A stretch of 64,000 nucleotides of DNA. It comes from Solwaraspora sp. WMMA2065 (GTDB lineage: Bacteria > Actinomycetota > Actinomycetes > Mycobacteriales > Micromonosporaceae). The DNA lies in NCBI RefSeq assembly GCF_030345075.1, contig NZ_CP128361.1:4154001-4218000 (forward strand), in the 5' to 3' direction. The translations under genes and the position numbers were made by a program. Under the pieces are notes generated by a model. That model saw only the letters and a list, made by a program, of their open reading frames with translations. It was not told the DNA's origin and did no database searches. The stretch's first letter is position 1, and every line of letters begins with the position of its first letter. Below, in pieces: positions 1 to 64,000 of the stretch.

Positions 1-1485
1 GGCCAGGAAACCGTCGTCGCGGTAGGTCGCGGTGTCCGCCGCCGCCAGCACCGAAACCCGCATCGACCGGGCCCGCAGGGTCCGCAGGCCCGCCGTCCAG
101 ATGGCCGCGAGCATCCCCCAGCCGAGCACGGCCCACAGGCTGACCAGCGGGCCGAACAGCGCCACGGTGGCGGCGATCAGTGCCCACCGCTCGCCGATCG
201 GAAAGACGATGGTCCGTTTCGCCCAGTAGATCGGCGAGCGCGGCCCGGCGAGCACCCGGTCGGAGGCCTGGCTGAGCCGACCGCCGACCCCGCCCACCGC
301 CGCGCCGGTGGCCGGCCGGTGGGCAGCTTCGTCGTGCAGCGCCCCGTACCAGGCGTCGGTCATGTGCCGGACGGTCTGCAACACGATCGCGGCGGTGGCC
401 AGCACCCATCCGTCGGTCGCCCACCCACCGGCCAGTCCCGCCTGGTGTACGCCGACGCCGAGCCCCGCGTAGACCAGGTACTCCTTGCCCCGGTCGGCGA
501 TGGTGTCCAGCCAGCCGCCGAACGCGCTGAACCGGCCGGTGTAGCGGGCCAGCTGGCCGTCGACGCAGTCGAGCACGAAGCCGAGATAGAGCAGGACCGC
601 ACCGAGCAGCAGCAGCGGTCGGTCACCGACGGCGAACAGCAGCGCGGCGGCGGCGGCGAACGCGACCGAGATCGTGGTGACCCCGGTCGGGCTCAACCCG
701 ATCCGCGCCGCGAGCTTCGCAACGATTGGTGACCAGCTGCTTACAAAGTAGGTGGCGAACAGGTCGTCATGTTCCTTGACCGCGAGGCGCAGTCGGGCCC
801 GGTCGGGGTCGACGGCACGGATCCGGGCCTCGGCGTCGGACAGACCGACCGGGTCGGCCACCCGCCGGGCCACCAGGTGCCGCAGCGGGTACGCCCCGAC
901 GGTGGCACCGTCGGCGACGAACTCGGCGAGGATCGCGTCCAGCGGGTGGGCGCCCGGTGGCAGTCGCCGGGTGGCGCCGGCCCGGGCCGCTGTGGCCAAC
1001 GCGGACAGGTCATCGACGCCCACCCGCAGTACGCCACCGAAGAGCGGAAGCCGGCCCGCACCGGCCGCACCGACGGTGGCCGAACCGACAGTGACCGGGT
1101 CTGCACCGGTTGGGTCGGTGGTGACGGCGACGATCCGGCCGCGCAGCGCGCTGACGGCGGCGGCCCGACCGGCACCGGAGCCGTCCTCAGTGGTCAGCAG
1201 CAGCGCCCGGGTGGTATCGGCCGGCGCCACGCAGAGCAGTCGAATCACCTCAGTGTGGGCGACCACGTCGGTGGCGCACAGCAGGACCGGCCCGGCGGCC
1301 CGCTCGACGAGGTCGGCGACGATGCCCGGTGCTGCAGTCCGCACCTCGTCGGCACCGGCCGCCACGAGCTGCCCCCGGAGGTGATCGTTGAGCGACGATC
1401 CACTTGCTGTGCGCAACTCTCCGGCATCGGCGCTGGTCGGGGTAGCAGAAGCCCGGTTCGCCGCAATCAGGATCGCCAGTGTCAC
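1..1485 (-). CDS. CDP-alcohol phosphatidyltransferase family membrane protein (C-terminus outside window)
   Basis: Open at the left edge; 495 codons are visible. The CDP-alcohol phosphatidyltransferase signature D-x2-DG-x2-AR-x8-G-x3-D-x3-D is complete near residue 305 (DCVDGQLARY, then WLDTIADRG), set among hydrophobic segments. Such enzymes move a phospho-alcohol from a CDP-activated donor in the membrane. The first 230 or so residues are soluble and begin with a Rossmann-like strand (TLAILIAANR), suggesting a nucleotidyltransferase-like domain fused to the membrane enzyme; this resembles the actinobacterial DUF5941 architecture (recalled, not checked). GTG 1485 was chosen because GGAAG lies about 10 nt upstream. 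The acceptor (inositol, glycerol or other) cannot be told. Confidence 0.8.
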   Translation of the reverse strand, partial: MTLAILIAANRASATPTSADAGELRTASGSSLNDHLRGQLVAAGADEVRTAAPGIVADLVERAAGPVLLCATDVVAHTEVIRLLCVAPADTTRALLLTTEDGSGAGRAAAVSALRGRIVAVTTDPTGADPVTVGSATVGAAGAGRLPLFGGVLRVGVDDLSALATAARAGATRRLPPGAHPLDAILAEFVADGATVGAYPLRHLVARRVADPVGLSDAEARIRAVDPDRARLRLAVKEHDDLFATYFVSSWSPIVAKLAARIGLSPTGVTTISVAFAAAAALLFAVGDRPLLLLGAVLLYLGFVLDCVDGQLARYTGRFSAFGGWLDTIADRGKEYLVYAGLGVGVHQAGLAGGWATDGWVLATAAIVLQTVRHMTDAWYGALHDEAAHRPATGAAVGGVGGRLSQASDRVLAGPRSPIYWAKRTIVFPIGERWALIAATVALFGPLVSLWAVLGWGMLAAIWTAGLRTLRARSMRVSVLAAADTATYRDDGFLA

Positions 1486-1802
1486 ATTCGCGCGCTTCCG
1501 TCTAGACGAGCGCGCGAGGCGCTCCGAGGGGTGGCGTCGCCCGAGCGCGCCGACGAGGGTGGGGGCACCGTCGGTGTGGGCAACGCCGGCAAGATTAGCA
1601 GTCGGTGAACAATGCGGGTAGCTCGCACGTCCGAGAGATGACGCCGCCCTGGCGCGGCCCCTGAATGATCTTGAATCGGTCAGGGTAACGCCGTACGGGA
1701 GCCACGCCGCGAATCGGTCCGTGGACGGAGGTCACCACGTCCCGGCGTACCTACCGTGGAGTGTGGCAGACCCGCCAGCAACGACACCCGAAGGAGCGTC
1801 CG
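1486..1802. other. Intergenic region between divergent genes
   Basis: About 317 bp separate the phosphatidyltransferase gene from the PspC gene. It must hold both promoters. A possible plus-strand pair is TTGAAT at 1671 with TACGGG 17 nt later, which is weak. No RNA gene or convincing small ORF was seen. Confidence 0.4.
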
Positions 1803-2009
1803 ATGAGCCGCAAACTGGTACGTCCCCGCGACGGACGGATGATCGCCGGCGTCTGCGCCGGGCTCGGCCAACGATTCGGCATCTCAGCGGGAATGGTGCG
1901 GTTGATCTTCCTGCTCTCGCTACTGCTGCCCGGCACCCAGGTGATCATTTACCTGGCGTTGTGGATCGTGATGCCGAACGAGGACCGTAACCTCGCCACG
2001 TCGTACTGA
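1803..2009 (+). CDS. PspC domain protein
   Basis: A 68-residue PspC-type protein. The family hallmark is present: a short basic N-terminus, a G-V-C-A-G-L-G segment (residues about 17-23), then one strongly hydrophobic helix (about 31-56) ending in WIVMPNED. PspC proteins are small inner-membrane proteins linked to the phage-shock envelope-stress response; in actinobacteria their precise role is often unknown. ATG 1803 is preceded by GAAGGAG at ideal spacing, so the longer upstream reading from 1761 is rejected. It is monocistronic and convergent with the AftA-like gene, only 4 nt away. Confidence 0.85.
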   Translation: MSRKLVRPRDGRMIAGVCAGLGQRFGISAGMVRLIFLLSLLLPGTQVIIYLALWIVMPNEDRNLATSY

Positions 2010-2013
2010 GCGG

Positions 2014-4008
2014 TCACCGACGGACCGCGACGAAGACCTGTTCCGGCAGGTCGTCGCGGACCGCCCAGTACCGCGGATCGAACTGGTCGCGGTGGAACCG
2101 CAGTTCCTGCCAGATCAGCTCGTCGCCGTCCCGGGTCAGGACGAAGACGTCGATCGGCCCGAACGCGGTCGCCGCAGACTCGGCGGCGAACGTCGCCGGG
2201 TCCTCCTGGTCGGCCAGGTCGCGCAGCTCGGCCCGGCGTTCGTCCCACCGGGACAGGGTGCCCGCCGCGGTCCGGTCGTTGCTCAGGTAACCGGGCCACG
2301 GCAGGTACGAGAAGAGCCGTTCGTCGACGGTGAGGGTGACCCGGTCTGGGTCCGGCCCGGTGACCTGCTCGACTGCTCGGCGTACCGGCTCGACCGGGAA
2401 CCAGTCGGCGCGGCCGGTATCGGGCGCGTACCGGGGATAGCCGCCGTCGGGCAGCGGCTCGGCGTGCGCGGCCGTCGCATACCCCGAACCGGAGCCGTTG
2501 GTGCCCGGCATCCAGTTCGTGGAGTAGACCGGCACCGCCCAGGCCAGCAGCACCGCCAGCGGCACGCCGGCCAGCCCGACCGGCGGGCTGATCCGCAGCC
2601 GGCGCAGCAGCAGCGGCACCACGTGCACCAGGGTCAGCACCCCCGCGACGGCCAGCACCACGCCGTACAGCCGGGCTGTGTAGTGCCCGAAGGCGGTGTG
2701 CCCGGTCAGCACGAACCGCACCATCGACAGCAGTCGGTAGGCGAACGCGCCGGCGGCGATCAGCAACAGCGGTCGAGCCCACCAGGTCGACCGGATCAGC
2801 CAGACCAGGCCCACCATGCCGGCCAGCTGCAGGCCACGCAGCGGCAGGTCACCCCGATCCAGGAACGGCAGCAGACCATCGAGGTAGTACGGCGACACGA
2901 ACAGATCGGAGACCAGCTGTCCGCCGTCGGTGGTGGTCAACGCCCACAGGTACGGCAGCACGTACCACGCCGACGACGCGGTGGCGGCTGCGGCGACCAG
3001 CAGCAGCCGTCGCAGGTACGCCCACCGGTCCGGCTCGGCCCGCCAGGCCGTCCCGATGATCACCACGAGGCCGAGCGCCGCGTAGACCAGCCAGGCCTGG
3101 TAGAGCGCCACCAGCAGACCGCCGAGCAGCCCGCAGACCAGCCAGTGCAGCCGGCCGCGAGGTGGACGGGTGAAGGTCTCCAGGACCCACGGGATGAAGA
3201 TCATCAAAGCGAGGACCTCGTACGCCTTCCGCGGGTCGGACCAGGCCAGCACCCCCACGCAGGAGATCGCCAGCGCCGTCCAGGGACCCACCTGGCGGCG
3301 CCACAGCAGGAAACCGACCAGCACCGACGCCGAGACGAACAGCACCTCGGCGTCGCCGAGCAACCGCCAGGCCGCCTGGTCGAGCAGCACCGCCGCCCGA
3401 CCGACCAGCCAGGCGTACAGCGGCGGGTACTCCGACGGCAGCCCGGGCACTGTGGTGTCCGCGCTGGTCGCGGTGACCGTGTACCGGGTAGCGGTGGCGG
3501 TCATCCGCAGCATGTCCCCGGACAGGCCACCGAAGCCGAACGGGGTGCCGGACAGCGCGGCCCGCAGGATCAGCGCCAGCCAGGCCGAGGCCAGACCGGC
3601 GCTGACTCCGGCCAGTGCCGGCATCGTCGTCGGCGCCCACCGCCGGACGGCGACAGCGGCCAGTCCGCCAAGGCAGACCAGCAACAGGCCGCTGGTGACC
3701 GGCAGCGACCGGCCGGCCACCGTGAAGGGGTCGGCACGCGCCACCGACGGCAGCACGACCGCCACCGGCGTGGCCACCAACCAGGTCAGTACGGCGAGCA
3801 ACCCCGGACGGCCGGCCAGTGACCACAACCGGGAAGCCCTGGTCCGGCCCGGCCCTGGCCCCCGCCCCGGATCCGGAGCCAGGTCCGGTCCACGAGATCC
3901 GTCCGGATTGCCCTGCTCCGGAATGCGGCCCGATGCCCCCCGGTCGGGCGAACCTACCTTCCGGTCGGGCGGCTCGCCGGTGCCGGCCGGGGATGTCTCG
4001 ACAGTCAT
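2014..4008 (-). CDS. AftA-like arabinofuranosyltransferase (GT-C membrane enzyme)
   Basis: A 664-residue polytopic protein. After a 60-residue Pro/Gly-rich cytosolic start there are about a dozen membrane segments (residues 65-500) and a soluble C-terminal domain (510-664). The first large loop holds SEYPPLYAW (about 192-200), typical of GT-C enzymes that use polyprenyl-phosphate sugars. The C-terminal domain (VTLTVDERLFSYLPWPGYLS) resembles the C-terminal domain of AftA, the galactan 5-O-arabinofuranosyltransferase that primes arabinan synthesis with decaprenyl-phosphoryl-arabinose. Micromonospora cell walls contain arabinose, which fits. The GT2 gene upstream is co-oriented, 69 nt away. Family assignment is from recall; exact linkage is unknown. 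Confidence 0.7.
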   Translation of the reverse strand: MTVETSPAGTGEPPDRKVGSPDRGASGRIPEQGNPDGSRGPDLAPDPGRGPGPGRTRASRLWSLAGRPGLLAVLTWLVATPVAVVLPSVARADPFTVAGRSLPVTSGLLLVCLGGLAAVAVRRWAPTTMPALAGVSAGLASAWLALILRAALSGTPFGFGGLSGDMLRMTATATRYTVTATSADTTVPGLPSEYPPLYAWLVGRAAVLLDQAAWRLLGDAEVLFVSASVLVGFLLWRRQVGPWTALAISCVGVLAWSDPRKAYEVLALMIFIPWVLETFTRPPRGRLHWLVCGLLGGLLVALYQAWLVYAALGLVVIIGTAWRAEPDRWAYLRRLLLVAAAATASSAWYVLPYLWALTTTDGGQLVSDLFVSPYYLDGLLPFLDRGDLPLRGLQLAGMVGLVWLIRSTWWARPLLLIAAGAFAYRLLSMVRFVLTGHTAFGHYTARLYGVVLAVAGVLTLVHVVPLLLRRLRISPPVGLAGVPLAVLLAWAVPVYSTNWMPGTNGSGSGYATAAHAEPLPDGGYPRYAPDTGRADWFPVEPVRRAVEQVTGPDPDRVTLTVDERLFSYLPWPGYLSNDRTAAGTLSRWDERRAELRDLADQEDPATFAAESAATAFGPIDVFVLTRDGDELIWQELRFHRDQFDPRYWAVRDDLPEQVFVAVRR

Positions 4009-4077
4009 GGTGCTCCGCGGAACCGTTCGTCGTCGTGACGCGCGCCGACCGTATCGTGAATCGGCGGGCCGTCCTGG

Positions 4078-5304
4078 TCAGTGGGTGCTGACGACCAGCG
4101 GGCCGAGCTCCGGGATCTGCTGATCGGCCACGGCGACGGAGACCCGCCGCAGGCTGAGCAGGCTGGAGAAGAGCCCGGCGAAGATCAGCGTCGCGCCGAG
4201 GCCGATCGCGGTCGAGGAGGGCAGCACCACCCGCATGGTGTCACTCGCGTCCTGGGCGCCGAAGCCGGTCGCACCCCAGGTGGCGACCGCCAGAATGGTG
4301 CCGGCCAGACCGAGCAGGATCAACGTGATCCCGCCGGCCGTGCAGGTCTCCAGTCTGACGTACCGGCTCCACCGGTCGGACTGTCGCAGGTCGGTAATGC
4401 CCTCGTATCTGCCGTAGATCAGCGCGAACGCTCCGAAGAGCAGCAGCTGTGCGCCGGCGAGCATGGCGAGACAGGTGTAGACGAGGGTGCTGACGTCGAA
4501 GCCGATCCCGCCGACGACCAACGGGCCGACGACCAACGTGACGGTGCCGATCAGGCCGACCGCGAACAGCACCGCACCGGGCCAGATGAGCATCTTGCGT
4601 GGGGCGAACACCAGCAGGAACCGCAGGTGGCGCCAGCCGTCCCGCCAGGTCCGCAGGTGGGGTGGCCGGCTCCGGCCGTCGGGGCGCAGGGTGGTCGGCA
4701 CCTCGGCGATGTCGTAGCCGTTGAGCGCGGCCCGGACGACCAGTTCGGAGGCGAATTCCATGCCCGGCATGCACAGCTGCAACTGCCGGACCCGGTCCCG
4801 GTTGAAGCCGCGGATGCCGCAGTGGAAATCGCCCACTTTCAAGCTGAACAGGCGGCGGCCGAGCCAGGAGAGCACCGGGTTGCCGAGATGGCGGTGCAGG
4901 AACGGCATCGCGCCGTCGGCTATGCCGCCGCGGAACCGGTTCCCCATCACCACGTCCCGACCGCGGCGCAATTCATGAATGAACGGTCCAAGGTCGGAAA
5001 GGTCGTACGAGTCGTCGGCGTCGGCCATGATGACGTACCGCCCCCGGGCCTGCTCGACGCCGTTGATCAGCGCTCCGCCGTAGCCGCGGATCGGGGCGTG
5101 CGACACCCGGGCACCGGCGCGTACGGCGATCTCCTGTGAGCCGTCGGTGGAGCCGTTATCGCTGACCAGGACCTCACCCCGGACCCCGAGCTCGTCGAGG
5201 GACCGGCGGGCCTTTCGGATGCACACCTCCAACGTCTCCGCCTCGTTCAGACACGGCAGAAGGACAGTGACCTCGACCTCGTCGTTGCGCACCGAACGCG
5301 CCAC
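4078..5304 (-). CDS. GT2 family glycosyltransferase with C-terminal membrane domain
   Basis: 408 residues. The N-terminal GT-A domain shows VTVLLPCLNEAETL (residues 13-26), SDNGSTDGS (48-56) and the metal-binding MADADDSYD (93-101), as in polyprenyl-phosphate glucose/mannose synthases. From residue about 230 there are four hydrophobic helices, so the catalytic domain is anchored at the inner membrane. It probably loads a sugar onto a polyprenyl phosphate carrier, and could supply a donor to the GT-C enzyme encoded next on the same strand. The start is GTG 5304 with a GGGGGTG ribosome site. A -10-like TCTAAT lies just upstream. The sugar specificity is not readable. Confidence 0.85.
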   Translation of the reverse strand: MARSVRNDEVEVTVLLPCLNEAETLEVCIRKARRSLDELGVRGEVLVSDNGSTDGSQEIAVRAGARVSHAPIRGYGGALINGVEQARGRYVIMADADDSYDLSDLGPFIHELRRGRDVVMGNRFRGGIADGAMPFLHRHLGNPVLSWLGRRLFSLKVGDFHCGIRGFNRDRVRQLQLCMPGMEFASELVVRAALNGYDIAEVPTTLRPDGRSRPPHLRTWRDGWRHLRFLLVFAPRKMLIWPGAVLFAVGLIGTVTLVVGPLVVGGIGFDVSTLVYTCLAMLAGAQLLLFGAFALIYGRYEGITDLRQSDRWSRYVRLETCTAGGITLILLGLAGTILAVATWGATGFGAQDASDTMRVVLPSSTAIGLGATLIFAGLFSSLLSLRRVSVAVADQQIPELGPLVVSTH

Positions 5305-5531
5305 GGGTGCACCCCCGAATTAGAGACTGACCACAGCCAGGCCGTCATACCAGTCATGAATCAGTTTCATTGTCTGGCCCGCCGTTTCCGCGCGGATCCG
5401 GCCCTCGACTGCACTCTAGCGCGGCCCGCGCCGAACGAGTGCCCACCCCCGGACGGAAAACGCCGGACCGAAGGATGATTCGGCCCGGCGGATCGCCGTC
5501 CTTTACGGGCGGTTTCAGCTTGTGGAAATGT

Positions 5532-6281
5532 CTACGGCGTCACAAAGGTGACTGAGACTTCCTCATATCCCAGGGAGCGCAACAGCCCCGTCAGCATCTT
5601 GCGGGTGTTCTCCTCGGCCCGCCCGGCGATCCCGCTCTCCCGGGCAACGGCCGCGATCCGGTCCTCGGCCAACTGGTAGACCTGCTGCCGCCGGTTCGGG
5701 TCACCGCCGAACACCTCACCGAGACGGTTGAGCAGGCCACGCTCCTCGGCGAAGACGTAGCTGTTGTCGAGATCGAGATCGGCATCGGTCAGCTGCGGCG
5801 CCGGCAACTCGATCTGCGCAGAAAGACCATCCTCAGAGGTTGATATGGCTTCCTCGCCGATTTGCCCGAAATCGACGTATGCCTCGACCGTTCCGACCCC
5901 GACGAACAGCGTCCGTTCGTTGAGCAGGAAATCGGGCACGTACCGTCGGTCCTGCTCAAGGTCGACGACAACCTGGTAGTTACCCTCCGCCGCGACGAAC
6001 CGGCTGAGATCCTGGATCGACTGCAGCACCGGTGGCTGAGTGCGATCGGTCTCCTGTTGGGCGAAGGGGTTGCGCCAACTCGGTAGCAACCCGGCGGCCT
6101 GGGTCGACAGCAGCAGCACCACGACCAGACCGACGATTGCGGCGAGACCGAGCAGCCCGCGCCGACGTCCGCCGGACTCCGCCGGTGGCGTAGCCGGCCC
6201 GGCCGGGTCCGGCGTACCGTCGGGATATTCCGGAAATTCCCGAGTAGGAGTGTTGACATCGCCGCTGCGGGACATCCCCAT
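5532..6281 (-). CDS. DUF4230 domain protein, single-pass membrane
   Basis: 249 residues: a Pro-rich cytosolic stretch, one membrane helix (about residues 47-67, LGLAAIVGLVVVLLLST), then an extracytoplasmic domain of about 170 residues with features of DUF4230 proteins (QSIQDLSRFVAAEGNYQVVV; conserved FVGVGTVEAYVDFG). Function is unknown in this family. ATG 6281 was chosen over the longer reading from 6356 because AGGA sits 5 nt upstream of it; ATG 6275 is an alternative. The preceding 227 bp up to the GT2 gene hold GC-rich inverted repeats but no gene. Confidence 0.75.
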   Translation of the reverse strand: MGMSRSGDVNTPTREFPEYPDGTPDPAGPATPPAESGGRRRGLLGLAAIVGLVVVLLLSTQAAGLLPSWRNPFAQQETDRTQPPVLQSIQDLSRFVAAEGNYQVVVDLEQDRRYVPDFLLNERTLFVGVGTVEAYVDFGQIGEEAISTSEDGLSAQIELPAPQLTDADLDLDNSYVFAEERGLLNRLGEVFGGDPNRRQQVYQLAEDRIAAVARESGIAGRAEENTRKMLTGLLRSLGYEEVSVTFVTP

Positions 6282-6413
6282 CACCGTCCTCACCAGACGC
6301 CGGCCCACCGCCGGGACGTCTGGATTCACCGTACGGCCCCGGTACGACAACCGCATCCGGGGCCGGCCGGGGGATCATCACGGCCGGCGGTCCAATCGGG
6401 TCGGGCCGGCGGA

Positions 6414-6725
6414 TCAGCCGGCGGCCCGCTGCTGAATGAGCAGGTACACCCGGGCGTGGATCTGGTTGCGCTGCTGGAGCGCGGCCCGCAGCGCCCGGTG
6501 CAGGCCGTCCTCCAGGTAGAGACCGCCGTTCCACTGGACCACGTGTGGGAAGAGGTCGCCGTAGAACGTCGAGTCCTCGGCGAGCAACTTGTCCAGCGCC
6601 AGCTCCCGTTTGGTGGTGATCAGCTGATCGAGGCGCAGCGGGCGGGGCGGAATCTCCGCCCACTGCTTCAGAGTCAGACCGTGCTCCGGGTAAGGACGAC
6701 CGTCCCGCACCGCTTTGAAGATCAC
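6414..6725 (-). CDS. Conserved small protein, function unknown
   Basis: 103 residues, soluble. It has a compact, conserved-looking core (STFYGDLFPHVVQWNGGLYL, then EDGLHRALRAALQQRN). The ...DGLHRALRAAL... segment recalls the R-A-x-A-A-x-x-G pattern of ParB-like proteins, but too little is present to call that domain. The GTG start at 6725 overlaps the stop of the upstream 64-codon ORF (GTGA) and has GGAGGAG about 10 nt upstream. It may be translationally coupled to the nitroreductase gene through that ORF. I recall homologues being widespread in actinobacteria, without a known role. Confidence 0.65.
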   Translation of the reverse strand: MIFKAVRDGRPYPEHGLTLKQWAEIPPRPLRLDQLITTKRELALDKLLAEDSTFYGDLFPHVVQWNGGLYLEDGLHRALRAALQQRNQIHARVYLLIQQRAAG

Positions 6726-6916
6726 GACGGCGCGCTCCTCCCATGTCGCCTACCGAACCGTCTGTCTGCCGAACCGCCACCCACCGGCCGGACGCCACCG
6801 TACGCCAGCGCGTCTGCCAGCGTAGCGACCTGCTGCGACCAATCGGAGCAGTCCTGCGGCCCGTACCGCAGCGTCACCGCCCGCAACCGGCCCCGGTCAA
6901 CCGTTCCACCGGCCAC
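6722..6916 (-). CDS. Possible 64-residue protein coupled to neighbours
   Basis: A short GTG-started frame (GAGG nine nt upstream) whose start lies inside the nitroreductase 3' end and whose TGA overlaps the GTG of the next gene. Coupling on both sides and GC-rich third positions favour a real gene. The product begins MAGGTVDRGRLRAVTLRYG, has a possible helix (SQQVATLADALAYGG) and a basic tail. No family is recognised. It could instead be untranslated spacer. Confidence 0.4.
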   Translation of the reverse strand: MAGGTVDRGRLRAVTLRYGPQDCSDWSQQVATLADALAYGGVRPVGGGSADRRFGRRHGRSAPS

Positions 6917-7517
6917 GATGAACCACCTCGTCGACCGGACGGCGACCGCGACGCAGCGACGAGGAACGCGTGTCCGGTGCCCGGTAGCCGACGGTTATCG
7001 CACCGATCGGGACGAACTCCTCCGGCACGCCGAACGCGTCCCGGAAACTCGACGTACGTTCCGGCGGGATGCCGAAGAAGCAGGCCCCCAGCCCTTCGTC
7101 CACGGCGGTCAGCAGCATCAGCAGCGCGGCGAAACCGGTGTCGATGTGCCAGTACGGCACCGGCCAGCGCGCCTCGTCGCGGTCGGTCCAGCCCTTGTCC
7201 GGCTGGGCGTACCGGTCCAGGTACGCCGACCGGTTGGCGTGCGGGACGATGATCAGCGGTGCCTGGGTCATGCCGGCCAGCCAGCGGCTGCGCCGCTCGG
7301 TGTCCGGGTCCGCCGCCACCGGGGTGGTCGCCGCCCAGAACGCCGCCCGGTCGTCCGGCCGGTCCAGCACCAGGAAACCCCAGCCCTGGGAGAAGCCGGC
7401 CGACGGCGCGTGGATGGCGTGCTCCAGCAACCGGTCGACGATCTCGGGCGGTACCGGGCGGTCCGGATCGTAGTTGCGGACCATCCGCCGCCGCCGAACC
7501 GCGTCGCGGAACTCCAT
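6897..7517 (-). CDS. Nitroreductase family oxidoreductase
   Basis: 206 residues matching the FMN-dependent nitroreductase fold: MEFRDAVRRRRMVRNYDPDRP at the start (the conserved R-R-x-V-R-x-Y/F phosphate-binding region), HAPSAGFSQGWGFLVL near residue 36, and a C-terminal FGIPPER...VPIGAITVGY block that forms the FMN pocket. Members reduce nitro-compounds, quinones or flavins with NAD(P)H. ATG 7517 has GGAGG upstream and overlaps the stop of the aldose epimerase gene (ATGA), so the two are co-translated. The 404-codon reading from 8111 is an out-of-frame extension and is rejected. The substrate is unknown. Confidence 0.85.
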   Translation of the reverse strand: MEFRDAVRRRRMVRNYDPDRPVPPEIVDRLLEHAIHAPSAGFSQGWGFLVLDRPDDRAAFWAATTPVAADPDTERRSRWLAGMTQAPLIIVPHANRSAYLDRYAQPDKGWTDRDEARWPVPYWHIDTGFAALLMLLTAVDEGLGACFFGIPPERTSSFRDAFGVPEEFVPIGAITVGYRAPDTRSSSLRRGRRPVDEVVHRGRWNG

Positions 7518-8488
7518 CACCGACCCTCCGACTCCTGTCCCGGTCCCGCCGGATCCTGTCCCGGCCGAATGCCCCAGCTCGCCTGCCAGGTCTCGGCCGG
7601 CGCCAGGACGATCAGATCCCGCCCGGACCGGAACGCGTCCGGTGGGCAGGTCATCGGTTCGACCGCCACCGACCGCCGGTAGCGCGGCTCCGCGAAGGTG
7701 TCCCCGCTGAACAGCTGCCACCAGCCGAAGGCGGCGTCGGCCCAGAGCGTCACGCCAGCTGATCCGTCCTGGTTGGACAACCGGACGGCAGAGCCGCCAG
7801 ACGGATCCCGGTCGAGGTCGCCGAACGCGGTGTCCAGCACCACCGGGCCGATCCGCCGCGGCTTGGTGAAGTCGTACTCGCCACCGGCCACCTTCGCCGC
7901 GCCGATCGGCAGCAGCCGGCCGTCCACCAGCAGCCGGCTGCGGGCCGGCAGGTGCAGGGTCACATCGTCGACCATGGTGTCCGGCAGCCGCAGGTACGGA
8001 TGGACCCCGAGCCCGAACGGTGCCGGCTCGACGCTGGCGTTGGTCACCTGGTGGGTCACCCGCAGTCCGTCGGCGCCGACCGCCCACCGGGTACGCAGCA
8101 CCAGCGACCACGGGTAGCCGGGGTGCGGGAAGAGGGTGCAGCCGATCACCACTTCGTCGGCCGTTTTGGAGATCAGTTGCCAGGGCAGCCAGCAGACCAG
8201 CCCGTGCAGCGCGGTGTGCCGGTCCGGCTCAGACAGGTGCAGCTGCCGGGTGACCTCGGCGAAGGTGTAGCGGCCGTCCCGGATCCGGTTCGGCCACGGA
8301 GCCAGGACCTGGCCGGCGCCGCCGACACAGAGCTCGTCCTCGGCGTACCCGTCGACGTAGTCGACCCCACCGGCGCGGTACGCCCGCAGCCCGCCGCCCA
8401 CCTCGACCACGACGGCCTCGTGCCCGTCCGCCGCGATCGTCCACTGCGCTCCGGACGGCGGGCCCGGACGTGCATCGACGTTGTCCAT
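7517..8488 (-). CDS. Aldose 1-epimerase (galactose mutarotase-like) family protein
   Basis: 323 residues with the mutarotase beta-sandwich pattern: WPNRIRDGRYTF (about 75), HLSEPDRHTALHGLV with the catalytic-type histidine, GLGVHPYLRLP (second histidine) and AVEPMTCPPDAF near the C-terminus (glutamate in the usual catalytic position). It interconverts alpha and beta anomers of an aldose. ATG 8488 follows a TATCGT hexamer by 6 nt and lacks a Shine-Dalgarno sequence, so the mRNA may be leaderless. The gene heads an operon with the nitroreductase. An unusually A/T-rich patch lies at 8545-8570, before pdxH ends. Confidence 0.85.
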   Translation of the reverse strand: MDNVDARPGPPSGAQWTIAADGHEAVVVEVGGGLRAYRAGGVDYVDGYAEDELCVGGAGQVLAPWPNRIRDGRYTFAEVTRQLHLSEPDRHTALHGLVCWLPWQLISKTADEVVIGCTLFPHPGYPWSLVLRTRWAVGADGLRVTHQVTNASVEPAPFGLGVHPYLRLPDTMVDDVTLHLPARSRLLVDGRLLPIGAAKVAGGEYDFTKPRRIGPVVLDTAFGDLDRDPSGGSAVRLSNQDGSAGVTLWADAAFGWWQLFSGDTFAEPRYRRSVAVEPMTCPPDAFRSGRDLIVLAPAETWQASWGIRPGQDPAGPGQESEGR

Positions 8489-8573
8489 GCGGCGACGATA
8501 ACCGTTCGATCCAGCTCGCGGGTCACCCGCCGGCCAGTGATCCACAATAGCTAAGAGTAAATTAAAAGTTGCG

Positions 8574-9233
8574 CTACGCCGCGATTCGCTCGATCGACCA
8601 GCCGCCGGCGGCGTCCCGGCGGTACCGGAACCGGTCGTGCAGCCGGTCGGCCCGACCCTGCCAGAACTCGACGGTCCGCGGCGCCACCCGCAGACCGCCC
8701 CAGTGCGGCGGCGGTGGCACCGCGGTCGGCTCCGGGAACCGCCGCCGGGCTGCTGCCAGGCCGGCGTCGACCGCCGCACGGTCCGGCACCACCCGCGACT
8801 GCGGGCTGGCCCACGCGCCGAGCTGGGAGCCACGTGGCCGGGTGGCGAAGTACGCCTCGGTCTGCGCCCGTGGGATCGGTGCCACCACCCCGCGCACCTC
8901 CACCTGCCGGGACATCGCGAACCACGGAAAGAGCAGGCTGACCGAGGGATTGGCGGTGGCCTCGGTGCCCTTGCGCGACCGGTAGTTGGTGAAGAAGACG
9001 ATTCCTGTCTCGTCGTACCCTTTCATCAGCACCGTCCGAGTACTCGGTCGCCCATCGACGTCGGCCGTGGCCAGCACCATCGCATTCGGTTCCGGCAACC
9101 CGGCCGCCACCGCGTCGGCGAACCACCGGGCGAACTGGGTGTGCCAGTCGACGGCGAGGTCACGGCGACGCAGTTCCGGGGCACCGCGATAGTCACGACG
9201 AGCCAGACTCGGTCGTGGTGTGTCTCCCGTCAC
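8574..9233 (-). CDS. pdxH: Pyridoxamine 5'-phosphate oxidase
   Basis: 219 residues. Oxidises pyridoxamine/pyridoxine 5'-phosphate to PLP using FMN and O2. Family motifs seen: PNAMVLATADVDGRPSTRTV, LMKGYDETGIVFFTNYRSRK, NPSVSLLFPWFAMSRQVEVRG and the C-terminal WQGRADRLHDRFRY. GTG 9233 is preferred to GTG 9266 because AGGAG lies 7 nt before it. It is divergent from citrate synthase. PLP supply sits close to serC, an aminotransferase that uses PLP and also feeds PLP synthesis in some bacteria. Confidence 0.93.
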   Translation of the reverse strand: MTGDTPRPSLARRDYRGAPELRRRDLAVDWHTQFARWFADAVAAGLPEPNAMVLATADVDGRPSTRTVLMKGYDETGIVFFTNYRSRKGTEATANPSVSLLFPWFAMSRQVEVRGVVAPIPRAQTEAYFATRPRGSQLGAWASPQSRVVPDRAAVDAGLAAARRRFPEPTAVPPPPHWGGLRVAPRTVEFWQGRADRLHDRFRYRRDAAGGWSIERIAA

Positions 9234-9290
9234 GTCGCTCTCCTGAACTAGGGCTACCCCTGGCACCGAACTTACGCTGGGTACCCACCA

Positions 9291-9335
9291 GGCACGAACA
9301 ACCGGTCACCCGCCGGGCACGAACGACCAGTCACC
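9291..9335. repeat. Two imperfect 20-bp direct repeats in the pdxH/citA intergenic region
   Basis: GGCACGAACAACCGGTCACC (9291-9310) and GGCACGAACGACCAGTCACC (9316-9335) match at 18 of 20 positions with a 25-bp period. They lie about 100 bp upstream of citrate synthase, so a regulator-binding role is possible. Confidence 0.5.
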
Positions 9336-9431
9336 GCAGCACACGGATGTCAGCGAAACCGTTCAGGGCAGCCTGCAGCAGTTCTACCGGGCGCTCGGGC
9401 AGCACCGCCAAATCCCCACCAGGAGAGCCAC

Positions 9432-10538
9432 ATGTCCGACTTCAAACCGGGTCTCGAAGGTGTGATCGCATTCGAGACCGAAATCGCCGAGCCTGACAAG
9501 GAGGGCGGTGCCCTCCGGTACCGCGGCGTCGACATCGAGGATCTGATCGGACAGGTCTCCTTCGGCAACGTCTGGGCACTGCTGGTCGACGGTCGGTTCG
9601 GGCCGGGTCTGCCGCCCGCCGAGCCGTTCCCGGTGCCGGTGCACTCCGGCGACATCCGGGTGGACGTGCAGTCGGCGGTCGCCATGCTCGCCCCGTACTG
9701 GGGGCTGTCCCAGCTGCTGGACATCTCCGACGAGCAGGCCCGCGCGGACCTGGCCCGGGTATCGGTCACCGCGTTGTCGTTCGTCGCCCAGTCGGCCCGT
9801 GGGCTCGGTCTTCCGGCCGTGCCGCAGAAGGAGATCGACAAGGCGCAGACCATCGTCGAGCGGTTCATGCGCCGGTGGCGAGGCGAACCCGATCCGCGGC
9901 ACGTCAAGGCGGTCGACGCGTACTTCATCTCCGCCGCCGAACACGGCATGAACGCCTCCACCTTCACCGCCCGGGTCGTCGCCTCCACCGGAGCCGACGC
10001 CGCCGCCTGCATCTCGTCGGGCATCGGTGCGCTCTCCGGACCGCTGCACGGTGGTGCCCCGTCCCGGGTGCTGCACATGATCGAGGGCGTGGAGCGCAGC
10101 GGCGACGCCGAGTCGTACGTCAAGGGCGTGCTCGACCGCGGCGAACGGCTGATGGGGTTTGGTCACCGGGTGTACCGGGCCGAGGATCCGCGCGCCCGGG
10201 TGCTGCGCCGCACCGCCAAGGAGCTCGGAGCGCCCCGCTACGAGGTGGCCGAGGCGCTGGAGAAGGCTGCCCTGGAGGAGCTGCACAACCGCAAGCCGGA
10301 CCGGGTGCTGGCGACCAACGTCGAGTTCTGGTCGGCGGTGGTGCTCGACTTCGCCGAGGTGCCGGCGCACATGTTCACCTCGATGTTCACCTGCGCCCGG
10401 ATGGGCGGCTGGAGCGCTCACATCCTGGAGCAGAAGCGGCTCAAGCGGCTGGTCCGCCCGTCCGCCCGGTACGTCGGCCCGCAGCCGCGCAAGCCGCAGC
10501 AGGTCGCCGGCTGGGACGCGGTCCCGCACGACGTCTGA
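9432..10538 (+). CDS. citA: Citrate synthase 2 (CitA type)
   Basis: 368 residues, shorter than the approximately 430-residue main GltA form, as in actinobacterial CitA. It condenses acetyl-CoA and oxaloacetate to citrate. Conserved active-site regions: GALSGPLHGGAPSRVLHMI (histidine), LMGFGHRVYRAEDPRA (second histidine) and the C-terminal ARMGGWSAHILEQ with LVRPSARYVGP. AGGAG precedes ATG 9432 by 7 nt. It precedes serC and sepH on the same strand, a gene order I recall from mycobacteria (citA-serC-sepH). Confidence 0.92.
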   Translation: MSDFKPGLEGVIAFETEIAEPDKEGGALRYRGVDIEDLIGQVSFGNVWALLVDGRFGPGLPPAEPFPVPVHSGDIRVDVQSAVAMLAPYWGLSQLLDISDEQARADLARVSVTALSFVAQSARGLGLPAVPQKEIDKAQTIVERFMRRWRGEPDPRHVKAVDAYFISAAEHGMNASTFTARVVASTGADAAACISSGIGALSGPLHGGAPSRVLHMIEGVERSGDAESYVKGVLDRGERLMGFGHRVYRAEDPRARVLRRTAKELGAPRYEVAEALEKAALEELHNRKPDRVLATNVEFWSAVVLDFAEVPAHMFTSMFTCARMGGWSAHILEQKRLKRLVRPSARYVGPQPRKPQQVAGWDAVPHDV

Positions 10539-10555
10539 TCCGGCACGGATCCTGA

Positions 10556-11824
<1,269 letters not shown>

Positions 11825-11886
11825 GGCATATCGGGTGATTAAGCCGGTTCGGCGGTGGTTGCCGCTGAATCGGCGGGATTTGCTCT

Positions 11887-11945
11887 AGGATGACGATCAA
11901 CCGCTGACCTCCCGTGATCGATCGTGATCGCCGACGCTCGATCAC
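11887..11945 (+). promoter_or_regulatory. sepH upstream region: -10-like hexamer and inverted repeat
   Basis: In the 287-bp serC-sepH gap, TAGGAT at 11887 resembles a -10. Just downstream GTGATCGA (11914-11921) and TCGATCAC (11938-11945) form a perfect 8-bp inverted repeat with a 16-nt spacer, possibly an operator or leader structure. Confidence 0.35.
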
Positions 11946-12111
11946 CGTCCACCATCCGACTCGCCCAGCCGGACGGATCTGGGCAGCTCACTCGACATGC
12001 CCGGCGTGGCCTACTCCCATCGGGTGGCTTATCGGCGTACCGTGTGCGGAGGACGTCGCGGGCGGGTCGACCTTGCGGCGTGGGGCAGCTCAGCGGGACG
12101 GAGGCAACGCG

Positions 12112-13176
12112 ATGCGCCCGGTACGCTTCGTCGCCCTCTCCGAGGACGGTCAGGCCCTGGTCCTCGCTGACGAGGTCGGCCGACTGCTCGCCCTGCCGAT
12201 CGACGACCGCGTCTCCACTGCGGTGCAGGCCGACCCGGACAGCTCGACCACGTTGACGGTGGCCAGCCAGCCCGGAGATCCCCAGCCGTCGCTGTCCCCC
12301 CGGGACATCCAGGCCCGGATCCGGTCCGGCGAGTCGGCCGACGACGTCGCGCGGATCGCCGGGGTGCCGGTTGACCGGGTGCTGCGCTACGCCGGACCGG
12401 TGCTGCAGGAGCGGGCCATGCTCGCCCAGCACGCCCGGCGTACCAGGCTGAAGAACTCCGACAAGGGTGCCCCGCTCGCCGAGGTCGTCGACGGCCGGCT
12501 GGCCCAGCACGGCATCGACGCGGAGAAGATTTCCTGGGACGCGTACCGGCGCGACGACGGCACCTGGCGGATCATCGCCACCTGGCCGTCCGGCAAGGCC
12601 ACCGCCCAGGCCATCTGGGAGCTGGACAAGAGCCGCCAGGTCATCTCGCCGCACGACGACATGGCGCAGTACCTCTGCACCGAGCGGCCGACCCAGATCC
12701 TCGGTCAGGAGCCGGCGCCGGAGCGGGGCGGGCATGCGCTGCCCGGTCCGGCGCGCGCCGAGCCGGGCCGGGGCGGGCACGGCCTACCGGCTGCCCCCGG
12801 TGACCAGCCACGATCCAGCCGGGACCCGATCCGGGCCGGGCGGGACGCGCTGCTCGCCTCGCTGGACCGACCGCTCGGTTCGGCGGCCGGTCGCGGCCTG
12901 GAGCCGGCGGCCAACGCCGAGACGCCCCGGCAGCGGCCGGTGGCCGGCGGCGCCGCCGCACTGCTCGGCGGCGGCGCGGGTTCCGCCTTCGACGACGACG
13001 CCGACGCACCCAAGGAGGTCCCGGCGGTGCCGTCACTGGCGGTGCTGCGGCCCCGGCGCGCCTCGTCCGGTGCCACCGAGACCCCGGCGGACAGCTCCGG
13101 CAAGCCCCGCAAGCGGCTGCCGAGCTGGGACGACGTCCTGTTCGGTAGCGGCCCGGCCGACCGCGCAAGTTCCTGA
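12112..13176 (+). CDS. sepH: Septation protein SepH
   Basis: 354 residues. SepH promotes FtsZ filament assembly in actinobacteria. The N-terminal DUF3071-type domain (1-190) starts MRPVRFVALSEDGQALVLAD and includes a helix-turn-helix-like stretch (SADDVARIAGVPVDRVLRYA, about 80-99) and SWDAYRRDDGTWRIIATWP. The rest is low complexity (Pro/Gly/Ala/Arg), with a short conserved-looking C-terminus (RKRLPSWDDVLFG). GGAGG is 7 nt before ATG 12112; the upstream reading from 11914 is not needed. It lies beside serC, as recalled for mycobacteria. It converges with the MFS gene. Confidence 0.9.
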   Translation: MRPVRFVALSEDGQALVLADEVGRLLALPIDDRVSTAVQADPDSSTTLTVASQPGDPQPSLSPRDIQARIRSGESADDVARIAGVPVDRVLRYAGPVLQERAMLAQHARRTRLKNSDKGAPLAEVVDGRLAQHGIDAEKISWDAYRRDDGTWRIIATWPSGKATAQAIWELDKSRQVISPHDDMAQYLCTERPTQILGQEPAPERGGHALPGPARAEPGRGGHGLPAAPGDQPRSSRDPIRAGRDALLASLDRPLGSAAGRGLEPAANAETPRQRPVAGGAAALLGGGAGSAFDDDADAPKEVPAVPSLAVLRPRRASSGATETPADSSGKPRKRLPSWDDVLFGSGPADRASS

Positions 13177-13232
13177 CCCGTCGTAGGCCTCCAGCGGCCT
13201 GGACTGACCGGCCCGGGCCGTACGGCTCCGGG

Positions 13233-14546
13233 TCAAGCTCGGACGGCTCCGGCGTGGGCCGGCGCGGATTGGGCCGGCAGGACGTAGAGCCGGGGCATCG
13301 GTGCCCACCGTAGCCGTATCCGGCCGCCGGTGCGCCGCAACTGCCAGGCCAGCGCGGCGGCGGCGGTCAGGAAGGACAGCAGGCCGCCCAGCCAGATGCT
13401 GGCCCCGGCTCCGAAGCGCTCGGCGACCCAGCCGATGATCGGTGCGCCGACCGGGTTGGTGCCCAGGAAGACCAGCACCCACAGCGCCATCACCCGGCCC
13501 CGGAAGGCCGGGTCGACGCCGAGCTGCACCCGCTGGTTGGAGGCCTGCGCGAAGTAGACCATGAAGAATCCGGTCGGCAGCAGCAGGAGCACCACCAGCC
13601 AGTACGTCGGGGCCAGCCCGACCAGGGTGCCGAGGCCGGCGAAGGTCAACGCACTGCCCAGCACGACGTAGACCGACGGCCGTTCGCGTCGGCCGCTGGC
13701 AGCGAGGGCACCGGCCAGCGCGCCGACCGCGAGCGCCGTGGTGAACAGCCCGAACGACGCCGCACCGGTCTCGAACACTGTCTTGGCCAATGCGGCGAGG
13801 GTCAACTGGAAGTTGAACAGCAGCAGGCCGAGCACGGCCATCAGGGCCATCGGCAGCATCAGGTCGGGGCGGCGGGCGACGTAGCGCAACCCGTCGACCA
13901 CCTTGGCGGCGTCCCGCTGCGCTCCGACCGGCAGGCCGACCCGGTGCAGTTCGCCGGAGCGCATCCGAACCAGTCCGACCAGCGGGGCCGTTGACGCGAG
14001 CGCGCTGATCAGGAAGACCGGCCCGACGTCGAACGCCGCGATGGCAAGCCCGGCCAGGGCCGGGCCGACGATCCGCGCGGTGTTGAACGTCGCCGAGGAC
14101 AGCGCAAGGGCGTTGGGCAGCAGCGGGGTGCCGACCAGTTCGGAGACGAATGCCTGCCGGACCGGAGTCTCCAGGGCGTTGCCGACGCCGAGCAGGCCGG
14201 CGAAGACGAAGACGTGCCAGAGCGCCACGACGCCGGTCAGCACCAGCACGCTCATCACGAGGGCCAGCACGCACCAGATGGCGTTGGCGACGAACAGCAG
14301 CAGCCGTTTGTCGTAGCGGTCGGCGAGCCGACCGGAGATCAGGGTGAACAGCAGCACCGGGGTGAACTGGAGGGCGACGACCACTCCGAGCGCGGTGGCG
14401 GAGTCGTCCGACAGCTGCAGGACGAGCCAGTCCTGCGCGATGAACATCATCCACACACCGATCAGCTTGATCAGCTGCCCGGTGGCGAAGATCCGGTAGT
14501 TGCGGACCTGTAGGGACTGGAAGGTGGTGTTCAGTGTCGCCCGCAC
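13233..14546 (-). CDS. MFS transporter (MFS_3/EntS-like)
   Basis: 437 residues, about 12 hydrophobic helices. It begins MRATLNTTFQSLQVRNYRIF, typical of this MFS subgroup, with GRLADRYDKRLLL in the loop between helices 2 and 3. Likely an exporter of small molecules. GTG 14546 is chosen because GAGGAGG lies about 10 nt upstream; ATG 14579 has no ribosome site and the reading from 14711 would overlap marR. It is the second gene of a marR-MFS pair, so drug or metabolite efflux under MarR control is the natural inference. Confidence 0.85.
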   Translation of the reverse strand: MRATLNTTFQSLQVRNYRIFATGQLIKLIGVWMMFIAQDWLVLQLSDDSATALGVVVALQFTPVLLFTLISGRLADRYDKRLLLFVANAIWCVLALVMSVLVLTGVVALWHVFVFAGLLGVGNALETPVRQAFVSELVGTPLLPNALALSSATFNTARIVGPALAGLAIAAFDVGPVFLISALASTAPLVGLVRMRSGELHRVGLPVGAQRDAAKVVDGLRYVARRPDLMLPMALMAVLGLLLFNFQLTLAALAKTVFETGAASFGLFTTALAVGALAGALAASGRRERPSVYVVLGSALTFAGLGTLVGLAPTYWLVVLLLLPTGFFMVYFAQASNQRVQLGVDPAFRGRVMALWVLVFLGTNPVGAPIIGWVAERFGAGASIWLGGLLSFLTAAAALAWQLRRTGGRIRLRWAPMPRLYVLPAQSAPAHAGAVRA

Positions 14547-14617
14547 TCGGGGTGCGCCTCCTCGGATCGTACGCGTCATCCACGTGGGACGAAGCGGACC
14601 CGGTGGCGACTGTCGCG

Positions 14618-15052
14618 TCAGCCGCGGGCGACCTGCTGCAGGATCTCCGCCGCCTGCCGTAACGTATCCCGTTCGGCAGGGCTCAGCTCGGCGAGCCGGG
14701 TGGCGAGCCACTCGTCACGTACCCGTTCGAACCCGGCGATCACCTCCCGGCCTGACTCGGTGGCCGACAGGATCACCTGCCGGCCGTCGGTCGGGTGCGG
14801 GGTGCGTTGCACCAGTCCGCGCTCCTCGAGCTTGGCGACGATCCTGGTCATCGTCGGCGGTTGGACCCGCTCGATGTCGGCCAGCTCCCGCGGCGTCATC
14901 GCACCGGCCAGCTCAAGGCTGGTGAGCGCGGACAGCTGGGTGACCGTCAGATCGCCGACCGGCCGGGCCCGTCGGACCCGCCGGTTGAGTCGGGTGATGG
15001 CATCGCGCAGGGACGTCGCCAGTTGCGCGGCCGTGACCTGCTGCTCTCCCAT
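14618..15052 (-). CDS. MarR family transcriptional regulator
   Basis: 144 residues with a winged helix-turn-helix: LTVTQLSALTSLELAGAMTP, LADIERVQPPTMTRIVAKLE (recognition helix), then the wing VQRTPHPTDGRQVILSAT with the conserved D-x-R. ATG 15052 is preceded by GGAG. A perfect palindrome (15071-15093) lies 19 bp upstream and is the likely binding site, giving autoregulation and control of the downstream MFS gene 71 nt away. Confidence 0.9.
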   Translation of the reverse strand: MGEQQVTAAQLATSLRDAITRLNRRVRRARPVGDLTVTQLSALTSLELAGAMTPRELADIERVQPPTMTRIVAKLEERGLVQRTPHPTDGRQVILSATESGREVIAGFERVRDEWLATRLAELSPAERDTLRQAAEILQQVARG

Positions 15053-15070
15053 CACCGCCCACTCCGTCAC

Positions 15071-15093
15071 GTTCGTTAGCCTAACTAACGAAC
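15071..15093. promoter_or_regulatory. Putative MarR operator
   Basis: GTTCGTTAG and CTAACGAAC form a perfect 9-bp inverted repeat around a 5-nt centre (CCTAA). It overlaps TTAGTT/TAGGCT -10-like hexamers for the minus-strand marR gene. This is the size and placement expected of a MarR dimer site. Confidence 0.75.
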
Positions 15094-15181
15094 ACACCGA
15101 TCGACCAGCCGTTATGACCACCGTCACCGGCGGCATCAGGGTACCGCCGGTGACGGCCGACGTTGCGACGAGGCGACCGGC

Positions 15182-16645
15182 TCAGCCGATCAGCAACTCC
15201 AGCGGGTGCCGCAGGAAGTAGAGGGTGAACAACGCGGCCACCCCGTACAGCAGCGGATGCACCTGCGCCGCACGGCCCTTCACCAGCTTGATCAGCACGA
15301 AGGTGATCACCCCCGCGCCGATCCCGTTGGAGATCGAGTAGGTGAACGGCATCAGCACGATGGTCAGGAAGGCCGGGATGGCGATCTCGTAGTCGGTCCA
15401 GTCGATGGTGCGCACCGCGGTCAGCATCAGGAAGCCGACCACCACCAGCGCGGTCGACGCCGCTTCGAACGGCACCACCTCGACCAGCGGGGACAGGAAG
15501 ACAGCCAGCAGGAACAACGCGCCGGTGACCAGGTTGGCGGCCCCGGTCCGGGCACCCTCCGCGACCCCGGCGGCGCTTTCGATGTACGAGGTGTTGCTCG
15601 ACGTACTCGCCAGGCCGCCCGCCGCTGCCGCGATCGAGTCGACGACCAGGATCTCCTTGGTCCTCGGCGGCATCCCCTCGGAGTCGAGCAGGCCGCCCTC
15701 CTGGCCGACCGCGACCATGGTGCCCATCGTGTCGAAGAAGTCGGTCAGCAGCAGGGTGAAGACGAACATCAGGGCGATCAGCCAGGTGGCCGAGTCCCAG
15801 GCCCCCAGCACGGAGAAGTTGCCGAGCAGCGACAGGTCCGGCATGCCGAAGACCTGGTCGGGCAGGCTCGGCACGGTCAACGCCCAACCGCCGGGTTGGC
15901 CGTCCGGGCCGCCGGCCGGCCCGAACCCGCCGATCGTCTCGACGATGACGGCCAGCACCGTGGAGCCCAGGATGCCGATCAGGATCGCGCCGCGTACCTT
16001 GCGGACCACCAGCACCAGGGTGAGCAGCAGGCCGAGCACGAAGACGAAGGCCGGCCAGGTGGCGATCATGCCGTTGATGCCCAGGCCGAGCGGCGGTGAC
16101 GCGGTGCCGCCGGTGACGAACCCGGCGTTGACGAAGCCGATCAACGCGAGGAACAGCCCGATGCCGACTCCGATGGCCGTCTTCAGCTGGGTGGGCACGG
16201 CCCGGAAGACGGCGGTACGCAGCCCGGTCAGCACCAGGACCAGGATGATCACGCCTTCGATGACCACCAGGCCCATCGCGTCGGCCCAGGTCATCTGTGG
16301 TGCGATCTCGAAGGCGACGAGGGCGTTCACCCCGAGACCGGCGGCCAGCGCCAGGGGGAACCGGGCGACCACCCCCATCAGCAGCGTCATCAACCCGGCG
16401 ATCAGGGCGGTCGCGGCGGCGATCGCCGGGATCGCCAGCGCGGCGCCCTCGCCATCGACCGCGCTACCCAGGATCAACGGGTTGAGCACCACGATGTACG
16501 CCATCGTGAAGAAGGTGGCCAGTCCGCCTCGTACCTCGCGGCCTGGGGTGGAGCCGCGGGCGGTGATCTCAAAGAACCGGTCGAATGCGTTACGTGGGCT
16601 GCGGTCCGGGGCCGACCCGGTCGTCTCTGCCGGCACTGTCGCCAT
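15182..16645 (-). CDS. NCS2 family purine permease (PbuG/AzgA-like)
   Basis: 487 residues with 12 or more hydrophobic helices. The start FDRFFEITARGSTPGREVRG and TFFTMAYIVVLNPLILG is typical of the AzgA/PbuG branch, which imports hypoxanthine, guanine or adenine by proton symport. Further motifs: GLGVNALVAFEIA, TDFFDTMGTMVAVGQEGG and STSSNTSYIESAAGVAEGAR. ATG 16645 has GAGGA 3-7 nt upstream. A perfect 10-bp inverted repeat flanks the leader immediately before the ribosome site. Substrate among the purines is not certain. Confidence 0.9.
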   Translation of the reverse strand: MATVPAETTGSAPDRSPRNAFDRFFEITARGSTPGREVRGGLATFFTMAYIVVLNPLILGSAVDGEGAALAIPAIAAATALIAGLMTLLMGVVARFPLALAAGLGVNALVAFEIAPQMTWADAMGLVVIEGVIILVLVLTGLRTAVFRAVPTQLKTAIGVGIGLFLALIGFVNAGFVTGGTASPPLGLGINGMIATWPAFVFVLGLLLTLVLVVRKVRGAILIGILGSTVLAVIVETIGGFGPAGGPDGQPGGWALTVPSLPDQVFGMPDLSLLGNFSVLGAWDSATWLIALMFVFTLLLTDFFDTMGTMVAVGQEGGLLDSEGMPPRTKEILVVDSIAAAAGGLASTSSNTSYIESAAGVAEGARTGAANLVTGALFLLAVFLSPLVEVVPFEAASTALVVVGFLMLTAVRTIDWTDYEIAIPAFLTIVLMPFTYSISNGIGAGVITFVLIKLVKGRAAQVHPLLYGVAALFTLYFLRHPLELLIG

Positions 16646-16653
16646 GGGTCCTC

Positions 16654-16705
16654 ACAGCTGATCATCAGGTTGACTGGGCTGCGGGCATCGTCTCAGATCA
16701 GCTGT
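16654..16705 (-). promoter_or_regulatory. Inverted repeat in the purine permease leader
   Basis: ACAGCTGATC (16654-16663) and GATCAGCTGT (16696-16705) are perfect 10-bp arms with a 32-nt loop. In the minus-strand transcript the second arm ends next to the GAGGA ribosome site, so a leader hairpin could affect translation; a DNA operator is equally possible. It does not match the purine riboswitch consensus. Confidence 0.45.
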
Positions 16706-16820
16706 TACCGGTGGAGGTCCGTCCGGTTACGTCCCGCGACATCGCCGATCCGGCCGCCCGCTGTCCGGATTGACCGGCCCGTCACGGCGTTCTCTATCAA
16801 CCGGGACGTACCCTGGTAGA

Positions 16821-17144
16821 GTGCCCGACTCGCCGCCGATGACCCCGCCGGACGCCCCGACCGGTCCGGTCCGGCTGCCGAGGGCACCCCGACCGGCGCC
16901 GCTGGACCCACCGATGGTGCCGTTCGCTGTCGGCGGGATGATCGCCTGGGCCGTCGCCGGGCTGGTCTGCCTGCTCGCCCGGAACTGGCTGGCCGACACC
17001 GGGCGTACCGACTGGCTCTGGACCTGCCTGGCCGGATTCCTGCTCGGGCTGCCCGGGCTCGCGGTAATGCTGCGGCACGACGCCAACCGGCGACGCCGCC
17101 ACGCCGACCAGGTCAGTCGCCAGCCGGGCCCGAGCGCACCGTGA
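16821..17144 (+). CDS. DUF2530-type small membrane protein
   Basis: 107 residues: a Pro-rich cytosolic start, two hydrophobic helices (VGGMIAWAVAGLVCLLA and WTCLAGFLLGLPGLAVML) and a basic tail (RHDANRRRRH). This matches small actinobacterial DUF2530 membrane proteins of unknown role. GTG 16821 is preferred since TACCCT ends exactly 6 nt before it, a leaderless arrangement seen repeatedly here; GTG or ATG in the longer reading from 16770 and ATG 16839 are alternatives. Its 3' end overlaps the convergent DUF3027 gene by 32 bp. Confidence 0.7.
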   Translation: MPDSPPMTPPDAPTGPVRLPRAPRPAPLDPPMVPFAVGGMIAWAVAGLVCLLARNWLADTGRTDWLWTCLAGFLLGLPGLAVMLRHDANRRRRHADQVSRQPGPSAP

Positions 17145-17898
17145 CCGTCTCGACCTCGCCGTCGTCGTAGACCGTGGGCAGCTCGTCCACCGGGGTCACC
17201 GCCGGACTGGTCAGCGTCTCCGAGTGCGCGCCGCAGCCGTGGTCCACGCTCACCACCCGGCCGTCGTCCGGTGCGTAGACGTTGCCACACACCCCGAACG
17301 CCTGCCGGAGCGCCCCGGCCAGCACCAGGTAGAACCCGCAGGTGCCGCAGCGGGCCGTGTCCGGCGCGGCGACCGAGATCGGCGCCTGTGGGCCGTGTTC
17401 GCCGTCGTACCAGCGCTGTGCGGTGTCGGCGCGGCCCTCGCGGGACATCACCCGGCTCCGGCCGAGCCCGAGCTCCCAGGAGACCTCCTCCACGGCCGGG
17501 TCGTCCGACTGCAGGTAACCGGGCGCGAGCCGGTCGTCGTCGAACGAGGTCGGCAGTAGGTCACCGACGCCCAGGTCACCGGGCTGCAGCCGGTCGTGCC
17601 AGGGCAGCCAGCCCGGTGCCAGCAAGGCGTCCGGGCCGGGCAGCAGTACCGTCTCGCAGACGGTCACCTGCCGGCTGCGGGACACCCGGGTCACGGTGAC
17701 CGCCCACCGCCAGCCCTGATACCCGGCAAGATGGCAGTCGAAAAGGTGGGTCACCAGCCGGTCGCCTTCGGCGACCGCTTGCAGGTGCTCGCCGACCTCG
17801 GCGGGATCCACCGCGTCGGCCAGCACGGCGTACGCCACGTCGACGGCTTTGGCGCAGACCGAGTCGAGGCGGGCGGCACGAGCGGTGCTCCTGGTCAC
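17113..17898 (-). CDS. DUF3027 domain protein
   Basis: 261 residues, soluble. Recognised as the actinobacterial DUF3027 family by VDVAYAVLADAVDPAEVGEH, GDRLVTHLFDCHLAGYQGWR (about 50) and a C-terminal CGTCGFYLVLAG segment with further cysteines (CGNVYAPDDGRVVSVDHGC) that looks like a zinc-binding site. Function unknown. GTG 17898 gives the conserved N-terminus; the 388-codon reading from 18279 overlaps the divergent MFS gene. It neighbours DUF2530 as I recall from other actinobacteria. Confidence 0.8.
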   Translation of the reverse strand: MTRSTARAARLDSVCAKAVDVAYAVLADAVDPAEVGEHLQAVAEGDRLVTHLFDCHLAGYQGWRWAVTVTRVSRSRQVTVCETVLLPGPDALLAPGWLPWHDRLQPGDLGVGDLLPTSFDDDRLAPGYLQSDDPAVEEVSWELGLGRSRVMSREGRADTAQRWYDGEHGPQAPISVAAPDTARCGTCGFYLVLAGALRQAFGVCGNVYAPDDGRVVSVDHGCGAHSETLTSPAVTPVDELPTVYDDGEVETVTVRSGPAGD

Positions 17899-17933
17899 CG
17901 TCCCATTGTTGCCTACCGGCCGGCACCGCCGAC

Positions 17934-17986
17934 AGGCACTCCCCCGCCGACAGCGACTCGTTGTCGCCAGGCACTCCCCCGCCGAC
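17934..17986. repeat. Two perfect 18-bp direct repeats between divergent genes
   Basis: AGGCACTCCCCCGCCGAC occurs at 17934-17951 and 17969-17986, 35 bp apart, in the DUF3027/MFS divergent promoter region. The period is between three and four helical turns. Operator or slippage origin cannot be separated. Confidence 0.6.
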
Positions 17987-18055
17987 CTGGACCCGCGACC
18001 GCGAAAACCGGCACAGCCCGAGACGGGACGGCTGCGGATAGGTGAGGATGGGCGC

Positions 18056-19855
18056 ATGGGGCTGTTTCGCTCGCTCGGGCACACCGCCGGGACCGCCTTC
18101 CGCAGCACCCGCGCGGTGCTGCGCGGCACGGCGCACAGCGGTCGCTGGGCCGGGCACAAGGTTCTGCAGGTACGCCACCGCGGCGCGGGCGGCGAACCGG
18201 GCATGTCCCGACTGTTCGACCTGCACGCCGCCTCCTGCGCCGGGGACACGCTGATCACGATCGGGCTCGCCGGGACCATCTTCTTCAGCGCGCCGCTCGG
18301 CGAGGCCCGCAGCAGCGTGGCGCTCTACCTGCTGGTGACGATGGTCCCGTTCGCGCTGCTGGCCCCGGTGGTCGGCCCGGTGCTCGACCACTTCCGGCAC
18401 GGCCGGCGGTACGCGCTGGCCACCACCATGCTCGGCCGGGCCTTCCTGGCCTGGCTGATCGCCGACCACCTGAACGGGTTCGGGCTGTATCCGGCGGCGT
18501 TCGGGGTGCTCGCCCTGTCCCGGGCGTACGGCGTCGGCCGCTCCGCCGCCGTGCCCCGGCTGTTGCCGGCCGGCCTGGGACTGTCCCAGGCCGGGGCCCG
18601 GGCCAGCGTCTACGGCACGATCGCCGGAGCGCTGGTCGCGCCGCTGGGACTTGCGGCGTTCTGGTTCGGGCCGCAGTGGCCGCTGCGGGTCGCGTCGGTG
18701 ATCTTCCTGGTCGGCATGGTCATCGCACTACGACTACCGCCTCGGGCCGACTCCGAGCCCGCCGAGCGGGTGCCGCGCGCGTTCCGGGTGTTCGGGCTCC
18801 GGCGGGGCACCGACCGGCAGCGGATTCTCACCGGTAGCCGGCTGGTCCTCGCCACCCTGGTCGGCAGCGGCACGTTGCGCTGCCTCTACGGCTTCCTGCT
18901 GCTCTTCCTCGCCTTCGCAATCAAGGCGGGCGATCTGTCCACGGTGGTGGTCGGCCAGCAACTCGGTGACGAGGGCGCGCTCGGGTTGGTCGGAGCGGCG
19001 CTGGCCGCCGGCAGCTTCGCGGCCACCGCGATCGGGAGCCGGATGCGGATCAACCGCCCGCTCGCCCTGCAGTCCAGCGGGCTGGTGATCGTGGCCGGCG
19101 TCGGTGTACTCGCCACCCTGCAGTTCTCGCTGCTGATGGTGGCGCTGTTCTGTTTCGTCACCGCGATCATCAGCGGCATCGCGAAGCTCGCGGTGGACGC
19201 CACCATCCAGGAGCGGCTGCCGGAACGGCTGCGAGCCAGCGCCTTCGCCCACTCCGAGACCATTCTGATGCTGTCGTTCGTCGCCGGCGGCGCGTTCGGG
19301 CTGATCCCGGTGGACGGCCGGGTCGGTCTCGTCGCGGCGGCCGGCTTCGGCGTACTCGCCGCCGCCCGCGCGGTGATCGTCGCCGGCCGGCAGCGCAAGG
19401 ACCGGCTCAACGGCCGACCGGTCGACACGGTCGATGACACCCCAGACCCGTCCGGACCAGACAGGCCCGAACCCGGCACCGCCGGATCGGAATCGGCCGA
19501 CGCCGGTACTCCCGAATCCGGCTCAACCGACGCCGGTGCGGCCGAACCGGCCACGGTGGTTCCGCCACGCGCCCGCCGATCAATCGTCCCGGCCCGGATC
19601 CGGCCACGTCCGCGACCTGCCCCGCCGACGCCGGCAGCGCCGGCACCGGTCGGCGCCGGGCAGGGCGGCACCGGCCAGGTCGGCACCGAGCCGGTCGGCG
19701 TCCCGGCCGGCGGCGCACCCGCCGGTCACCGCGACGATGGCCAAGCCGACGACGATGATCCGACACCACCCGGATTCCACATCTACCGCCCGTCGTCGAC
19801 GCTGCGCCGCACGGCCGAGGACGACCGACCCGACGGGCCGAACGCCGGGCTCTGA
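18056..19855 (+). CDS. MFS-type membrane protein with long disordered C-terminus
   Basis: 599 residues. A cytosolic start (MGLFRSLGHTAGTAFRSTRA) is followed by about 12 hydrophobic helices (50-445) of MFS type, then about 150 residues rich in Pro, Ala, Thr and Gly (DTVDDTPDPSGPDRP onwards) that look disordered. Substrate unknown. ATG 18056 has GAGG 8 nt upstream. Homologues lie near serC/sepH in mycobacteria (recalled). The tail ends with a short Arg/Pro segment; its codon use stays GC-rich, so it is probably translated rather than a frameshift. Confidence 0.8.
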   Translation: MGLFRSLGHTAGTAFRSTRAVLRGTAHSGRWAGHKVLQVRHRGAGGEPGMSRLFDLHAASCAGDTLITIGLAGTIFFSAPLGEARSSVALYLLVTMVPFALLAPVVGPVLDHFRHGRRYALATTMLGRAFLAWLIADHLNGFGLYPAAFGVLALSRAYGVGRSAAVPRLLPAGLGLSQAGARASVYGTIAGALVAPLGLAAFWFGPQWPLRVASVIFLVGMVIALRLPPRADSEPAERVPRAFRVFGLRRGTDRQRILTGSRLVLATLVGSGTLRCLYGFLLLFLAFAIKAGDLSTVVVGQQLGDEGALGLVGAALAAGSFAATAIGSRMRINRPLALQSSGLVIVAGVGVLATLQFSLLMVALFCFVTAIISGIAKLAVDATIQERLPERLRASAFAHSETILMLSFVAGGAFGLIPVDGRVGLVAAAGFGVLAAARAVIVAGRQRKDRLNGRPVDTVDDTPDPSGPDRPEPGTAGSESADAGTPESGSTDAGAAEPATVVPPRARRSIVPARIRPRPRPAPPTPAAPAPVGAGQGGTGQVGTEPVGVPAGGAPAGHRDDGQADDDDPTPPGFHIYRPSSTLRRTAEDDRPDGPNAGL

Positions 19856-19953
19856 ACGGGCAGGGAGACGCTGGTCCACGGCCCAGTTGGCGGGTATCCG
19901 GGGCGGTGCCCCTGCCCGGCGGCCGGTAGGTCCAGGAAGGAGCGGTGGGTAAG

Positions 19954-20646
19954 GTGCGGCAGGTGCGGATTCTGATAGTGACGGCGGTCGAGGCCGAGGC
20001 GGTCGCCCTCCGACGCGGGATCGCACCGGCCGGCGACGCTGCGGACAGCGACTTTTCGGTCGAGGTCGAGGTCGAGGTGGTCGGGGTCGGCTCGGCGGCC
20101 GCCGCTGCCGGGACCGGCCGACAACTGGCCGTGGCGGCGAGCAGCGGACGCCCGTACGACGCGGTGGTCAGCGCGGGGATCGGCGGCGGGTTCCCCGACC
20201 GGATCGCCGTCGGGCAGACCGCCATTGCCACCCGCAGCGTCGCGGCCGACCTCGGCGCCGAATCGCCGGACGGGTTCCTGGCGATCGACGAGCTCGGCTT
20301 CGGCACCGCGGTCGCCGCCACCGACGACGCACTCACCGGCTGGCTGCGGGCGGCACTGCCGGACGCCGTACCCGGCGCGGTGCTGACGGTGAACACCGTG
20401 ACCGGCACCGCGACGACCGCAGGAACGCTCATCGGCCGCCACCCCGACGCGGTGGCCGAGGCCATGGAGGGGTACGGGGTGGCCCGCGCCGCCGAGCTGG
20501 CCGGGCTGCCCTTCGCGGAGCTGCGCACCATCTCCAACCCGGTCGGCCCGCGCGACCGGGCCGGCTGGCGGCTTCCGCAGGCGATGGCCGCGCTGACCAC
20601 GGCGGCCAGCGCGCTGACCAGCCGGCGTGCCGACTACCGTGGTTGA
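19954..20646 (+). CDS. mqnB: Futalosine hydrolase
   Basis: 230 residues of the nucleoside phosphorylase/hydrolase fold. It begins with RILIVTAVEAEAVALRRG, contains VVSAGIGGGFP (substrate loop), VNTVTGTA and EAMEGYGVARAAELAGLPF, whose E-x-E-G-like motif binds ribose. MqnB removes the base from (dehypoxanthine) futalosine in the menaquinone pathway. The start is ambiguous between GTG 19945, 19954 and 19963; 19954 best fits the GAAGGAG ribosome site. It is directly followed by mqnD, which supports the call. Confidence 0.88.
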   Translation: MRQVRILIVTAVEAEAVALRRGIAPAGDAADSDFSVEVEVEVVGVGSAAAAAGTGRQLAVAASSGRPYDAVVSAGIGGGFPDRIAVGQTAIATRSVAADLGAESPDGFLAIDELGFGTAVAATDDALTGWLRAALPDAVPGAVLTVNTVTGTATTAGTLIGRHPDAVAEAMEGYGVARAAELAGLPFAELRTISNPVGPRDRAGWRLPQAMAALTTAASALTSRRADYRG

Positions 20647-20647
20647 C

Positions 20648-21556
20648 GTGACCCTGCGGCTGGCATTCTCCCCCTGCCCCAACGACACGTTCGTCTTCCA
20701 CGCCCTGGTGCACGGGCTGGTACCGGACGCCCCGCCGGTCACCGTCCGGTACGCCGACGTGGACGTCACCAACTCCGCCGCCGAACGCGGCGAGTTCGAC
20801 CTGGTCAAGGTCAGCTTCGCCGCGTTGCCCTGGCTGCTGCCCGACTACCATCTGCTGCCCTGTGGGGGTGCGTTGGGCCGAGGCTGCGGCCCACTGCTGC
20901 TGACCGGTGGCAGGGCCGGCGTCGTACCGGCTGGCCGCACGGCTGGCGGTGGTACGGCCGAGGAGGGCCGCTGGTCAGCCGGCGACCTGACCGGGGCGAC
21001 CGTCGCCGTACCCGGCGAGCGGACCACCGCGTACCTGCTGTTCCGGCTCTGGTCGGCAGACCGGCCGCCGGCCCGGATCGAGGTCGTGCCGTTCCACGAG
21101 ATCATGCCCGGCGTCGCCACCGGCCGGTACGACGCCGGGCTGGTGATCCACGAGGCGCGGTTCACGTACCAGCGGTACGGGCTCACCGCGCTGGTCGACC
21201 TAGGGGCATGGTGGGAGTCCGACACCGGCCTGCCGATCCCGTTGGGCGCGATCCTGGCCCGACGGGGCGTGGTCGACCCGGCGCAGGCGGCCGGCTGGGT
21301 ACGCGAGTCGGTCCGACTGGCCTGGGCCGATCCGGGCGCTTCCCGCGACTACGTGCTGGCGCACGCTCAGGAAATGGAGCCGGACGTGGTGGACCGGCAC
21401 ATCGGGCTGTACGTCAACGACTTCACCGCCGACCTCGGTGCCGACGGGTACGCGGCGGTCGCCGCGCTGCTGGACCGGGCAGCGGCGCACGGGCTCACCC
21501 CACCGATGGCAGGGTTGCTCGCGCCGCCGCCCGGCGACCAGCTACGGCAGCGGTAG
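20648..21556 (+). CDS. mqnD: 1,4-dihydroxy-6-naphthoate synthase
   Basis: 302 residues. MqnD converts cyclic dehypoxanthine futalosine to 1,4-dihydroxy-6-naphthoate in the futalosine route to menaquinone. Typical features: RLAFSPCPNDTFVFHALVHG at the start, LVKVSFAALPWLLPDYHLLP, GERTTAYLLFRLW, and GLVIHEARFTYQRYGL with the conserved histidine. GTG 20648 gives the typical N-terminus; GTG 20639 would overlap the mqnB stop. The two genes form an operon. A glycine-rich loop (about residues 75-110) is longer than usual. Confidence 0.9.
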   Translation: MTLRLAFSPCPNDTFVFHALVHGLVPDAPPVTVRYADVDVTNSAAERGEFDLVKVSFAALPWLLPDYHLLPCGGALGRGCGPLLLTGGRAGVVPAGRTAGGGTAEEGRWSAGDLTGATVAVPGERTTAYLLFRLWSADRPPARIEVVPFHEIMPGVATGRYDAGLVIHEARFTYQRYGLTALVDLGAWWESDTGLPIPLGAILARRGVVDPAQAAGWVRESVRLAWADPGASRDYVLAHAQEMEPDVVDRHIGLYVNDFTADLGADGYAAVAALLDRAAAHGLTPPMAGLLAPPPGDQLRQR

Positions 21557-21595
21557 ACCGCCGACCGCTGCAGTCCGTGGACCGCGCCTGCGGGG

Positions 21596-21982
21596 TCAGA
21601 CCTCCAGTTCGCGGGCGACCGCGTGCACCAGCTGGGCCACGGTCTGCGCCGTCTTGCGGTCCGGGAACCGGCCCCGCCGCAGGTCCGGCTGGACCTTGGC
21701 CTCCAGCACCTTGATCATGTCTTCGACCAGTCCGTGCAGCTCCTCCGGCGGTCGCCGCCGCAGCTCGGCGACCGACGGCGGGGCCTCCAACAGCTGTACG
21801 CCGAGCGCCTGCGCGCCGCGCCGGCTGTCCACCACCCCGAACTCCACCCGTTGCCCGGACTTGAGGTCGGTGACGCCAGCCGGCAACGCACCCTTGGGCA
21901 GGAACACGTCGCCACCCTCGTCACTGGTGACGAATCCGTACCCCTTCCCCGCGTCGTACCATTTCACTCGACCCGTCGGCAC
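21596..21982 (-). CDS. Cold-shock domain protein with C-terminal helical extension
   Basis: 128 residues. The first 65 form a cold-shock domain: [20 protein letters not shown] (RNP1-like KGYGFV) and DVFLP (RNP2-like), binding single-stranded nucleic acid. The C-terminal half ([20 protein letters not shown] and after) is helical and typical of the larger actinobacterial Csp form. GTG 21982 has GAGG 7 nt upstream. It lies 32 nt downstream of the HAD gene, so they are likely co-transcribed. Confidence 0.88.
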
Positions 21983-22014
21983 CACTGACCTCGACTTCAC
22001 TCGCAGGATTGACC

Positions 22015-22629
22015 TCACCAGGCTAGCCGGAGCAGAGCGTCGGCCGCCGCCGGGAATCCGGTCAGGTCGTCGATCACCGCAGCCGCTCCGGTGGACTGCA
22101 GCTCAGCCGCCGAACAGGGGCCGGAGGCCACCCCGAGACCCGGTATCCCGGCGGTCCGCGCGGCCACCATGTCCGCCGTGTGGTCACCCACATAGAGCTG
22201 TACGGCGTACTCGTGCAGGGCGGCCGCCTTGCCTTCGGCGAACAGGTCGCCGGCGACCTCGTCCACCGGCAGGCTCAGGTGGTCCAGGTGCAGACGAGCC
22301 AGCCGGCCGAGCTTCGAGGTGACCACCACCACCCGGCCAACCCACTTCCGGACCAGTTCAAGCGCGGCGACCGCCCCGGGCATCGGCAGCGTCGGATCTA
22401 CCGCGTAGTGGGGGTAGAGCGACCGGAACTGCTCGACTGCGGCATCGACCTGATCAGCCGGGAACCACTGGCTGATCTCGTGGCGCAGCGGCGGGCCGAG
22501 CCGGGACACCGCGACCTCGGCGTCCACCTGCACCCCGGTGAGCTCGGTCAACGCCCGGTAGGTGGCGGCGACCCCCGGCCGCGAGTCGATCAATGTCATG
22601 TCCAGGTCGAATCCGACCACCGGCGACAT
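22015..22629 (-). CDS. HAD-superfamily phosphatase
   Basis: 204 residues. HAD motif I is [15 protein letters not shown] (residues 4-18; catalytic aspartates in DxDxT), motif [10 protein letters not shown], motif III K in FAEGKAAAL, motif [14 protein letters not shown]. Likely hydrolyses a small phosphorylated metabolite (phosphoglycolate-type subgroup). ATG 22629 has GGAAGGA 7 nt upstream, better than ATG 22659. Substrate unknown. Divergent from the helicase-associated gene. Confidence 0.88.
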
Positions 22630-22798
22630 GCGCACGTCCTTCCTCGTCACGCCCGCCACGACGGGTGGGTCCGGCCGGCGGGTGGCCGGCCGGGTGGCGG
22701 CCGGAGGGTGAGCCTATGTGGGCGACTCACGCGCCGGAGCATCTGCTCCGTACGGCCGAGGCCACCTGGGGCGTCCGGCGGGCTAGCGTGGAACAACC

Positions 22799-25393
22799 AT
22801 GGCCAACACACTCGCCGACCACCTGCGTTCCCGCTCCGACGCGGAGCTGGGTGACCTGCTGCGCCTGCGTCCGGATCTGGTGGTGCCGGCGCCGACCGAC
22901 ATCGCCACGCTGGCCGCCCGGGCACAGTCGCGGGTCTCCTCTGCCCGCGCGCTCGACGACCTCGACGAGTTCACCCTGCGGATCCTGGACGCCGCGCGAC
23001 TGTGCCGGGAGCTACCGGCCAGCGCCGGTTCGGCCGCCGCAGCCGACCCGGCCGGTTCCGCCGCTACGGTCCACCCGGCCGGTTCGGCCGACAGCGCTGA
23101 CGCCGCCGTCGAGCTGGACGCGGTGCTGGCGATGGCCACCGCGCCGGGCAGCGGGGCGACCGCGGCTCAGGTCCGCGCGGCGGTGGACCGGCTGCTGGCC
23201 CGCTGCCTGCTGTACGGGTCGGCTGGGCGGTTCCGGGTGGCCGGCGGGGTGGACGAGGCGAGTTCGCCGTACCCAGCCGGGCTGGGCCGGCCCGCCGCCG
23301 ACCTGGACGACCGGGTGGCTCGACGGTGCGCCGATCCGGCCGCGTTGCGCCGGACGCTGCTCAGCGCCCCGCCGTCGGCCCGGGCGGTACTCGACCGGCT
23401 CGCCGTCGGCCCGCCACTCGGCACGGTGAGTACCGCCGCCGCCGTCCCGGCCACCGGCGCTCAGGCCCGCGAAGCCCCGGCCGCCGCCGCCACCGCCGCC
23501 CTCGGTCCGGGCGACGGGGTGAGTCCGGTGCGCTGGCTGGTCGAGGCCGGCCTGCTGGCGGTGGTCACCGATGCGCCGGCGACGGCCGGCAGCCAGGCCG
23601 TGGAGTTGCCCCGCGAGGTCGGGCTGTTGCTGCGGCGGGACACCGGGCCGCTCGGCGCGCTGCGCCCCGACCCGCCTGCGGCGGGTTCCGCCGAACGCGA
23701 TCCGAAGGCGGTGGACTCGACCGGTGCCGGGCAGGCGATGGAGCTGGTCCGGCAGGCCGGCGCGCTGCTGGAGGCGTTGGCCGCCGAGCCGGCGCCGCTG
23801 CTGCGTACCGGCGGGATCGGGGTGCGGGAGCTGCGCCGGCTGGCCCGCGCCGGTGGGGTCAGCGAGTCGCTGGCCGGGCTGCTGATCGAGATCGGGTACG
23901 CCGCCGGGCTGCTCGGTGCCGCCGAACTGCCCGCCACGGCGAGTCGCACCGCTGTCGACCAGCAGATCCTGCCGACCGGCAACTACGACCAGTGGATGAA
24001 CGAACCGGTGGCCCGGCGGTGGGAGCGGCTGGCCGGGGCGTGGCTGGCGATGACCCGGCGGGCCGGGTTGATCGGCCGCCGGGACGACCGGGACCGGCCG
24101 ATCACCGCGTTGTCGACCGACGTGGAGCGGGCCGGCGCGCCGACGGTGCGCCGTACCGTGCTGGGGGTGCTGGCCGCGTTGCCGCCGGGGGCCGCGCCGA
24201 CCGCCGACGAGGTGCTCGCGCTGCTCGCATGGCAGGCGCCACGGCGCAGCCGGGGCCGCGACGACCTGCACCGCGAGGTCCTCGACGAGGCGGCTCAGCT
24301 GGGCGTCACCGGGCTGGGCGTGTTGACCGGGTACGGCCGCTCGCTGCTCGCCGGGGAGGGCCGGGACGGTCGGGACACCGCAGCCGACGACGATCCGCTC
24401 GGCGTACGGGCCACCGAACGCGAGCACCGAGGTGCGGCGTCGACGGTGGAACGCGCGCTGGACGACCTGCTGCCGTCCCCGGTGGACCACGTCCTGGTGC
24501 AGGCCGATCTGACCGTGGTGGTGCCCGGTCCACCGGAGCCGGCCCTGGCTGCCGAGTTGGAGCTGGTCGCCGAGCCGGAGTCGATCGGGGCGGCCAGCGT
24601 GCACCGGGTCACGCCGGCGAGTGTGCGTCGGGCGTTGGACGCCGGCTACCAGGCGGCCGAACTGCATGAGTTGTTCGCCCGGCGGTCCCGCACCCCGGTG
24701 CCGCAGGGCCTCACCTACCTGATCGACGACTCAGCCCGTACCCATGGCGGGTTGCGCGCCGGATCGGCCGGCGGCTATCTGCGCAGCGACGACGAGGCGT
24801 TGCTGGCCACGGTGCTGGCCGACCGCCGGCTGGCCACGCTGTCGCTGCGTCGGCTGGCGCCGACGGTGCTGGTCTGTGTGGTGCCCGCCGGCCGGATGCT
24901 GGAGGCGCTGCGGCAGGCCGGCTACGCCCCGGTGCCGGAGGACGGCACCGGTGCCGCACTGCGTACTGGCCGGCCACGGGCCCGGCGGGCACCGGCGCGG
25001 CACCCGGTGACGTTGCGGTCAATCGATCCGCTGGCCGCGCCGAAGCTGACCGCACCCTGGATCAGCGGTCTGGTCGAGCAGCTTCGCCGGGGGGAGGCGG
25101 CGGCCCGGGCGGTACGGCGCACGCCCGGGACGATCCGGGCGGCGACCGGGCAGGCGGTCGACGGGTTGGCCGCGGTGCAGGCGCACTCGCAGGCGCTGGC
25201 CGTGCTGCAGCAGGCGGTACGGGACAAGGCGCTGGTCTGGGTGGGCTACGTGGACGCACACGGCGCCGCCGCTTCCCGGCTGGTCCGTCCGGTGTCGATC
25301 GGCGCGGGTTACCTGCGGGCCGAGGACGAGCGGACCGAGACGCTGCACACCTTCGCGCTGCAGCGGGTGACCGCAGCGGTGGTGCACGACTGA
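22799..25393 (+). CDS. Helicase-associated (Helicase_C_3 type) protein
   Basis: 864 residues, no Walker motifs. The N-terminus ANTLADHLRSRSDAELGDLL and VPAPTDIATLAARAQSRVSS is typical of the actinobacterial family that carries an XPB/Ssl2-like non-helicase domain (residues about 550-680, VLVQADLTVVVPGPPEPALA, then a DAGYQAAELHELF helix) and a C-terminal WYL-like module (VWVGYVDAHGAAASRLVRPV, HTFALQRV). Role unknown, presumed DNA repair because its mycobacterial homologue is adjacent to xpb (recalled). ATG 22799 follows a TAGCGT hexamer by 9 nt with no ribosome site, so the leader is very short. Ala/Gly-rich insertions at 75-105 are unusual. Confidence 0.8.
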   Translation: MANTLADHLRSRSDAELGDLLRLRPDLVVPAPTDIATLAARAQSRVSSARALDDLDEFTLRILDAARLCRELPASAGSAAAADPAGSAATVHPAGSADSADAAVELDAVLAMATAPGSGATAAQVRAAVDRLLARCLLYGSAGRFRVAGGVDEASSPYPAGLGRPAADLDDRVARRCADPAALRRTLLSAPPSARAVLDRLAVGPPLGTVSTAAAVPATGAQAREAPAAAATAALGPGDGVSPVRWLVEAGLLAVVTDAPATAGSQAVELPREVGLLLRRDTGPLGALRPDPPAAGSAERDPKAVDSTGAGQAMELVRQAGALLEALAAEPAPLLRTGGIGVRELRRLARAGGVSESLAGLLIEIGYAAGLLGAAELPATASRTAVDQQILPTGNYDQWMNEPVARRWERLAGAWLAMTRRAGLIGRRDDRDRPITALSTDVERAGAPTVRRTVLGVLAALPPGAAPTADEVLALLAWQAPRRSRGRDDLHREVLDEAAQLGVTGLGVLTGYGRSLLAGEGRDGRDTAADDDPLGVRATEREHRGAASTVERALDDLLPSPVDHVLVQADLTVVVPGPPEPALAAELELVAEPESIGAASVHRVTPASVRRALDAGYQAAELHELFARRSRTPVPQGLTYLIDDSARTHGGLRAGSAGGYLRSDDEALLATVLADRRLATLSLRRLAPTVLVCVVPAGRMLEALRQAGYAPVPEDGTGAALRTGRPRARRAPARHPVTLRSIDPLAAPKLTAPWISGLVEQLRRGEAAARAVRRTPGTIRAATGQAVDGLAAVQAHSQALAVLQQAVRDKALVWVGYVDAHGAAASRLVRPVSIGAGYLRAEDERTETLHTFALQRVTAAVVHD

Positions 25394-25468
25394 CCGCGCG
25401 TCGGCCCGTCACGTCGGGTCGGTCCTGACCGCACAGCAGTCGGCTCCCGGTCGGTACGCCCGGAGCCG

Positions 25469-25729
25469 TCAGCCCGTGGGCCGGCCGTCGTGCCGGTGCC
25501 GGCGAGCCGCCTCAATCACCGACACCGTGAGCAGCAGCGCGGATCCGGTGCCGAGTGCCTCACCCACCGAGTCGACGAAGCCCTGACGCAACACCAGCCA
25601 GCCGAACAGGAACCAGCCGACGAGCAGGGTCGACGCGAACGCGTACCAGAACAACGTGGCCCGCGAGACCGACACCGGGTAGCCCCGGTCGGTCGACCCT
25701 GGTCGATCCGCACTGTCGTTGACCGCCAT
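25469..25729 (-). CDS. Small membrane protein, function unknown
   Basis: 86 residues with two hydrophobic helices (ATLFWYAFASTLLVGWFLFG and ALGTGSALLLTVSVIEAA) and a basic His/Arg tail. ATG 25729 is preceded by GGGAGG at good spacing, so the longer reading from 25846 is rejected. It is convergent with the helicase-associated gene; a 7-bp inverted repeat (CGGCTCC/GGAGCCG, 25441-25468) lies between and could act as a terminator. No family recognised. Confidence 0.6.
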   Translation of the reverse strand: MAVNDSADRPGSTDRGYPVSVSRATLFWYAFASTLLVGWFLFGWLVLRQGFVDSVGEALGTGSALLLTVSVIEAARRHRHDGRPTG

Positions 25730-25910
25730 GACCGCCTCCCGGCCCGATCGCTGCCCTTCACTGTCTCCAGACTGGCAGGTCGGGGCCGGATCGGACAGCA
25801 ACCGGCACCGGCCGACGTGTCCGGTGCCTGCAGACGTGCTTGGCACCGGCCGGCACCGTCGGGGTCGGGGTGCCGGTGCGGGAGGGGACCCGCACCGGCA
25901 CCCGCTGCCC

Positions 25911-27644
25911 TCAATGGGTGAGTACGACGGTGGAGATGCTGCGTGCGCCCACGTTGACGGTGACCTGCTGGCCGTTCACCCCGACGGACTGGCTGGCCGC
26001 GTTGGAGTACCGCGAGGTGAGGTAGTGTTCGGCCCGCGTCACGTTCTGCGGGGCCTGAACCACCGCGCCGCTCACCGCGCTGTTCGACCGGTTGAGGATG
26101 ACCAGGGTGGTCTTACCGTCCCCGGTGTAGGCGGTCACCTCCAGCGGTGACGCCTTGGAGCTCTTCGTCAGGGCGACCCGCTGGTAGCCGGGGCGCACGT
26201 ACTTGGCGTACTGCGAAAACGCGTACCCGCGCTTGAGCGGCGCTCCCGCCGTGGTGCCGTAGGTCGCATCACCGTCACCGATAAAGGAGTAGAACCGCTT
26301 GCCGTACCACCAGATGTAGGCGGCCCAGTTGGCCTCCATGATCCGGTGAACGGTACGCATGATGTCGTCGAGCGTCTCGTCCCAGACGGCCAGGTTACTC
26401 GGGTCGCCCCAGATGTTGGAGCCGCTGCCGTCGGCCTCGTGATGGTTCCACTCGGTCATCCACACCGGCTTACCGTGTTGGTTGGCCAGGTTGTACGGCT
26501 TCAGTCGACCCTGGGACTCTAGGCCGTACAGGTGCCCGCCGATGTAGCCGATGTTGTTGCGCGCGCCTGCGTCGTTGAGGGTCGGATCGGTGTAGCTGTA
26601 GTTCATGTTGACCGCCTCGGCGACCATCAGCTCGGTGTTCTGCACCCGCCACCCGTGGTCGCGGACGAAGTTGCGCAGCTCGGTCCCGTTCCAGTCCATC
26701 GAATCGTAGCTGGGGTGCCAGTCCGGCTCGTTCTGCACGGAGGTGACGTCGACCGTCACCCCCTGGTTGCGCATGTACTGGACATAGCTGTTCAGATGGT
26801 TGGCGTAGTCGTCGTAGTAGTCGGTGCGCAGCTTGCCGCCGTTGATCCGGCTGTTGTTGGTCTTCCACGCCGCTGGCGCCGTCCAGGGCGAGGCGAGGAT
26901 TTTCACGTCGGAGCCGTACGACTTCGCCGTGCGCAGGGCGTTGACCTGGTTCGACCATTCGCCGGACTCAGGTGAGATGCCGGTCCGGATGATCGACAGT
27001 CCCATCTGATCGGGGCCCAGTCCGACCAGGGTCTGGGTCTCGGCCGTCGACCACGTGCTGCTGCCCCAGATCCAGGTGGCGGCCCCGAAACCGTCGACGG
27101 TCTGGTATCTGGTGGAGCTGTTCACCGTGATGTCAGCCGGCCCGGTCGGCGGCCGCGTGGTCGGCGGTGCGGTGGTGGGAGGCGCGGTGGTCGGCGGCGG
27201 CGCGGTGGTGGGAGGTGCGGAGGTGGGCACCGTACCGCCGGTGCAGGCCACTCCGTTCAGCGCGAAGCTGGTGGGAGCGGGGTTGCTGCCGTTCCACGAC
27301 CCGTTGAAGCCGAACGAGGTCGTACCGTTTGTCGGGATGGTGCCGTTGTAGCTGACATTTCTGGCGGTCACCGCCGCACCGCTCTGGGTCAACGTCGTGT
27401 TCCATGCCTGCGTAACCGTCTGGCCTGCACCGAATGACCAGGTGAGGCTCCAGCTAGCGAGTGGGTCACCGAGGTTGGTGATGGTCACGCTGGCACCGAA
27501 CCCACCCGGCCACTGCGACGACACCGCGTAGTTGACCGAGCATCCGGCGGCCGCGGCGGCCGGGGTCGCGGCGGCCACCGCGGCCGAGGCGAGCAGCACA
27601 GCCCCGACGGACCCAACGGCCGCGTTGATTCTCCACTTTCTCAT
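25911..27644 (-). CDS. Secreted GH30 glucuronoxylanase-like hydrolase with N-terminal CBM2
   Basis: 577 residues. Signal peptide 1-33 (AAAATPAAAAAG end), a CBM2 cellulose/xylan-binding domain (35-134; conserved W45, W81 and the C35/C134 pair), a Pro/Thr linker (140-168), and a GH30 (beta/alpha)8 domain with its side beta-domain (170-577). Catalytic acid E306 is in SVQNEPDWHP and nucleophile E398 in PVWMTEWNHHE. GH30 subfamily 8 enzymes cut glucuronoxylan; the subfamily is inferred. GGGGAAG precedes ATG 27644. It sits 13 nt downstream of a 45-codon ORF with a strong ribosome site. Confidence 0.88.
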   Translation of the reverse strand: MRKWRINAAVGSVGAVLLASAAVAAATPAAAAAGCSVNYAVSSQWPGGFGASVTITNLGDPLASWSLTWSFGAGQTVTQAWNTTLTQSGAAVTARNVSYNGTIPTNGTTSFGFNGSWNGSNPAPTSFALNGVACTGGTVPTSAPPTTAPPPTTAPPTTAPPTTRPPTGPADITVNSSTRYQTVDGFGAATWIWGSSTWSTAETQTLVGLGPDQMGLSIIRTGISPESGEWSNQVNALRTAKSYGSDVKILASPWTAPAAWKTNNSRINGGKLRTDYYDDYANHLNSYVQYMRNQGVTVDVTSVQNEPDWHPSYDSMDWNGTELRNFVRDHGWRVQNTELMVAEAVNMNYSYTDPTLNDAGARNNIGYIGGHLYGLESQGRLKPYNLANQHGKPVWMTEWNHHEADGSGSNIWGDPSNLAVWDETLDDIMRTVHRIMEANWAAYIWWYGKRFYSFIGDGDATYGTTAGAPLKRGYAFSQYAKYVRPGYQRVALTKSSKASPLEVTAYTGDGKTTLVILNRSNSAVSGAVVQAPQNVTRAEHYLTSRYSNAASQSVGVNGQQVTVNVGARSISTVVLTH

Positions 27645-27657
27645 TACTTCCCCTGAT

Positions 27658-27795
27658 CTACTGGGTGACCATCCGCAGTGGGCTGGCCGGGATCCCTGCC
27701 GAGATGTGCTGGTTCAGCTGGGCCGGTGCGGCAGGACGGTCCTCACCGGCACAGCGGTCTCGACTGACCGCGCACGTACGCTTCTGCCCGGTCAT
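27658..27795 (-). CDS. Possible 45-residue peptide upstream of GH30
   Basis: ATG 27795 has one of the best ribosome sites in the window (GAGAGGAAGGA, 5 nt away). The product starts MTGQKRTCAVSRDRC and ends ASPLRMVTQ; it is polar, with two cysteines and no membrane helix. TAG stop is 13 nt before the GH30 ATG, so co-transcription is likely. No family recognised. It could be a leader peptide or a true small protein. Confidence 0.45.
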   Translation of the reverse strand: MTGQKRTCAVSRDRCAGEDRPAAPAQLNQHISAGIPASPLRMVTQ

Positions 27796-27836
27796 CGTTT
27801 CCTTCCTCTCCTGCATTCGTGACCAGAGCTGACGGT

Positions 27837-28073
27837 TTACGGGTACCGGCGCAGATGGCGCCGGACAACTCGCGAGCAAGCTGTCAGCGGGTGGCCAGTA
27901 GGGACGGAGAGGCACTCGGCACCGTCGTGCGGCGTGACCCGGAACGCTAGACCGAGGTGGACGAGACCGGCCCGCAGCGCTCGACGCCCGAGGCCCGGCT
28001 CGGACGGCACAGATGTTGCCGACGGCCATCCCCGGCCGACTCCCGACAAGGCCGGTGGATGCAGGTGAGGCAT
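27837..28073 (-). CDS. Possible 78-residue small protein
   Basis: ATG 28073 lies just downstream of a good minus-strand promoter (-10 at 28095-28100). The product has an amphipathic stretch (RRALRAGLVHLGLAFRVTPH) and ends RVVRRHLRRYP. Third-position GC is about 74%, lower than in neighbouring genes, so it may be decayed or spurious. It would lead the transcript through the 45-codon ORF into GH30. Confidence 0.3.
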   Translation of the reverse strand: MPHLHPPALSGVGRGWPSATSVPSEPGLGRRALRAGLVHLGLAFRVTPHDGAECLSVPTGHPLTACSRVVRRHLRRYP

Positions 28074-28094
28074 GCCCTCAGCCCCACAGCATGG

Positions 28095-28123
28095 AGCATA
28101 GGTGCTGGGCCTGACACGCTCAA
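28095..28123 (-). promoter_or_regulatory. Putative sigma-70-type promoter for the GH30 transcript
   Basis: On the minus strand TTGAGC (28123-28118) and TATGCT (28100-28095) are separated by exactly 17 bp, predicting a start near 28088. Downstream on that strand are the two small ORFs and the GH30 gene. No CelR-type operator was seen. Confidence 0.5.
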
Positions 28124-28336
28124 GACATAGAGGAGTACTGATTGAAGGTTTGCTCAAATCGTTTCGACGACACCTGCTGCAATCGGCAAGGATCCGACCG
28201 CAGAGCAGCGGAGGTGGCGATACTCGCGGGGTACGCAATGATCGTCACTCCGACAGTGGCGTCGGTCACCGGAGCCGCCCAACGTCGGACGATCACGTGC
28301 AAGACTGGTGGGTCGGCCAGAAGGGGGATACCGACA

Positions 28337-30007
28337 GTGAACAACGGACCACTTATCGTCCAGTCAGACAAGACCTTGCTGCTTGAGATCGACCACCCGG
28401 ACGCCACCGCGTGCCGGATGGCGATCGCCCCGTTCGCCGAGCTGGAGCGCTCGCCCGAGCACGTTCACACGTACCGGCTCACCCCGCTCGGTTTGTGGAA
28501 CGCCCGCGCCGCCGGGCACGACGCCGAGAGCGTCGTCGACGCGCTGCTGAAGTACTCCCGCTACCCGGTGCCGCACGCGCTGCTGGTCGACGTCGCCGAC
28601 ACCATGGACCGGTACGGCCGGCTGCAGCTGGCCAACGACCCCGCGTACGGGCTGGTGCTGCGGACCACCGACCGGGCCGTACTGACCGAGGTGACCAAGA
28701 GCAAGAAGCTCGCCGGCATGTTCGGCGACAAGATCGACGACGACACGGTGGCGGTGCACCCGTCCGAGCGGGGCCGGCTCAAGCAGGGCCTGCTCAAGCT
28801 CGGCTGGCCGGCCGAGGACCTGGCCGGCTACGTCGACGGCGAGGCGCACCTGATCGAGCTGGACACCGCCGGCGCCGACGGGCGTCCCGGCTGGTCGCTG
28901 CGCTCCTACCAGCAGGAGGCGGTCGAGCAGTTCTGGGCCGGCGGCTCCGGAGTGGTGGTTCTGCCCTGCGGCGCCGGCAAGACGCTGGTCGGCGCGGCCG
29001 CGATGGCCCAGGCCAAGGCGACCACCCTGATCCTGGTCACCAACACGGTCGCCGGCCGGCAGTGGAAGCGGGAGCTGGTCGCCCGCACCTCGCTGACCGC
29101 CGACGAGATCGGCGAGTACTCCGGCGAGCGCAAGGAGATTCGCCCGGTCACCATCGCCACGTACCAGGTGCTGACCTCGCGCCGTAAGGGCGCCTTCACC
29201 CACCTCGACCTGTTCAACGCCCGCGACTGGGGCCTGGTGATCTACGACGAGGTGCATCTGCTGCCGGCGCCGATCTTCCGGTTCACCGCCGATCTGCAGG
29301 CCCGCCGCCGGCTCGGCCTGACCGCCACCCTGGTCCGCGAGGACGGCCGGGAAGGCGACGTCTTCTCACTGATCGGGCCGAAACGCTACGACGCGCCGTG
29401 GAAGGACATTGAGGCGCAGGGCTGGATCGCCCCGGCCGAATGCGTCGAGGTCCGGGTCACCCTCACCGACGCGGAACGGATGGGGTACGCGGTCACCGAA
29501 ACCGAGGAGCGGTACCGGGCGGCGGCCACCGCGCGTACCAAGCTGCCGGTGGTCAAGGCGCTGGTCGACCGGCACCACGGTGACCAGGTGCTGGTCATCG
29601 GGGCGTACATCGACCAGTTGCACCAGCTCGGCGAGTTCCTGGGCGCGCCGATCGTGCAGGGCTCCACCACCAACAAGGAGCGGGAACGGCTGTTCGACGC
29701 GTTCCGCCACGGTGAGATCCCCACGCTGATCATCTCCAAGGTCGGGAACTTCTCCATCGACCTGCCGGAGGCGGCGGTGGCGATCCAGGTGTCCGGCACG
29801 TTCGGCTCCCGGCAGGAGGAGGCACAACGGCTCGGCCGGGTGCTGCGACCCAAGGCCGACGGCCGGCAGGCGCACTTCTACACCGTGGTCTCCCGGGACA
29901 CCATCGACACCGAGTACGCCGCGCACCGGCAGCGGTTCCTCGCCGAGCAGGGGTACGCGTACACGATCGTCGACGCCGACGACGTCCTCGGCCCGGCCCT
30001 ACCCTGA
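28337..30007 (+). CDS. xpb: DNA repair helicase XPB
   Basis: 556 residues, an SF2 3'-5' helicase like mycobacterial XPB (542 aa, recalled). N-terminal GPLIVQSDKTLLLEIDHPD, Walker A PCGAGKTLVGAAA (about 210), DEVH box VIYDEVHLLPAP, motif III GLTATLVREDG, and motif VI RQEEAQRLGRVLRP. GTG 28337 matches the family start and has AGGGGG about 10 nt upstream. A TTG reading from 28142 adds a non-conserved, codon-atypical stretch and is rejected. The 3' end overlaps the convergent polymerase gene by 9 bp. Confidence 0.93.
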   Translation: MNNGPLIVQSDKTLLLEIDHPDATACRMAIAPFAELERSPEHVHTYRLTPLGLWNARAAGHDAESVVDALLKYSRYPVPHALLVDVADTMDRYGRLQLANDPAYGLVLRTTDRAVLTEVTKSKKLAGMFGDKIDDDTVAVHPSERGRLKQGLLKLGWPAEDLAGYVDGEAHLIELDTAGADGRPGWSLRSYQQEAVEQFWAGGSGVVVLPCGAGKTLVGAAAMAQAKATTLILVTNTVAGRQWKRELVARTSLTADEIGEYSGERKEIRPVTIATYQVLTSRRKGAFTHLDLFNARDWGLVIYDEVHLLPAPIFRFTADLQARRRLGLTATLVREDGREGDVFSLIGPKRYDAPWKDIEAQGWIAPAECVEVRVTLTDAERMGYAVTETEERYRAAATARTKLPVVKALVDRHHGDQVLVIGAYIDQLHQLGEFLGAPIVQGSTTNKERERLFDAFRHGEIPTLIISKVGNFSIDLPEAAVAIQVSGTFGSRQEEAQRLGRVLRPKADGRQAHFYTVVSRDTIDTEYAAHRQRFLAEQGYAYTIVDADDVLGPALP

Positions 30008-30952
30008 CCCTTGTCGGCGGTCCGGGACCGGCGGCCCGACGGTCAGCAGGTCGGCGAGCAGGTCGCCGTACTCGGCGAGCCGGTCCAGCACCTCGGCGGC
30101 GGTGAACTGGCGGACGACGCCCGGCTCGCCGGCCGCCGCGGCCTCCACCTCCGGCCAGGTCAGCGGCGCGGAGGCGGCCGGCACCGGGCCGGCCCGCAGC
30201 GAGTACGGCGCCACCGTCGTCTTCGCCGCGTGGTTCTGACTCCAGTCGATGAAGACCCGGCCGGGGCGCAGCCGCTTGGCCATCTTCGACGTGATCGTCT
30301 TCGGTGCGCGGCGTTCCAGCTCCTCGGCGACCCGCTTCACGTAGCCGGAGACGACGTCGGCCGGCTGCCCGGCCGACACCGGCGCGCCGAGCTGCATGCC
30401 CTTGCGGCCGGAGGTCTTCGGGAAGCAGGCGATGCCGTCGTCGGCGAACCGGTCGCGGATCAGCACCGCGACCGCGCAGCACTCCTCGATCCCGGCGGGT
30501 GCTCCCGGGTCGAGGTCGACGACCAGCAGGTCCGGGTCTGCGCCGACCCGCCACTGCGGGGTGTGCAGCTCCAACGCGGCCAGATTGGCCAGCCAGACCA
30601 GGGTGGGCAGGTCGTCGGCGACCACGAAGTCGAGCTCGTCGCGGCCCCGTGACGACCCGGGCGTCGGCAGCCGCTCGGTACGCACCCAGTCCGGGGTGCT
30701 GGCCGGGGCGTTCTTCTCGAAGAAGAACTGGCCGTCGACGCCGTTCGGGTAGCGGATCCGGGTGAGCGCCCGGTCGGCGAGGTGCGGCAGCAGCGCACCG
30801 GAGACCCGGGTGTAGTAGTCGATCACCTCGCCCTTGGTGAACCCGGCCGCCGGGTACAGCACCTTGTCCAGGTTGGACAGCTCCAGCGACCGGCCGGTGA
30901 CGTCCACCCGGATCCGGCGCTCGCCCGCGCCGAGACCGCGGTCAGCCCGCAT
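29999..30952 (-). CDS. LigD-type NHEJ polymerase (stand-alone POL domain)
   Basis: 317 residues of the archaeo-eukaryotic primase family found as the polymerase domain of LigD. Motifs: LSNLDKVLYPAAGFTKGEVI, FFFEKNAP, the metal-binding LLVVDLDPG (two aspartates), CFPKTSGRKGMQL and IDWSQNHAAKTTVAPYSLR. It fills gaps at double-strand breaks during end-joining. ATG 30952 has GAGGAGG 6 nt upstream and overlaps the ligase gene end by 11 bp, so the two are co-translated. No phosphoesterase domain is present. Confidence 0.9.
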   Translation of the reverse strand: MRADRGLGAGERRIRVDVTGRSLELSNLDKVLYPAAGFTKGEVIDYYTRVSGALLPHLADRALTRIRYPNGVDGQFFFEKNAPASTPDWVRTERLPTPGSSRGRDELDFVVADDLPTLVWLANLAALELHTPQWRVGADPDLLVVDLDPGAPAGIEECCAVAVLIRDRFADDGIACFPKTSGRKGMQLGAPVSAGQPADVVSGYVKRVAEELERRAPKTITSKMAKRLRPGRVFIDWSQNHAAKTTVAPYSLRAGPVPAASAPLTWPEVEAAAAGEPGVVRQFTAAEVLDRLAEYGDLLADLLTVGPPVPDRRQGSG

Positions 30953-31913
30953 CGGCGTCCTCCTCGGTGACGTCGGTGGCCGGCACGTCCGGGCGGATCC
31001 GCAGGAACCGGGGGAACCGCAGCCGCCCGTCCGGGGTCTGCTGGCCGTACCGTACTTCGATCACCACCTCTGGGCGTACCCAGATCGCACCGCGGGCGTC
31101 CTCCCGGGGCAGCGCAGCGTCGAACGGCGACATGTCGGTGCGCAGCGGCTCCAACGCGGCCAGCAGGGCCCGCTCGGCAGCCGAGCCGATCCCGCCGCCG
31201 ACCCGGCCGGTGAGCCGCAGTGCGCCGGTCGCCACGCCGGCCGCGTCCCGCACCGGTACGCCGACCAGCAGCCCACCGATCCGGCGGGCCCCGGGACGCC
31301 AGCCACCGACGACGAAGTCCCGGGTCAGCTCGATCTTGACCTTGACCCAGTCGGGGCTGCGGGCACCCGGCCGGTAGATCGCGTCGCGCCGCTTGGCGAC
31401 CACCCCCTCCAGCCCGTGCTCGGCGGCGGCGGCCCGGGTCGCCGGCCCGTCGGTGAAGCTGGGCGGCACCGCCCACGCCGGCCCGGCCAGCCCGAGCGCT
31501 TCGAGGGCGTGCCGCCGGTCGTGGTACGGCCAGCCGGTCAGGTCGGCACCGCGCAGCCGCAGCAGGTCGAAGATCATGTACGTGGCCGGCGCACCGGCGG
31601 CCAGTCGGGCCGCCCGCCCCGGGTCCCGTACGTGCATCCGTTCGGCGAGCAGGGTGAACGACGGCCGGCCGGCGGCGTCGAGCAGCACCATCTCCCCGTC
31701 GAGCAGGGCGTCGTCCAGGGCGCGGGGCAGCCCGGACAGCTCCGGGTAGGCGATGGTGATCTCAGCACCGGACCGGGCGTACAGCCGCTGCCCCCCGCCG
31801 GATATATCGGCCAAAGCGCGCACGCCGTCCCATTTGAACTCGTACCACCAGCCGGGGCCTGTGGGCAGCTCCCCGGTCGTCGCGAGCATCGGCCGCAGCG
31901 GTCCACCCGGCAC
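30942..31913 (-). CDS. ATP-dependent DNA ligase, LigD ligase-domain type
   Basis: 323 residues. Nucleotidyltransferase motif I is YEFKWDGVRAL with K27 the adenylated lysine; also LYARSGAEIT, DGEMVLLD, EGVVAKRRDAIYRPG (motif IV) and DWVKVKIE (motif V), then an OB-fold ending LRFPRFLRIRPD. It seals breaks in NHEJ with Ku and the downstream polymerase. GTG 31913 follows TACAGT by exactly 6 nt with no ribosome site, indicating a leaderless mRNA. Divergent from ku. Confidence 0.9.
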   Translation of the reverse strand: MPGGPLRPMLATTGELPTGPGWWYEFKWDGVRALADISGGGQRLYARSGAEITIAYPELSGLPRALDDALLDGEMVLLDAAGRPSFTLLAERMHVRDPGRAARLAAGAPATYMIFDLLRLRGADLTGWPYHDRRHALEALGLAGPAWAVPPSFTDGPATRAAAAEHGLEGVVAKRRDAIYRPGARSPDWVKVKIELTRDFVVGGWRPGARRIGGLLVGVPVRDAAGVATGALRLTGRVGGGIGSAAERALLAALEPLRTDMSPFDAALPREDARGAIWVRPEVVIEVRYGQQTPDGRLRFPRFLRIRPDVPATDVTEEDADAG

Positions 31914-32061
31914 CCTGCCACTGTAAAACCAGCAACGAAGTGGTCGCGCTCAGTTCTGTCGGATGCGATCCTGGATCAACACCGGGCCGACCTGGCGATC
32001 TTGACCTTGGGGAAGGGCGGGACAGGTCGGCGGCCGCCGGTGGTGGCGAAGGGGATCAGCC

Positions 32062-33165
32062 ATGCGCGCGATCTGGAAGGGCGCGGTGTCGTTCGGCCTC
32101 GTGTCGATCGGGGTACGCCTGTACTCCGCCACCGAGGAGAAGGACATCCGGTTCCACCAGGTGCACCGGGAGGACGGCGGACGCATCCGGTACAAGCGGG
32201 TCTGCTCGGTCGACGGCGAGGAGGTCAGCTACGACGACATCGCCAAGGGCTACGACCTCGGCGGCGGCGAGATGGTGATCCTCACCGACGAGGACTTCGC
32301 CGACCTGCCGTTGAGCACCTCCCGGGCGATCGACGTACTGGAGTTCGTGCCGGCCGACCAGGTCGACCCGATGCTCTACAACAAGGCCTACTACCTGGAG
32401 CCGGAAGGCACCGCGACCAAGCCGTACGTGCTGCTGCGCGATGCCCTGGCCGACTCTGACCGGGTGGCGATCGTCAAGGTCGCGATCCGGCAACGCGAGC
32501 AGCTCGCCACCCTGCGGGTACGCGACAACGTGCTGGTGCTCAACACGATGCTCTGGCCGGACGAGATCCGGCAGGCGTCGTTCGGCTTCCTCGACGACGA
32601 CATCCAGGTCCGCCCGCCGGAGCTGGCGATGGCCGCCTCGCTGATCGACTCGATGGCCGGCGAGTTCGCTCCGGACGAGTACACCGACGACTACCGGGCG
32701 GCACTGCAGGAGGTCATCGACGCCAAGGTGGAGGGCCGGGAGATCGTCGCCCCGGAGGAGGAAGAGGAGGCACCGGCCGCCGCGGTCGACCTGATGGCCG
32801 CACTGCGCGCCTCGGTCGAACGGGCCCGGGTGGCGCGCGGGGAAGCCGCTGGCGAAGCTTCGGACGAGGCTGCTGGCAAGGACCGGGAGCCCGCCGAGCC
32901 GACCCCGATCACCTCCGCCAAGTCGGCCAAGGCCGCCGCCGCGCCGGCGGCGAAGAAGGCGGCCCCAGCCAGGAGGACGGCTCCGGCGAAAAAGTCGGCG
33001 GCCGCCGACCAGAAGAAGACCACCGCCAAGAAGGCCCAGCCGGAGAAGAAGACCGACGCCCGCAAGGCCGCCGCGAAGAGCACCGGTCAGAAGACCGGCG
33101 GTACGCAGAAGTCAGGTGCCCGCAAGACCGCCGCGAAGAAGACCGCTGACCGCAAATCCGCCTGA
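32062..33165 (+). CDS. ku: Ku DNA end-binding protein
   Basis: 367 residues. The homodimeric Ku core occupies 1-250 (MRAIWKGAVSFGLVSIGVRL, RYKRVCSVDGEEVSYDDIAKGY, LLRDALADSDRVAIVKVAIR). It binds DNA ends and recruits the ligase. After an acidic patch (PEEEEEAP) there is a Lys/Ala-rich histone-like tail (about 290-367) like the extended C-termini known in other actinobacterial Ku proteins that bind DNA. GAAGGGG precedes ATG 32062. The 148-bp gap to the divergent ligase gene presumably holds both promoters. Confidence 0.93.
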   Translation: MRAIWKGAVSFGLVSIGVRLYSATEEKDIRFHQVHREDGGRIRYKRVCSVDGEEVSYDDIAKGYDLGGGEMVILTDEDFADLPLSTSRAIDVLEFVPADQVDPMLYNKAYYLEPEGTATKPYVLLRDALADSDRVAIVKVAIRQREQLATLRVRDNVLVLNTMLWPDEIRQASFGFLDDDIQVRPPELAMAASLIDSMAGEFAPDEYTDDYRAALQEVIDAKVEGREIVAPEEEEEAPAAAVDLMAALRASVERARVARGEAAGEASDEAAGKDREPAEPTPITSAKSAKAAAAPAAKKAAPARRTAPAKKSAAADQKKTTAKKAQPEKKTDARKAAAKSTGQKTGGTQKSGARKTAAKKTADRKSA

Positions 33166-33207
33166 ACCGCCCACTCCGGACCCTCCCCGGGGCAGATACG
33201 AGTTTCA

Positions 33208-33251
33208 GCTTGATGCCACAGGTGCATCTTGATGCACCTGTGGCATCAAGC
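33208..33251. terminator. Long perfect hairpin between convergent genes
   Basis: A perfect inverted repeat with 21-bp arms (33208-33228 and 33231-33251) around TT; the left arm begins GCTTGATGCCACAGG. It has no T-tract. It lies 42 bp after ku and 1 bp from the stop of the opposing gene, fitting a bidirectional terminator. Confidence 0.75.
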
Positions 33252-33252
33252 G

Positions 33253-35052
33253 TCAGCGGCTCGGGGCGACCCAGAATCGGCAGCCGGCCTGGTCCAGATG
33301 CGCGGCCACCACCTGCCCGGCGTGCGCGGCGGCCAGCTCGGTGAGCTGCCCGACGATGTCCGGCACGACCGGCGGCGCCAGCTGCTGCGGCACCGGGATC
33401 GGCCGCGCCGGGTCGGCCGGCAGCGACTCGACCACCGCCAGCTCCAGGTAGCGCAGGCAGCAGCCGATCGCCTGCGGCACGCTACGGCTCAACGGCTCGT
33501 CCACCGGCTCCAGCTCATCCACCTGCCCCTTTCCACCGGCCGGGTTCGTCCCGCCGGCCGCAGTGCTGGTCACCGGCAACGCCTCGACGCCCCAGAGCAG
33601 GTCGTGCACCACCATCGGATCGTCAACGTACGGCCGCATGTCCCGCGCGGTCACCCGCAGCGCCAGACCGAGCCCGACCACCAGCGCGGCGAACGCGTCG
33701 AACGCCGGCAGTTCGGCCCAGTCGGTGGCGTGCACCAGCAGGCGGGCACCGGGTCGACCGGCGGCGGCAGCCCGCAGGTACCGCCGGATCGGGTCCGGCC
33801 CGTCGCCGAGCACCGGCACCACCCCGTCGCGCAGCTCCTGCGGGACCACCCGCTCGCCGGTCAGGTCGAGCAGGTCCACCGGCCGTACGCCGAACACCCC
33901 GGCCAGCCGGCCCAGCCGGAACCGTTCCGGCAGCCGCACCACCGGCAGCCCACCCGATGCGATGACGGACGCACCGGCCGCTGGACCGGTGGTGCGGCTC
34001 GGCCGCCATTCGACGTGCGTCGCCCGGTCCCGAAGATTGGTGACGGTGACGACGGCAGCGTCGAACTGCCGGCCGTGGCCACCGCACCGCCGGCAGGTCA
34101 GCACCGGGTGCCGCCAGCCGGTGGCGTGACAGTCCGGGCACGGCACACTCGGGATCGGCTCGCCGAGCCACGGCGGCAGCGGCGGCTGCCAGGTCCGGCG
34201 CAGCACCGGTGCCCGTTCGGGGATCGCCGGCCGAGGGCCCGGGATCCGGCACAGCGACGTGTGCCGCCAGCGGCGGTCCCGCCAGATGGCCTGCGCCCCG
34301 GCGGTCCACTCCCCCGCGCCGGCCGGGACCGGCGGCGGCGTACCGCAGTCCTGGACGATGCGGCGCTCCAGCCGTTCGACGTCGATTTCGTCGGGCGGCG
34401 CCGCCGACCGCAACGCCGGCAGCAGGAAGTGCGCCGGTGCGGTCAACGACCGTTCGGCCAGCCCGGCCAACGCGTCCGCCACGGCGGTACCGTCGACGGC
34501 AGCGGGCAGACTCGCGGCGTACCCGCGCTGGTCACGGGGCACGGCCGCGCCGGGCGTCTCGAACCTGATGTCCCAGTTGAGATCGGCCGCGAACACCCCC
34601 CACCGGGCCTCGAGGACCAGGTCGAGGCAGAGCAGGTCGGCCAGCGCGCACAGCCGGCCCAACGACTCGTCGGCGCTGACCGGCTGCTCAGCCACGGTAC
34701 GCCCGAAGTGGATCGACCAGGCGGGGTGGCCGGGACCGGCGTGCGCCGCCGCGAGCCCGGCGGCCCGCTCGGCGTCCGGCAGGTCCGGCCGCCAGGTCGA
34801 CGGCAGGGTCAGCACCGCATTGGCTCCCAGAGCAGCGGTGTGGTCCAGATAGCGCAGGTCACGCAGCGTCGACCGGTCGACCTTGACCTGCGCCGCCAGC
34901 TCGTCACGCACCGGCCACAGTGGTATCTCCCAGCCGCCGTGCGGTGCCGGCTCCGGCTCGATGTCGCCGGGCATCACGCTGGTGGAGGCGACCGCGCCGG
35001 TGTCCAGGTTCGCGACGGTCAGCACCAGTTGGGTACGCGGCCCGGCGGTCAT
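33253..35052 (-). CDS. Large protein with zinc-ribbon-like CxxC pairs, function unknown
   Basis: 599 residues, no signal peptide or membrane helix. A DnaJ-like zinc motif, PCPDCHATGW...TCRRCGGHGR, lies near residue 306. The first 150 residues (RTQLVLTVANLDTGAVAS, PLWPVRDELAAQVKVD) and the C-terminal part (SVPQAIGCCLRYLELAVV, RFWVAPSR) match no family I recognise. The ATG overlaps the stop of the DivIVA-like gene (ATGA), so I chose 35052 over the longer reading from 35082. It may bind nucleic acid or a partner; that is only inference from the cysteines. Confidence 0.6.
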   Translation of the reverse strand: MTAGPRTQLVLTVANLDTGAVASTSVMPGDIEPEPAPHGGWEIPLWPVRDELAAQVKVDRSTLRDLRYLDHTAALGANAVLTLPSTWRPDLPDAERAAGLAAAHAGPGHPAWSIHFGRTVAEQPVSADESLGRLCALADLLCLDLVLEARWGVFAADLNWDIRFETPGAAVPRDQRGYAASLPAAVDGTAVADALAGLAERSLTAPAHFLLPALRSAAPPDEIDVERLERRIVQDCGTPPPVPAGAGEWTAGAQAIWRDRRWRHTSLCRIPGPRPAIPERAPVLRRTWQPPLPPWLGEPIPSVPCPDCHATGWRHPVLTCRRCGGHGRQFDAAVVTVTNLRDRATHVEWRPSRTTGPAAGASVIASGGLPVVRLPERFRLGRLAGVFGVRPVDLLDLTGERVVPQELRDGVVPVLGDGPDPIRRYLRAAAAGRPGARLLVHATDWAELPAFDAFAALVVGLGLALRVTARDMRPYVDDPMVVHDLLWGVEALPVTSTAAGGTNPAGGKGQVDELEPVDEPLSRSVPQAIGCCLRYLELAVVESLPADPARPIPVPQQLAPPVVPDIVGQLTELAAAHAGQVVAAHLDQAGCRFWVAPSR

Positions 35053-35378
35053 GCGTACGTCCGGGTCTGGGCGGACTGCCATTCGCGCAGCGCCCGCTTG
35101 ATCCGCAGGTTCTCGTCGTCGGTGCGCCGCAGGTCGTCCCGCAGGACGGTCAGGTCCTCGGCGACGTAGTGCAGGAAGGCGTACACCTCGGCAGGGTCGA
35201 GGCCGCGCCGCACTTCGCGGAACCGGCGGTCGCGGACCTGGCCGGGGTGGATCCGGGGCCGCAGCGGCGGCCGGCGGAACACTCCGGCGTTGCGGGGCCG
35301 CCGGTGCTGCGGTGGCTCGACCACCGAGTTTGCTCGCCGGCCTGGTCGGTTGAAGATCCGGTGGAGAAGGTTGCGCAT
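35049..35378 (-). CDS. Small DivIVA-like coiled-coil protein
   Basis: 109 residues: a basic start (MRNLLHRIFNRPGRRANSVV), a DivIVA-type segment (VRDRRFREVRRGLDPAEVYA, F-x-x-x-x-x-G-Y/L-D-x-x-E-V) and a short coiled coil (EDLTVLRDDLRRTDDENLRI). DivIVA domains bind curved membranes or scaffold polar proteins; this copy is short. ATG 35378 has AAGGGG about 12 nt upstream; the longer reading from 35609 is low-complexity. It heads a two-gene operon with the zinc-ribbon protein. Confidence 0.6.
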   Translation of the reverse strand: MRNLLHRIFNRPGRRANSVVEPPQHRRPRNAGVFRRPPLRPRIHPGQVRDRRFREVRRGLDPAEVYAFLHYVAEDLTVLRDDLRRTDDENLRIKRALREWQSAQTRTYA

Positions 35379-35730
35379 CGTCGGGGTTCCCCTTCGGTCA
35401 GGAGTACGCCGGCAGCTGGTGCCGCCGACGCGATGCCGCGCTGTTGCTGTGCCTGATCTGCTCCCGGTGCTGGTGCTGCGTATCTGTGTGCTTGGACGGG
35501 GCGACCCGCCGGCCGGGAAGGCCGAAGCGGGAGGACTCGCAGCCGACGGGTCGCCCCAGCTCCGGCGGTCGCAGCCTCGTTCGGCGAGTACGACCCCGGA
35601 GCGGCTCATTCTGGATCTCCGCTGCTCACGGGTTTACGGGTTTCGCGGGGATTTGCTCGGGTAGGGCGGTCGGGACGGGCAGGCCGCGCGCCACCACCCC
35701 GCCCCGACCAGTGCACGAACACCCCATCGT

Positions 35731-35866
35731 TGCCACGCGAGGGAGCGCTCGTAGCGATGAACTTATGTGCGGATGTCGCCGATGTCAACCTCCGCGTGGA
35801 AGCTACCTAAACCTTGCTCCACACATAAGTGACGTGGTCGAATGGAGGTGCCACGCGAGGGAGCGC
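35731..35866. repeat. Direct and inverted repeats upstream of the GntR gene
   Basis: TGCCACGCGAGGGAGCGC occurs perfectly at 35731-35748 and 35849-35866; the second copy supplies the GntR ribosome site. Between them ACTTATGTG (35761-35769) and CACATAAGT (35822-35830) form a perfect 9-bp inverted repeat 52 bp apart. The nested layout suggests regulator sites or duplicated leader DNA. Confidence 0.65.
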
Positions 35867-35867
35867 C

Positions 35868-36107
35868 ATGCCTGTTTTGCCCGACTACTTCAAGATCTCG
35901 AACGCCATCGTTGCCGATGTCAACACCGGCACGCTCAAGGCCGGCGACAAGCTGCCGTCGATCGCCCAGCTCTGCAAGCAGTACGACGTGAGCCCGTCAA
36001 CGATCCGCCTGGTGTTTGTGCGCCTCGAAGCGCTCGAGGTCATCGACCGCCACCAGGGCAAAGGTGTCTTCATCACCGATCCGGCGACGTGGATGCGCAA
36101 GCCGTAG
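35868..36107 (+). CDS. Short GntR-type winged-helix regulator
   Basis: 79 residues containing only a GntR winged helix: ISNAIVADVNTGTLKAGDKL, PSIAQLCKQYDVSPSTIRLV (helix-turn-helix) and the wing VIDRHQGKGVFITDP. There is no effector-binding domain, as in very short GntR/YtrA-like proteins that often sit in mobile or conjugative regions. ATG 35868 has GAGGGAG 5 nt upstream. The repeats just upstream may be its own operator. Divergent from the DivIVA-like operon. Confidence 0.75.
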   Translation: MPVLPDYFKISNAIVADVNTGTLKAGDKLPSIAQLCKQYDVSPSTIRLVFVRLEALEVIDRHQGKGVFITDPATWMRKP

Positions 36108-36698
36108 GCCCCTCTCCCGGTCACCGGCAACCTCTGCCGTCCCGCCAGGCATCGCCCCGGGCGATGATCCACTGCTCTTCATCGAGTCGACATACCGACG
36201 GCCTGTCAGAAGGCGCGCATCCGATCACCGCGCTCGGACTACGACCAAGACCGCCGCCCTCGTCAGACCCGCACGGCCAACTCAGGCTTACCTACCCGGC
36301 TTCACTTTCACTCTCAGTGACCGCCAATGCCAGGACGGGCGGTCAACATCGGACTTCGCGTCGAGGTGAGGCTGACGCACGTCATTCCGCGGTTTGACGT
36401 GCGTCAGCCTCACCTCGACATAAGCGGAGTGGGCACCACTCTGCACCGTTGACGGTCAGTGACGTGGAGTCCCGTCAGATTGGGAGCAAATACCGCGTAA
36501 GCCACGTTCCCGACGCTCGGGGCAGGCACCGGGCGGCCATACCCAGCGCGTCGTCACACCCGTTGTATATTGACAGTCACTGATGCAACGATGAGGGTGC
36601 CTACAGTGGCCTGGGCCGGCGGACAACTGTGGGACCGTCCGTCCTGCCGGCCCAGCTAGGTCGGCACGGGTTCCTGGGATCAAGGGAGACCAGCCCCC
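36108..36698. other. Gene-free region with a long hairpin and AT-rich promoter-like DNA
   Basis: No credible coding frame was found. It contains the 25-bp-arm hairpin at 36360-36419, related 16-mers TTGACGGTCAGTGACG (36449) and TTGACAGTCACTGATG (36570) that match at 13 of 16 positions and share a GTCA-N-TGA core, and a TATATTGACA stretch near 36566. These probably belong to the promoter of the CBM2 gene. Confidence 0.5.
36360..36419. terminator. 25-bp-arm perfect hairpin
   Basis: Arms 36360-36384 and 36395-36419 are perfect reverse complements (left arm starts GTCGAGGTGAGGCTGACG) with a 10-nt loop TTCCGCGGTT. No T-tract follows. It lies 250 bp beyond the GntR stop. A terminator is likely; such perfection also fits a protein-binding or mobile-element end. 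Confidence 0.6.
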
Positions 36699-37847
36699 AT
36701 GTCGTTGTCGTCCACCCCACCGACGCGTCACCGTACCGATGAAGTGCCCCGCAGCCGCCGACGGGCCGCGTGGAGGCGGGCCGCGGCCGGCGTCGCCGCC
36801 GCGGTGCTTCTCGCCACCAGCGGTACGACGGCGGCCAGCGCCCCGGCACACGCGGCCGGCACGACCGCCGGGGCCGCCACCAGTGCCGGATGCCTGACGG
36901 TGACAATCGAGAGCAGCTACTGGAACAACGGCCCGGACAGCGGTGGCGTCTTCCGCGACATCACCATCACCAACACCTGCGCCACGGCGGTCACCGGCTG
37001 GAAACTGGTCCTGACGCTGCCGGCCGGCGAAACGGTCCAGCAGGGCTGGAACGCCAACTGGACCCTGGACGGCAAAACCCTCACTGCCGCTCCGACGACG
37101 TGGAACAACGTCATCGCCGCCGGCAGATCGGTCGAGATCGGATACGTCGGTGCCTGGACCGGCGACCGACCGCAGGATCCGGGCTGCACCATCAACGGCG
37201 ACCCGTGCGACGGCAACCAACCCGGGCCGGGGCCGGCACCCGAGGTGACGCTGACCAGTCCGGTCGACAACAGCTACCTGGTGTCGGTCTGCGCCATCCG
37301 GATGACCGCCGACGCCAGCACCAAGACCGGGACGATCGAACGGGTCGAGTTCCACATCAACGACCAGCTCGTCGGCAGCGACACGACGGCCCCGTACGGC
37401 ATCGACGTTCCACCCGACCACCCGGCGCTGCGCGACGGCGACACCAGTGACGGCTTCCCACGGCACACCGCCTTCGCTCGGGTCGTCACCGTCTCACCGG
37501 CGGACACCGCCGACTCGGCGACGATCACCTTCAGCCAGGCCGCGCCGCCACCGGCGCTGATGGTGATCGCCTGTCCGTCGCAGGTGGAGGTGCCGGCCGG
37601 TGGCTCAGCGACCATGACGTTCGTGACCGTCTGCGCCGCCACCCCGGCGCTGCACCTGACGGTGACCGGCGACCCCGGAGTCAGCGTCACCCCGACGGTC
37701 ACCCGGCCCGGCAGCACGGAACACCCGGTCACCATCACCGCCGCACCCGGCAGCGCCGGAGCCGTCGCCCGGGTCACCGCTACCGCCGACGATTCAGGCT
37801 CCTGTCTGCCGGCCACAGCAACGGTCACCGTCGGCCCACCCGACTGA
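36699..37847 (+). CDS. Secreted CBM2 protein with Ig-like domains, no catalytic domain
   Basis: 382 residues. A twin-arginine-like basic start (RSRRRAAWRRAAAG) leads a signal peptide ending about residue 53 (APAHAAG). CBM2 follows (64-165: CLTVTIESSYWNNG, W74, GWNANWTLDG), then a Pro/Gly linker, an Ig-like module of the type found in glycosidases (PEVTLTSPVDNSYLVSVCAI, HINDQLVGSDTTAPYG) and a last beta-rich module (about 285-382). No GH, lyase or LPMO domain is present, although this layout normally carries one. AGGGAG precedes ATG 36699. Likely a polysaccharide-binding protein. Confidence 0.75.
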   Translation: MSLSSTPPTRHRTDEVPRSRRRAAWRRAAAGVAAAVLLATSGTTAASAPAHAAGTTAGAATSAGCLTVTIESSYWNNGPDSGGVFRDITITNTCATAVTGWKLVLTLPAGETVQQGWNANWTLDGKTLTAAPTTWNNVIAAGRSVEIGYVGAWTGDRPQDPGCTINGDPCDGNQPGPGPAPEVTLTSPVDNSYLVSVCAIRMTADASTKTGTIERVEFHINDQLVGSDTTAPYGIDVPPDHPALRDGDTSDGFPRHTAFARVVTVSPADTADSATITFSQAAPPPALMVIACPSQVEVPAGGSATMTFVTVCAATPALHLTVTGDPGVSVTPTVTRPGSTEHPVTITAAPGSAGAVARVTATADDSGSCLPATATVTVGPPD

Positions 37848-37852
37848 CGAAA

Positions 37853-37885
37853 CGGCTCAGCCCGCTGAGCCGGCGGTACCGCCGG
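37853..37885. terminator. Hairpin and palindrome after the CBM2 gene
   Basis: CGGCTCAGC (37853-37861) and GCTGAGCCG (37864-37872) are perfect arms around CC. It runs into the palindrome CCGGCGGTACCGCCGG (37870-37885). It lies between convergent genes, so bidirectional termination is likely. Confidence 0.6.
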
Positions 37886-37890
37886 GCCGC

Positions 37891-38989
37891 CTATCCGGCG
37901 CTGGCCGGAGTGCCGGCACCGTCCAAGGACGGGTAGTCGGTGTAGCCGTGGGCGTCACCGCCGTACACCGTCGCCTGGTCGACCTCGTTGAGCGGAGCCT
38001 GCTCACGCCAGCGGCGTACCAGGTCGGGGTTGGCGATGAACGGCCGACCGACCGCGACGGCCGCCGCTTTCCCGCCGCGTACCAGGGTCTGCGCGGTTTC
38101 CCGGTCGGTGACCGTCGCGAACCCGGTGTTGACCACGACCGGGCCGCCGAACCGGGCCGACAGGTCCGCGAGCAGCGGATCGGCCGGGTCGATCGACAGG
38201 TGCAGGAAGGCCAGGCCGAGCGGGGCGATCGCGTCGACCAGCCCCCGGTAGGTGGCGGCGGTCTCGGCCGGATCGTCCTCGACCAGCCCGATGGCGCCGT
38301 TGGCCGGGGAGAGCCGCAGCCCGACCCGTTCCGGGCCGATCTCCTGGGCGACGGCGGTGACCGTCTCGGCGACGAACCGGGAGCGGGCGGCCGGCGATCC
38401 GCCGTACCGGTCGGTGCGCCGGTTGGTCGTCGGGGCGAGGAACTGGTGCAGCAGGTAGCCGTTGGCGCCGTGCAGCTCGACCCCGTCGAGGCCGGCGTCG
38501 ACGGCCGACCGCGCCGCCTGCCGGAACTCGTCGACCACCTGCGGAAGCTCGTCGGTGGTCAGGGCGCGGGGCGTCGGGTACGGCTGCCTACCGGTGGCCG
38601 TGATCATGGTGCCGTCGGCGGCGACGGCGCTCGGCGCGACGGTCTCCTGCCCGTGCTTGTTGTCCGGGTGGGCGATCCGGCCGGCGTGCATCAGCTGGGC
38701 GACGATCCGCCCGTCGGCGGCGTGCACCGCGTCGGCGATCCGCCGCCAGCCGTCGACCTGCTCGGGTGTGTGCAGGCCGGGGGTGTTCGGGTAGCCCTTG
38801 CCCGACGGCGCTGGGCTGCACCCCCTCGGTGATGATCAGGCCGGCGGTGGCCCGCTGCTGGTAGTAGGTGGCGGCGTGCTCGTTGGGTACCCCGTCGGGC
38901 TGCGCCCGGTTGCGGGTCATGGGTGCCATGAAGACCCGGTTGGGCAGGTTCCACTTGCCGATGGTCACCGGCTCGAACAGCTCAGGCAT
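37891..38989 (-). pseudogene. Old Yellow Enzyme-type alkene reductase, frameshifted
   Basis: Two overlapping frames together make a complete FMN-dependent OYE. The N-terminal frame (from ATG 38989) reads FEPVTIGKWNLPNRVFMAPM to ITEGVQPSAVGQG, then becomes Arg-rich nonsense. The correct continuation (KGYPNTPGLHTPEQVDGWRR, then HGANGYLLHQFLAP and NRRTDRYGG) is in another frame. One extra base in the CCC run at 38801-38803 (GGG on the coding strand) explains it: removing one G restores SAVGKGYPNTPG. The break is a real mutation or a sequencing error; everything else is intact. It is downstream of doxX in one MarR-controlled unit. Confidence 0.85.
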
Positions 38990-39018
38990 GGTCAGGTCTC
39001 CCCAGGAGGTGGTGAATG

Positions 39019-39054
39019 GTCAGAAGGCGTACGGGCGTCAGAAGGCGTACGGGC
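39019..39054. repeat. Perfect 18-bp tandem duplication at the doxX 3' end
   Basis: GTCAGAAGGCGTACGGGC is repeated back to back (39019-39036 and 39037-39054). The second copy contains the doxX stop codon and its last codons (GPYAF); the first lies just beyond the stop. It looks like recent slippage and leaves the protein unchanged. Confidence 0.85.
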
Positions 39055-39412
39055 CGAATCGGCCCCAGGCGACGACGGCGGCCATCGCCAGGAGGACCAG
39101 GTTGGGCAGAATCGCCGGGTACTCCTTGCGCCGGGCGTGCACGATCGCGGCGCCGATCATCATCGCGACCAGGCCGAGGGCGGCCAGCGGCACGAACACC
39201 GGGGCGATCCCGGTGACCGCCGGCAGGATCAGGCCGATCGCGGCAAGGATCTCCAGCGCGCCGATGGTCCGCACCAGACCCATCGGGAAGTCGGCGGCGA
39301 AGCCCATCCCCTTCTCGACAAGCTTCTCCCTCGACTGGCTGACCTTCATCAGCCCCGCGCCGAGAAACGCTGCGGCGAGCAGTCCGGCGAGCACCCAAAG
39401 AACGATGTTCAT
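39038..39412 (-). CDS. DoxX family membrane protein
   Basis: 124 residues with four hydrophobic helices (WVLAGLLAAAFLGAG, MGLVRTIGALEILAAIGLIL, PLAALGLVAMMIGAAIVHAR, LPNLVLLAMAAVVAWGRFG). DoxX-like proteins are small quinone- or redox-linked membrane proteins. ATG 39412 has GGAG 6 nt upstream. A clear promoter (TTGACG at 39480-39475, 18-bp spacer, TAGCCT at 39456-39451, minus strand) overlaps the MarR operator. The OYE gene follows on the same strand, so a redox or electrophile response unit is likely. Confidence 0.85.
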   Translation of the reverse strand: MNIVLWVLAGLLAAAFLGAGLMKVSQSREKLVEKGMGFAADFPMGLVRTIGALEILAAIGLILPAVTGIAPVFVPLAALGLVAMMIGAAIVHARRKEYPAILPNLVLLAMAAVVAWGRFGPYAF

Positions 39413-39467
39413 ATCTGTCTCCGATGTCGGATCGCTTTAAGCTTGAAGCGAGGCTAGTCCGCGATGA

Positions 39468-39515
39468 CTTCAAGCGTCAAGTGACGCAGCTCTCGTGATC
39501 ACTTGACGCTTGAAG
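39468..39515. promoter_or_regulatory. Large MarR operator between doxX and marR
   Basis: CTTCAAGCGTCAAGTGA (39468-39484) and its exact reverse complement (39499-39515) are 14 nt apart. The left arm covers the -35 of the doxX promoter and the right arm abuts the TAGACT -10 of marR, so one regulator could repress both directions. A further CTTGAAG half-site lies at 39442-39448. Confidence 0.8.
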
Positions 39516-39529
39516 CTAGACTCGACGAC

Positions 39530-40015
39530 ATGGCCACCCCGACCGAGCAGCCGCACTGGCTCGACAAGGAGGAACTGGAGACCTGGTTCGCCCTCGTCGG
39601 CGTACTGGCGAGGCTGCCGGGCGCCCTCGACCGGCAGTTGCAGCGCGACGCCGGAATCAGCCACTTCGAGTACCAGGTGATGGCCGCGCTGTCCGAGACG
39701 CCCGAGCGCACCATGCGGATGAGCCGGCTCGCCATGATCGCCGACGGGTCGTTGTCTCGGCTGTCGCAGGTCGTCACCCGGCTGGAAAAGCGCGGCTGGG
39801 TCTGCCGTACGCCGGACCCGACCGACGGTCGCTACACGCTCGCGACGCTGACCGACGACGGCTGGGACAAGCTGGTCGCCACGGCCCCCGGGCACGTCGC
39901 CGAGGTGCGTCGACTCGTCTTCGACCCGATGACGAAGGCCCAGTGCCGGCAGCTACGCGACATCGGCCGACGCATCACCACCACCATCGACCCCGACGAG
40001 TCCTGCCTGCGCTGA
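39530..40015 (+). CDS. MarR family regulator of the doxX-OYE unit
   Basis: 161 residues. Winged helix: ISHFEYQVMAALSETPERTM, RLAMIADGSLSRLSQVVTRL (recognition helix) and RTPDPTDGRYTLATLT (wing with D-x-R). ATG 39530 has no ribosome site, but TAGACT ends 7 nt upstream, so the mRNA is probably leaderless. The 17-bp-arm operator just upstream implies autoregulation and control of the divergent doxX-OYE genes. No ligand can be read from sequence. Confidence 0.88.
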   Translation: MATPTEQPHWLDKEELETWFALVGVLARLPGALDRQLQRDAGISHFEYQVMAALSETPERTMRMSRLAMIADGSLSRLSQVVTRLEKRGWVCRTPDPTDGRYTLATLTDDGWDKLVATAPGHVAEVRRLVFDPMTKAQCRQLRDIGRRITTTIDPDESCLR

Positions 40016-40057
40016 GCGCGGCCCGCGACCTGCGCCGGTACGAAGGCCGCGCTCAGC
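40011..40057. terminator. Hairpin between marR and the LamG gene
   Basis: GCTGAGCGCGGCC (40011-40023) and GGCCGCGCTCAGC (40045-40057) are perfect 13-bp arms with a 21-nt loop. The left arm includes the marR stop codon. The genes are convergent, fitting bidirectional termination. Confidence 0.6.
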
Positions 40058-40063
40058 GAACGG

Positions 40064-41932
40064 TCACCCGATCGGGCCACCCGCCATTCCAGCCATCCGG
40101 GCGATCATCGTCGCGTCGGCGGCTCCCGCGTACACCCGGACCTCGTCGACGACGCCGGTGAGGTACTGGCCGAAGCTCCCGTTGTGCAACGCCCGGCCCA
40201 CCTGCAGGCCGCCGTTCGCCCGCCAGCCGGCCGTGTACGCGGCAGTGCCGGTCGCAGAAAGGTAGCCGTCGACGTAGAGTCTCACCTCCTGGCGCGCCGA
40301 GTCGTAGACCACCGCCAGGTGCTGGCCGAAGTAATCCCATTCCGGGTACGTCAAGTTGTCCTGTATGACCGTCGACGCCGGGTCGGTGGTGTCCTGGTGT
40401 GGCAGGACCAGCTCCCAGCGATTCGACGCGGCGTTGCAGCGGATGACGAAGCCACTGGCGGTGACGCCGGCCTGGGACAGCACCGCCTGGTCGGTGTCTC
40501 CGCAGGTCGGGCCGGCCAGCCGCACTCGTACGCCGACGGTGAAGCTGCGGTCGGTAACCGCGATCGGTCCGTCGGTCTGCGCCCAGTCGTCGACGCCGTC
40601 GAGCACCAGATGCCCATCAGCTACCAGCGGCGGCTCAGCGAACGGGTCCTCGTCCATATCCGGGGCGTACAGGTGCGAATCGCCGTGCAACCGCAGGTCC
40701 GCACCGCCGCCGTACTCCGGGCTGTTGCCGTTGGTGGCCTCGTCCAGCGGCCAGTAGCCGAACGAGGTCGGCGGCCGAGCCGACAGGTCTCGCACCTCGT
40801 GCGACACCAGTACGCGGTCGAAGACCGCGACGTCGGCGAGGTCTCCGGCCCAGCCCTCGGTGTAGCCGCTGCCGCTGACCGCGCGACCGATCTGCACCGC
40901 ACCCTGCGACGCCCACACCGACTGACGCAGCGCCACCGGCTGTTCGTCGCCGTGGACGTACAGGGTCATCGTGGTCAGCTCCGGGTCGTACGCGGCCGCC
41001 AGGTGGGTCCACTCGCCGAGCATGACCGGCGCGGTGCTGGTCACCGACCACACAGCCGGTGAAGGCGAGTCCGATGCGGCGATCTCGAACGCCCAACGGC
41101 CACTGTCCGCGTCGAAGCCGAGGGTGAAGCCGGGCGCGTCGGTGCCGTCCTGGCTGACCGCGACCCGGTCGACCGAGTCGTCGGTCAACCGCACCCAGGC
41201 GCTGGCACCGAACCCGGTCGACGTGTCGATCAGGCCGGAACTGCTGGTAGCCAGGTAGCTGGTAGCCGCGTCGCCGGTGAGTCGGGCCGCCCGGCCGAGT
41301 TGGCACTGCGCGCCCAGGTCTGCGCACTCCGACCCGGGAACGCCGAACGTGACGCCGCTGCCGGCGGCCGCCGGGTGGTTGCCGCGCGCGTCCGCCGCCG
41401 AAGTGGCACCGGCCGCGTCGTCGAGCGGCCACTCGCCAGCAGCGAGCCGAGTCGGTACGGAGAAAAGGCAGTATGCGATCGGCGAACGTCCTCCGTCGGC
41501 GTCGACCGCCTGCACGGTGACTGAGGTCGTCCGGTCCTGCACCGGCATCCAGCGCAGCGACACCGGCGCGCCGATGCTCGCGGGCACAAGGACGTTGTCC
41601 GGCAAGGGGTTGGTGTTGAAGCCGTACAGGTACTTGACGACCTGAGGGGACGGCGAGTGGAAGGTGAAGGTGCCGTACACACCGATCGACCCACGGTGCT
41701 GGTTGTCCTCGGCGCAGGCGCTGGTGTGTTCGTCGGCGTCGAGCGGCAGGTACTCCGGCGAGTCGATGTCCGGCGCGATCGGCGCGACGACGTTGCTCGA
41801 CGTCGCCGTGTCGCGCTCTGCCGGTCCGGCCACCGCCGGTGCGGCGGCGACGGCGTGTACCCCGAGCACCATCGCGATCAGCACTGCCACCCGCCGCAGC
41901 CCGCGCACGGATCCACGATTATCCACTGTCAT
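40064..41932 (-). CDS. Secreted protein with two LamG domains, paralogue of the toxin partner's C-terminus
   Basis: 622 residues. Signal peptide 1-35 (VAVLIAMVLGVHAVAAAPAVAG), an Ig-like segment (50-165, SPEYLPLDADEHTSAC), and two LamG jelly rolls (about 170-385, TGFGASAWVRLTDDSVDRVA; 390-610, FTVGVRVRLAGPTCGDTDQA), which usually bind glycans. From residue 58 on it is closely similar to the last 570 residues of the DNRLRE/LamG protein, and the DNA is also very similar. It lies downstream of the immunity gene on the same strand. It may be an adhesin or a remnant of a second toxin locus. Confidence 0.8.
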   Translation of the reverse strand: MTVDNRGSVRGLRRVAVLIAMVLGVHAVAAAPAVAGPAERDTATSSNVVAPIAPDIDSPEYLPLDADEHTSACAEDNQHRGSIGVYGTFTFHSPSPQVVKYLYGFNTNPLPDNVLVPASIGAPVSLRWMPVQDRTTSVTVQAVDADGGRSPIAYCLFSVPTRLAAGEWPLDDAAGATSAADARGNHPAAAGSGVTFGVPGSECADLGAQCQLGRAARLTGDAATSYLATSSSGLIDTSTGFGASAWVRLTDDSVDRVAVSQDGTDAPGFTLGFDADSGRWAFEIAASDSPSPAVWSVTSTAPVMLGEWTHLAAAYDPELTTMTLYVHGDEQPVALRQSVWASQGAVQIGRAVSGSGYTEGWAGDLADVAVFDRVLVSHEVRDLSARPPTSFGYWPLDEATNGNSPEYGGGADLRLHGDSHLYAPDMDEDPFAEPPLVADGHLVLDGVDDWAQTDGPIAVTDRSFTVGVRVRLAGPTCGDTDQAVLSQAGVTASGFVIRCNAASNRWELVLPHQDTTDPASTVIQDNLTYPEWDYFGQHLAVVYDSARQEVRLYVDGYLSATGTAAYTAGWRANGGLQVGRALHNGSFGQYLTGVVDEVRVYAGAADATMIARMAGMAGGPIG

Positions 41933-42196
41933 CTACTACTCCCCCTTGCCAGGCACTGAATACGCGCGATAACCATGCTTTCATGCAACAATGAGCATTG
42001 TCGATGAATGGCACCAGAGCTAATCGACTTGCATCTTCCGCACACAGCGGCGCGAGAGCCATCGCACTACCCAAACTTCCACGGACAGCCCAAACACCCA
42101 CAAGCGAATAGAATCATCCCGCGACGAGGTAGCAACGACAGTCTGCGATCTTACCAAGGCGACCAGACAGACCACCCCAAGGTCCACATCCTGACC
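41933..42196. other. Low-GC gap downstream of the immunity gene
   Basis: About 264 bp of roughly 50% GC DNA separate the immunity ORF from the LamG gene. Only unconvincing short frames occur here. Its composition matches the toxin/immunity cassette, so it probably arrived with it and may be the remains of another immunity gene or the LamG promoter. Confidence 0.45.
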
Positions 42197-42619
42197 TCAA
42201 CCAGCAACAATGAGCTCACTTTCTCCACCTGGAACTTCCAATCCAGATGATTCACTCGAATGATGCATTCGGACAACAAATGACAGACAGGCAACGAAGC
42301 CTTCTCCAAGGTCGGACGACAAGAGCACCGGAATTACTCTACCGGCACGATCATCGATCCTCAAAAAATCTAGGATACTTTGTCGATCATTATTATTGGC
42401 ACAACTCAGGGTCAACGACGAGTACACTGACTTTAGTTTCACCCCCACTACACCATAGAAGAGTGCGCGCGTCGTTACACCACTACCTTCTCCTCTAATC
42501 TCCAACTCAGAATGACTGACGCTATATCGCCACGGTCGAAACTTACCATCCAACACAACAGGAAGTTCCGCATAGCGAGCCAATTCGCTAGCCAAATGGA
42601 TTCGCCACCTTTTCGCCAT
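42197..42619 (-). CDS. Putative immunity protein for the Rhs/Hint toxin
   Basis: Up to 140 residues, soluble, no signal peptide, GC only about 45-48%. It overlaps the toxin gene's 3' end by 32 bp in another frame, the usual place for an immunity gene. Core: PWRYSVSHSELEIRGEGSG, then ALFYGVVGVKLKSVYSSLTL and ILDFLRIDDRAGRVIPVLLS. No named immunity family is recognised. Start may be ATG 42619 or TTG 42595 (AAAAGG upstream). It would act in the cytosol by binding the toxin domain. The function is inferred from position and composition. Confidence 0.65.
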   Translation of the reverse strand: MAKRWRIHLASELARYAELPVVLDGKFRPWRYSVSHSELEIRGEGSGVTTRALFYGVVGVKLKSVYSSLTLSCANNNDRQSILDFLRIDDRAGRVIPVLLSSDLGEGFVACLSFVVRMHHSSESSGLEVPGGESELIVAG

Positions 42620-45600
42620 TCCGATAGAATGTTGTGCGCGACACCGCAGACTTGCTATTTTTGACGAGATTCAGCTCCCAGGCCGTGGAGTGCCCATCGA
42701 AAATTGGGTCGACTTCCTTTCCGCGCACAGCAAAGGCCACTGGATCGTCGATCCCATCAAGGTTGAAGTGAATCTTGGTTTTTCTGTCCTTCACATATCC
42801 CTTCAGCTCCGATACCCAGTTCTCGCCGCGAGACGGCCAGTCATGGTATGACTTCGCGCCTACCGAGTCGGCAAACTCATGCAAGGCCATCGGATTACCA
42901 TCAACTTCACTCATCCCCAGAGCAATGCTGCAATTATGAACAAGGATCGCCGTTTTGCCGGCCACCACATGATACGTGTGGATGCCGGCGACGGTGAGGT
43001 TGTGGACCGTACGGGTTTCGGACCACTGACGTACGGCGGTGACCTGGACCCATGTACCGGCGGAGGTCTGCAGCCACTGCCCAGCCGCCAACTCGGCTGC
43101 GTCGCGCCACTCACCCACCTCCGGCACCCAGAACGGATGACCGTCCGTCGCGACCAACACCCCCAAGGCCCCACTCCGGTTACCGTCGACATCGACGGTT
43201 ATCTCGACCAGGTCCTTTCGCCCCTGCCCGACAATGGTGGCCACAACCGCCTTCGCTGCCGACTCGCCAGACTCCGGATCGGACGCCACCACCAGATCAC
43301 CGACGACGATATCCTCGATCGGCTTCGACGAACCATCCGCGAGCAGCACCAACGTGCCCGGCACGAAGCTATTCGATGTAAGACAATTTCCCAGGTCGTC
43401 GAGATTTTTTCGGCTTCTGAGGAAGGTGCCGACGGCGTCCTTCAACTTGCCGCCCAGGTTCCACAACCGCTCCCCAAGCGCCTTCAGCCTCATCGGCTTC
43501 AAGCCGTAACGGGCCAACAACTTCCCCGCAGCGCCACCGACCGCCGTCAACACCACGTTCAACGCCGTCATCGCACAAGCGCCCATGTCGCCGTTGATGA
43601 AACAGTCGACCGCGTCGGTGATCCCCAACTCGTCCATCAAAATCTGGCCGAGCTCCTTCGCCACCGCCACCACGACCTGCTTTGCGTCCTCCACATCCCG
43701 ACGCGCCTGCGCCACCTCCGGCGGCACCGTCGACGCCGGCGGCGGCCGGGGCACCACCGTCCAACGGTTCGACGACATCGAGTACACCAACTGCTCACCG
43801 CGCTTCTTCCAGTACGCGTCCTCCTCCGCACCACCACCCGTCGCCAACGGGCGCAACCCATCCGGATCCGTAAACGACACCGGCGAATTGTTCGCATACG
43901 CGTACCCGTGCATTTGCTGCGGATCACTCACATCGATGATCGGGTCCACCGAGATGAACCGACCAGTCTGCGGGTCATACTCCCGCGCACCCAGATGCGT
44001 CAACCCCGTCGACGCGTCCTGCGTACCACCGACGAAGCCCTTCTCGCCCAACCACTGACCAACCCCCGGCTGAATGCCGCGCGGCGTGCCGAACGGCGCC
44101 ATCCGCCGATGCGTGATCTGCCCCGTGGCCCCGTCCACCGCGGCCTGCCCGGAACCGTGATGATCCGCAGCCTGCACCTGCACACCCGCGACCGTTCGCA
44201 CCACCGTCAACTGACCGCCGACCGGGTAGTAGCGCGTCCCATCGACCACCGAGTTGGAGCGGTTCAGCTTCAACTCCATGTTCGGCAGATACACCGTGAT
44301 CGAATCCGGATCCTTCCGGACCAACCGACCGCCATCGGCGTCGTAGACGAAACTGGTGGTCTTCCCGTCCTCGGTGACCGACTCCAGCCGGCCCTCGGCG
44401 TTCCAGACCAGGTCCTGCTCCTCGCCGACCCGGACCCGCTTCGTCGTGTTGCCCGCCGCGTCGTACTCGTACGAGTACAACCGGTCACCGGCCGACGTCT
44501 CCTCGACCACCTGCGACAACGTGTGCGGCTGTGCCTGACCCGGCTGTGGGAACGAATACGTCCGCTCGACCTCGTCGGCCCCACCCGCAGCGTGGATCGT
44601 CTCGCTCAGCCGGTTACCAGCCAGGTCGTAGCTGTAGGAGTGGTGGTACGGCGCCGGCCCGCCCACCCCGCTGGTGCCCGGCCCACCCGCACACGGATCA
44701 CTCGCCGTGGTCGCCGTGCTCCAGGCCCGCGTCATCCGCCGCAGATAGTCGTACTGGAAACACTGGATGTCCCGCACTCCGGAGCCCGGCCGGTCAGCGA
44801 TCGACAGCACATTACCGGCGTCGTCGTACTCGTAGTGCTGGTCGATGTCGCTGGTCGGCATTGCCGGGTTGTCACCCTCAATCGGCTGCCGGCGCAGCAT
44901 CGATCGGATCAGCCGGTTGGTGCCCTCCTCGTAGGTGTAGGTGCCGAAGACCTTACGGCTACCGGCGCTGACCTGCGCCCTCTGAAGCTCACCGGTCGAC
45001 GTGTAGGTAGCGTCGCTGAGATATGACTCGTCACCAGTAATCCTTGTGACCCGCTGCAGGCTGTCGTAGGTGTAACTGACACCTTCGACCGACAGACCGC
45101 CCCCCTCTGGGAATGTCGTACCCTTAACAGTGCCGTCGTCGTTGTAAACGGTGAGGAATTTGTAGAATCCGCCGAGCTCGGCATCCGTGTCGCCTGCGGG
45201 AATGCTGTATCGCACTTCGGTCGCTCGATAGTGGGCATCTCGAGCAACGTAGACGGTGTGATACTTGTGGCCGCCGTCTACGATGCGGGTGGCGAAGTAG
45301 AGCTGTCCCTTGGCGACGGTGTCGTATCCCCACTCGGCAAGCTTCGTACCTGTCTCGACCGAGCCCTGATAGGTGCCGGTCTTTCGGCCGAGCACGTCGT
45401 AGGTGTGGCTGACAGTGACGCCCCGACCGTCCGTGGTGGAGGTCAACTGGTCGTGGTCGTTGTAGGTGAAGGTGCTGGTTCCGCTGTCCGGATCGACCGC
45501 TTCGGTTTTGCGACCCCGTTGGTCGTACTCGTAGGTCCACACGTTGCCGGCCGGGTCGGTGACGCTGGCCTGCTGACCGGCAGGGGTATAGGTGTACGTG

Positions 45601-48600
45601 GTGCTGTCGAAGCTGCCACTCGGCCCGGCACCGTGGTACTGCCGTAGCTCGACGACCTGACCACGGGCATCGGTGATGGTGGCCGTCGGGGTACCGCCCG
45701 TCGGCGGGTCGACATGCACCCGGTCCCCGCCGTACGTGGTGACCGTTCGCCACTTCTCGTCCGAGGCGACGAGGGTGATGGTGTCGGTGACCCGGTCCAC
45801 GCCGTCGTACTGATACACCGTCTGCAGGTCGACATCGCCGTTGACCGTCTTCAGCAGAGTGCCTGACGGGGCACCGGAGGCGTGGAACTTGTCGTTGAAC
45901 TTCGCCACCTTGCCGGTGGCGGTGTAGAAGGTTTCCGAGACGAGCCGTCCACCATCCGGTCCGGGCACCTGAATCTGCCGAGGGCGGAGGAAGCCGTCGT
46001 AAATCGTAAACTCGGCGTTTGATACGCCGTTGACGATTTGCTCCTTCTTCACTGACACAGGTGCGTTGTCCTGGTTCTGGTACGTATACCGGACACTCGG
46101 CTCGTTGGGGTTACTCGCCTTGGTCTTGTCCGGTAGCCAGACCCGCACGGTACGGCCCAGCTTGTCGTACTCGACGTCAGTGCGCTTGCCGTTCCAGTCG
46201 ATCTGGGTGACCGGCTGTCCCCATGCCGGGTGGTAGTCGGTGGTCGCGATGAACCGGGTGTCGACGGTGCCGACCCGGATCTGCGGCCCAGTCTCCATCT
46301 TGCGGGTGGTCAGACCGTTCGTCTCGGTGTAGGCGATGTTGGTGACCGCGCCGGAGCCGTCCTGCGCCGTCAGCGGCCGGCCGTACATGTCGAAGGTCCC
46401 TTCACCGACGGTGACATAGCTCGGGGTGGAACCGCTGTGGCTGGCGAGCTTCTCGATCCGGGTGGCGTTGCCCTTGGTCGGCGTCGCACCGTATGCCTGG
46501 CCGTCGTACGAGGTCCGGTTGTCGGTGAGCAGTTGGGTGGCCAGGTCGGGGTTGGTGACCGAGCAGGCGACCGAGACGGTCTCCTCCCGGGCGACCAGGG
46601 TCCGTAGCCGCAGGCTGTGGTTGTCGGCGTAGGTGGTCCGGGTGCACCGGTCGTCGGCGGCGGTGCTGACGTCGCCGAGATCCTCGACCTGCGTGACCCG
46701 CCCGACCGGGTCGGTGTAGCCGCTGGTCGCCGGGTCGTAGGTGGTGATCGACTTCGTTTCCCGCCAGTCGCCGCCAGCCAGCGCGGTGAAGCCCCGACTG
46801 ACCCGCGGCTTGACGAAGAACGCCCGATCGGTGCCCCACGGCCGGCTGTAGCTGGCGGTCTCGTAATGCCACGGGCTGGTCACCGATTTGCTGCTGACCT
46901 GGGAGCCGTTGTAGACGGCGGTCTCGATCTCGAAGCCGGCGAGTTCGTCGTGGTCGGTGTGGGAAGTGCCGACCGAGTCGGTACGGGTGACCGTGCGGGT
47001 GCCGCCGGCCGGGTTCTTGTCGCCGTGCATGCCGCGCAGGTAGGTGTGCTCGGTGCGGGTGGTGAAGGTCTCGCCGTCGCCGCGCCGGACGCGCACCTTC
47101 TCGTAGCCGCGCCACTGGTTCCAGGTCAGCAACTCGATGTCACCGATGCCGTCCGGGTCGGCGTGCCGCCAGGCCGCGTCGCCCAGATACTCGTAGCTGG
47201 TCACCATGTCCGGGGCCAAGGCGGTGCCGGGCTCGACGTTCGTGCGGTCCGTTTCGGTGACCGACTCGACGACGTACTTGTGGAACCAGTCGGTGATCGG
47301 ATTCACCTCGCCGCTCGGCGACCACTTCACCGGGTAGCAGCGGCGGGTGCTGTTGCCGGGGGTCGGCAGCGAGTTGGCCGAGCAGTCCGGCGACTTGTAG
47401 GTGACATCGACCTGGCCGCCGGAGTCGGTGTAGACGGTGGTCAGTCGAGGCCGGATCAGTGGGGCGACGTTGTCGCCAGGGATGTCGATCCGGTTGGGCA
47501 GCTGCAGCGGGCCCAACTCGACCGAGGGCACGGTCAGCGGGTCGCCGTCACCGTAGCGGCCCTGGTGGTCGATCTTGTGCAGCCACAGCGACCGGCTGCC
47601 GTCGGCGTTGTTGGTGAACAGGTGGGTCAGGTTCCACGAGTCGACCGGCGTCCATCCGCTGGTGGTGCGGATCTCGGTGGTGATCTGGCCGACCCGCTTG
47701 CGGGTCCAGAAGCTGGGTGACGACTGGCTGGCTGTGCAGTGGGTTCCGGCAGCGCAGTTGCGGTCCCACGGCACGTCCGGCCAGGAGTTGGCCGTGCTGT
47801 TGTTCAGCTGACCCGGCGCGCAGGTGATACTGCCGCTCGGGATGCACCGTTCGGCGTCGGTGAACACCACCCGGGCCGGTGCCGGGGTGGAGTAGACCGC
47901 GTTGTGCCGCTGGCCGTAGTCGATCCGCTTGAGCCAACCACCCCGGTGGTACGCGGTGCCGTTGACGGTGGTCTGCGCCCGCAGCGCGTAGTGGTTCGTC
48001 TCCCGCTCGTAGAAGTACGAGGTGACGTTGCCGTGCCGGTCCTTGACGTAGTCGAGGTTCCACCGCCAGGCCTGGTGGCACCAGGCGTTCGCCAGTGTCG
48101 AGTTGTAGCAGGGTTCGCCGCTGTCGTCGCCGAAGACCGGCACCGTCCACACCGAGTTGGTTTCGGCGTTTCCGGACGCCCATCCGGGCAGCCGGTTCAG
48201 CCCGAAGTAGTGCTCGGTGCCGTCGATCGTGGTGACCTTCCAGAACTCGCGGTCGTTGTCACCATTGACGGCGCCGTCGACCGTCCCGCTGTACCGCTCG
48301 ATCTTCGACCCGTCGTCGTTGGCGAACCGCCAGGTGCTGCCGGTCCGCACCAGCGTGCTGGACCGCCCGTTGAGCATCAGTACGGCGTTGTCGTGCGCCC
48401 AGCACAGGTCGCCCATGCCGTCGCGGCCGTCGTCGAGGCAGGTGTTGTAGCGGCGTTCAACGTACCCGGGGTCGTAGCTGAAGCCCTCGCCCAGCCAGGA
48501 GCCCTGGTTGTTGGTGGTCGCAGTCCGCCCGTCGGTGGCCTGCGAGTTGTAGCCGAGCACCACCGACGGGGTCAGCCCGCCCGGCACCGGCGGCACCCGC

Positions 48601-49379
48601 ATCGGGTACGACCAGTTGAACGCACCCGATGACGGTGACACGTTCCACTTCGACGACGGCGCGAACTCGGTCGCGCCGAAGCTGCCCTGCGCCGAAGCCT
48701 CCGAAGCGACCATTGCGAACAGCGCCGAGCCGGCACCGACGTCGATCGTGGCGGTAAGGGTGTCGGTTCCCGCGTTGTTGACCGCCGGTACCGGCTCCGG
48801 CGCACACGCCGACGCGTCCGGCGTGGTCAACGCACACTCAGGCAACCGGACCAGCCGCAGTCGGGCACCGAAATCGCCGCCGTACGCATCGGCGATCCCG
48901 GCGTAGCTCAACGCCACCCGGACGGTGCCGGCACCGGTCTCGCCGGCAGCCCGCCCGATCCGGGTGACCGGTCCGTCGACCTTCGCTTTCGTCGACACCG
49001 CGCGGTCGAGGGTCTGCACCCGCACTCTGCTCGGCGGCGCGGTGCCGGCCGCACGGCCCGCCGCACTGGTCGGACTGGCCACCGGCGTCGCCGGCACCTC
49101 CACCGTCCCGGCCGCCGGCCAGGCAACCTCCGGTGCGGTACGCAGCGCCGCCTGCACCACCGGGTTCGGCTCACGGGGCGGCACCGGAGCCGCCGGGCGG
49201 TCCGGAGCCGGTTCGTCATGTTGCTGGACCGGGGGTGCCTCGGAGGACGGCTCGGCCCGGGCCGGGCTCTCCACCCCCTGCAGCAGGCCGGCGGCGACGA
49301 CGACCGCCGTCGCCCAGGTGACAGCGGCGGTCAGCCGTCGACGGCGGTCCGGGGTCGTAGCCAGAATCCGGGAACTCAT
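42588..49379 (-). CDS. Secreted Rhs-repeat polymorphic toxin with Hint protease and C-terminal toxin domain
   Basis: 2263 residues. Signal peptide 1-42 (LTAAVTWATAVVVAAGLLQG...ARA). Residues about 170-1840 hold a beta-rich shell with a SpvB-like N-part (FNWSYPMRVPPVPGGLTPSV) and many Rhs/YD repeats (such as YEYDQRGRKTEAVDPDSGTS). The Rhs core ends in GAREYDPQTGRFISVDPI and FTDPDGLRP. A pretoxin segment (GITDAVDCFINGDMGACAMT) follows, then a Hint domain (1998-2149: SNSFVPGTLVLLADGSSKPI, ATDGHPFWVP, HTYHVVAGKTAILVHN) ending in HN before Cys2150, where self-cleavage is expected. The last 114 residues are the toxin. TGGAG precedes ATG 49379; ATG/GTG 49430 is less likely. Confidence 0.92.
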   Translation of the reverse strand: MSSRILATTPDRRRRLTAAVTWATAVVVAAGLLQGVESPARAEPSSEAPPVQQHDEPAPDRPAAPVPPREPNPVVQAALRTAPEVAWPAAGTVEVPATPVASPTSAAGRAAGTAPPSRVRVQTLDRAVSTKAKVDGPVTRIGRAAGETGAGTVRVALSYAGIADAYGGDFGARLRLVRLPECALTTPDASACAPEPVPAVNNAGTDTLTATIDVGAGSALFAMVASEASAQGSFGATEFAPSSKWNVSPSSGAFNWSYPMRVPPVPGGLTPSVVLGYNSQATDGRTATTNNQGSWLGEGFSYDPGYVERRYNTCLDDGRDGMGDLCWAHDNAVLMLNGRSSTLVRTGSTWRFANDDGSKIERYSGTVDGAVNGDNDREFWKVTTIDGTEHYFGLNRLPGWASGNAETNSVWTVPVFGDDSGEPCYNSTLANAWCHQAWRWNLDYVKDRHGNVTSYFYERETNHYALRAQTTVNGTAYHRGGWLKRIDYGQRHNAVYSTPAPARVVFTDAERCIPSGSITCAPGQLNNSTANSWPDVPWDRNCAAGTHCTASQSSPSFWTRKRVGQITTEIRTTSGWTPVDSWNLTHLFTNNADGSRSLWLHKIDHQGRYGDGDPLTVPSVELGPLQLPNRIDIPGDNVAPLIRPRLTTVYTDSGGQVDVTYKSPDCSANSLPTPGNSTRRCYPVKWSPSGEVNPITDWFHKYVVESVTETDRTNVEPGTALAPDMVTSYEYLGDAAWRHADPDGIGDIELLTWNQWRGYEKVRVRRGDGETFTTRTEHTYLRGMHGDKNPAGGTRTVTRTDSVGTSHTDHDELAGFEIETAVYNGSQVSSKSVTSPWHYETASYSRPWGTDRAFFVKPRVSRGFTALAGGDWRETKSITTYDPATSGYTDPVGRVTQVEDLGDVSTAADDRCTRTTYADNHSLRLRTLVAREETVSVACSVTNPDLATQLLTDNRTSYDGQAYGATPTKGNATRIEKLASHSGSTPSYVTVGEGTFDMYGRPLTAQDGSGAVTNIAYTETNGLTTRKMETGPQIRVGTVDTRFIATTDYHPAWGQPVTQIDWNGKRTDVEYDKLGRTVRVWLPDKTKASNPNEPSVRYTYQNQDNAPVSVKKEQIVNGVSNAEFTIYDGFLRPRQIQVPGPDGGRLVSETFYTATGKVAKFNDKFHASGAPSGTLLKTVNGDVDLQTVYQYDGVDRVTDTITLVASDEKWRTVTTYGGDRVHVDPPTGGTPTATITDARGQVVELRQYHGAGPSGSFDSTTYTYTPAGQQASVTDPAGNVWTYEYDQRGRKTEAVDPDSGTSTFTYNDHDQLTSTTDGRGVTVSHTYDVLGRKTGTYQGSVETGTKLAEWGYDTVAKGQLYFATRIVDGGHKYHTVYVARDAHYRATEVRYSIPAGDTDAELGGFYKFLTVYNDDGTVKGTTFPEGGGLSVEGVSYTYDSLQRVTRITGDESYLSDATYTSTGELQRAQVSAGSRKVFGTYTYEEGTNRLIRSMLRRQPIEGDNPAMPTSDIDQHYEYDDAGNVLSIADRPGSGVRDIQCFQYDYLRRMTRAWSTATTASDPCAGGPGTSGVGGPAPYHHSYSYDLAGNRLSETIHAAGGADEVERTYSFPQPGQAQPHTLSQVVEETSAGDRLYSYEYDAAGNTTKRVRVGEEQDLVWNAEGRLESVTEDGKTTSFVYDADGGRLVRKDPDSITVYLPNMELKLNRSNSVVDGTRYYPVGGQLTVVRTVAGVQVQAADHHGSGQAAVDGATGQITHRRMAPFGTPRGIQPGVGQWLGEKGFVGGTQDASTGLTHLGAREYDPQTGRFISVDPIIDVSDPQQMHGYAYANNSPVSFTDPDGLRPLATGGGAEEDAYWKKRGEQLVYSMSSNRWTVVPRPPPASTVPPEVAQARRDVEDAKQVVVAVAKELGQILMDELGITDAVDCFINGDMGACAMTALNVVLTAVGGAAGKLLARYGLKPMRLKALGERLWNLGGKLKDAVGTFLRSRKNLDDLGNCLTSNSFVPGTLVLLADGSSKPIEDIVVGDLVVASDPESGESAAKAVVATIVGQGRKDLVEITVDVDGNRSGALGVLVATDGHPFWVPEVGEWRDAAELAAGQWLQTSAGTWVQVTAVRQWSETRTVHNLTVAGIHTYHVVAGKTAILVHNCSIALGMSEVDGNPMALHEFADSVGAKSYHDWPSRGENWVSELKGYVKDRKTKIHFNLDGIDDPVAFAVRGKEVDPIFDGHSTAWELNLVKNSKSAVSRTTFYRNGEKVANPFG
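42591..42932 (-). other. C-terminal toxin domain (114 residues) of the Rhs/Hint protein
   Basis: This segment follows the Hint HN motif and begins CSIALGMSEVDG. GC is about 52%, far below the rest of the gene. Readable elements: ALHEFADSVGAKSYHDW, KTKIHFNLDGIDD, STAWELNL and TTFYRNGEKVANPFG. The pattern resembles domains annotated as polymorphic toxin type 27, by memory only. Its activity is unknown; conserved D, E, H and W residues are candidates for a catalytic site. Confidence 0.6.
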
Positions 49380-49426
49380 CACCACTCCAGGGGGGAAGGA
49401 GGCGAAGCGGACGGGAGATCGGCGAT

Positions 49427-52400
49427 TCACAGGTACGGATTCGGCGCAGGAAGGACAAGCCGCTGAATCGACTCGTCGTCAGCGACCCCGGTATAGGCGC
49501 GTACCTCGTCGACGACACCGCCGAGGTACTGGCCGAAGGCGCCGTTGTGCAACGCCCGGCCCACCTGCAGCGGTCCGCCCGCCCGCCAGCCGGCGGTGTA
49601 GGTGGCGGCGGCGGTCACAGCGACCTCGCCGTTGATGTAGAGCCGCACCTCGTTGCGGAATGCGTCGTAGACCACCGCCAAGTGCTGGCCGTGCTGGTCT
49701 GCGCTCGGCAGCAGATCGACGTCGAAGACCACCGTGGCCTGTGGGTCGTTGGTATCGCTGTGCGGTAGCACCAACTCCCAGCGGTTGCCGCTGCCACAGC
49801 GGATCACGAATCCGCTCGCCGCAGTGCCAGCCTGGGAGAGCACCGCCTGGTCCCGGTCGCCACAGGTCGGGCTGGGCAACCGGACCCGGGCGGCGACGGT
49901 GAAGCTGCCGTCGGTCACCGCCACCGGCGCGTCGGTGCGGGCCCGGCCGTCGACCCCGTCGAGCACCAGATGTCCGCCGCCGACCAGCGGCAACTCGACG
50001 AACGGATCCTCGTCGACGTCCGGTGCGTACAGGTGGGCACCGCCTTCCAACAGCAGCTCCTGGCCGTTTGAGTCGTAGGCGGGGCTGCGGTCGCCGGAGA
50101 CGTCGTCCAGCGGCCAGTAGCCGAGGCGGATAGGCCGCAGTGTGGACAGCTCGCTGACCTCCCGGTGCACCAGCACCCGGTCGTAGACGGCGATGTCGGC
50201 CAGCTCACCGGCCCAGCCGGCGGTGTGGCCGCTGCGGGCGTACGCCCGACCGATCTGCACCGCGCCCCGGGACTTCCAGGCCGACCGGCGCGGCACGGTC
50301 GGCTGGACGTCCCCGTTGACGTACAGCGTCATCGTCTTGAGCTCCGGGTCGTACGCGGCCGCCAGATGAGTCCATTCGTCGCGAATCGCCGGGGCGGTGC
50401 TGGTCACCGACCAGCCGCCCAGCGACAGCACGTCCGTCGACGGGATCGCGAACTCCCACTTGCCGGTGGCGGCGTCGAAGCCGAGGGTGAAGCCGGGCTC
50501 GCCGCTGCCGTCCTGGCTGATCGCGACCCGGTCGGTGGTGTCGTCGGTGAGCCGCACCCAGGCGCTGGCTCCGAACCCGGTCGACGTGTCGACCAGCGCC
50601 GAGCTGGTGGTGGCCAGGTAGCTCTCGGCGGCGTCGCCGGTGAACTGGATTGCCCGGTCGAACTGGCACTCGGAGCCGGAGTCACCGCAGCCCGGCCCGG
50701 ACACTCCGAACGTCACCCCGGCTCCGGCGACCGCCGGATGGTTGCCCCGGGCGTCCTCGGCCGACGCCGCACCGGCTGCCTCGCCGAGCCCCCATTCGCC
50801 TGCCGCCAGCCGGGTCGGCACGGAGAACACGCAGGTGGCGATCGCCGACCGCAGGCCGGACTGGTCGACTGCCTGCACCGTGACGATGTTCGGGGCGTCG
50901 TCGCCTGGCATCCAGCGCAGTGACACCGGGCCGCCGGGGCTGGTCGGCACCAGTTCGTTGTCCGGCAACGGGTTGGTGTTGAACCCGTACAGGTAGCGGA
51001 CGGTGTCGGTGGAGACCGAGTCGAAAATGAAGGTGCCGTAGATGCCGACCCCGCCCCGGTGCTGGTCGTCCTCGACGCAGGCGCTGGTGTGCTCACCGGC
51101 GTCGAGTGGCAGATACTCCGGAGAGTCGATGTCCGGCGCGGCCGGCGCGGTGGAGTCGTAGACGAACTGGCAGGCGGTCTGAGTGCTGCCTTCCCAGCTC
51201 CACGGCCCCCAGACCTCCGAGTCGCCGGCCCGGACTTCCCAGGTGATCGGCGTGTTCTGCGGGATACTCGATGGCAGGGTGTGCTGGAAGCGGGAACCGC
51301 TGGCCTTCCACCCGGTGGTGACGTAGTTGTTGACCCGGGTGCCGGCCGAGTCGTACCAGTAGTAGAGGATCTGGCCCCGGACATCCTCGGTGTGCGACGA
51401 GCTGTGGTCCGGGTCGCGTAGCACCATGAACAGCGTCGGCGGGGTGTCCACGTACGGTCGGTTGGTGCCGGTGACGCACTGGCCACCGGGCGACATGGTC
51501 AACTCGGACTGCTTCGGTTGGCTCGGTGTCCGGTTGTAGTGCACAGCCAGGAGCGCGTTTCCGCAGAACCGCTTGAACGCCGTCTGGTCGTTCTCGTCCG
51601 TGGCGGCGAGCCCGAACGTGGTCGTCGACCAGCCCTTGGTCACAGCTTCCCGCACCGCCGCGGTGGCGGTGAAGCCGACGTTCTGGTTCGTCGAGGTGCA
51701 GGAGTTCTTCTTCGCGGTCGGTGCCTTCGTCTGCAGCAGGACGCCGAGCGCCGGTTTGTTGTTCCAGTTCGTGCCGGAGCTGATGCCGGACGATGCCCGG
51801 TACAACGAGACGTTCCTCGGGGTCGAGTTGTACGTGTGGGTCATCGTCACCCGGAACTCCGCGCTCAGGATGGTCCGCCCCGCGTACGGCGTGGGCAACG
51901 CGTAGTAGATCCGCTTTTTCCCGACCTTGTTGCACTGCCCGGAGTCGACCGGGCAGTCGCCGACGCCTTCGGTGCCGGAGAACTTGTGGTACGACATGTG
52001 CGGGTAGCCGCTGGCAACCATCGCCCAGTCGCTCCTGCGGGTGTCCTGCCAGACCGGGTCGATGTAGACCGGCCAGCGGGTGTCGGGATCGGTGAGCATC
52101 GCCTGGTCGGGCAGCAGGGTGAGGGTGTCGCCGTCGATCCGCCAGCCGATCGGTGCCTGGCTGGCACCCGGCGGGGCGGACCCGGTGGCGTCGACACCGG
52201 TCACGTCACCTGAGTCGGGAGCGGTCCGGCCCGGCGTCGCGGCGTCGGTGCCGGCGATGTCGTCACCCGAGTCCCACATCGCCGGTGCGGCGGCCTCCAG
52301 CACCGGCGCGCCGGACACCGTGTCCACGGCCGCCAGCCCACCTTCGAGGCCGTCCTGCACGGTCAGCCCGGCAGTGGCCAGGCCGAACTCCAGCTCGGCC

Positions 52401-53185
52401 AGCTCCGGCTGCTGTGCCGCCTCCGGGGTCTTGACCACGAGTACGTGTGAGAAGCCGGTGACCTCGACGTCGACCACCAGGTCCACGTCGGGCAGCACCT
52501 CGGCGTAGACGGCCTGGTCACCGTCGACCGTCGGCTCCGGCAGGGCACCGGGCCAGTCGAGGGTCATGCTGCGGCCGGCGCGCTCCACCCGTACCAGGGG
52601 GGTGTCGCCACCGCCGGAGAGCCGCAGCCCGAGGGTGGCGGCCCGGGGGCCGATGCTGCCGTCGGCGGCGGTGACCAGGGTCGCGTCGGTCGGCACCCAT
52701 TGGCCGTCGCGGACCACCCGGAACGGCTGGGCGTGCTGCACCGAAGTCAGCGTGCCGTCCGGGTTGGCGAACGTCTGGGTGCTCTCACCCTGCAGGGCAC
52801 CGATCTCGACCCGCTCACCGATGTCGACGGCGTGGGCGAACGCCTCGGCTTCGGTCTGCCGGACCGGCTCCGCGCCGTCCACGGCCGGTGCCGGTTCGTC
52901 CGACTCCGCCGCCGGTGCGGGGGCGGCCTGCTCCGTCCGGTCCGGGGCCGCCGTCGCCGGGCTGTCGTCCGCCGCGAACGCCGCCAGGACCTCCTCGACA
53001 GTGGCGCCGTCGAAGGCCGGGTCGTCGACGACCGCCGCCGCAGGGAGGTCGGTGGAACGTACCGGGTCGTTTTTCAGCCGACGCAGAACCTGCTGCCAGG
53101 CCGCCTCGTCGGAGAAGTCAGTCCGCACCACGCACGGCTCGAACTCGAGGTCATCGGTCCGGACGATCAGCGGACGGGTAGGCAT
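49427..53185 (-). CDS. DNRLRE/LamG surface protein, partner of the Rhs toxin, with DUF6924-like N-terminus
   Basis: 1252 residues. Residues 1-60 (MPTRPLIVRTDDLEFEPCVV, RTDFSDEAAWQQVLRRL) resemble the small cytosolic DUF6924 domain and replace the signal peptide expected here. After an Ala/Pro linker come the usual partner-protein parts: GESTQTFANPDGTLTSVQHA, WPVYIDPVWQDTRRSDWAMV, a DNRLRE-type domain (about 400-560, RNVSLYRASSGISSGTNWNN), an Ig-like segment and two LamG domains (about 790-1240). Its stop is 47 bp before the toxin ATG, so they form one operon. AAGGAG precedes ATG 53185. How it would be exported is unclear. Confidence 0.8.
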   Translation of the reverse strand: MPTRPLIVRTDDLEFEPCVVRTDFSDEAAWQQVLRRLKNDPVRSTDLPAAAVVDDPAFDGATVEEVLAAFAADDSPATAAPDRTEQAAPAPAAESDEPAPAVDGAEPVRQTEAEAFAHAVDIGERVEIGALQGESTQTFANPDGTLTSVQHAQPFRVVRDGQWVPTDATLVTAADGSIGPRAATLGLRLSGGGDTPLVRVERAGRSMTLDWPGALPEPTVDGDQAVYAEVLPDVDLVVDVEVTGFSHVLVVKTPEAAQQPELAELEFGLATAGLTVQDGLEGGLAAVDTVSGAPVLEAAAPAMWDSGDDIAGTDAATPGRTAPDSGDVTGVDATGSAPPGASQAPIGWRIDGDTLTLLPDQAMLTDPDTRWPVYIDPVWQDTRRSDWAMVASGYPHMSYHKFSGTEGVGDCPVDSGQCNKVGKKRIYYALPTPYAGRTILSAEFRVTMTHTYNSTPRNVSLYRASSGISSGTNWNNKPALGVLLQTKAPTAKKNSCTSTNQNVGFTATAAVREAVTKGWSTTTFGLAATDENDQTAFKRFCGNALLAVHYNRTPSQPKQSELTMSPGGQCVTGTNRPYVDTPPTLFMVLRDPDHSSSHTEDVRGQILYYWYDSAGTRVNNYVTTGWKASGSRFQHTLPSSIPQNTPITWEVRAGDSEVWGPWSWEGSTQTACQFVYDSTAPAAPDIDSPEYLPLDAGEHTSACVEDDQHRGGVGIYGTFIFDSVSTDTVRYLYGFNTNPLPDNELVPTSPGGPVSLRWMPGDDAPNIVTVQAVDQSGLRSAIATCVFSVPTRLAAGEWGLGEAAGAASAEDARGNHPAVAGAGVTFGVSGPGCGDSGSECQFDRAIQFTGDAAESYLATTSSALVDTSTGFGASAWVRLTDDTTDRVAISQDGSGEPGFTLGFDAATGKWEFAIPSTDVLSLGGWSVTSTAPAIRDEWTHLAAAYDPELKTMTLYVNGDVQPTVPRRSAWKSRGAVQIGRAYARSGHTAGWAGELADIAVYDRVLVHREVSELSTLRPIRLGYWPLDDVSGDRSPAYDSNGQELLLEGGAHLYAPDVDEDPFVELPLVGGGHLVLDGVDGRARTDAPVAVTDGSFTVAARVRLPSPTCGDRDQAVLSQAGTAASGFVIRCGSGNRWELVLPHSDTNDPQATVVFDVDLLPSADQHGQHLAVVYDAFRNEVRLYINGEVAVTAAATYTAGWRAGGPLQVGRALHNGAFGQYLGGVVDEVRAYTGVADDESIQRLVLPAPNPYL

Positions 53186-53294
53186 CTCGGTTGGCTCCTT
53201 CGGATCGGCGGCGACACCGGGCCCCACGCCGCAGAGACGTGAGCCGGATCGGCGGCATGGTAGCGGAATCGGTCCGATCGGTCGGGCATGCGCG

Positions 53295-54065
53295 TCACCC
53301 CCACACCACGCTTCGCAAGTGGACGTACGGACGGCCGTCCGGGTCGTCGTCGACCTGCGCGTGGACCTCGTAGACCTCGGCGATCCGGGCCGGTGTGAGC
53401 ACCTGTGCCGGGGAGCCGGCGGCCACCACCCTGCCGCCGTTCAGCAGCACGATCCGATCGCAGAACCGCGCCGCCAGATTGATGTCGTGCAGGGCTGCTA
53501 TCACCGTCGGCGGGCCGGCCGCCAACCGTTCCAGCAGGTCCAGCTGGTAGCGGACGTCCAGGTGGTTCGTCGGCTCGTCGAGCAGCAGCACCTGCGGTTG
53601 CTGCAGCAGCGCACGGGCGATGTCGACCCGCTGCCGCTCCCCGCCGGACAGCGTCGACCAGCGCCGGTCGGCGAAGCCGGCCAACCCGGCGTCGACCAGT
53701 GCCTGCTCGGCGGCGGCGAGGTCAGCGGCCGAGCCGGCCGCCAGCAGCGGCCGATGCGGGATCCGGGCCAGCAGCAGCACGTCCAGCACCGACATGTCCG
53801 CGTCGGAGGCGTGATGCTGGGTGACCACGGCGAGCCGCCGGGCCAGCACCCGGCGCGGCATGGACCGGGTGTCGACCCCGTCGAGCAGCACCCGGCCGGA
53901 GTCGGGTCGCTGCAGGCCGGCGAGCACCCGCAGCAGGCTGGACTTGCCGGAGCCGTTCGGGCCGAGCAGCCCGACCAGGGTGCCGTCGGGCGCGTCGAGG
54001 GTGACGTCGGCGAGCAGCGGCTTTCCGCGTACCGCCCAGGTGATCCTCTCAGCCCGCAGTCTCAT
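53295..54065 (-). CDS. ABC transporter ATP-binding protein, FecE type
   Basis: 256 residues. Walker A LLGPNGSGKSSLLRVLAG (about 32-49), Q-loop VVTQHHASDAD, signature STLSGGERQRVDIARALLQQ, Walker B VLLLDEPTNHLD and H-loop ALHDINLAA. This subfamily drives import of ferric siderophores, haem or cobalamin. ATG 54065 overlaps the permease stop (ATGA). It is the last gene of a four-gene operon: binding protein, methyltransferase, permease, ATPase. Confidence 0.93.
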   Translation of the reverse strand: MRLRAERITWAVRGKPLLADVTLDAPDGTLVGLLGPNGSGKSSLLRVLAGLQRPDSGRVLLDGVDTRSMPRRVLARRLAVVTQHHASDADMSVLDVLLLARIPHRPLLAAGSAADLAAAEQALVDAGLAGFADRRWSTLSGGERQRVDIARALLQQPQVLLLDEPTNHLDVRYQLDLLERLAAGPPTVIAALHDINLAARFCDRIVLLNGGRVVAAGSPAQVLTPARIAEVYEVHAQVDDDPDGRPYVHLRSVVWG

Positions 54066-55135
54066 GCCGGCGCCTGCCGGCGGCGGATGAGCAGCGCGAA
54101 CGCGGGCACCCCGAGCAGCGCGGTGACCACCCCGACCGGCACCTCCTGCGGCGCGAACACGGTCCGGGCGGCGGTGTCCGCCCAGATCAGGAAGGTGGCA
54201 CCGATGACGGCGCAGGTGGGCAGCAGGATCCGGTGCCGGGAACCGACCAGGTACCGGGCGGCGTGTGGCACGGTCAGCCCGACGAAGCCGATCGCGCCGC
54301 TCGCCGCGACCAGCACCGCGGCCAGCAACGCGGTGGTGCCGAACAGCAGCGCCCGCACGATGACCGGGGAGAATCCCAGCGACTGGGCGACGTCGGTGCC
54401 GAACGCGAACGCGTCCAGCGCCGGGGTGGCCGCCCAGCAGATCAGCAGCGCCCCGGCGGCCACGGCTGCGGCCAGCGCCACCGTCGACCAGCCGGCCATG
54501 GTCAGCGAACCGAGCAGCCAGAAGGTGACCCCCCGGGTCTGCTGCGGTGACGCGGCGGAGACCACGATCAGGCTGGTGACGGCGGCGAACAGCTGGCCGA
54601 CGGCGACCCCGGCGAGCAGGATCCGGGACGGTTCGGTCCACCGTCGACCGGCCAGAGCCAGGGTGGCGAGGAACGCGGCGACCGCACCGGCGAACGCGCC
54701 GCCGGTGAGCGCACCGGCGCCGACGCCGAGCCCGAGGACCAGCACCGACACCGCGCCGGTCGAGGCACCGGCGGAGATGCCCAGCAGGTACGGGTCGGCG
54801 AGCGGGTTGCGGGTCAACGCCTGCAGCACCGCGCCGCAGACCGCCAGGCCGCCGCCGACCAGCCCGGCGAGCAGCACCCGGGGCGTACGCAGGTTCCACA
54901 CGATGCTGTCGGCCAGTGCGGGTAGCGGCTCCAGCGGCAGCCCGAGGTGTACGCCGTGGGTGCGGAACACGTCGGTGACGGTCAGATCGGCGGTGCCGAT
55001 GGTGGTCGCCCCGGCGACGCTGAGCGCCAGCGCGGCGACGGCGAAGATCAACACCGGTGCCCGGGTACGGGTGCCCCGTGCCGCCCGTACCCGGGTCCGG
55101 GTGGTCGGCGGCGTCCGCGACGGGGTGAGGGTCAT
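54062..55135 (-). CDS. ABC transporter permease, FecCD/BtuC type
   Basis: 357 residues, about 9-10 hydrophobic helices. Family motifs: IVWNLRTPRVLLAGLVGGGL, AVCGAVLQALTRNPLADPYL, LGISAGASTGAV, FWLLGSLTMAGWSTVALAAA, GAIGFVGLTVPHAARYLVGS and IWADTAARTVFAPQEVPVGV. Single permease gene, so a homodimer is expected. ATG 55135 overlaps the methyltransferase stop (ATGA). It imports a metal chelate or cofactor; the substrate is not readable. Confidence 0.92.
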   Translation of the reverse strand: MTLTPSRTPPTTRTRVRAARGTRTRAPVLIFAVAALALSVAGATTIGTADLTVTDVFRTHGVHLGLPLEPLPALADSIVWNLRTPRVLLAGLVGGGLAVCGAVLQALTRNPLADPYLLGISAGASTGAVSVLVLGLGVGAGALTGGAFAGAVAAFLATLALAGRRWTEPSRILLAGVAVGQLFAAVTSLIVVSAASPQQTRGVTFWLLGSLTMAGWSTVALAAAVAAGALLICWAATPALDAFAFGTDVAQSLGFSPVIVRALLFGTTALLAAVLVAASGAIGFVGLTVPHAARYLVGSRHRILLPTCAVIGATFLIWADTAARTVFAPQEVPVGVVTALLGVPAFALLIRRRQAPA

Positions 55136-55953
55136 CGGCGGCCGAACACCACGTGGTCGTCGAGGTACTGCCAGACCGTGCCGACCTCGGTGAACCCGGC
55201 GGTACGCAGCGCGGCGAGGTGAAACTCCAGTGGCGCGTCGGGCGGCTTCGGGCGGTCGGCGAACCGCCGTTGCCGTTCGGCGACCAGCGCGGCGAGGGCC
55301 GGTACCCGGGCCGCTTCGGTGTGCCAGTCCTGGTAGCGCAGCGCCCCGGCGGCGAAGCCGGCCTGCTGTGTGCGTTCGTCGTGCCGCTGTGCGACCGCCG
55401 CCAACGTCGGATGCTCCGGCCCGAAGTGCAGGTGGTCGGCGTTGAGCAGGATGCCGCCGGGACGCAGCAGCCCGGCGGCGGCGGTGTAGACGGCGAGCAG
55501 TTGTGTCGGGGTGAGCCAGTGCAGGGCGGTGGAGCTGAGCACCGCGTCGACCTGGTCGACGCCGAGCCGGTCGGCCCAGTCGTCGGCGACCAGGTCGACG
55601 TCGCGTACGTCGATCCGGTCGCCGTGACCGGCGAGTGCCCCGGCGGCGATACGCAGCAGAACCGGGTCGTAGTCGACGGCGACGCACCGGGCCCGGGGCA
55701 GCGCGGCGAGCACCCGGTCGGAGATCGCTCCGGGCCCGCAGGCCAGGTCGAGCACGGTGATCGGCCGGTCGCCGAGGTGCAGGCTGAGCAGGTCGAGCAG
55801 CACCTGGAAGCGGTTTTCCCGGTAGGCGACGTACGCGGACTGCTGGGTGTCCCACAGGTCGAGTAGCCGCCGCGCCTCGGCGGGGTCGAGCGGCGGCGCG
55901 GTGGTCGGGTCAGGTGTCAGGTCGGGTGCGGGTTCGGTGGTCAGGTCGGTCAC
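55132..55953 (-). CDS. Class I SAM-dependent methyltransferase in an ABC uptake operon
   Basis: 273 residues. SAM-binding motif I TVLDLACGPGAISDRVLAAL (about 66-85), then CVAVDYDPVLL (acidic end of strand 2), VDAVLSSTALHWL (motif IV region) and LRPGGILLNADHLHFG. GTG 55953 has AAGGAG upstream and overlaps the stop of the binding protein gene (GTGA); its own stop overlaps the permease start. Its place between transporter genes suggests action on the imported chelate, its carrier, or an intermediate. Substrate unknown. Confidence 0.85.
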   Translation of the reverse strand: MTDLTTEPAPDLTPDPTTAPPLDPAEARRLLDLWDTQQSAYVAYRENRFQVLLDLLSLHLGDRPITVLDLACGPGAISDRVLAALPRARCVAVDYDPVLLRIAAGALAGHGDRIDVRDVDLVADDWADRLGVDQVDAVLSSTALHWLTPTQLLAVYTAAAGLLRPGGILLNADHLHFGPEHPTLAAVAQRHDERTQQAGFAAGALRYQDWHTEAARVPALAALVAERQRRFADRPKPPDAPLEFHLAALRTAGFTEVGTVWQYLDDHVVFGRR

Positions 55954-56957
55954 TGGTTCAGCTCCTTGAGGGCGGCGGCGACCGCTTCGACGGCGGTGAC
56001 GCTGCGTACGGACGGGTCCATCGACGAACCGGGGACGGTGATGAACCGGCCGGCCTTGACGGCGTCGAGTGCGGCGGTGGTCGGGTTGCTCCGCATGAAG
56101 TCGATCTTCGACTGGGCGCTGTCGCCGTCTCCGCCGCGGGTCAGGTCGGCGAGGACGATCACGTCGGGGTTGCGGGCGGCGATCTCCTCCCAGTTGCCGG
56201 CCGGCCAGGTCTGCTCGGCGTCGCCGTAGGCGTTGCTCACCCCGAGTTCGGCGCTGATGGCGGCGGGCACGCCGCCGGCTCCGGCGACGTACGGGGTGGC
56301 GGTGCCGGAGTAGTACCAGAGCAGGTCGGTGCCGGCCGGGGCGTCGGCGGTCGCGGTCGCGGCGGCCAACCGGTCACGCTGGTCGGCGACGACCTGCTCG
56401 CCCCGCTCGGCGACGCCGAAGATGGTGGCGATCTCGGTGATCTCGGTGAAGATGCCGTCGAAGTGGAACTCGGTCTCGCCGGTAGCCGGGTCCTCGCAGG
56501 CGAACCGGGACAGGTAGGCGGGGACGTCCAGGGCCGCGAGGTCCGCGCGCGGGCCGGCGGCGTCCGGGCCGTACGCGGAGGTGAAGGTGGAGTAGACGAA
56601 GTCGGGTGCGGCGTCGAGGACGGCCTCGCGGTTGGGGTAGAGGTCGGCGAGTACCGGCACGTCGGCGTAGTCGGCGGCCAGTTCGGGCAGCACCGGGTCG
56701 GTCTGGTAGCTGGTGCCGATCATGTGGTCGGCCAGCCCGAGGCTGAGCATGATCTCGGTGGCGTTCTGTTCCATGGTGAGGGCGCGGCGCGGCGGTTCGG
56801 TCACGGTCAGCGTGGTGCCGCAGTTGGTGATCTCGACGGCACCGGCTTCCGGGGAAGCAGCGGCCTCGGCATCGACATCGGGGCTGGCGGTGGCACAGCC
56901 GGACAAGCCGACCGTCAGCACCACCGCTAGCCCAGCGGAAACGGTAACGGTTTTCAT
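55950..56957 (-). CDS. ABC transporter substrate-binding lipoprotein (metallophore type)
   Basis: 335 residues. Lipobox VGLSGCA (Cys21) after a short hydrophobic signal, so it is anchored outside the membrane. The TroA/FhuD-like fold is marked by PRRALTMEQNATEIMLSLGL, IGTSYQTDPVLPELAADYAD, APDFVYSTFTSAYG and NWEEIAARNPDVIVLADLTR. ATG 56957 lies 6 nt after TAGCTT, with TTGACC 16 bp farther up, giving a good leaderless promoter. It is the first gene of the uptake operon. Substrate: an iron or cobalt chelate is most likely. Confidence 0.9.
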   Translation of the reverse strand: MKTVTVSAGLAVVLTVGLSGCATASPDVDAEAAASPEAGAVEITNCGTTLTVTEPPRRALTMEQNATEIMLSLGLADHMIGTSYQTDPVLPELAADYADVPVLADLYPNREAVLDAAPDFVYSTFTSAYGPDAAGPRADLAALDVPAYLSRFACEDPATGETEFHFDGIFTEITEIATIFGVAERGEQVVADQRDRLAAATATADAPAGTDLLWYYSGTATPYVAGAGGVPAAISAELGVSNAYGDAEQTWPAGNWEEIAARNPDVIVLADLTRGGDGDSAQSKIDFMRSNPTTAALDAVKAGRFITVPGSSMDPSVRSVTAVEAVAAALKELNQ

Positions 56958-56963
56958 GTCGGC

Positions 56964-56991
56964 AAGCTAACACGGCTCCGCCGCAGGTCAA
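56964..56991 (-). promoter_or_regulatory. Promoter of the metallophore uptake operon
   Basis: On the minus strand TTGACC (56991-56986), a 16-bp spacer and TAGCTT (56969-56964) predict transcription starting at the A of the ATG at 56957. No clear 19-bp Fur-type palindrome was recognised nearby. Confidence 0.55.
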
Positions 56992-57037
56992 GCAGGGGGT
57001 ACGGGCTCCGAGCGCACCGACGGCGCTGAGTTGTGAG

Positions 57038-57901
57038 TCAGGAGCCTGGGACGAACCGGACCCGGAACAGCGCCGGCCAGTACTTGCCGGTGATCAGGAA
57101 CTCGTCGGTGCCGGGCACCGCCGCGATGCCGTTGAGCACGTCCACCCCGGCCCGCTCCGCACCGGCAAGCAGCCCACCGGCGTCGACCTCGGCGACCACC
57201 TGCCCGCTCGCCGGGTCGATCCGGACGATCTCGTCGGTCCGCCAGACGTTCGCCCAGACCTGGCCGTCGACGCATTCCAGCTCGTTGATGTCGCGTACCG
57301 GCGTACCGGCGCGGGTCACCGTGACCGACCCGATCTGGTCGAAGGTGGCCGGATCGCGATAGGTGAGCTGGTCGGTGCCGTCGCTCATCACCAGCCGGTC
57401 CGCCGCGTCGTCGTGGCAGATGCCCCAACCCTCGCCGTCGTAGGTCACCTCGCGCAGCACGTCGAGGGTTTCCCGGTCGCGCTCGTACGCGACACCCTCC
57501 CGCCAGGTGATCTGCCAGATCCGCGACTCCAGCACGGTGATGCCCTCGCCGAAGACGGTGTCCGGCAGACTCACCCGACGCCGCACCGTGCCGCTGGCCA
57601 GGTCGACGACCCGCAACTCGGACTCGCCGTACTGGCCGGTGCCCTCGTACAGGTCCGAACCGACCAGCTCCAGCCCCTGGGTGAACGCCGCCGTGTCGTG
57701 CGGGTAGCGGGCCAGCACCTCCACCCGCAACTGTTCGACGGGCACGACCGCCGCGGACCGCCCGTCGACGAGCGGTACCGTCGCCGGCCCGGCGGACCGC
57801 GACCCGGCGTATGCCGCGGCGGCGGCCACTGTGACGGCGGCCAGCAGCACCACCACGGCCCGTCGCCGACCCAGCACGCCGCCCACCTCCGCTCCGCTCA
57901 C
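57038..57901 (-). CDS. Glutaminyl-peptide cyclotransferase, secreted or membrane-anchored
   Basis: 287 residues. An N-terminal hydrophobic helix (RAVVVLLAAVTVAAAAAYAG) is followed by the five-bladed beta-propeller of the plant/bacterial-type glutamine cyclotransferase: YPHDTAAFTQGLELVGSDLY, ESTG-like YEGTGQYGESEL, FGEGITVLESRIWQITWREG, EGWGICHDDAADRLVMSDGT and INELECVDGQVWANVW. It cyclises N-terminal Gln to pyroglutamate on exported peptides or proteins. Start GTG 57901 (GGGGG upstream) is preferred over TTG 57949. Confidence 0.88.
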   Translation of the reverse strand: MSGAEVGGVLGRRRAVVVLLAAVTVAAAAAYAGSRSAGPATVPLVDGRSAAVVPVEQLRVEVLARYPHDTAAFTQGLELVGSDLYEGTGQYGESELRVVDLASGTVRRRVSLPDTVFGEGITVLESRIWQITWREGVAYERDRETLDVLREVTYDGEGWGICHDDAADRLVMSDGTDQLTYRDPATFDQIGSVTVTRAGTPVRDINELECVDGQVWANVWRTDEIVRIDPASGQVVAEVDAGGLLAGAERAGVDVLNGIAAVPGTDEFLITGKYWPALFRVRFVPGS

Positions 57902-58025
57902 GGCTGCACCCCCGCGCACGGCTCCGGTCCGCCGTCGGGTCGTCGACAAGTGTCGCGCACCGGCGGCCGGGTGTCCCGCACCCGGCGGACGGGCCGGGAC
58001 GCCCGAGCCGACCAGCGTGTGTCGA

Positions 58026-59045
58026 TCACGATACGGCCGGGGTCACCTCGACCACGATCTTCGATCGGGGATGCTCCTCGACGAAGTACCGCACCGCCTC
58101 GGCCGCGCGGTCCAGCGGAAACGTCCGCTCCACCGGGAGGACCATCCGGCCGGCCTCGATCAGCTCGGTCAGCTCCCGCAGCGGCTGCTGCCCCGGCCTG
58201 GCCAGGAACCCGGTCACCCGTTGGCTGACGAACGGCGCCCAGACCTTCGACCGCAGCAGCCGGCCCACCGGGCCGAACCAGCGGCTACCCGTACCGCCAC
58301 ACAGGACCAACGTCCCGCGCGGGGTCAACGCCCGGCGGCAGTCGGTCAGCCGGTGCCGACCTGCCACGTCGAAGATCAGATCCCACTGCCGACCCGACCG
58401 GGTGAAGTCCTCGCGGGTGTAGTCGATCACGTCGTCCGCGCCGAGTGAGCGCACCAGGTCGACGTTGCGGTCCCGGCAGACCCCGGTGACCTCGGCACCG
58501 AGCGCCTTGGCGAGCTGCACCGCGAAGGTGCCGACCCCGCCGGAGGCCCCGTTGACCAGCACCCGTTGACCGGGCTGGAGCCGGCCGTGGTCCCGCAACC
58601 CCTGCCAGGCGGTGACCCCGGCGAGCGGCACCGTCGCCGCCTGCACCGGGGTGACGTTCCCCGGGGTACGCCAGGCCCGGTCGGCGGGGACGGCGGCATA
58701 CTCGGCGAAGCTGCCGCTGTCGATCTCGGCGTACACCCGGTCGCCGGGGCGGAAGTCGCAGACCGCCGCGCCGACCGCGACGACCTCGCCGGCGACGTCG
58801 CGCCCGCGCACCTTCGCCCGCGGGGCGGACAGGCCGAAGGCCAACCGGGCGAGGTACGGCTCACCGGTGACGAACACCAGGTCGGCGTAGTTGATCGAGG
58901 CGGCCTGTACCCGTACCAACAGCTGCTTGTCCGTGATGGACGGACACGGCAGCTGCCGCACGGTCAGCACCTCGGCGGACCCGTAGCGGTCCTGGACGAT
59001 CGCCCGCATGGTGTCGGTGACCGGGGTGGTCCGACCGGCGCTCAT
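58026..59045 (-). CDS. MDR-family NAD(P)-dependent oxidoreductase (quinone reductase-like)
   Basis: 339 residues. GroES-like N-part (RAIVQDRYGSAEVLTVRQLP, GRDVAGEVVAVGAAVCDFRP GDRVY region) and Rossmann part (VLVNGASGGVGTFAVQLAKA, ELVRSLGADDVIDYT-like sequence). The zinc ligands of alcohol dehydrogenases are missing, so a quinone or enone reductase is likely. ATG 59045 overlaps the stop of the 95-residue gene (ATGA); ATG 59009 is an alternative. It is the last gene of an ArsR-led operon. Confidence 0.88.
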   Translation of the reverse strand: MSAGRTTPVTDTMRAIVQDRYGSAEVLTVRQLPCPSITDKQLLVRVQAASINYADLVFVTGEPYLARLAFGLSAPRAKVRGRDVAGEVVAVGAAVCDFRPGDRVYAEIDSGSFAEYAAVPADRAWRTPGNVTPVQAATVPLAGVTAWQGLRDHGRLQPGQRVLVNGASGGVGTFAVQLAKALGAEVTGVCRDRNVDLVRSLGADDVIDYTREDFTRSGRQWDLIFDVAGRHRLTDCRRALTPRGTLVLCGGTGSRWFGPVGRLLRSKVWAPFVSQRVTGFLARPGQQPLRELTELIEAGRMVLPVERTFPLDRAAEAVRYFVEEHPRSKIVVEVTPAVS

Positions 59046-59329
59046 TCGACGGTCCGCAGAATCTGCTCGATGGCGCTGGTCCGGGTCCGCAGCTCGGCCA
59101 GGTCGGCCGCGACCCGCTGCTGCGTGTCGACCGAGTTCTCAGCGAGTTGCTCGTAGCGGCGGACAAGCTGACGCATCGCCTCCTCCTGGCTGGCGAGCAG
59201 CTTCGTCTTGCGGAACTCGTGCAGAGAGGCGACGACCACCACGATCAGGAACACGCCGAGGGTCAGTACGCCGAGGATGAACACGACATCTGGCCAGGTG
59301 TTGCCGCCCTCTGCGGCGAAGACGTACAT
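59042..59329 (-). CDS. Small membrane protein with C-terminal coiled coil
   Basis: 95 residues: one hydrophobic helix (about 15-36, VVFILGVLTLGVFLIVVVVA), then a charged heptad-like helix (KLLASQEEAMRQLVRRYEQL to IEQILRTVE). No family recognised. It is coupled on both sides: its ATG overlaps the ArsR stop (TGATG) and its stop overlaps the MDR start. It might tether or sense at the membrane for the regulator or the oxidoreductase; this is inference. Confidence 0.75.
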   Translation of the reverse strand: MYVFAAEGGNTWPDVVFILGVLTLGVFLIVVVVASLHEFRKTKLLASQEEAMRQLVRRYEQLAENSVDTQQRVAADLAELRTRTSAIEQILRTVE

Positions 59330-59682
59330 CAGGACTTCTCCTTACGCGCGGGGCCCGCTGCCGACGGGTCCGGTCCGGTGAGGGTGGTCGCCGCCGCGGC
59401 GAGCGTCGACGGGGTCAGGTGCAGGGTGAAATCGGCAACCTCGTAGTACTTCATGGCTTTTCCGTCCTCGGACAGCTCGAGACTCCCGACGATCAGGCCG
59501 GCGGCTTCCAGCCGCTGCAGGTGCATGTGCAACAGCGGACGACTGATGCCGATCTCGCGGGAGAGGTGACTGACGTAGTCCCGACCGGCGGCGAGCCGGC
59601 CGAGGATCCGCAGCCGCAGCGGGTTGGCCAGCGCCGCCAGCTTCTCGACCAGATCGTCACCGGAGGGCGTGGCCGATGTCAT
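59329..59682 (-). CDS. ArsR-like helix-turn-helix regulator
   Basis: 117 residues. Winged helix: LAALANPLRLRILGRLAAGR, HLSREIGISRPLLHMHLQRL (recognition helix) and wing GSLELSEDGKAMKYYEVADF. No ArsR metal-binding ELCVCDL motif is present, so a non-metal signal is likely. AAGGAG precedes ATG 59682. It starts a three-gene overlapping operon with the membrane coiled-coil protein and the MDR oxidoreductase. A palindrome upstream may be its operator. Confidence 0.88.
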   Translation of the reverse strand: MTSATPSGDDLVEKLAALANPLRLRILGRLAAGRDYVSHLSREIGISRPLLHMHLQRLEAAGLIVGSLELSEDGKAMKYYEVADFTLHLTPSTLAAAATTLTGPDPSAAGPARKEKS

Positions 59683-59696
59683 CGCTCTCCTTCATG

Positions 59697-59714
59697 TGTC
59701 ATGTCTATCTGACA
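59697..59714. promoter_or_regulatory. Putative ArsR-like operator
   Basis: TGTCATGTCTATCTGACA has 5-bp arms TGTCA/TGACA around an 8-nt centre, 15 bp upstream of the regulator's ATG. The position suits autoregulation, although the arms are short. Confidence 0.45.
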
Positions 59715-59817
59715 GGTGAAAGCATAACAGGACAGGACCACCCCGCCAACGGACGCTGAGCAGTCGCAGTCGTCCGGCCACGCGAACGTCGGTGCCCGGC
59801 TGACCTAAGGTTGACCC

Positions 59818-60312
59818 ATGGCCAGCATCTCCTGGGCGGATTCGTACCTCGGACAGCTACGGGCGCTGGCCGGCGACCGTACCCTGATGTTCGTCGGTGC
59901 CCGCTGTGTGGTCCGCGACCCCGACGACCGGGTCCTGCTGATCCGGCGGTCGGACAACGGGCTGTGGGCGCTACCGGCCGGCGCGATGGAGCTCGGCGAG
60001 TCGATCGCCGGCTGCGCCGCCCGGGAGGTCTACGAGGAGACCGGGCTGCGGGCCGCCGGGGTCACCCCGTTCGCCATGCACACCGGCGCCGACTACACCT
60101 TCACCAACATGTTCGACGACACGTACCAGCTCTTCGTGGTCTGCTTCCGGGTCGACGGCTTCGCCGGCGAGCTGCTGACCGTCACCGACGAGACCACCGA
60201 CGCCGGGTTCTTCGCGCACGCCGAGATGCCGGCCCCGTTGGCCGGCACCGTCGGCGAGACCCTCACCGATCTGGCCGCCTTCGAGCACTCCGGCCAGCTG
60301 GTGTTGAAGTAG
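59818..60312 (+). CDS. Nudix hydrolase
   Basis: 164 residues. A complete Nudix box G-x5-E-x7-REVxEExGL is present: GAMELGESIAGCAA, then REVYEETGLRAAG (about 59-84). It hydrolyses a nucleoside diphosphate linked to another moiety. A helical N-terminus (SWADSYLGQLRALAGDRTLM) resembles the ADP-ribose/unknown-substrate group with an extra leading helix. ATG 59818 lies 6 nt after TAAGGT with no ribosome site, so the mRNA is probably leaderless. Substrate unknown. Confidence 0.9.
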   Translation: MASISWADSYLGQLRALAGDRTLMFVGARCVVRDPDDRVLLIRRSDNGLWALPAGAMELGESIAGCAAREVYEETGLRAAGVTPFAMHTGADYTFTNMFDDTYQLFVVCFRVDGFAGELLTVTDETTDAGFFAHAEMPAPLAGTVGETLTDLAAFEHSGQLVLK

Positions 60313-60329
60313 ACCCGGACGCCTACGGG

Positions 60330-61913
60330 CTATCCGGCGAGGTCGGCGGAGGTGGTCTGCGACTCGACCTCGCCGCGCAGCTCCCGGTCCGGCAGCACCA
60401 ACGTGATCAGCACGGCGACAACCGCGACCATGCCGGTCACCAGGAACACCGTGTGCAGCGACTCCACGAAGGCGTACTGGATGGCGTCCCGGACCGGGTC
60501 GGGCAGCGCCAGGATCACCGCCGGCTGGTCGATCGAGATCTCCGCGCCGCCGGCGGCGGCGATGTCGGCGGCCTGCTCCGGCGGCAGCTGGGCGATCGCG
60601 GCGGGCATCCGGTCGGCCAGCTCACCGGTCAGCCGTGCGTTGAGCACCGCGCCGAGGATCGCGACCCCGAACGAGCCGCCGAGCGTCCGGAAGAAGGTCA
60701 CCGTGGAGGTGCCGGCACCCAGGTCGCGCAGCGGGATCGCGTTCTGCACGGCGAGCACCAGCGACTGCATGGACAGCCCGAGCCCGACACCGACCGCCAC
60801 CATCACCAGGAACGCCTGCCAGAGCGGGCTGGTCACCTCCAGCTGAGTGAAGAGCAGACCACCGGCGACCAGCGCCCCCGAGCCGGCCACCGGGAACCAC
60901 TTGTACCGGCCGTACCGGGTCATCGCCCGTCCGGCGGCCACCGAGGTGACGATGATGCCGGCCATCATCGGCAGCATCAGCAGACCACTGGCCGTCGGTG
61001 AGGCGCCCTTGACGATCTGCAGGTAGAGCGGGATGAAGATGATCGACCCGAACATGGCCAGACCGAGCACGAAGCCGGCGGCGTTGGCCAGCGCGAAGGT
61101 CGGTTCCCGGAACAGCCTCAGCGGCAGGATCGGCTCGGCGACCCGGGACTCCTGGACGAGGAAGATCGCGGCGAGGACCGCACCGACGGCGAACAGTCCG
61201 ATGATCACCGGGGAGCCCCAGGCGTACTCGCCGCCACCCCAGCTCAGCGCCAGCAGGATGGCGCTGACCCCGGCCACCAGCAGGGTCGCGCCGAGCCAGT
61301 CGATCGCGTGGTCCCGCCGCCGGAACGGGATCAGCCGCATCACGTACCAGCAGATGACCATCGCGATGATCGCCAGCGGCACGTTGATGTAGAAGATCCA
61401 GCGCCAGTTCGTCTCCGCGAAGTAGCCGCCGGCCAGCGGCCCGGCCACCGACGCCAGGCCGAAGACGGCGCCGAACAGGCCCTGGTAGCGCCCGCGGTCG
61501 CGGGGCGACACAACGTCCGAGATGATGGTGAACGCAAGGGTCATCAGACCGCCGGCGCCGAGCCCCTGCAGGCCCCGGGTGACGATCAGCTGGGTCATGT
61601 TCTGCGACATGCCGGCCAGCAACGAGCCCAGCAGGAACATCCCGATCGCGAACAGGAACACCGGTCGGCGGCCGATCAGGTCGGCGGTCTTGCCGTACAG
61701 CGGCGTCGACGCGGTGGACGCCAGCAGGTACGCGGTGACCACCCACGAGTAGTGGTTGATCCCGCCCAGCTCGCCGACGATGGTGGGCAGCGCCACCCCG
61801 ACGATGGTCTGGTCGAGCGCGGCCAGCAGCATCCCGGTCATCAGGCTGGCCAGCAGCAGCAGGATCTGCCGGCGACTGAGCGCTGGCGCGACCCGCTCCT
61901 CTGTGGTCGTCAT
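60330..61913 (-). CDS. DHA2-family (EmrB/QacA-like) MFS efflux transporter, 14 TM
   Basis: 527 residues, about 14 hydrophobic helices. DHA2 motifs: LAALDQTIVGVALPTIVGEL (motif D1), GKTADLIGRRPVFLFAI (motif A), RGLQGLGAGGLM (motif B) and GLASVAGPLAGGYFAETNWR WIFYINVP-like motif C region. Exports drugs or toxic metabolites by proton antiport. ATG 61913 overlaps the stop of marR (ATGA), so regulator and pump are co-translated. Confidence 0.92.
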   Translation of the reverse strand: MTTTEERVAPALSRRQILLLLASLMTGMLLAALDQTIVGVALPTIVGELGGINHYSWVVTAYLLASTASTPLYGKTADLIGRRPVFLFAIGMFLLGSLLAGMSQNMTQLIVTRGLQGLGAGGLMTLAFTIISDVVSPRDRGRYQGLFGAVFGLASVAGPLAGGYFAETNWRWIFYINVPLAIIAMVICWYVMRLIPFRRRDHAIDWLGATLLVAGVSAILLALSWGGGEYAWGSPVIIGLFAVGAVLAAIFLVQESRVAEPILPLRLFREPTFALANAAGFVLGLAMFGSIIFIPLYLQIVKGASPTASGLLMLPMMAGIIVTSVAAGRAMTRYGRYKWFPVAGSGALVAGGLLFTQLEVTSPLWQAFLVMVAVGVGLGLSMQSLVLAVQNAIPLRDLGAGTSTVTFFRTLGGSFGVAILGAVLNARLTGELADRMPAAIAQLPPEQAADIAAAGGAEISIDQPAVILALPDPVRDAIQYAFVESLHTVFLVTGMVAVVAVLITLVLPDRELRGEVESQTTSADLAG

Positions 61914-62431
61914 TGTGGTGTTTCCCCTTCCCCCCGCGGACAGCGATCCGCCGGATCCGTCCCCCCGTAGCGGGCGGTGATCGTCTCGTTGAGCCGGGTC
62001 AGCAACCGCCCGAACTCGCTCATCTCGTCCGGGGACCAGTCGGCCAGCAGGTCCCGCATCGCGCCCACCCAGATCGCCCGGTTGCGGGTGTAGACCTGCA
62101 CGCCGAGCTCGGTCGCCGCGATCACGCTGGCCCGCCGGTCGGTGGGATCCGGCGTACGGGTGGCCAGCCCGGCCGCCTCCAGCGCGGCGACCTGGCGGCT
62201 CACCGTGGACAGGTCCAGGCCGAGGCCGTCGGCGAGCACGCTGAGCCGGGCCGGTCGGTCGCCGGCGATCCGCACCAGCAGGGTGTACGCCGCCCGCTCC
62301 AGCGGCGGGTCGAACCGCAGCCGTTGGTAGAACATGTGCACCGACCGGTGGAAGACGCCGAACTGCTTGCCGAGGGCGATGAGCTCCGCGTCGGGACCGG
62401 TCGGCGGGTCGGTGTGCACCGCCGATCTCAC
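61910..62431 (-). CDS. MarR family regulator of the DHA2 pump
   Basis: 173 residues. Winged helix: PLERAAYTLLVRIAGDRPAR, LADGLGLDLSTVSRQVAALE (recognition helix) and wing RTPDPTDRRASVIAAT. GTG 62431 starts the conserved region; ribosome site is weak (GATGGG). The 492-codon reading from 63388 is antisense to hldE and is rejected. A 15-bp palindrome (62445-62459) lies 14 bp upstream and is the likely operator controlling this gene, the pump and perhaps the divergent hldE-like gene. Confidence 0.87.
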   Translation of the reverse strand: MRSAVHTDPPTGPDAELIALGKQFGVFHRSVHMFYQRLRFDPPLERAAYTLLVRIAGDRPARLSVLADGLGLDLSTVSRQVAALEAAGLATRTPDPTDRRASVIAATELGVQVYTRNRAIWVGAMRDLLADWSPDEMSEFGRLLTRLNETITARYGGTDPADRCPRGEGETPQ

Positions 62432-62444
62432 CCCATCCGATAGT

Positions 62445-62459
62445 TGCTTGCTACAAGCA
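62445..62459. promoter_or_regulatory. Putative MarR operator upstream of the DHA2 unit
   Basis: TGCTTG and CAAGCA are perfect 6-bp arms around CTA, located between the marR start and the divergent hldE-like gene. The size and site fit a MarR dimer. Confidence 0.6.
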
Positions 62460-62509
62460 TTCTGCCATGCCGGAGCGGAAAGCCAACCGATATACCTGTG
62501 ATCCCCGAC

Positions 62510-64000
62510 ATGTACCGACCCGCACGTTTGACCGCGCCCGTCCCGGGCACCCGCTGCCCCATGCGGCCCTCGTCCAACGACCAGCGGCACCGCACCGGGC
62601 CGGCCGGCCCTGCCGGACCGCCCGGCGGCGCCGATCCCACCGGCCTCGGCGACCTCGTCGCGCAGTGGTCCGGCCACCCCGTCCTGGTCGTCGGTGACGC
62701 GATGCTCGACGAATGGCGGTTCGCCACCTCCACCCGGCTCTGCCGGGAGGCACCCGCCCCGGTGCTCACCCTGGACCGGCGCCAGATCGCCGCCGGCGGT
62801 GCCGCGAACACCGCGGTCAACCTCGCCGCGCTCGGCGCCCGCCCGCTGCTGGTCGCCCCGATCGGCGTCGACCCGGTCGGCGACCAGGTGGCCCGCTGCC
62901 TGCACCGGGCCGGCGTGCAGGACCGGATGGTCGCCCAGCCGGGCACCCGTACCCCGGCGAAACGTCGGCTGCTCGCCGCCGACCAGATCCTGCTCCGCGA
63001 GGACGACGGCGGGCCGGCCGGCCCGCTCCCGGCCGAACAGGTCGAACGGCTGCTCGCCGCGCTCGTCGCCAGCACCGAGGAGATCCGGCTCGGCCCCGCC
63101 GAGCCGGATGTCGACGGCACCGGGGCGAATCCCGACGTGGTCCGGCCCGACCTGGTCATCTGCGACTACGGGCTCGGCGCGCTGCCCGACCGGATCCGCC
63201 GATGGCTGATCCGGCACCGGACCCGGTACGGCACCGTGGCCCTCGACGCCCACGACCTCACCCGGTGGTCCGGGCTGCGACCGACCCTGATCACGCCCAG
63301 CATCGCCGAGGCCGCACCGGTCGTCGGCGAACCCACGCCGGACCGCGACCGCGTCGCCGCCGCCCGGCGGCTGCTGCCCCGGCTGCACGCCGCAACCGGG
63401 GCGGACCTGGTGGCGGTGACCCTGGACACCGACGGCTCAGTCGTCGGCGACCGCAGCGGCGCCACGCACCACTGCCGTACCGAGCCGGTCGCGGCCAGCC
63501 GGGCGGTCGGCGCCGGCGACACCTACCTGGCCGCTCTCACCCTGTCGGTGGTCGCCGGTGCCACCCTGCCGGTCGCCGGCGAGCTGGCCCAGCTCGCCGC
63601 CGCGCTGACCGTAGGAGACTGCGGCACCTGCGTCTGCCACCGAGACACGCTGACCGACGCGTTGACCGAGGCGTTCCCGGCCGCGGCCGAAAGCGGCGGC
63701 CGGCGGGTCACCACCCCGGCTGCGACCCCGGCCGCCGGGACCGACCCCGCCGACCTCGTCGAGCAGGTACGCGTACAGCGTGCCGCCGGAGCCCGGATCG
63801 TCTTCACCAACGGCTGCTTCGACGTGCTGCACCGCGGTCACGTCGGCTACCTGGCGGAGGCCGCCGCCCTCGGCGACCTGCTGATCGTCGCCGTCAACTC
63901 GGACCACAGCGTGCGGCGGCTGAAAGGGCCGGACCGGCCGGTCAATCCGGCCGAGGACCGGGTCGCCGTGCTCGCCGCGCTGACCAGCGTCGACCACGTG
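62510..64000 (+). CDS. HldE-type bifunctional heptose kinase/adenylyltransferase (C-terminus outside window)
   Basis: 497 codons visible, running off the right edge. After a 45-residue Pro/Gly-rich start comes a PfkB-family kinase ([40 protein letters not shown], and the catalytic-type [17 protein letters not shown]). From residue about 425 the nucleotidyltransferase begins: [20 protein letters not shown] with the HxGH motif. HldE makes ADP-heptose precursors: it phosphorylates heptose 7-phosphate at C1 and later adenylates it. The start may be ATG 62510 or ATG 62561; neither has a ribosome site. Confidence 0.88.

Follow-up and report, generated by a model that had tools for sequence, protein, structure and literature searches.

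A classical Rhs/Hint polymorphic toxin gene of Solwaraspora sp. WMMA2065 with a probable foreign toxin-immunity cassette at its 3' end

The C-terminal tips of Rhs orphan modules are said to be exchangeable. According to the accessible text of Zhang et al. (2012; PMC3482391), Rhs/Hint polymorphic toxins combine a constant shell with a variable tip and an adjacent partner gene, and the locus described here has the same parts. The same text lists the toxin family Ntox27 with the residues D, E and RxW and with HINT, ALF and RHS carriers, and its row for Ntox27 gives no immunity partner. The Rhs NADase effectors of Serratia, as described in the accessible text of PMC10539506, likewise pair an exchangeable Rhs tip with a small immunity protein, and NAD is also a proposed target here.

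The genome of Solwaraspora sp. WMMA2065 is a single contig of 6.74 Mb, from which one stretch of 64 kb, referred to below as the window, was analyzed. The Rhs gene in this window had a 2280-aa open reading frame (ORF) with matches to RHS_repeat, YD repeat, Rhs_assc_core and PT-HINT in scans with Pfam and NCBIfam models (Table 1). The layout was no different from that of the known Rhs/Hint toxins, with a Sec-type signal and a Hint domain at the junction with the tip. The signal peptide was called by inspection of the translation, and it fits the description of the Rhs protein as secreted in the initial annotation. The Hint sequence was similar to PDB 8w20 and 2lwy and directly preceded the tip: its last Asn codon was at 42933-42935, the next residue was Cys, and the LVHN motif was followed by 114 codons and a stop. 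The ATG of the following ORF (42619, a start that is not certain) overlapped the 3' end of the toxin by 32 nt on the same strand, and the conserved part of this ORF was at 42200-42571.

Judged from its sequence, this locus consists of a conserved shell and Hint, a foreign tip right after the final Asn of Hint, and, overlapping the end of the tip, a gene whose family is conserved. It is very probably a classical Rhs/Hint polymorphic toxin gene, the 3' end of which was replaced by a foreign toxin-immunity cassette. Toxin variation by tip swap is well known, and the mechanism here is ordinary. By analogy with the families involved, the protein would be exported by Sec, the YD shell would enclose the tip, and Hint would cut after the Asn, freeing a 114-residue toxin that starts at Cys. 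The freed toxin would be expected to act inside a competitor, and the partner may bind the toxin and protect the producer. Because LamG2 was 75.5% identical in DNA sequence to part of LamG1, the cassette site sits between paralogues that flank the Rhs gene. A DUF6924 match over residues 31-89 (E 1.1e-11) at the start of the LamG1 ORF makes this ORF an odd fusion.

Table 1. Features of the Rhs/Hint locus, in positions of the window.
Feature	Position	Strand	Details
Rhs/Hint/toxin gene	42588..49430	-	2280-aa ORF from GTG 49430; likely start ATG 49379
Predicted Sec-type signal peptide	49254..49379	-	RRRR, hydrophobic core, ARA; translation from ATG 49379, by eye
Rhs-associated core, TIGR03696	43854..44054	-	Residues 1793-1859; end of the shell
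Pretoxin Hint domain, PF07591	42933..43349	-	E 5.9e-17, residues 2028-2166; C-terminal LVHN
Toxin tip, divergent Ntox27 clan	42591..42932	-	114 residues; model pLDDT 89.2
Immunity gene candidate	42197..42619	-	Homologues behind related toxins; model pLDDT 88.2
Probable exchanged cassette (toxin tip, immunity gene candidate, low-GC tail)	41953..42932	-	DNA identity limits; GC 51.1%
LamG1, conserved upstream gene, LamG/DNRLRE	49427..53227	-	Domain matches; blastn to relatives
LamG2, LamG paralogue, conserved flank past the cassette	40064..41932	-	75.5% DNA identity to 49477-51149

The C-terminal 421 aa of the shell plus Hint were used to search seven genomes of the genus, the own genome included. 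Four of the six other genomes contained an orthologous shell that was 83-88% identical to this query, and one of them (G003) had an additional, displaced copy that was 81% identical. The best matches in the remaining two (G004 and G006) were partial and at most 61% identical. In all five same-genus copies that reached the end of Hint, Hint was kept to its last residue, at 81-88% identity over the 421 aa. DNA identity was 87-93% through the shell and Hint in all four syntenic loci (blastn), stopped at window positions 42933, 42930, 42958 and 42931, and resumed, in the same order of loci, at 41952, 40322, 41003 and 40134. Since identity ended at the end of Hint and resumed beyond it, the variable block is bounded on both sides; its near boundary, 41952, was taken from G005 only, the other relatives resuming further on. 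The tips of the window and the five copies were mutually unrelated in all-against-all BLASTP (best off-diagonal E 0.47), and a tblastn search of the four relative loci with the window toxin and its partner gave nothing better than E 0.033. The initial annotation had proposed that a toxin-immunity cassette was swapped onto a resident gene, with a stop of identity to homologous Rhs loci at 42932 as the check. The proposal agrees with the unrelated tips of the relatives and with the loss of identity at the end of Hint, which fell between 42930 and 42958 in all four syntenic loci. The opposite pattern, in which relatives share toxin and shell at equal identity, was not seen, as none of the five copies, from four of the six other genomes, contained the window's toxin. 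Across five genomes, one shell is present six times, with one cut point and six unrelated tips, a clear natural example of tip exchange; one of the six copies is interrupted and one is a displaced fragment.

The five tips of the relatives had 50-57% GC. In G003 the tip was an EndoU domain (PF14436, E 3.5e-7), and the tip of its second copy, which matched a ribonuclease family weakly and below the cut-off (E 0.0036), was followed by a Barstar gene (E 5.9e-19). The G001 tip matched DUF4258, again weakly and below the cut-off (E 0.016), and was followed by DUF2283 (E 1.2e-11). The G005 and G002 tips were of no clear family in the domain scan.

The base composition of the window gene changed at the same place. 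GC was 67.0% in the shell, 63.8% in Hint, 52.9% in the toxin and 47.9% in the overlapping ORF, against 70.6% for the entire window, and GC3 went from 0.867 in the shell through 0.765 in Hint and 0.623 in the toxin to 0.403 in the ORF. The GC step is real. The low-GC block continued beyond the ORF to approximately 41953, and none of the 3,053 windows of equal size (980 nt) elsewhere in the 64 kb was as low as the cassette, the minimum being 62.4%. Similarly, none of the 2,051 in-frame, toxin-length windows within the shell and Hint was as low as the toxin, the lowest window of 342 nt having 57.9% GC. A one-step change-point fit over 42588-45500 located the break at position 42957, a distance of 25 nt from the 42932 of the initial annotation. 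The drop described there at the Hint/toxin junction held, but the 68-70% GC quoted for shell and Hint was a little high, given the lower values measured here and the dip to 57.9%.

Ten relatives of the window toxin, 41-75% identical, were found in Streptomyces, Lentzea, Yinghuangia, Nocardiopsis, Amycolatopsis and Catellatospora. The nearest (71-75%) were attached to other proteins, in Streptomyces and Lentzea, and another relative, 50% identical, was present elsewhere in G005. Toxin kinship tracks neither shell nor genus. Domain scans of ten carriers, most over the last 900 aa or less, identified Hint in eight, ALF repeats in three (L002, L008 and L009, of which L002 was without Hint), and RHS/YD-shell matches (up to E 0.001) in four, with a fifth, weaker case in L017. 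The own genome contained a second, distant copy at approximately 2.49 Mb (L015), where an Ntox27 tip sits on another Hint protein and is accompanied by a member of the window partner's family; it is to this copy that the Ntox27 match of E 1.7e-9 was due. Cross-protection between the window pair and this second pair is possible. The window tip had no match on plasmids; the tip of the paralogue had one, in a haloarchaeal solute-binding protein, which looks like chance.

The window tip had no match at E<=10 to the Pfam model of Ntox27 (PF15531) and is thus below the gathering cut-off. Among 12 tips (the subfamily and L015), Pfam gave Ntox27 for one, which we infer to be L015, together with two chance-level matches, and there were no matches in NCBIfam or PADLOC. 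Within the order, the Ntox27 model matched three of 249 genomes, one of them the own genome; within the phylum its single match among 396 genomes was the own genome, and it matched none of 14 control genomes, indicating that Ntox27 is rare or that its model reaches few members. Further clan members were added by searches with the family model and the toxin alignment (L017 and L018, then L020-L025 and L027) and through the partner search (L083, L076, L077 and L081). Scores against Ntox27 were 164 bits for L076, 33 for L020 and 18-24 for L024, L021, L083 and L022, with none for L081. A profile of seven Ntox27-side tips, one of which (L077) was without a Pfam scan, found the window tip at E 1.3e-6 and all nine subfamily tips at E 1.3e-11 to 6.5e-6, but none of 914 decoy frames, counted after removal of three that contained clan tips. 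Based on these profiles, the window toxin is a divergent relative of Ntox27, linked to it through intermediates, and the relation is sound. It is homologous to Ntox27, with which it shares the HINT, ALF and RHS carriers and the D and E in the accessible catalogue entry (PMC3482391): the window has LDG and an invariant E87, which probably correspond to the D and E of the table. It differs from Ntox27 in that the Pfam model misses it and that the RxW motif was absent from all nine subfamily tips, the window reading KSAVSR. The family to which the toxin belongs has been little studied and is known by its number alone.

A homologue of the overlapping ORF was found by tblastn behind the toxin in ten of the 11 subfamily loci, and the eleventh (L007) had a partner by position and by profile. 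Searches with the toxin had led to ten further clan loci, six of which also contained the partner (L015, L017, L018, L020, L021 and L024), and over all clan toxins reached from the toxin the family stood behind 18 of 22. Two distant clan toxins (L023 and L025) were followed by a different ORF of approximately 280 aa, possibly a second immunity family; no partner was seen behind the toxin of L022, and L027 was a fragment. The partner profile gave 18 match rows in 394 genomes of the class, which represent 17 loci in 15 genomes, as the two rows in G642 were pieces of one gene. Nine of these loci were directly behind a clan toxin, but five of the nine had been rows of the profile, which leaves an independent count of four of 12 (L083, L076, L077 and L081). 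A fifth of the 12, L073, was arranged in tandem behind such a pair, L083 and L073 being two partner-family genes behind one clan toxin, and seven had no clan toxin within approximately 300 nt upstream. Profiles made with half of the family recovered the remaining half (E from 3e-19 to 0.004), and toxin and partner distances were correlated over 19 pairs (r 0.60; 0 of 10,000 permutations), shared descent still being included in this value.

Scans of 13 partner proteins against Pfam and NCBIfam gave scattered weak matches only (best E 0.008), and three further partner proteins had no match in Pfam. As far as literature searches, the accessible table of PMC3482391 and these scans go, no Ntox27 partner is on record. 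The suggestion in the initial annotation that the pair may not be described thus stood for the partner, which had no good match in these databases, and failed for the toxin, a homologue of Ntox27 that Pfam and NCBIfam missed. The partner model weakly resembled PIM7(Bc), the immunity protein of the polymorphic toxin PT7(Bc) (PDB 8owu), which had 8-9% identity to the partner and no sequence match; PT7 was absent from the matches listed for the window toxin, and no use of PIM7 appeared among the papers listed in literature searches. The overlapping ORF most likely protects the producer and is a candidate immunity gene, and its family is a candidate for the main immunity family of the Ntox27 clan.

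Alignment of 22 tips, without the broken or partial L006, L010, L011 and L027, showed an invariant Leu, Gly and Glu; at no position was a His, Lys or Arg shared by as many as 18 tips. In alignment and model together, the conserved sites were a Leu-Gly that ends strand 1, a less strict LDG after strand 3, and T-x-W-E where a later helix begins. The Glu of this last motif is E87 (codon 42675-42677), in helix 81-90 of the model, past strand 3 and a small helix. The model was alpha/beta and faintly like TIR or deoxyribosyltransferase folds. In Rossmann-like enzymes such conserved places form the active site, and TIR NADases and deoxyribosyltransferase-type N-glycosidases use a lone Glu, which lies near the beginning of the helix that follows strand 3. 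Because of the invariant lone Glu and the active-site-like places, an N-glycosidase with NAD or a nucleotide as its substrate is favored, a reading of the model that is tentative. Foldseek searches did not support it (best E 0.21 against the PDB and 0.27 against viral models), PF05014 had no match at E<=10 in 12 clan members, an hhalign comparison between the clan and five nucleoside deoxyribosyltransferases indicated no relation (probability 0.1%), and sequence searches of the PDB with the toxin and partner families gave nothing better than E 0.56. The Serratia NADase effectors belong to the TNT-like toxins and have a palm sheet that is antiparallel (accessible text of PMC10539506), whereas neither TNT-like nor ADP-ribosyltransferase folds were among the matches listed for the model of the window toxin, which excludes neither. 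It would be a speculative extension that the Ntox27 clan as a whole consists of minimal N-glycosidases of NAD or nucleotides, single-domain and TIR- or deoxyribosyltransferase-like with a single catalytic Glu, and that the beta-rich partner family, PIM7-like in fold, is its main immunity family and is active as lone genes too. What is new is a candidate partner for Ntox27 and one candidate catalytic residue, through which the target of Ntox27 and its inhibition become directly testable.

The same cassette could carry a metal-independent RNase instead, the group in which Zhang et al. (2012) seem to have placed Ntox27: in the accessible text, its entry stands between the heading 'Predicted metal-independent RNase toxins' and the next heading found (PMC3482391). 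The EndoU tip and the ribonuclease-like tip with its Barstar gene among the relatives are in line with this, as are PIN nuclease domains among the weak Foldseek matches listed, and an RNase is a possible, if doubtful, identity for the toxin. The overlapping ORF, for its part, might travel with the toxin as a chaperone, adaptor or similar protein rather than as an immunity gene, a role to which its absence behind four of the 22 clan toxins and the toxin-less independent loci would be suited. Such a role is improbable, since the ORF has the position and overlap typical of an immunity gene in a polymorphic-toxin locus, both lone copies and tandem pairs are usual for such genes, and the fold is weakly like that of PIM7(Bc). 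A drifting or degenerate gene end, with no imported cassette, would account for the stepwise fall in GC from shell to Hint to tip and for the further dips within shell and Hint, but it is extremely improbable: the frame is intact, the tip has homologues of 41-75% identity, and blastn of the syntenic loci contradicts it, with unrelated tips at the same point and identity resuming beyond them. Replacement of the 3' end by a foreign cassette thus remains the preferred explanation.

Several of the relatives' loci also had other contents near their tips. In G003 (L059, 10151-14240), pieces of shell and Hint with the second tip and Barstar gene lay behind the first tip, as in Rhs systems with exchangeable tips, and these pieces are a footprint of displaced tips. 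The shell gene of G005 was interrupted, with an open frame of 800 aa and an alignment split by approximately 1.1 kb without a match (L058:8097-9236), and there was a transposase-like ORF after its tip. In G001 (L060, 1700-9200), several transposase-like and two reverse-transcriptase-like ORFs followed the tip; the ORFs in both loci were named by eye.
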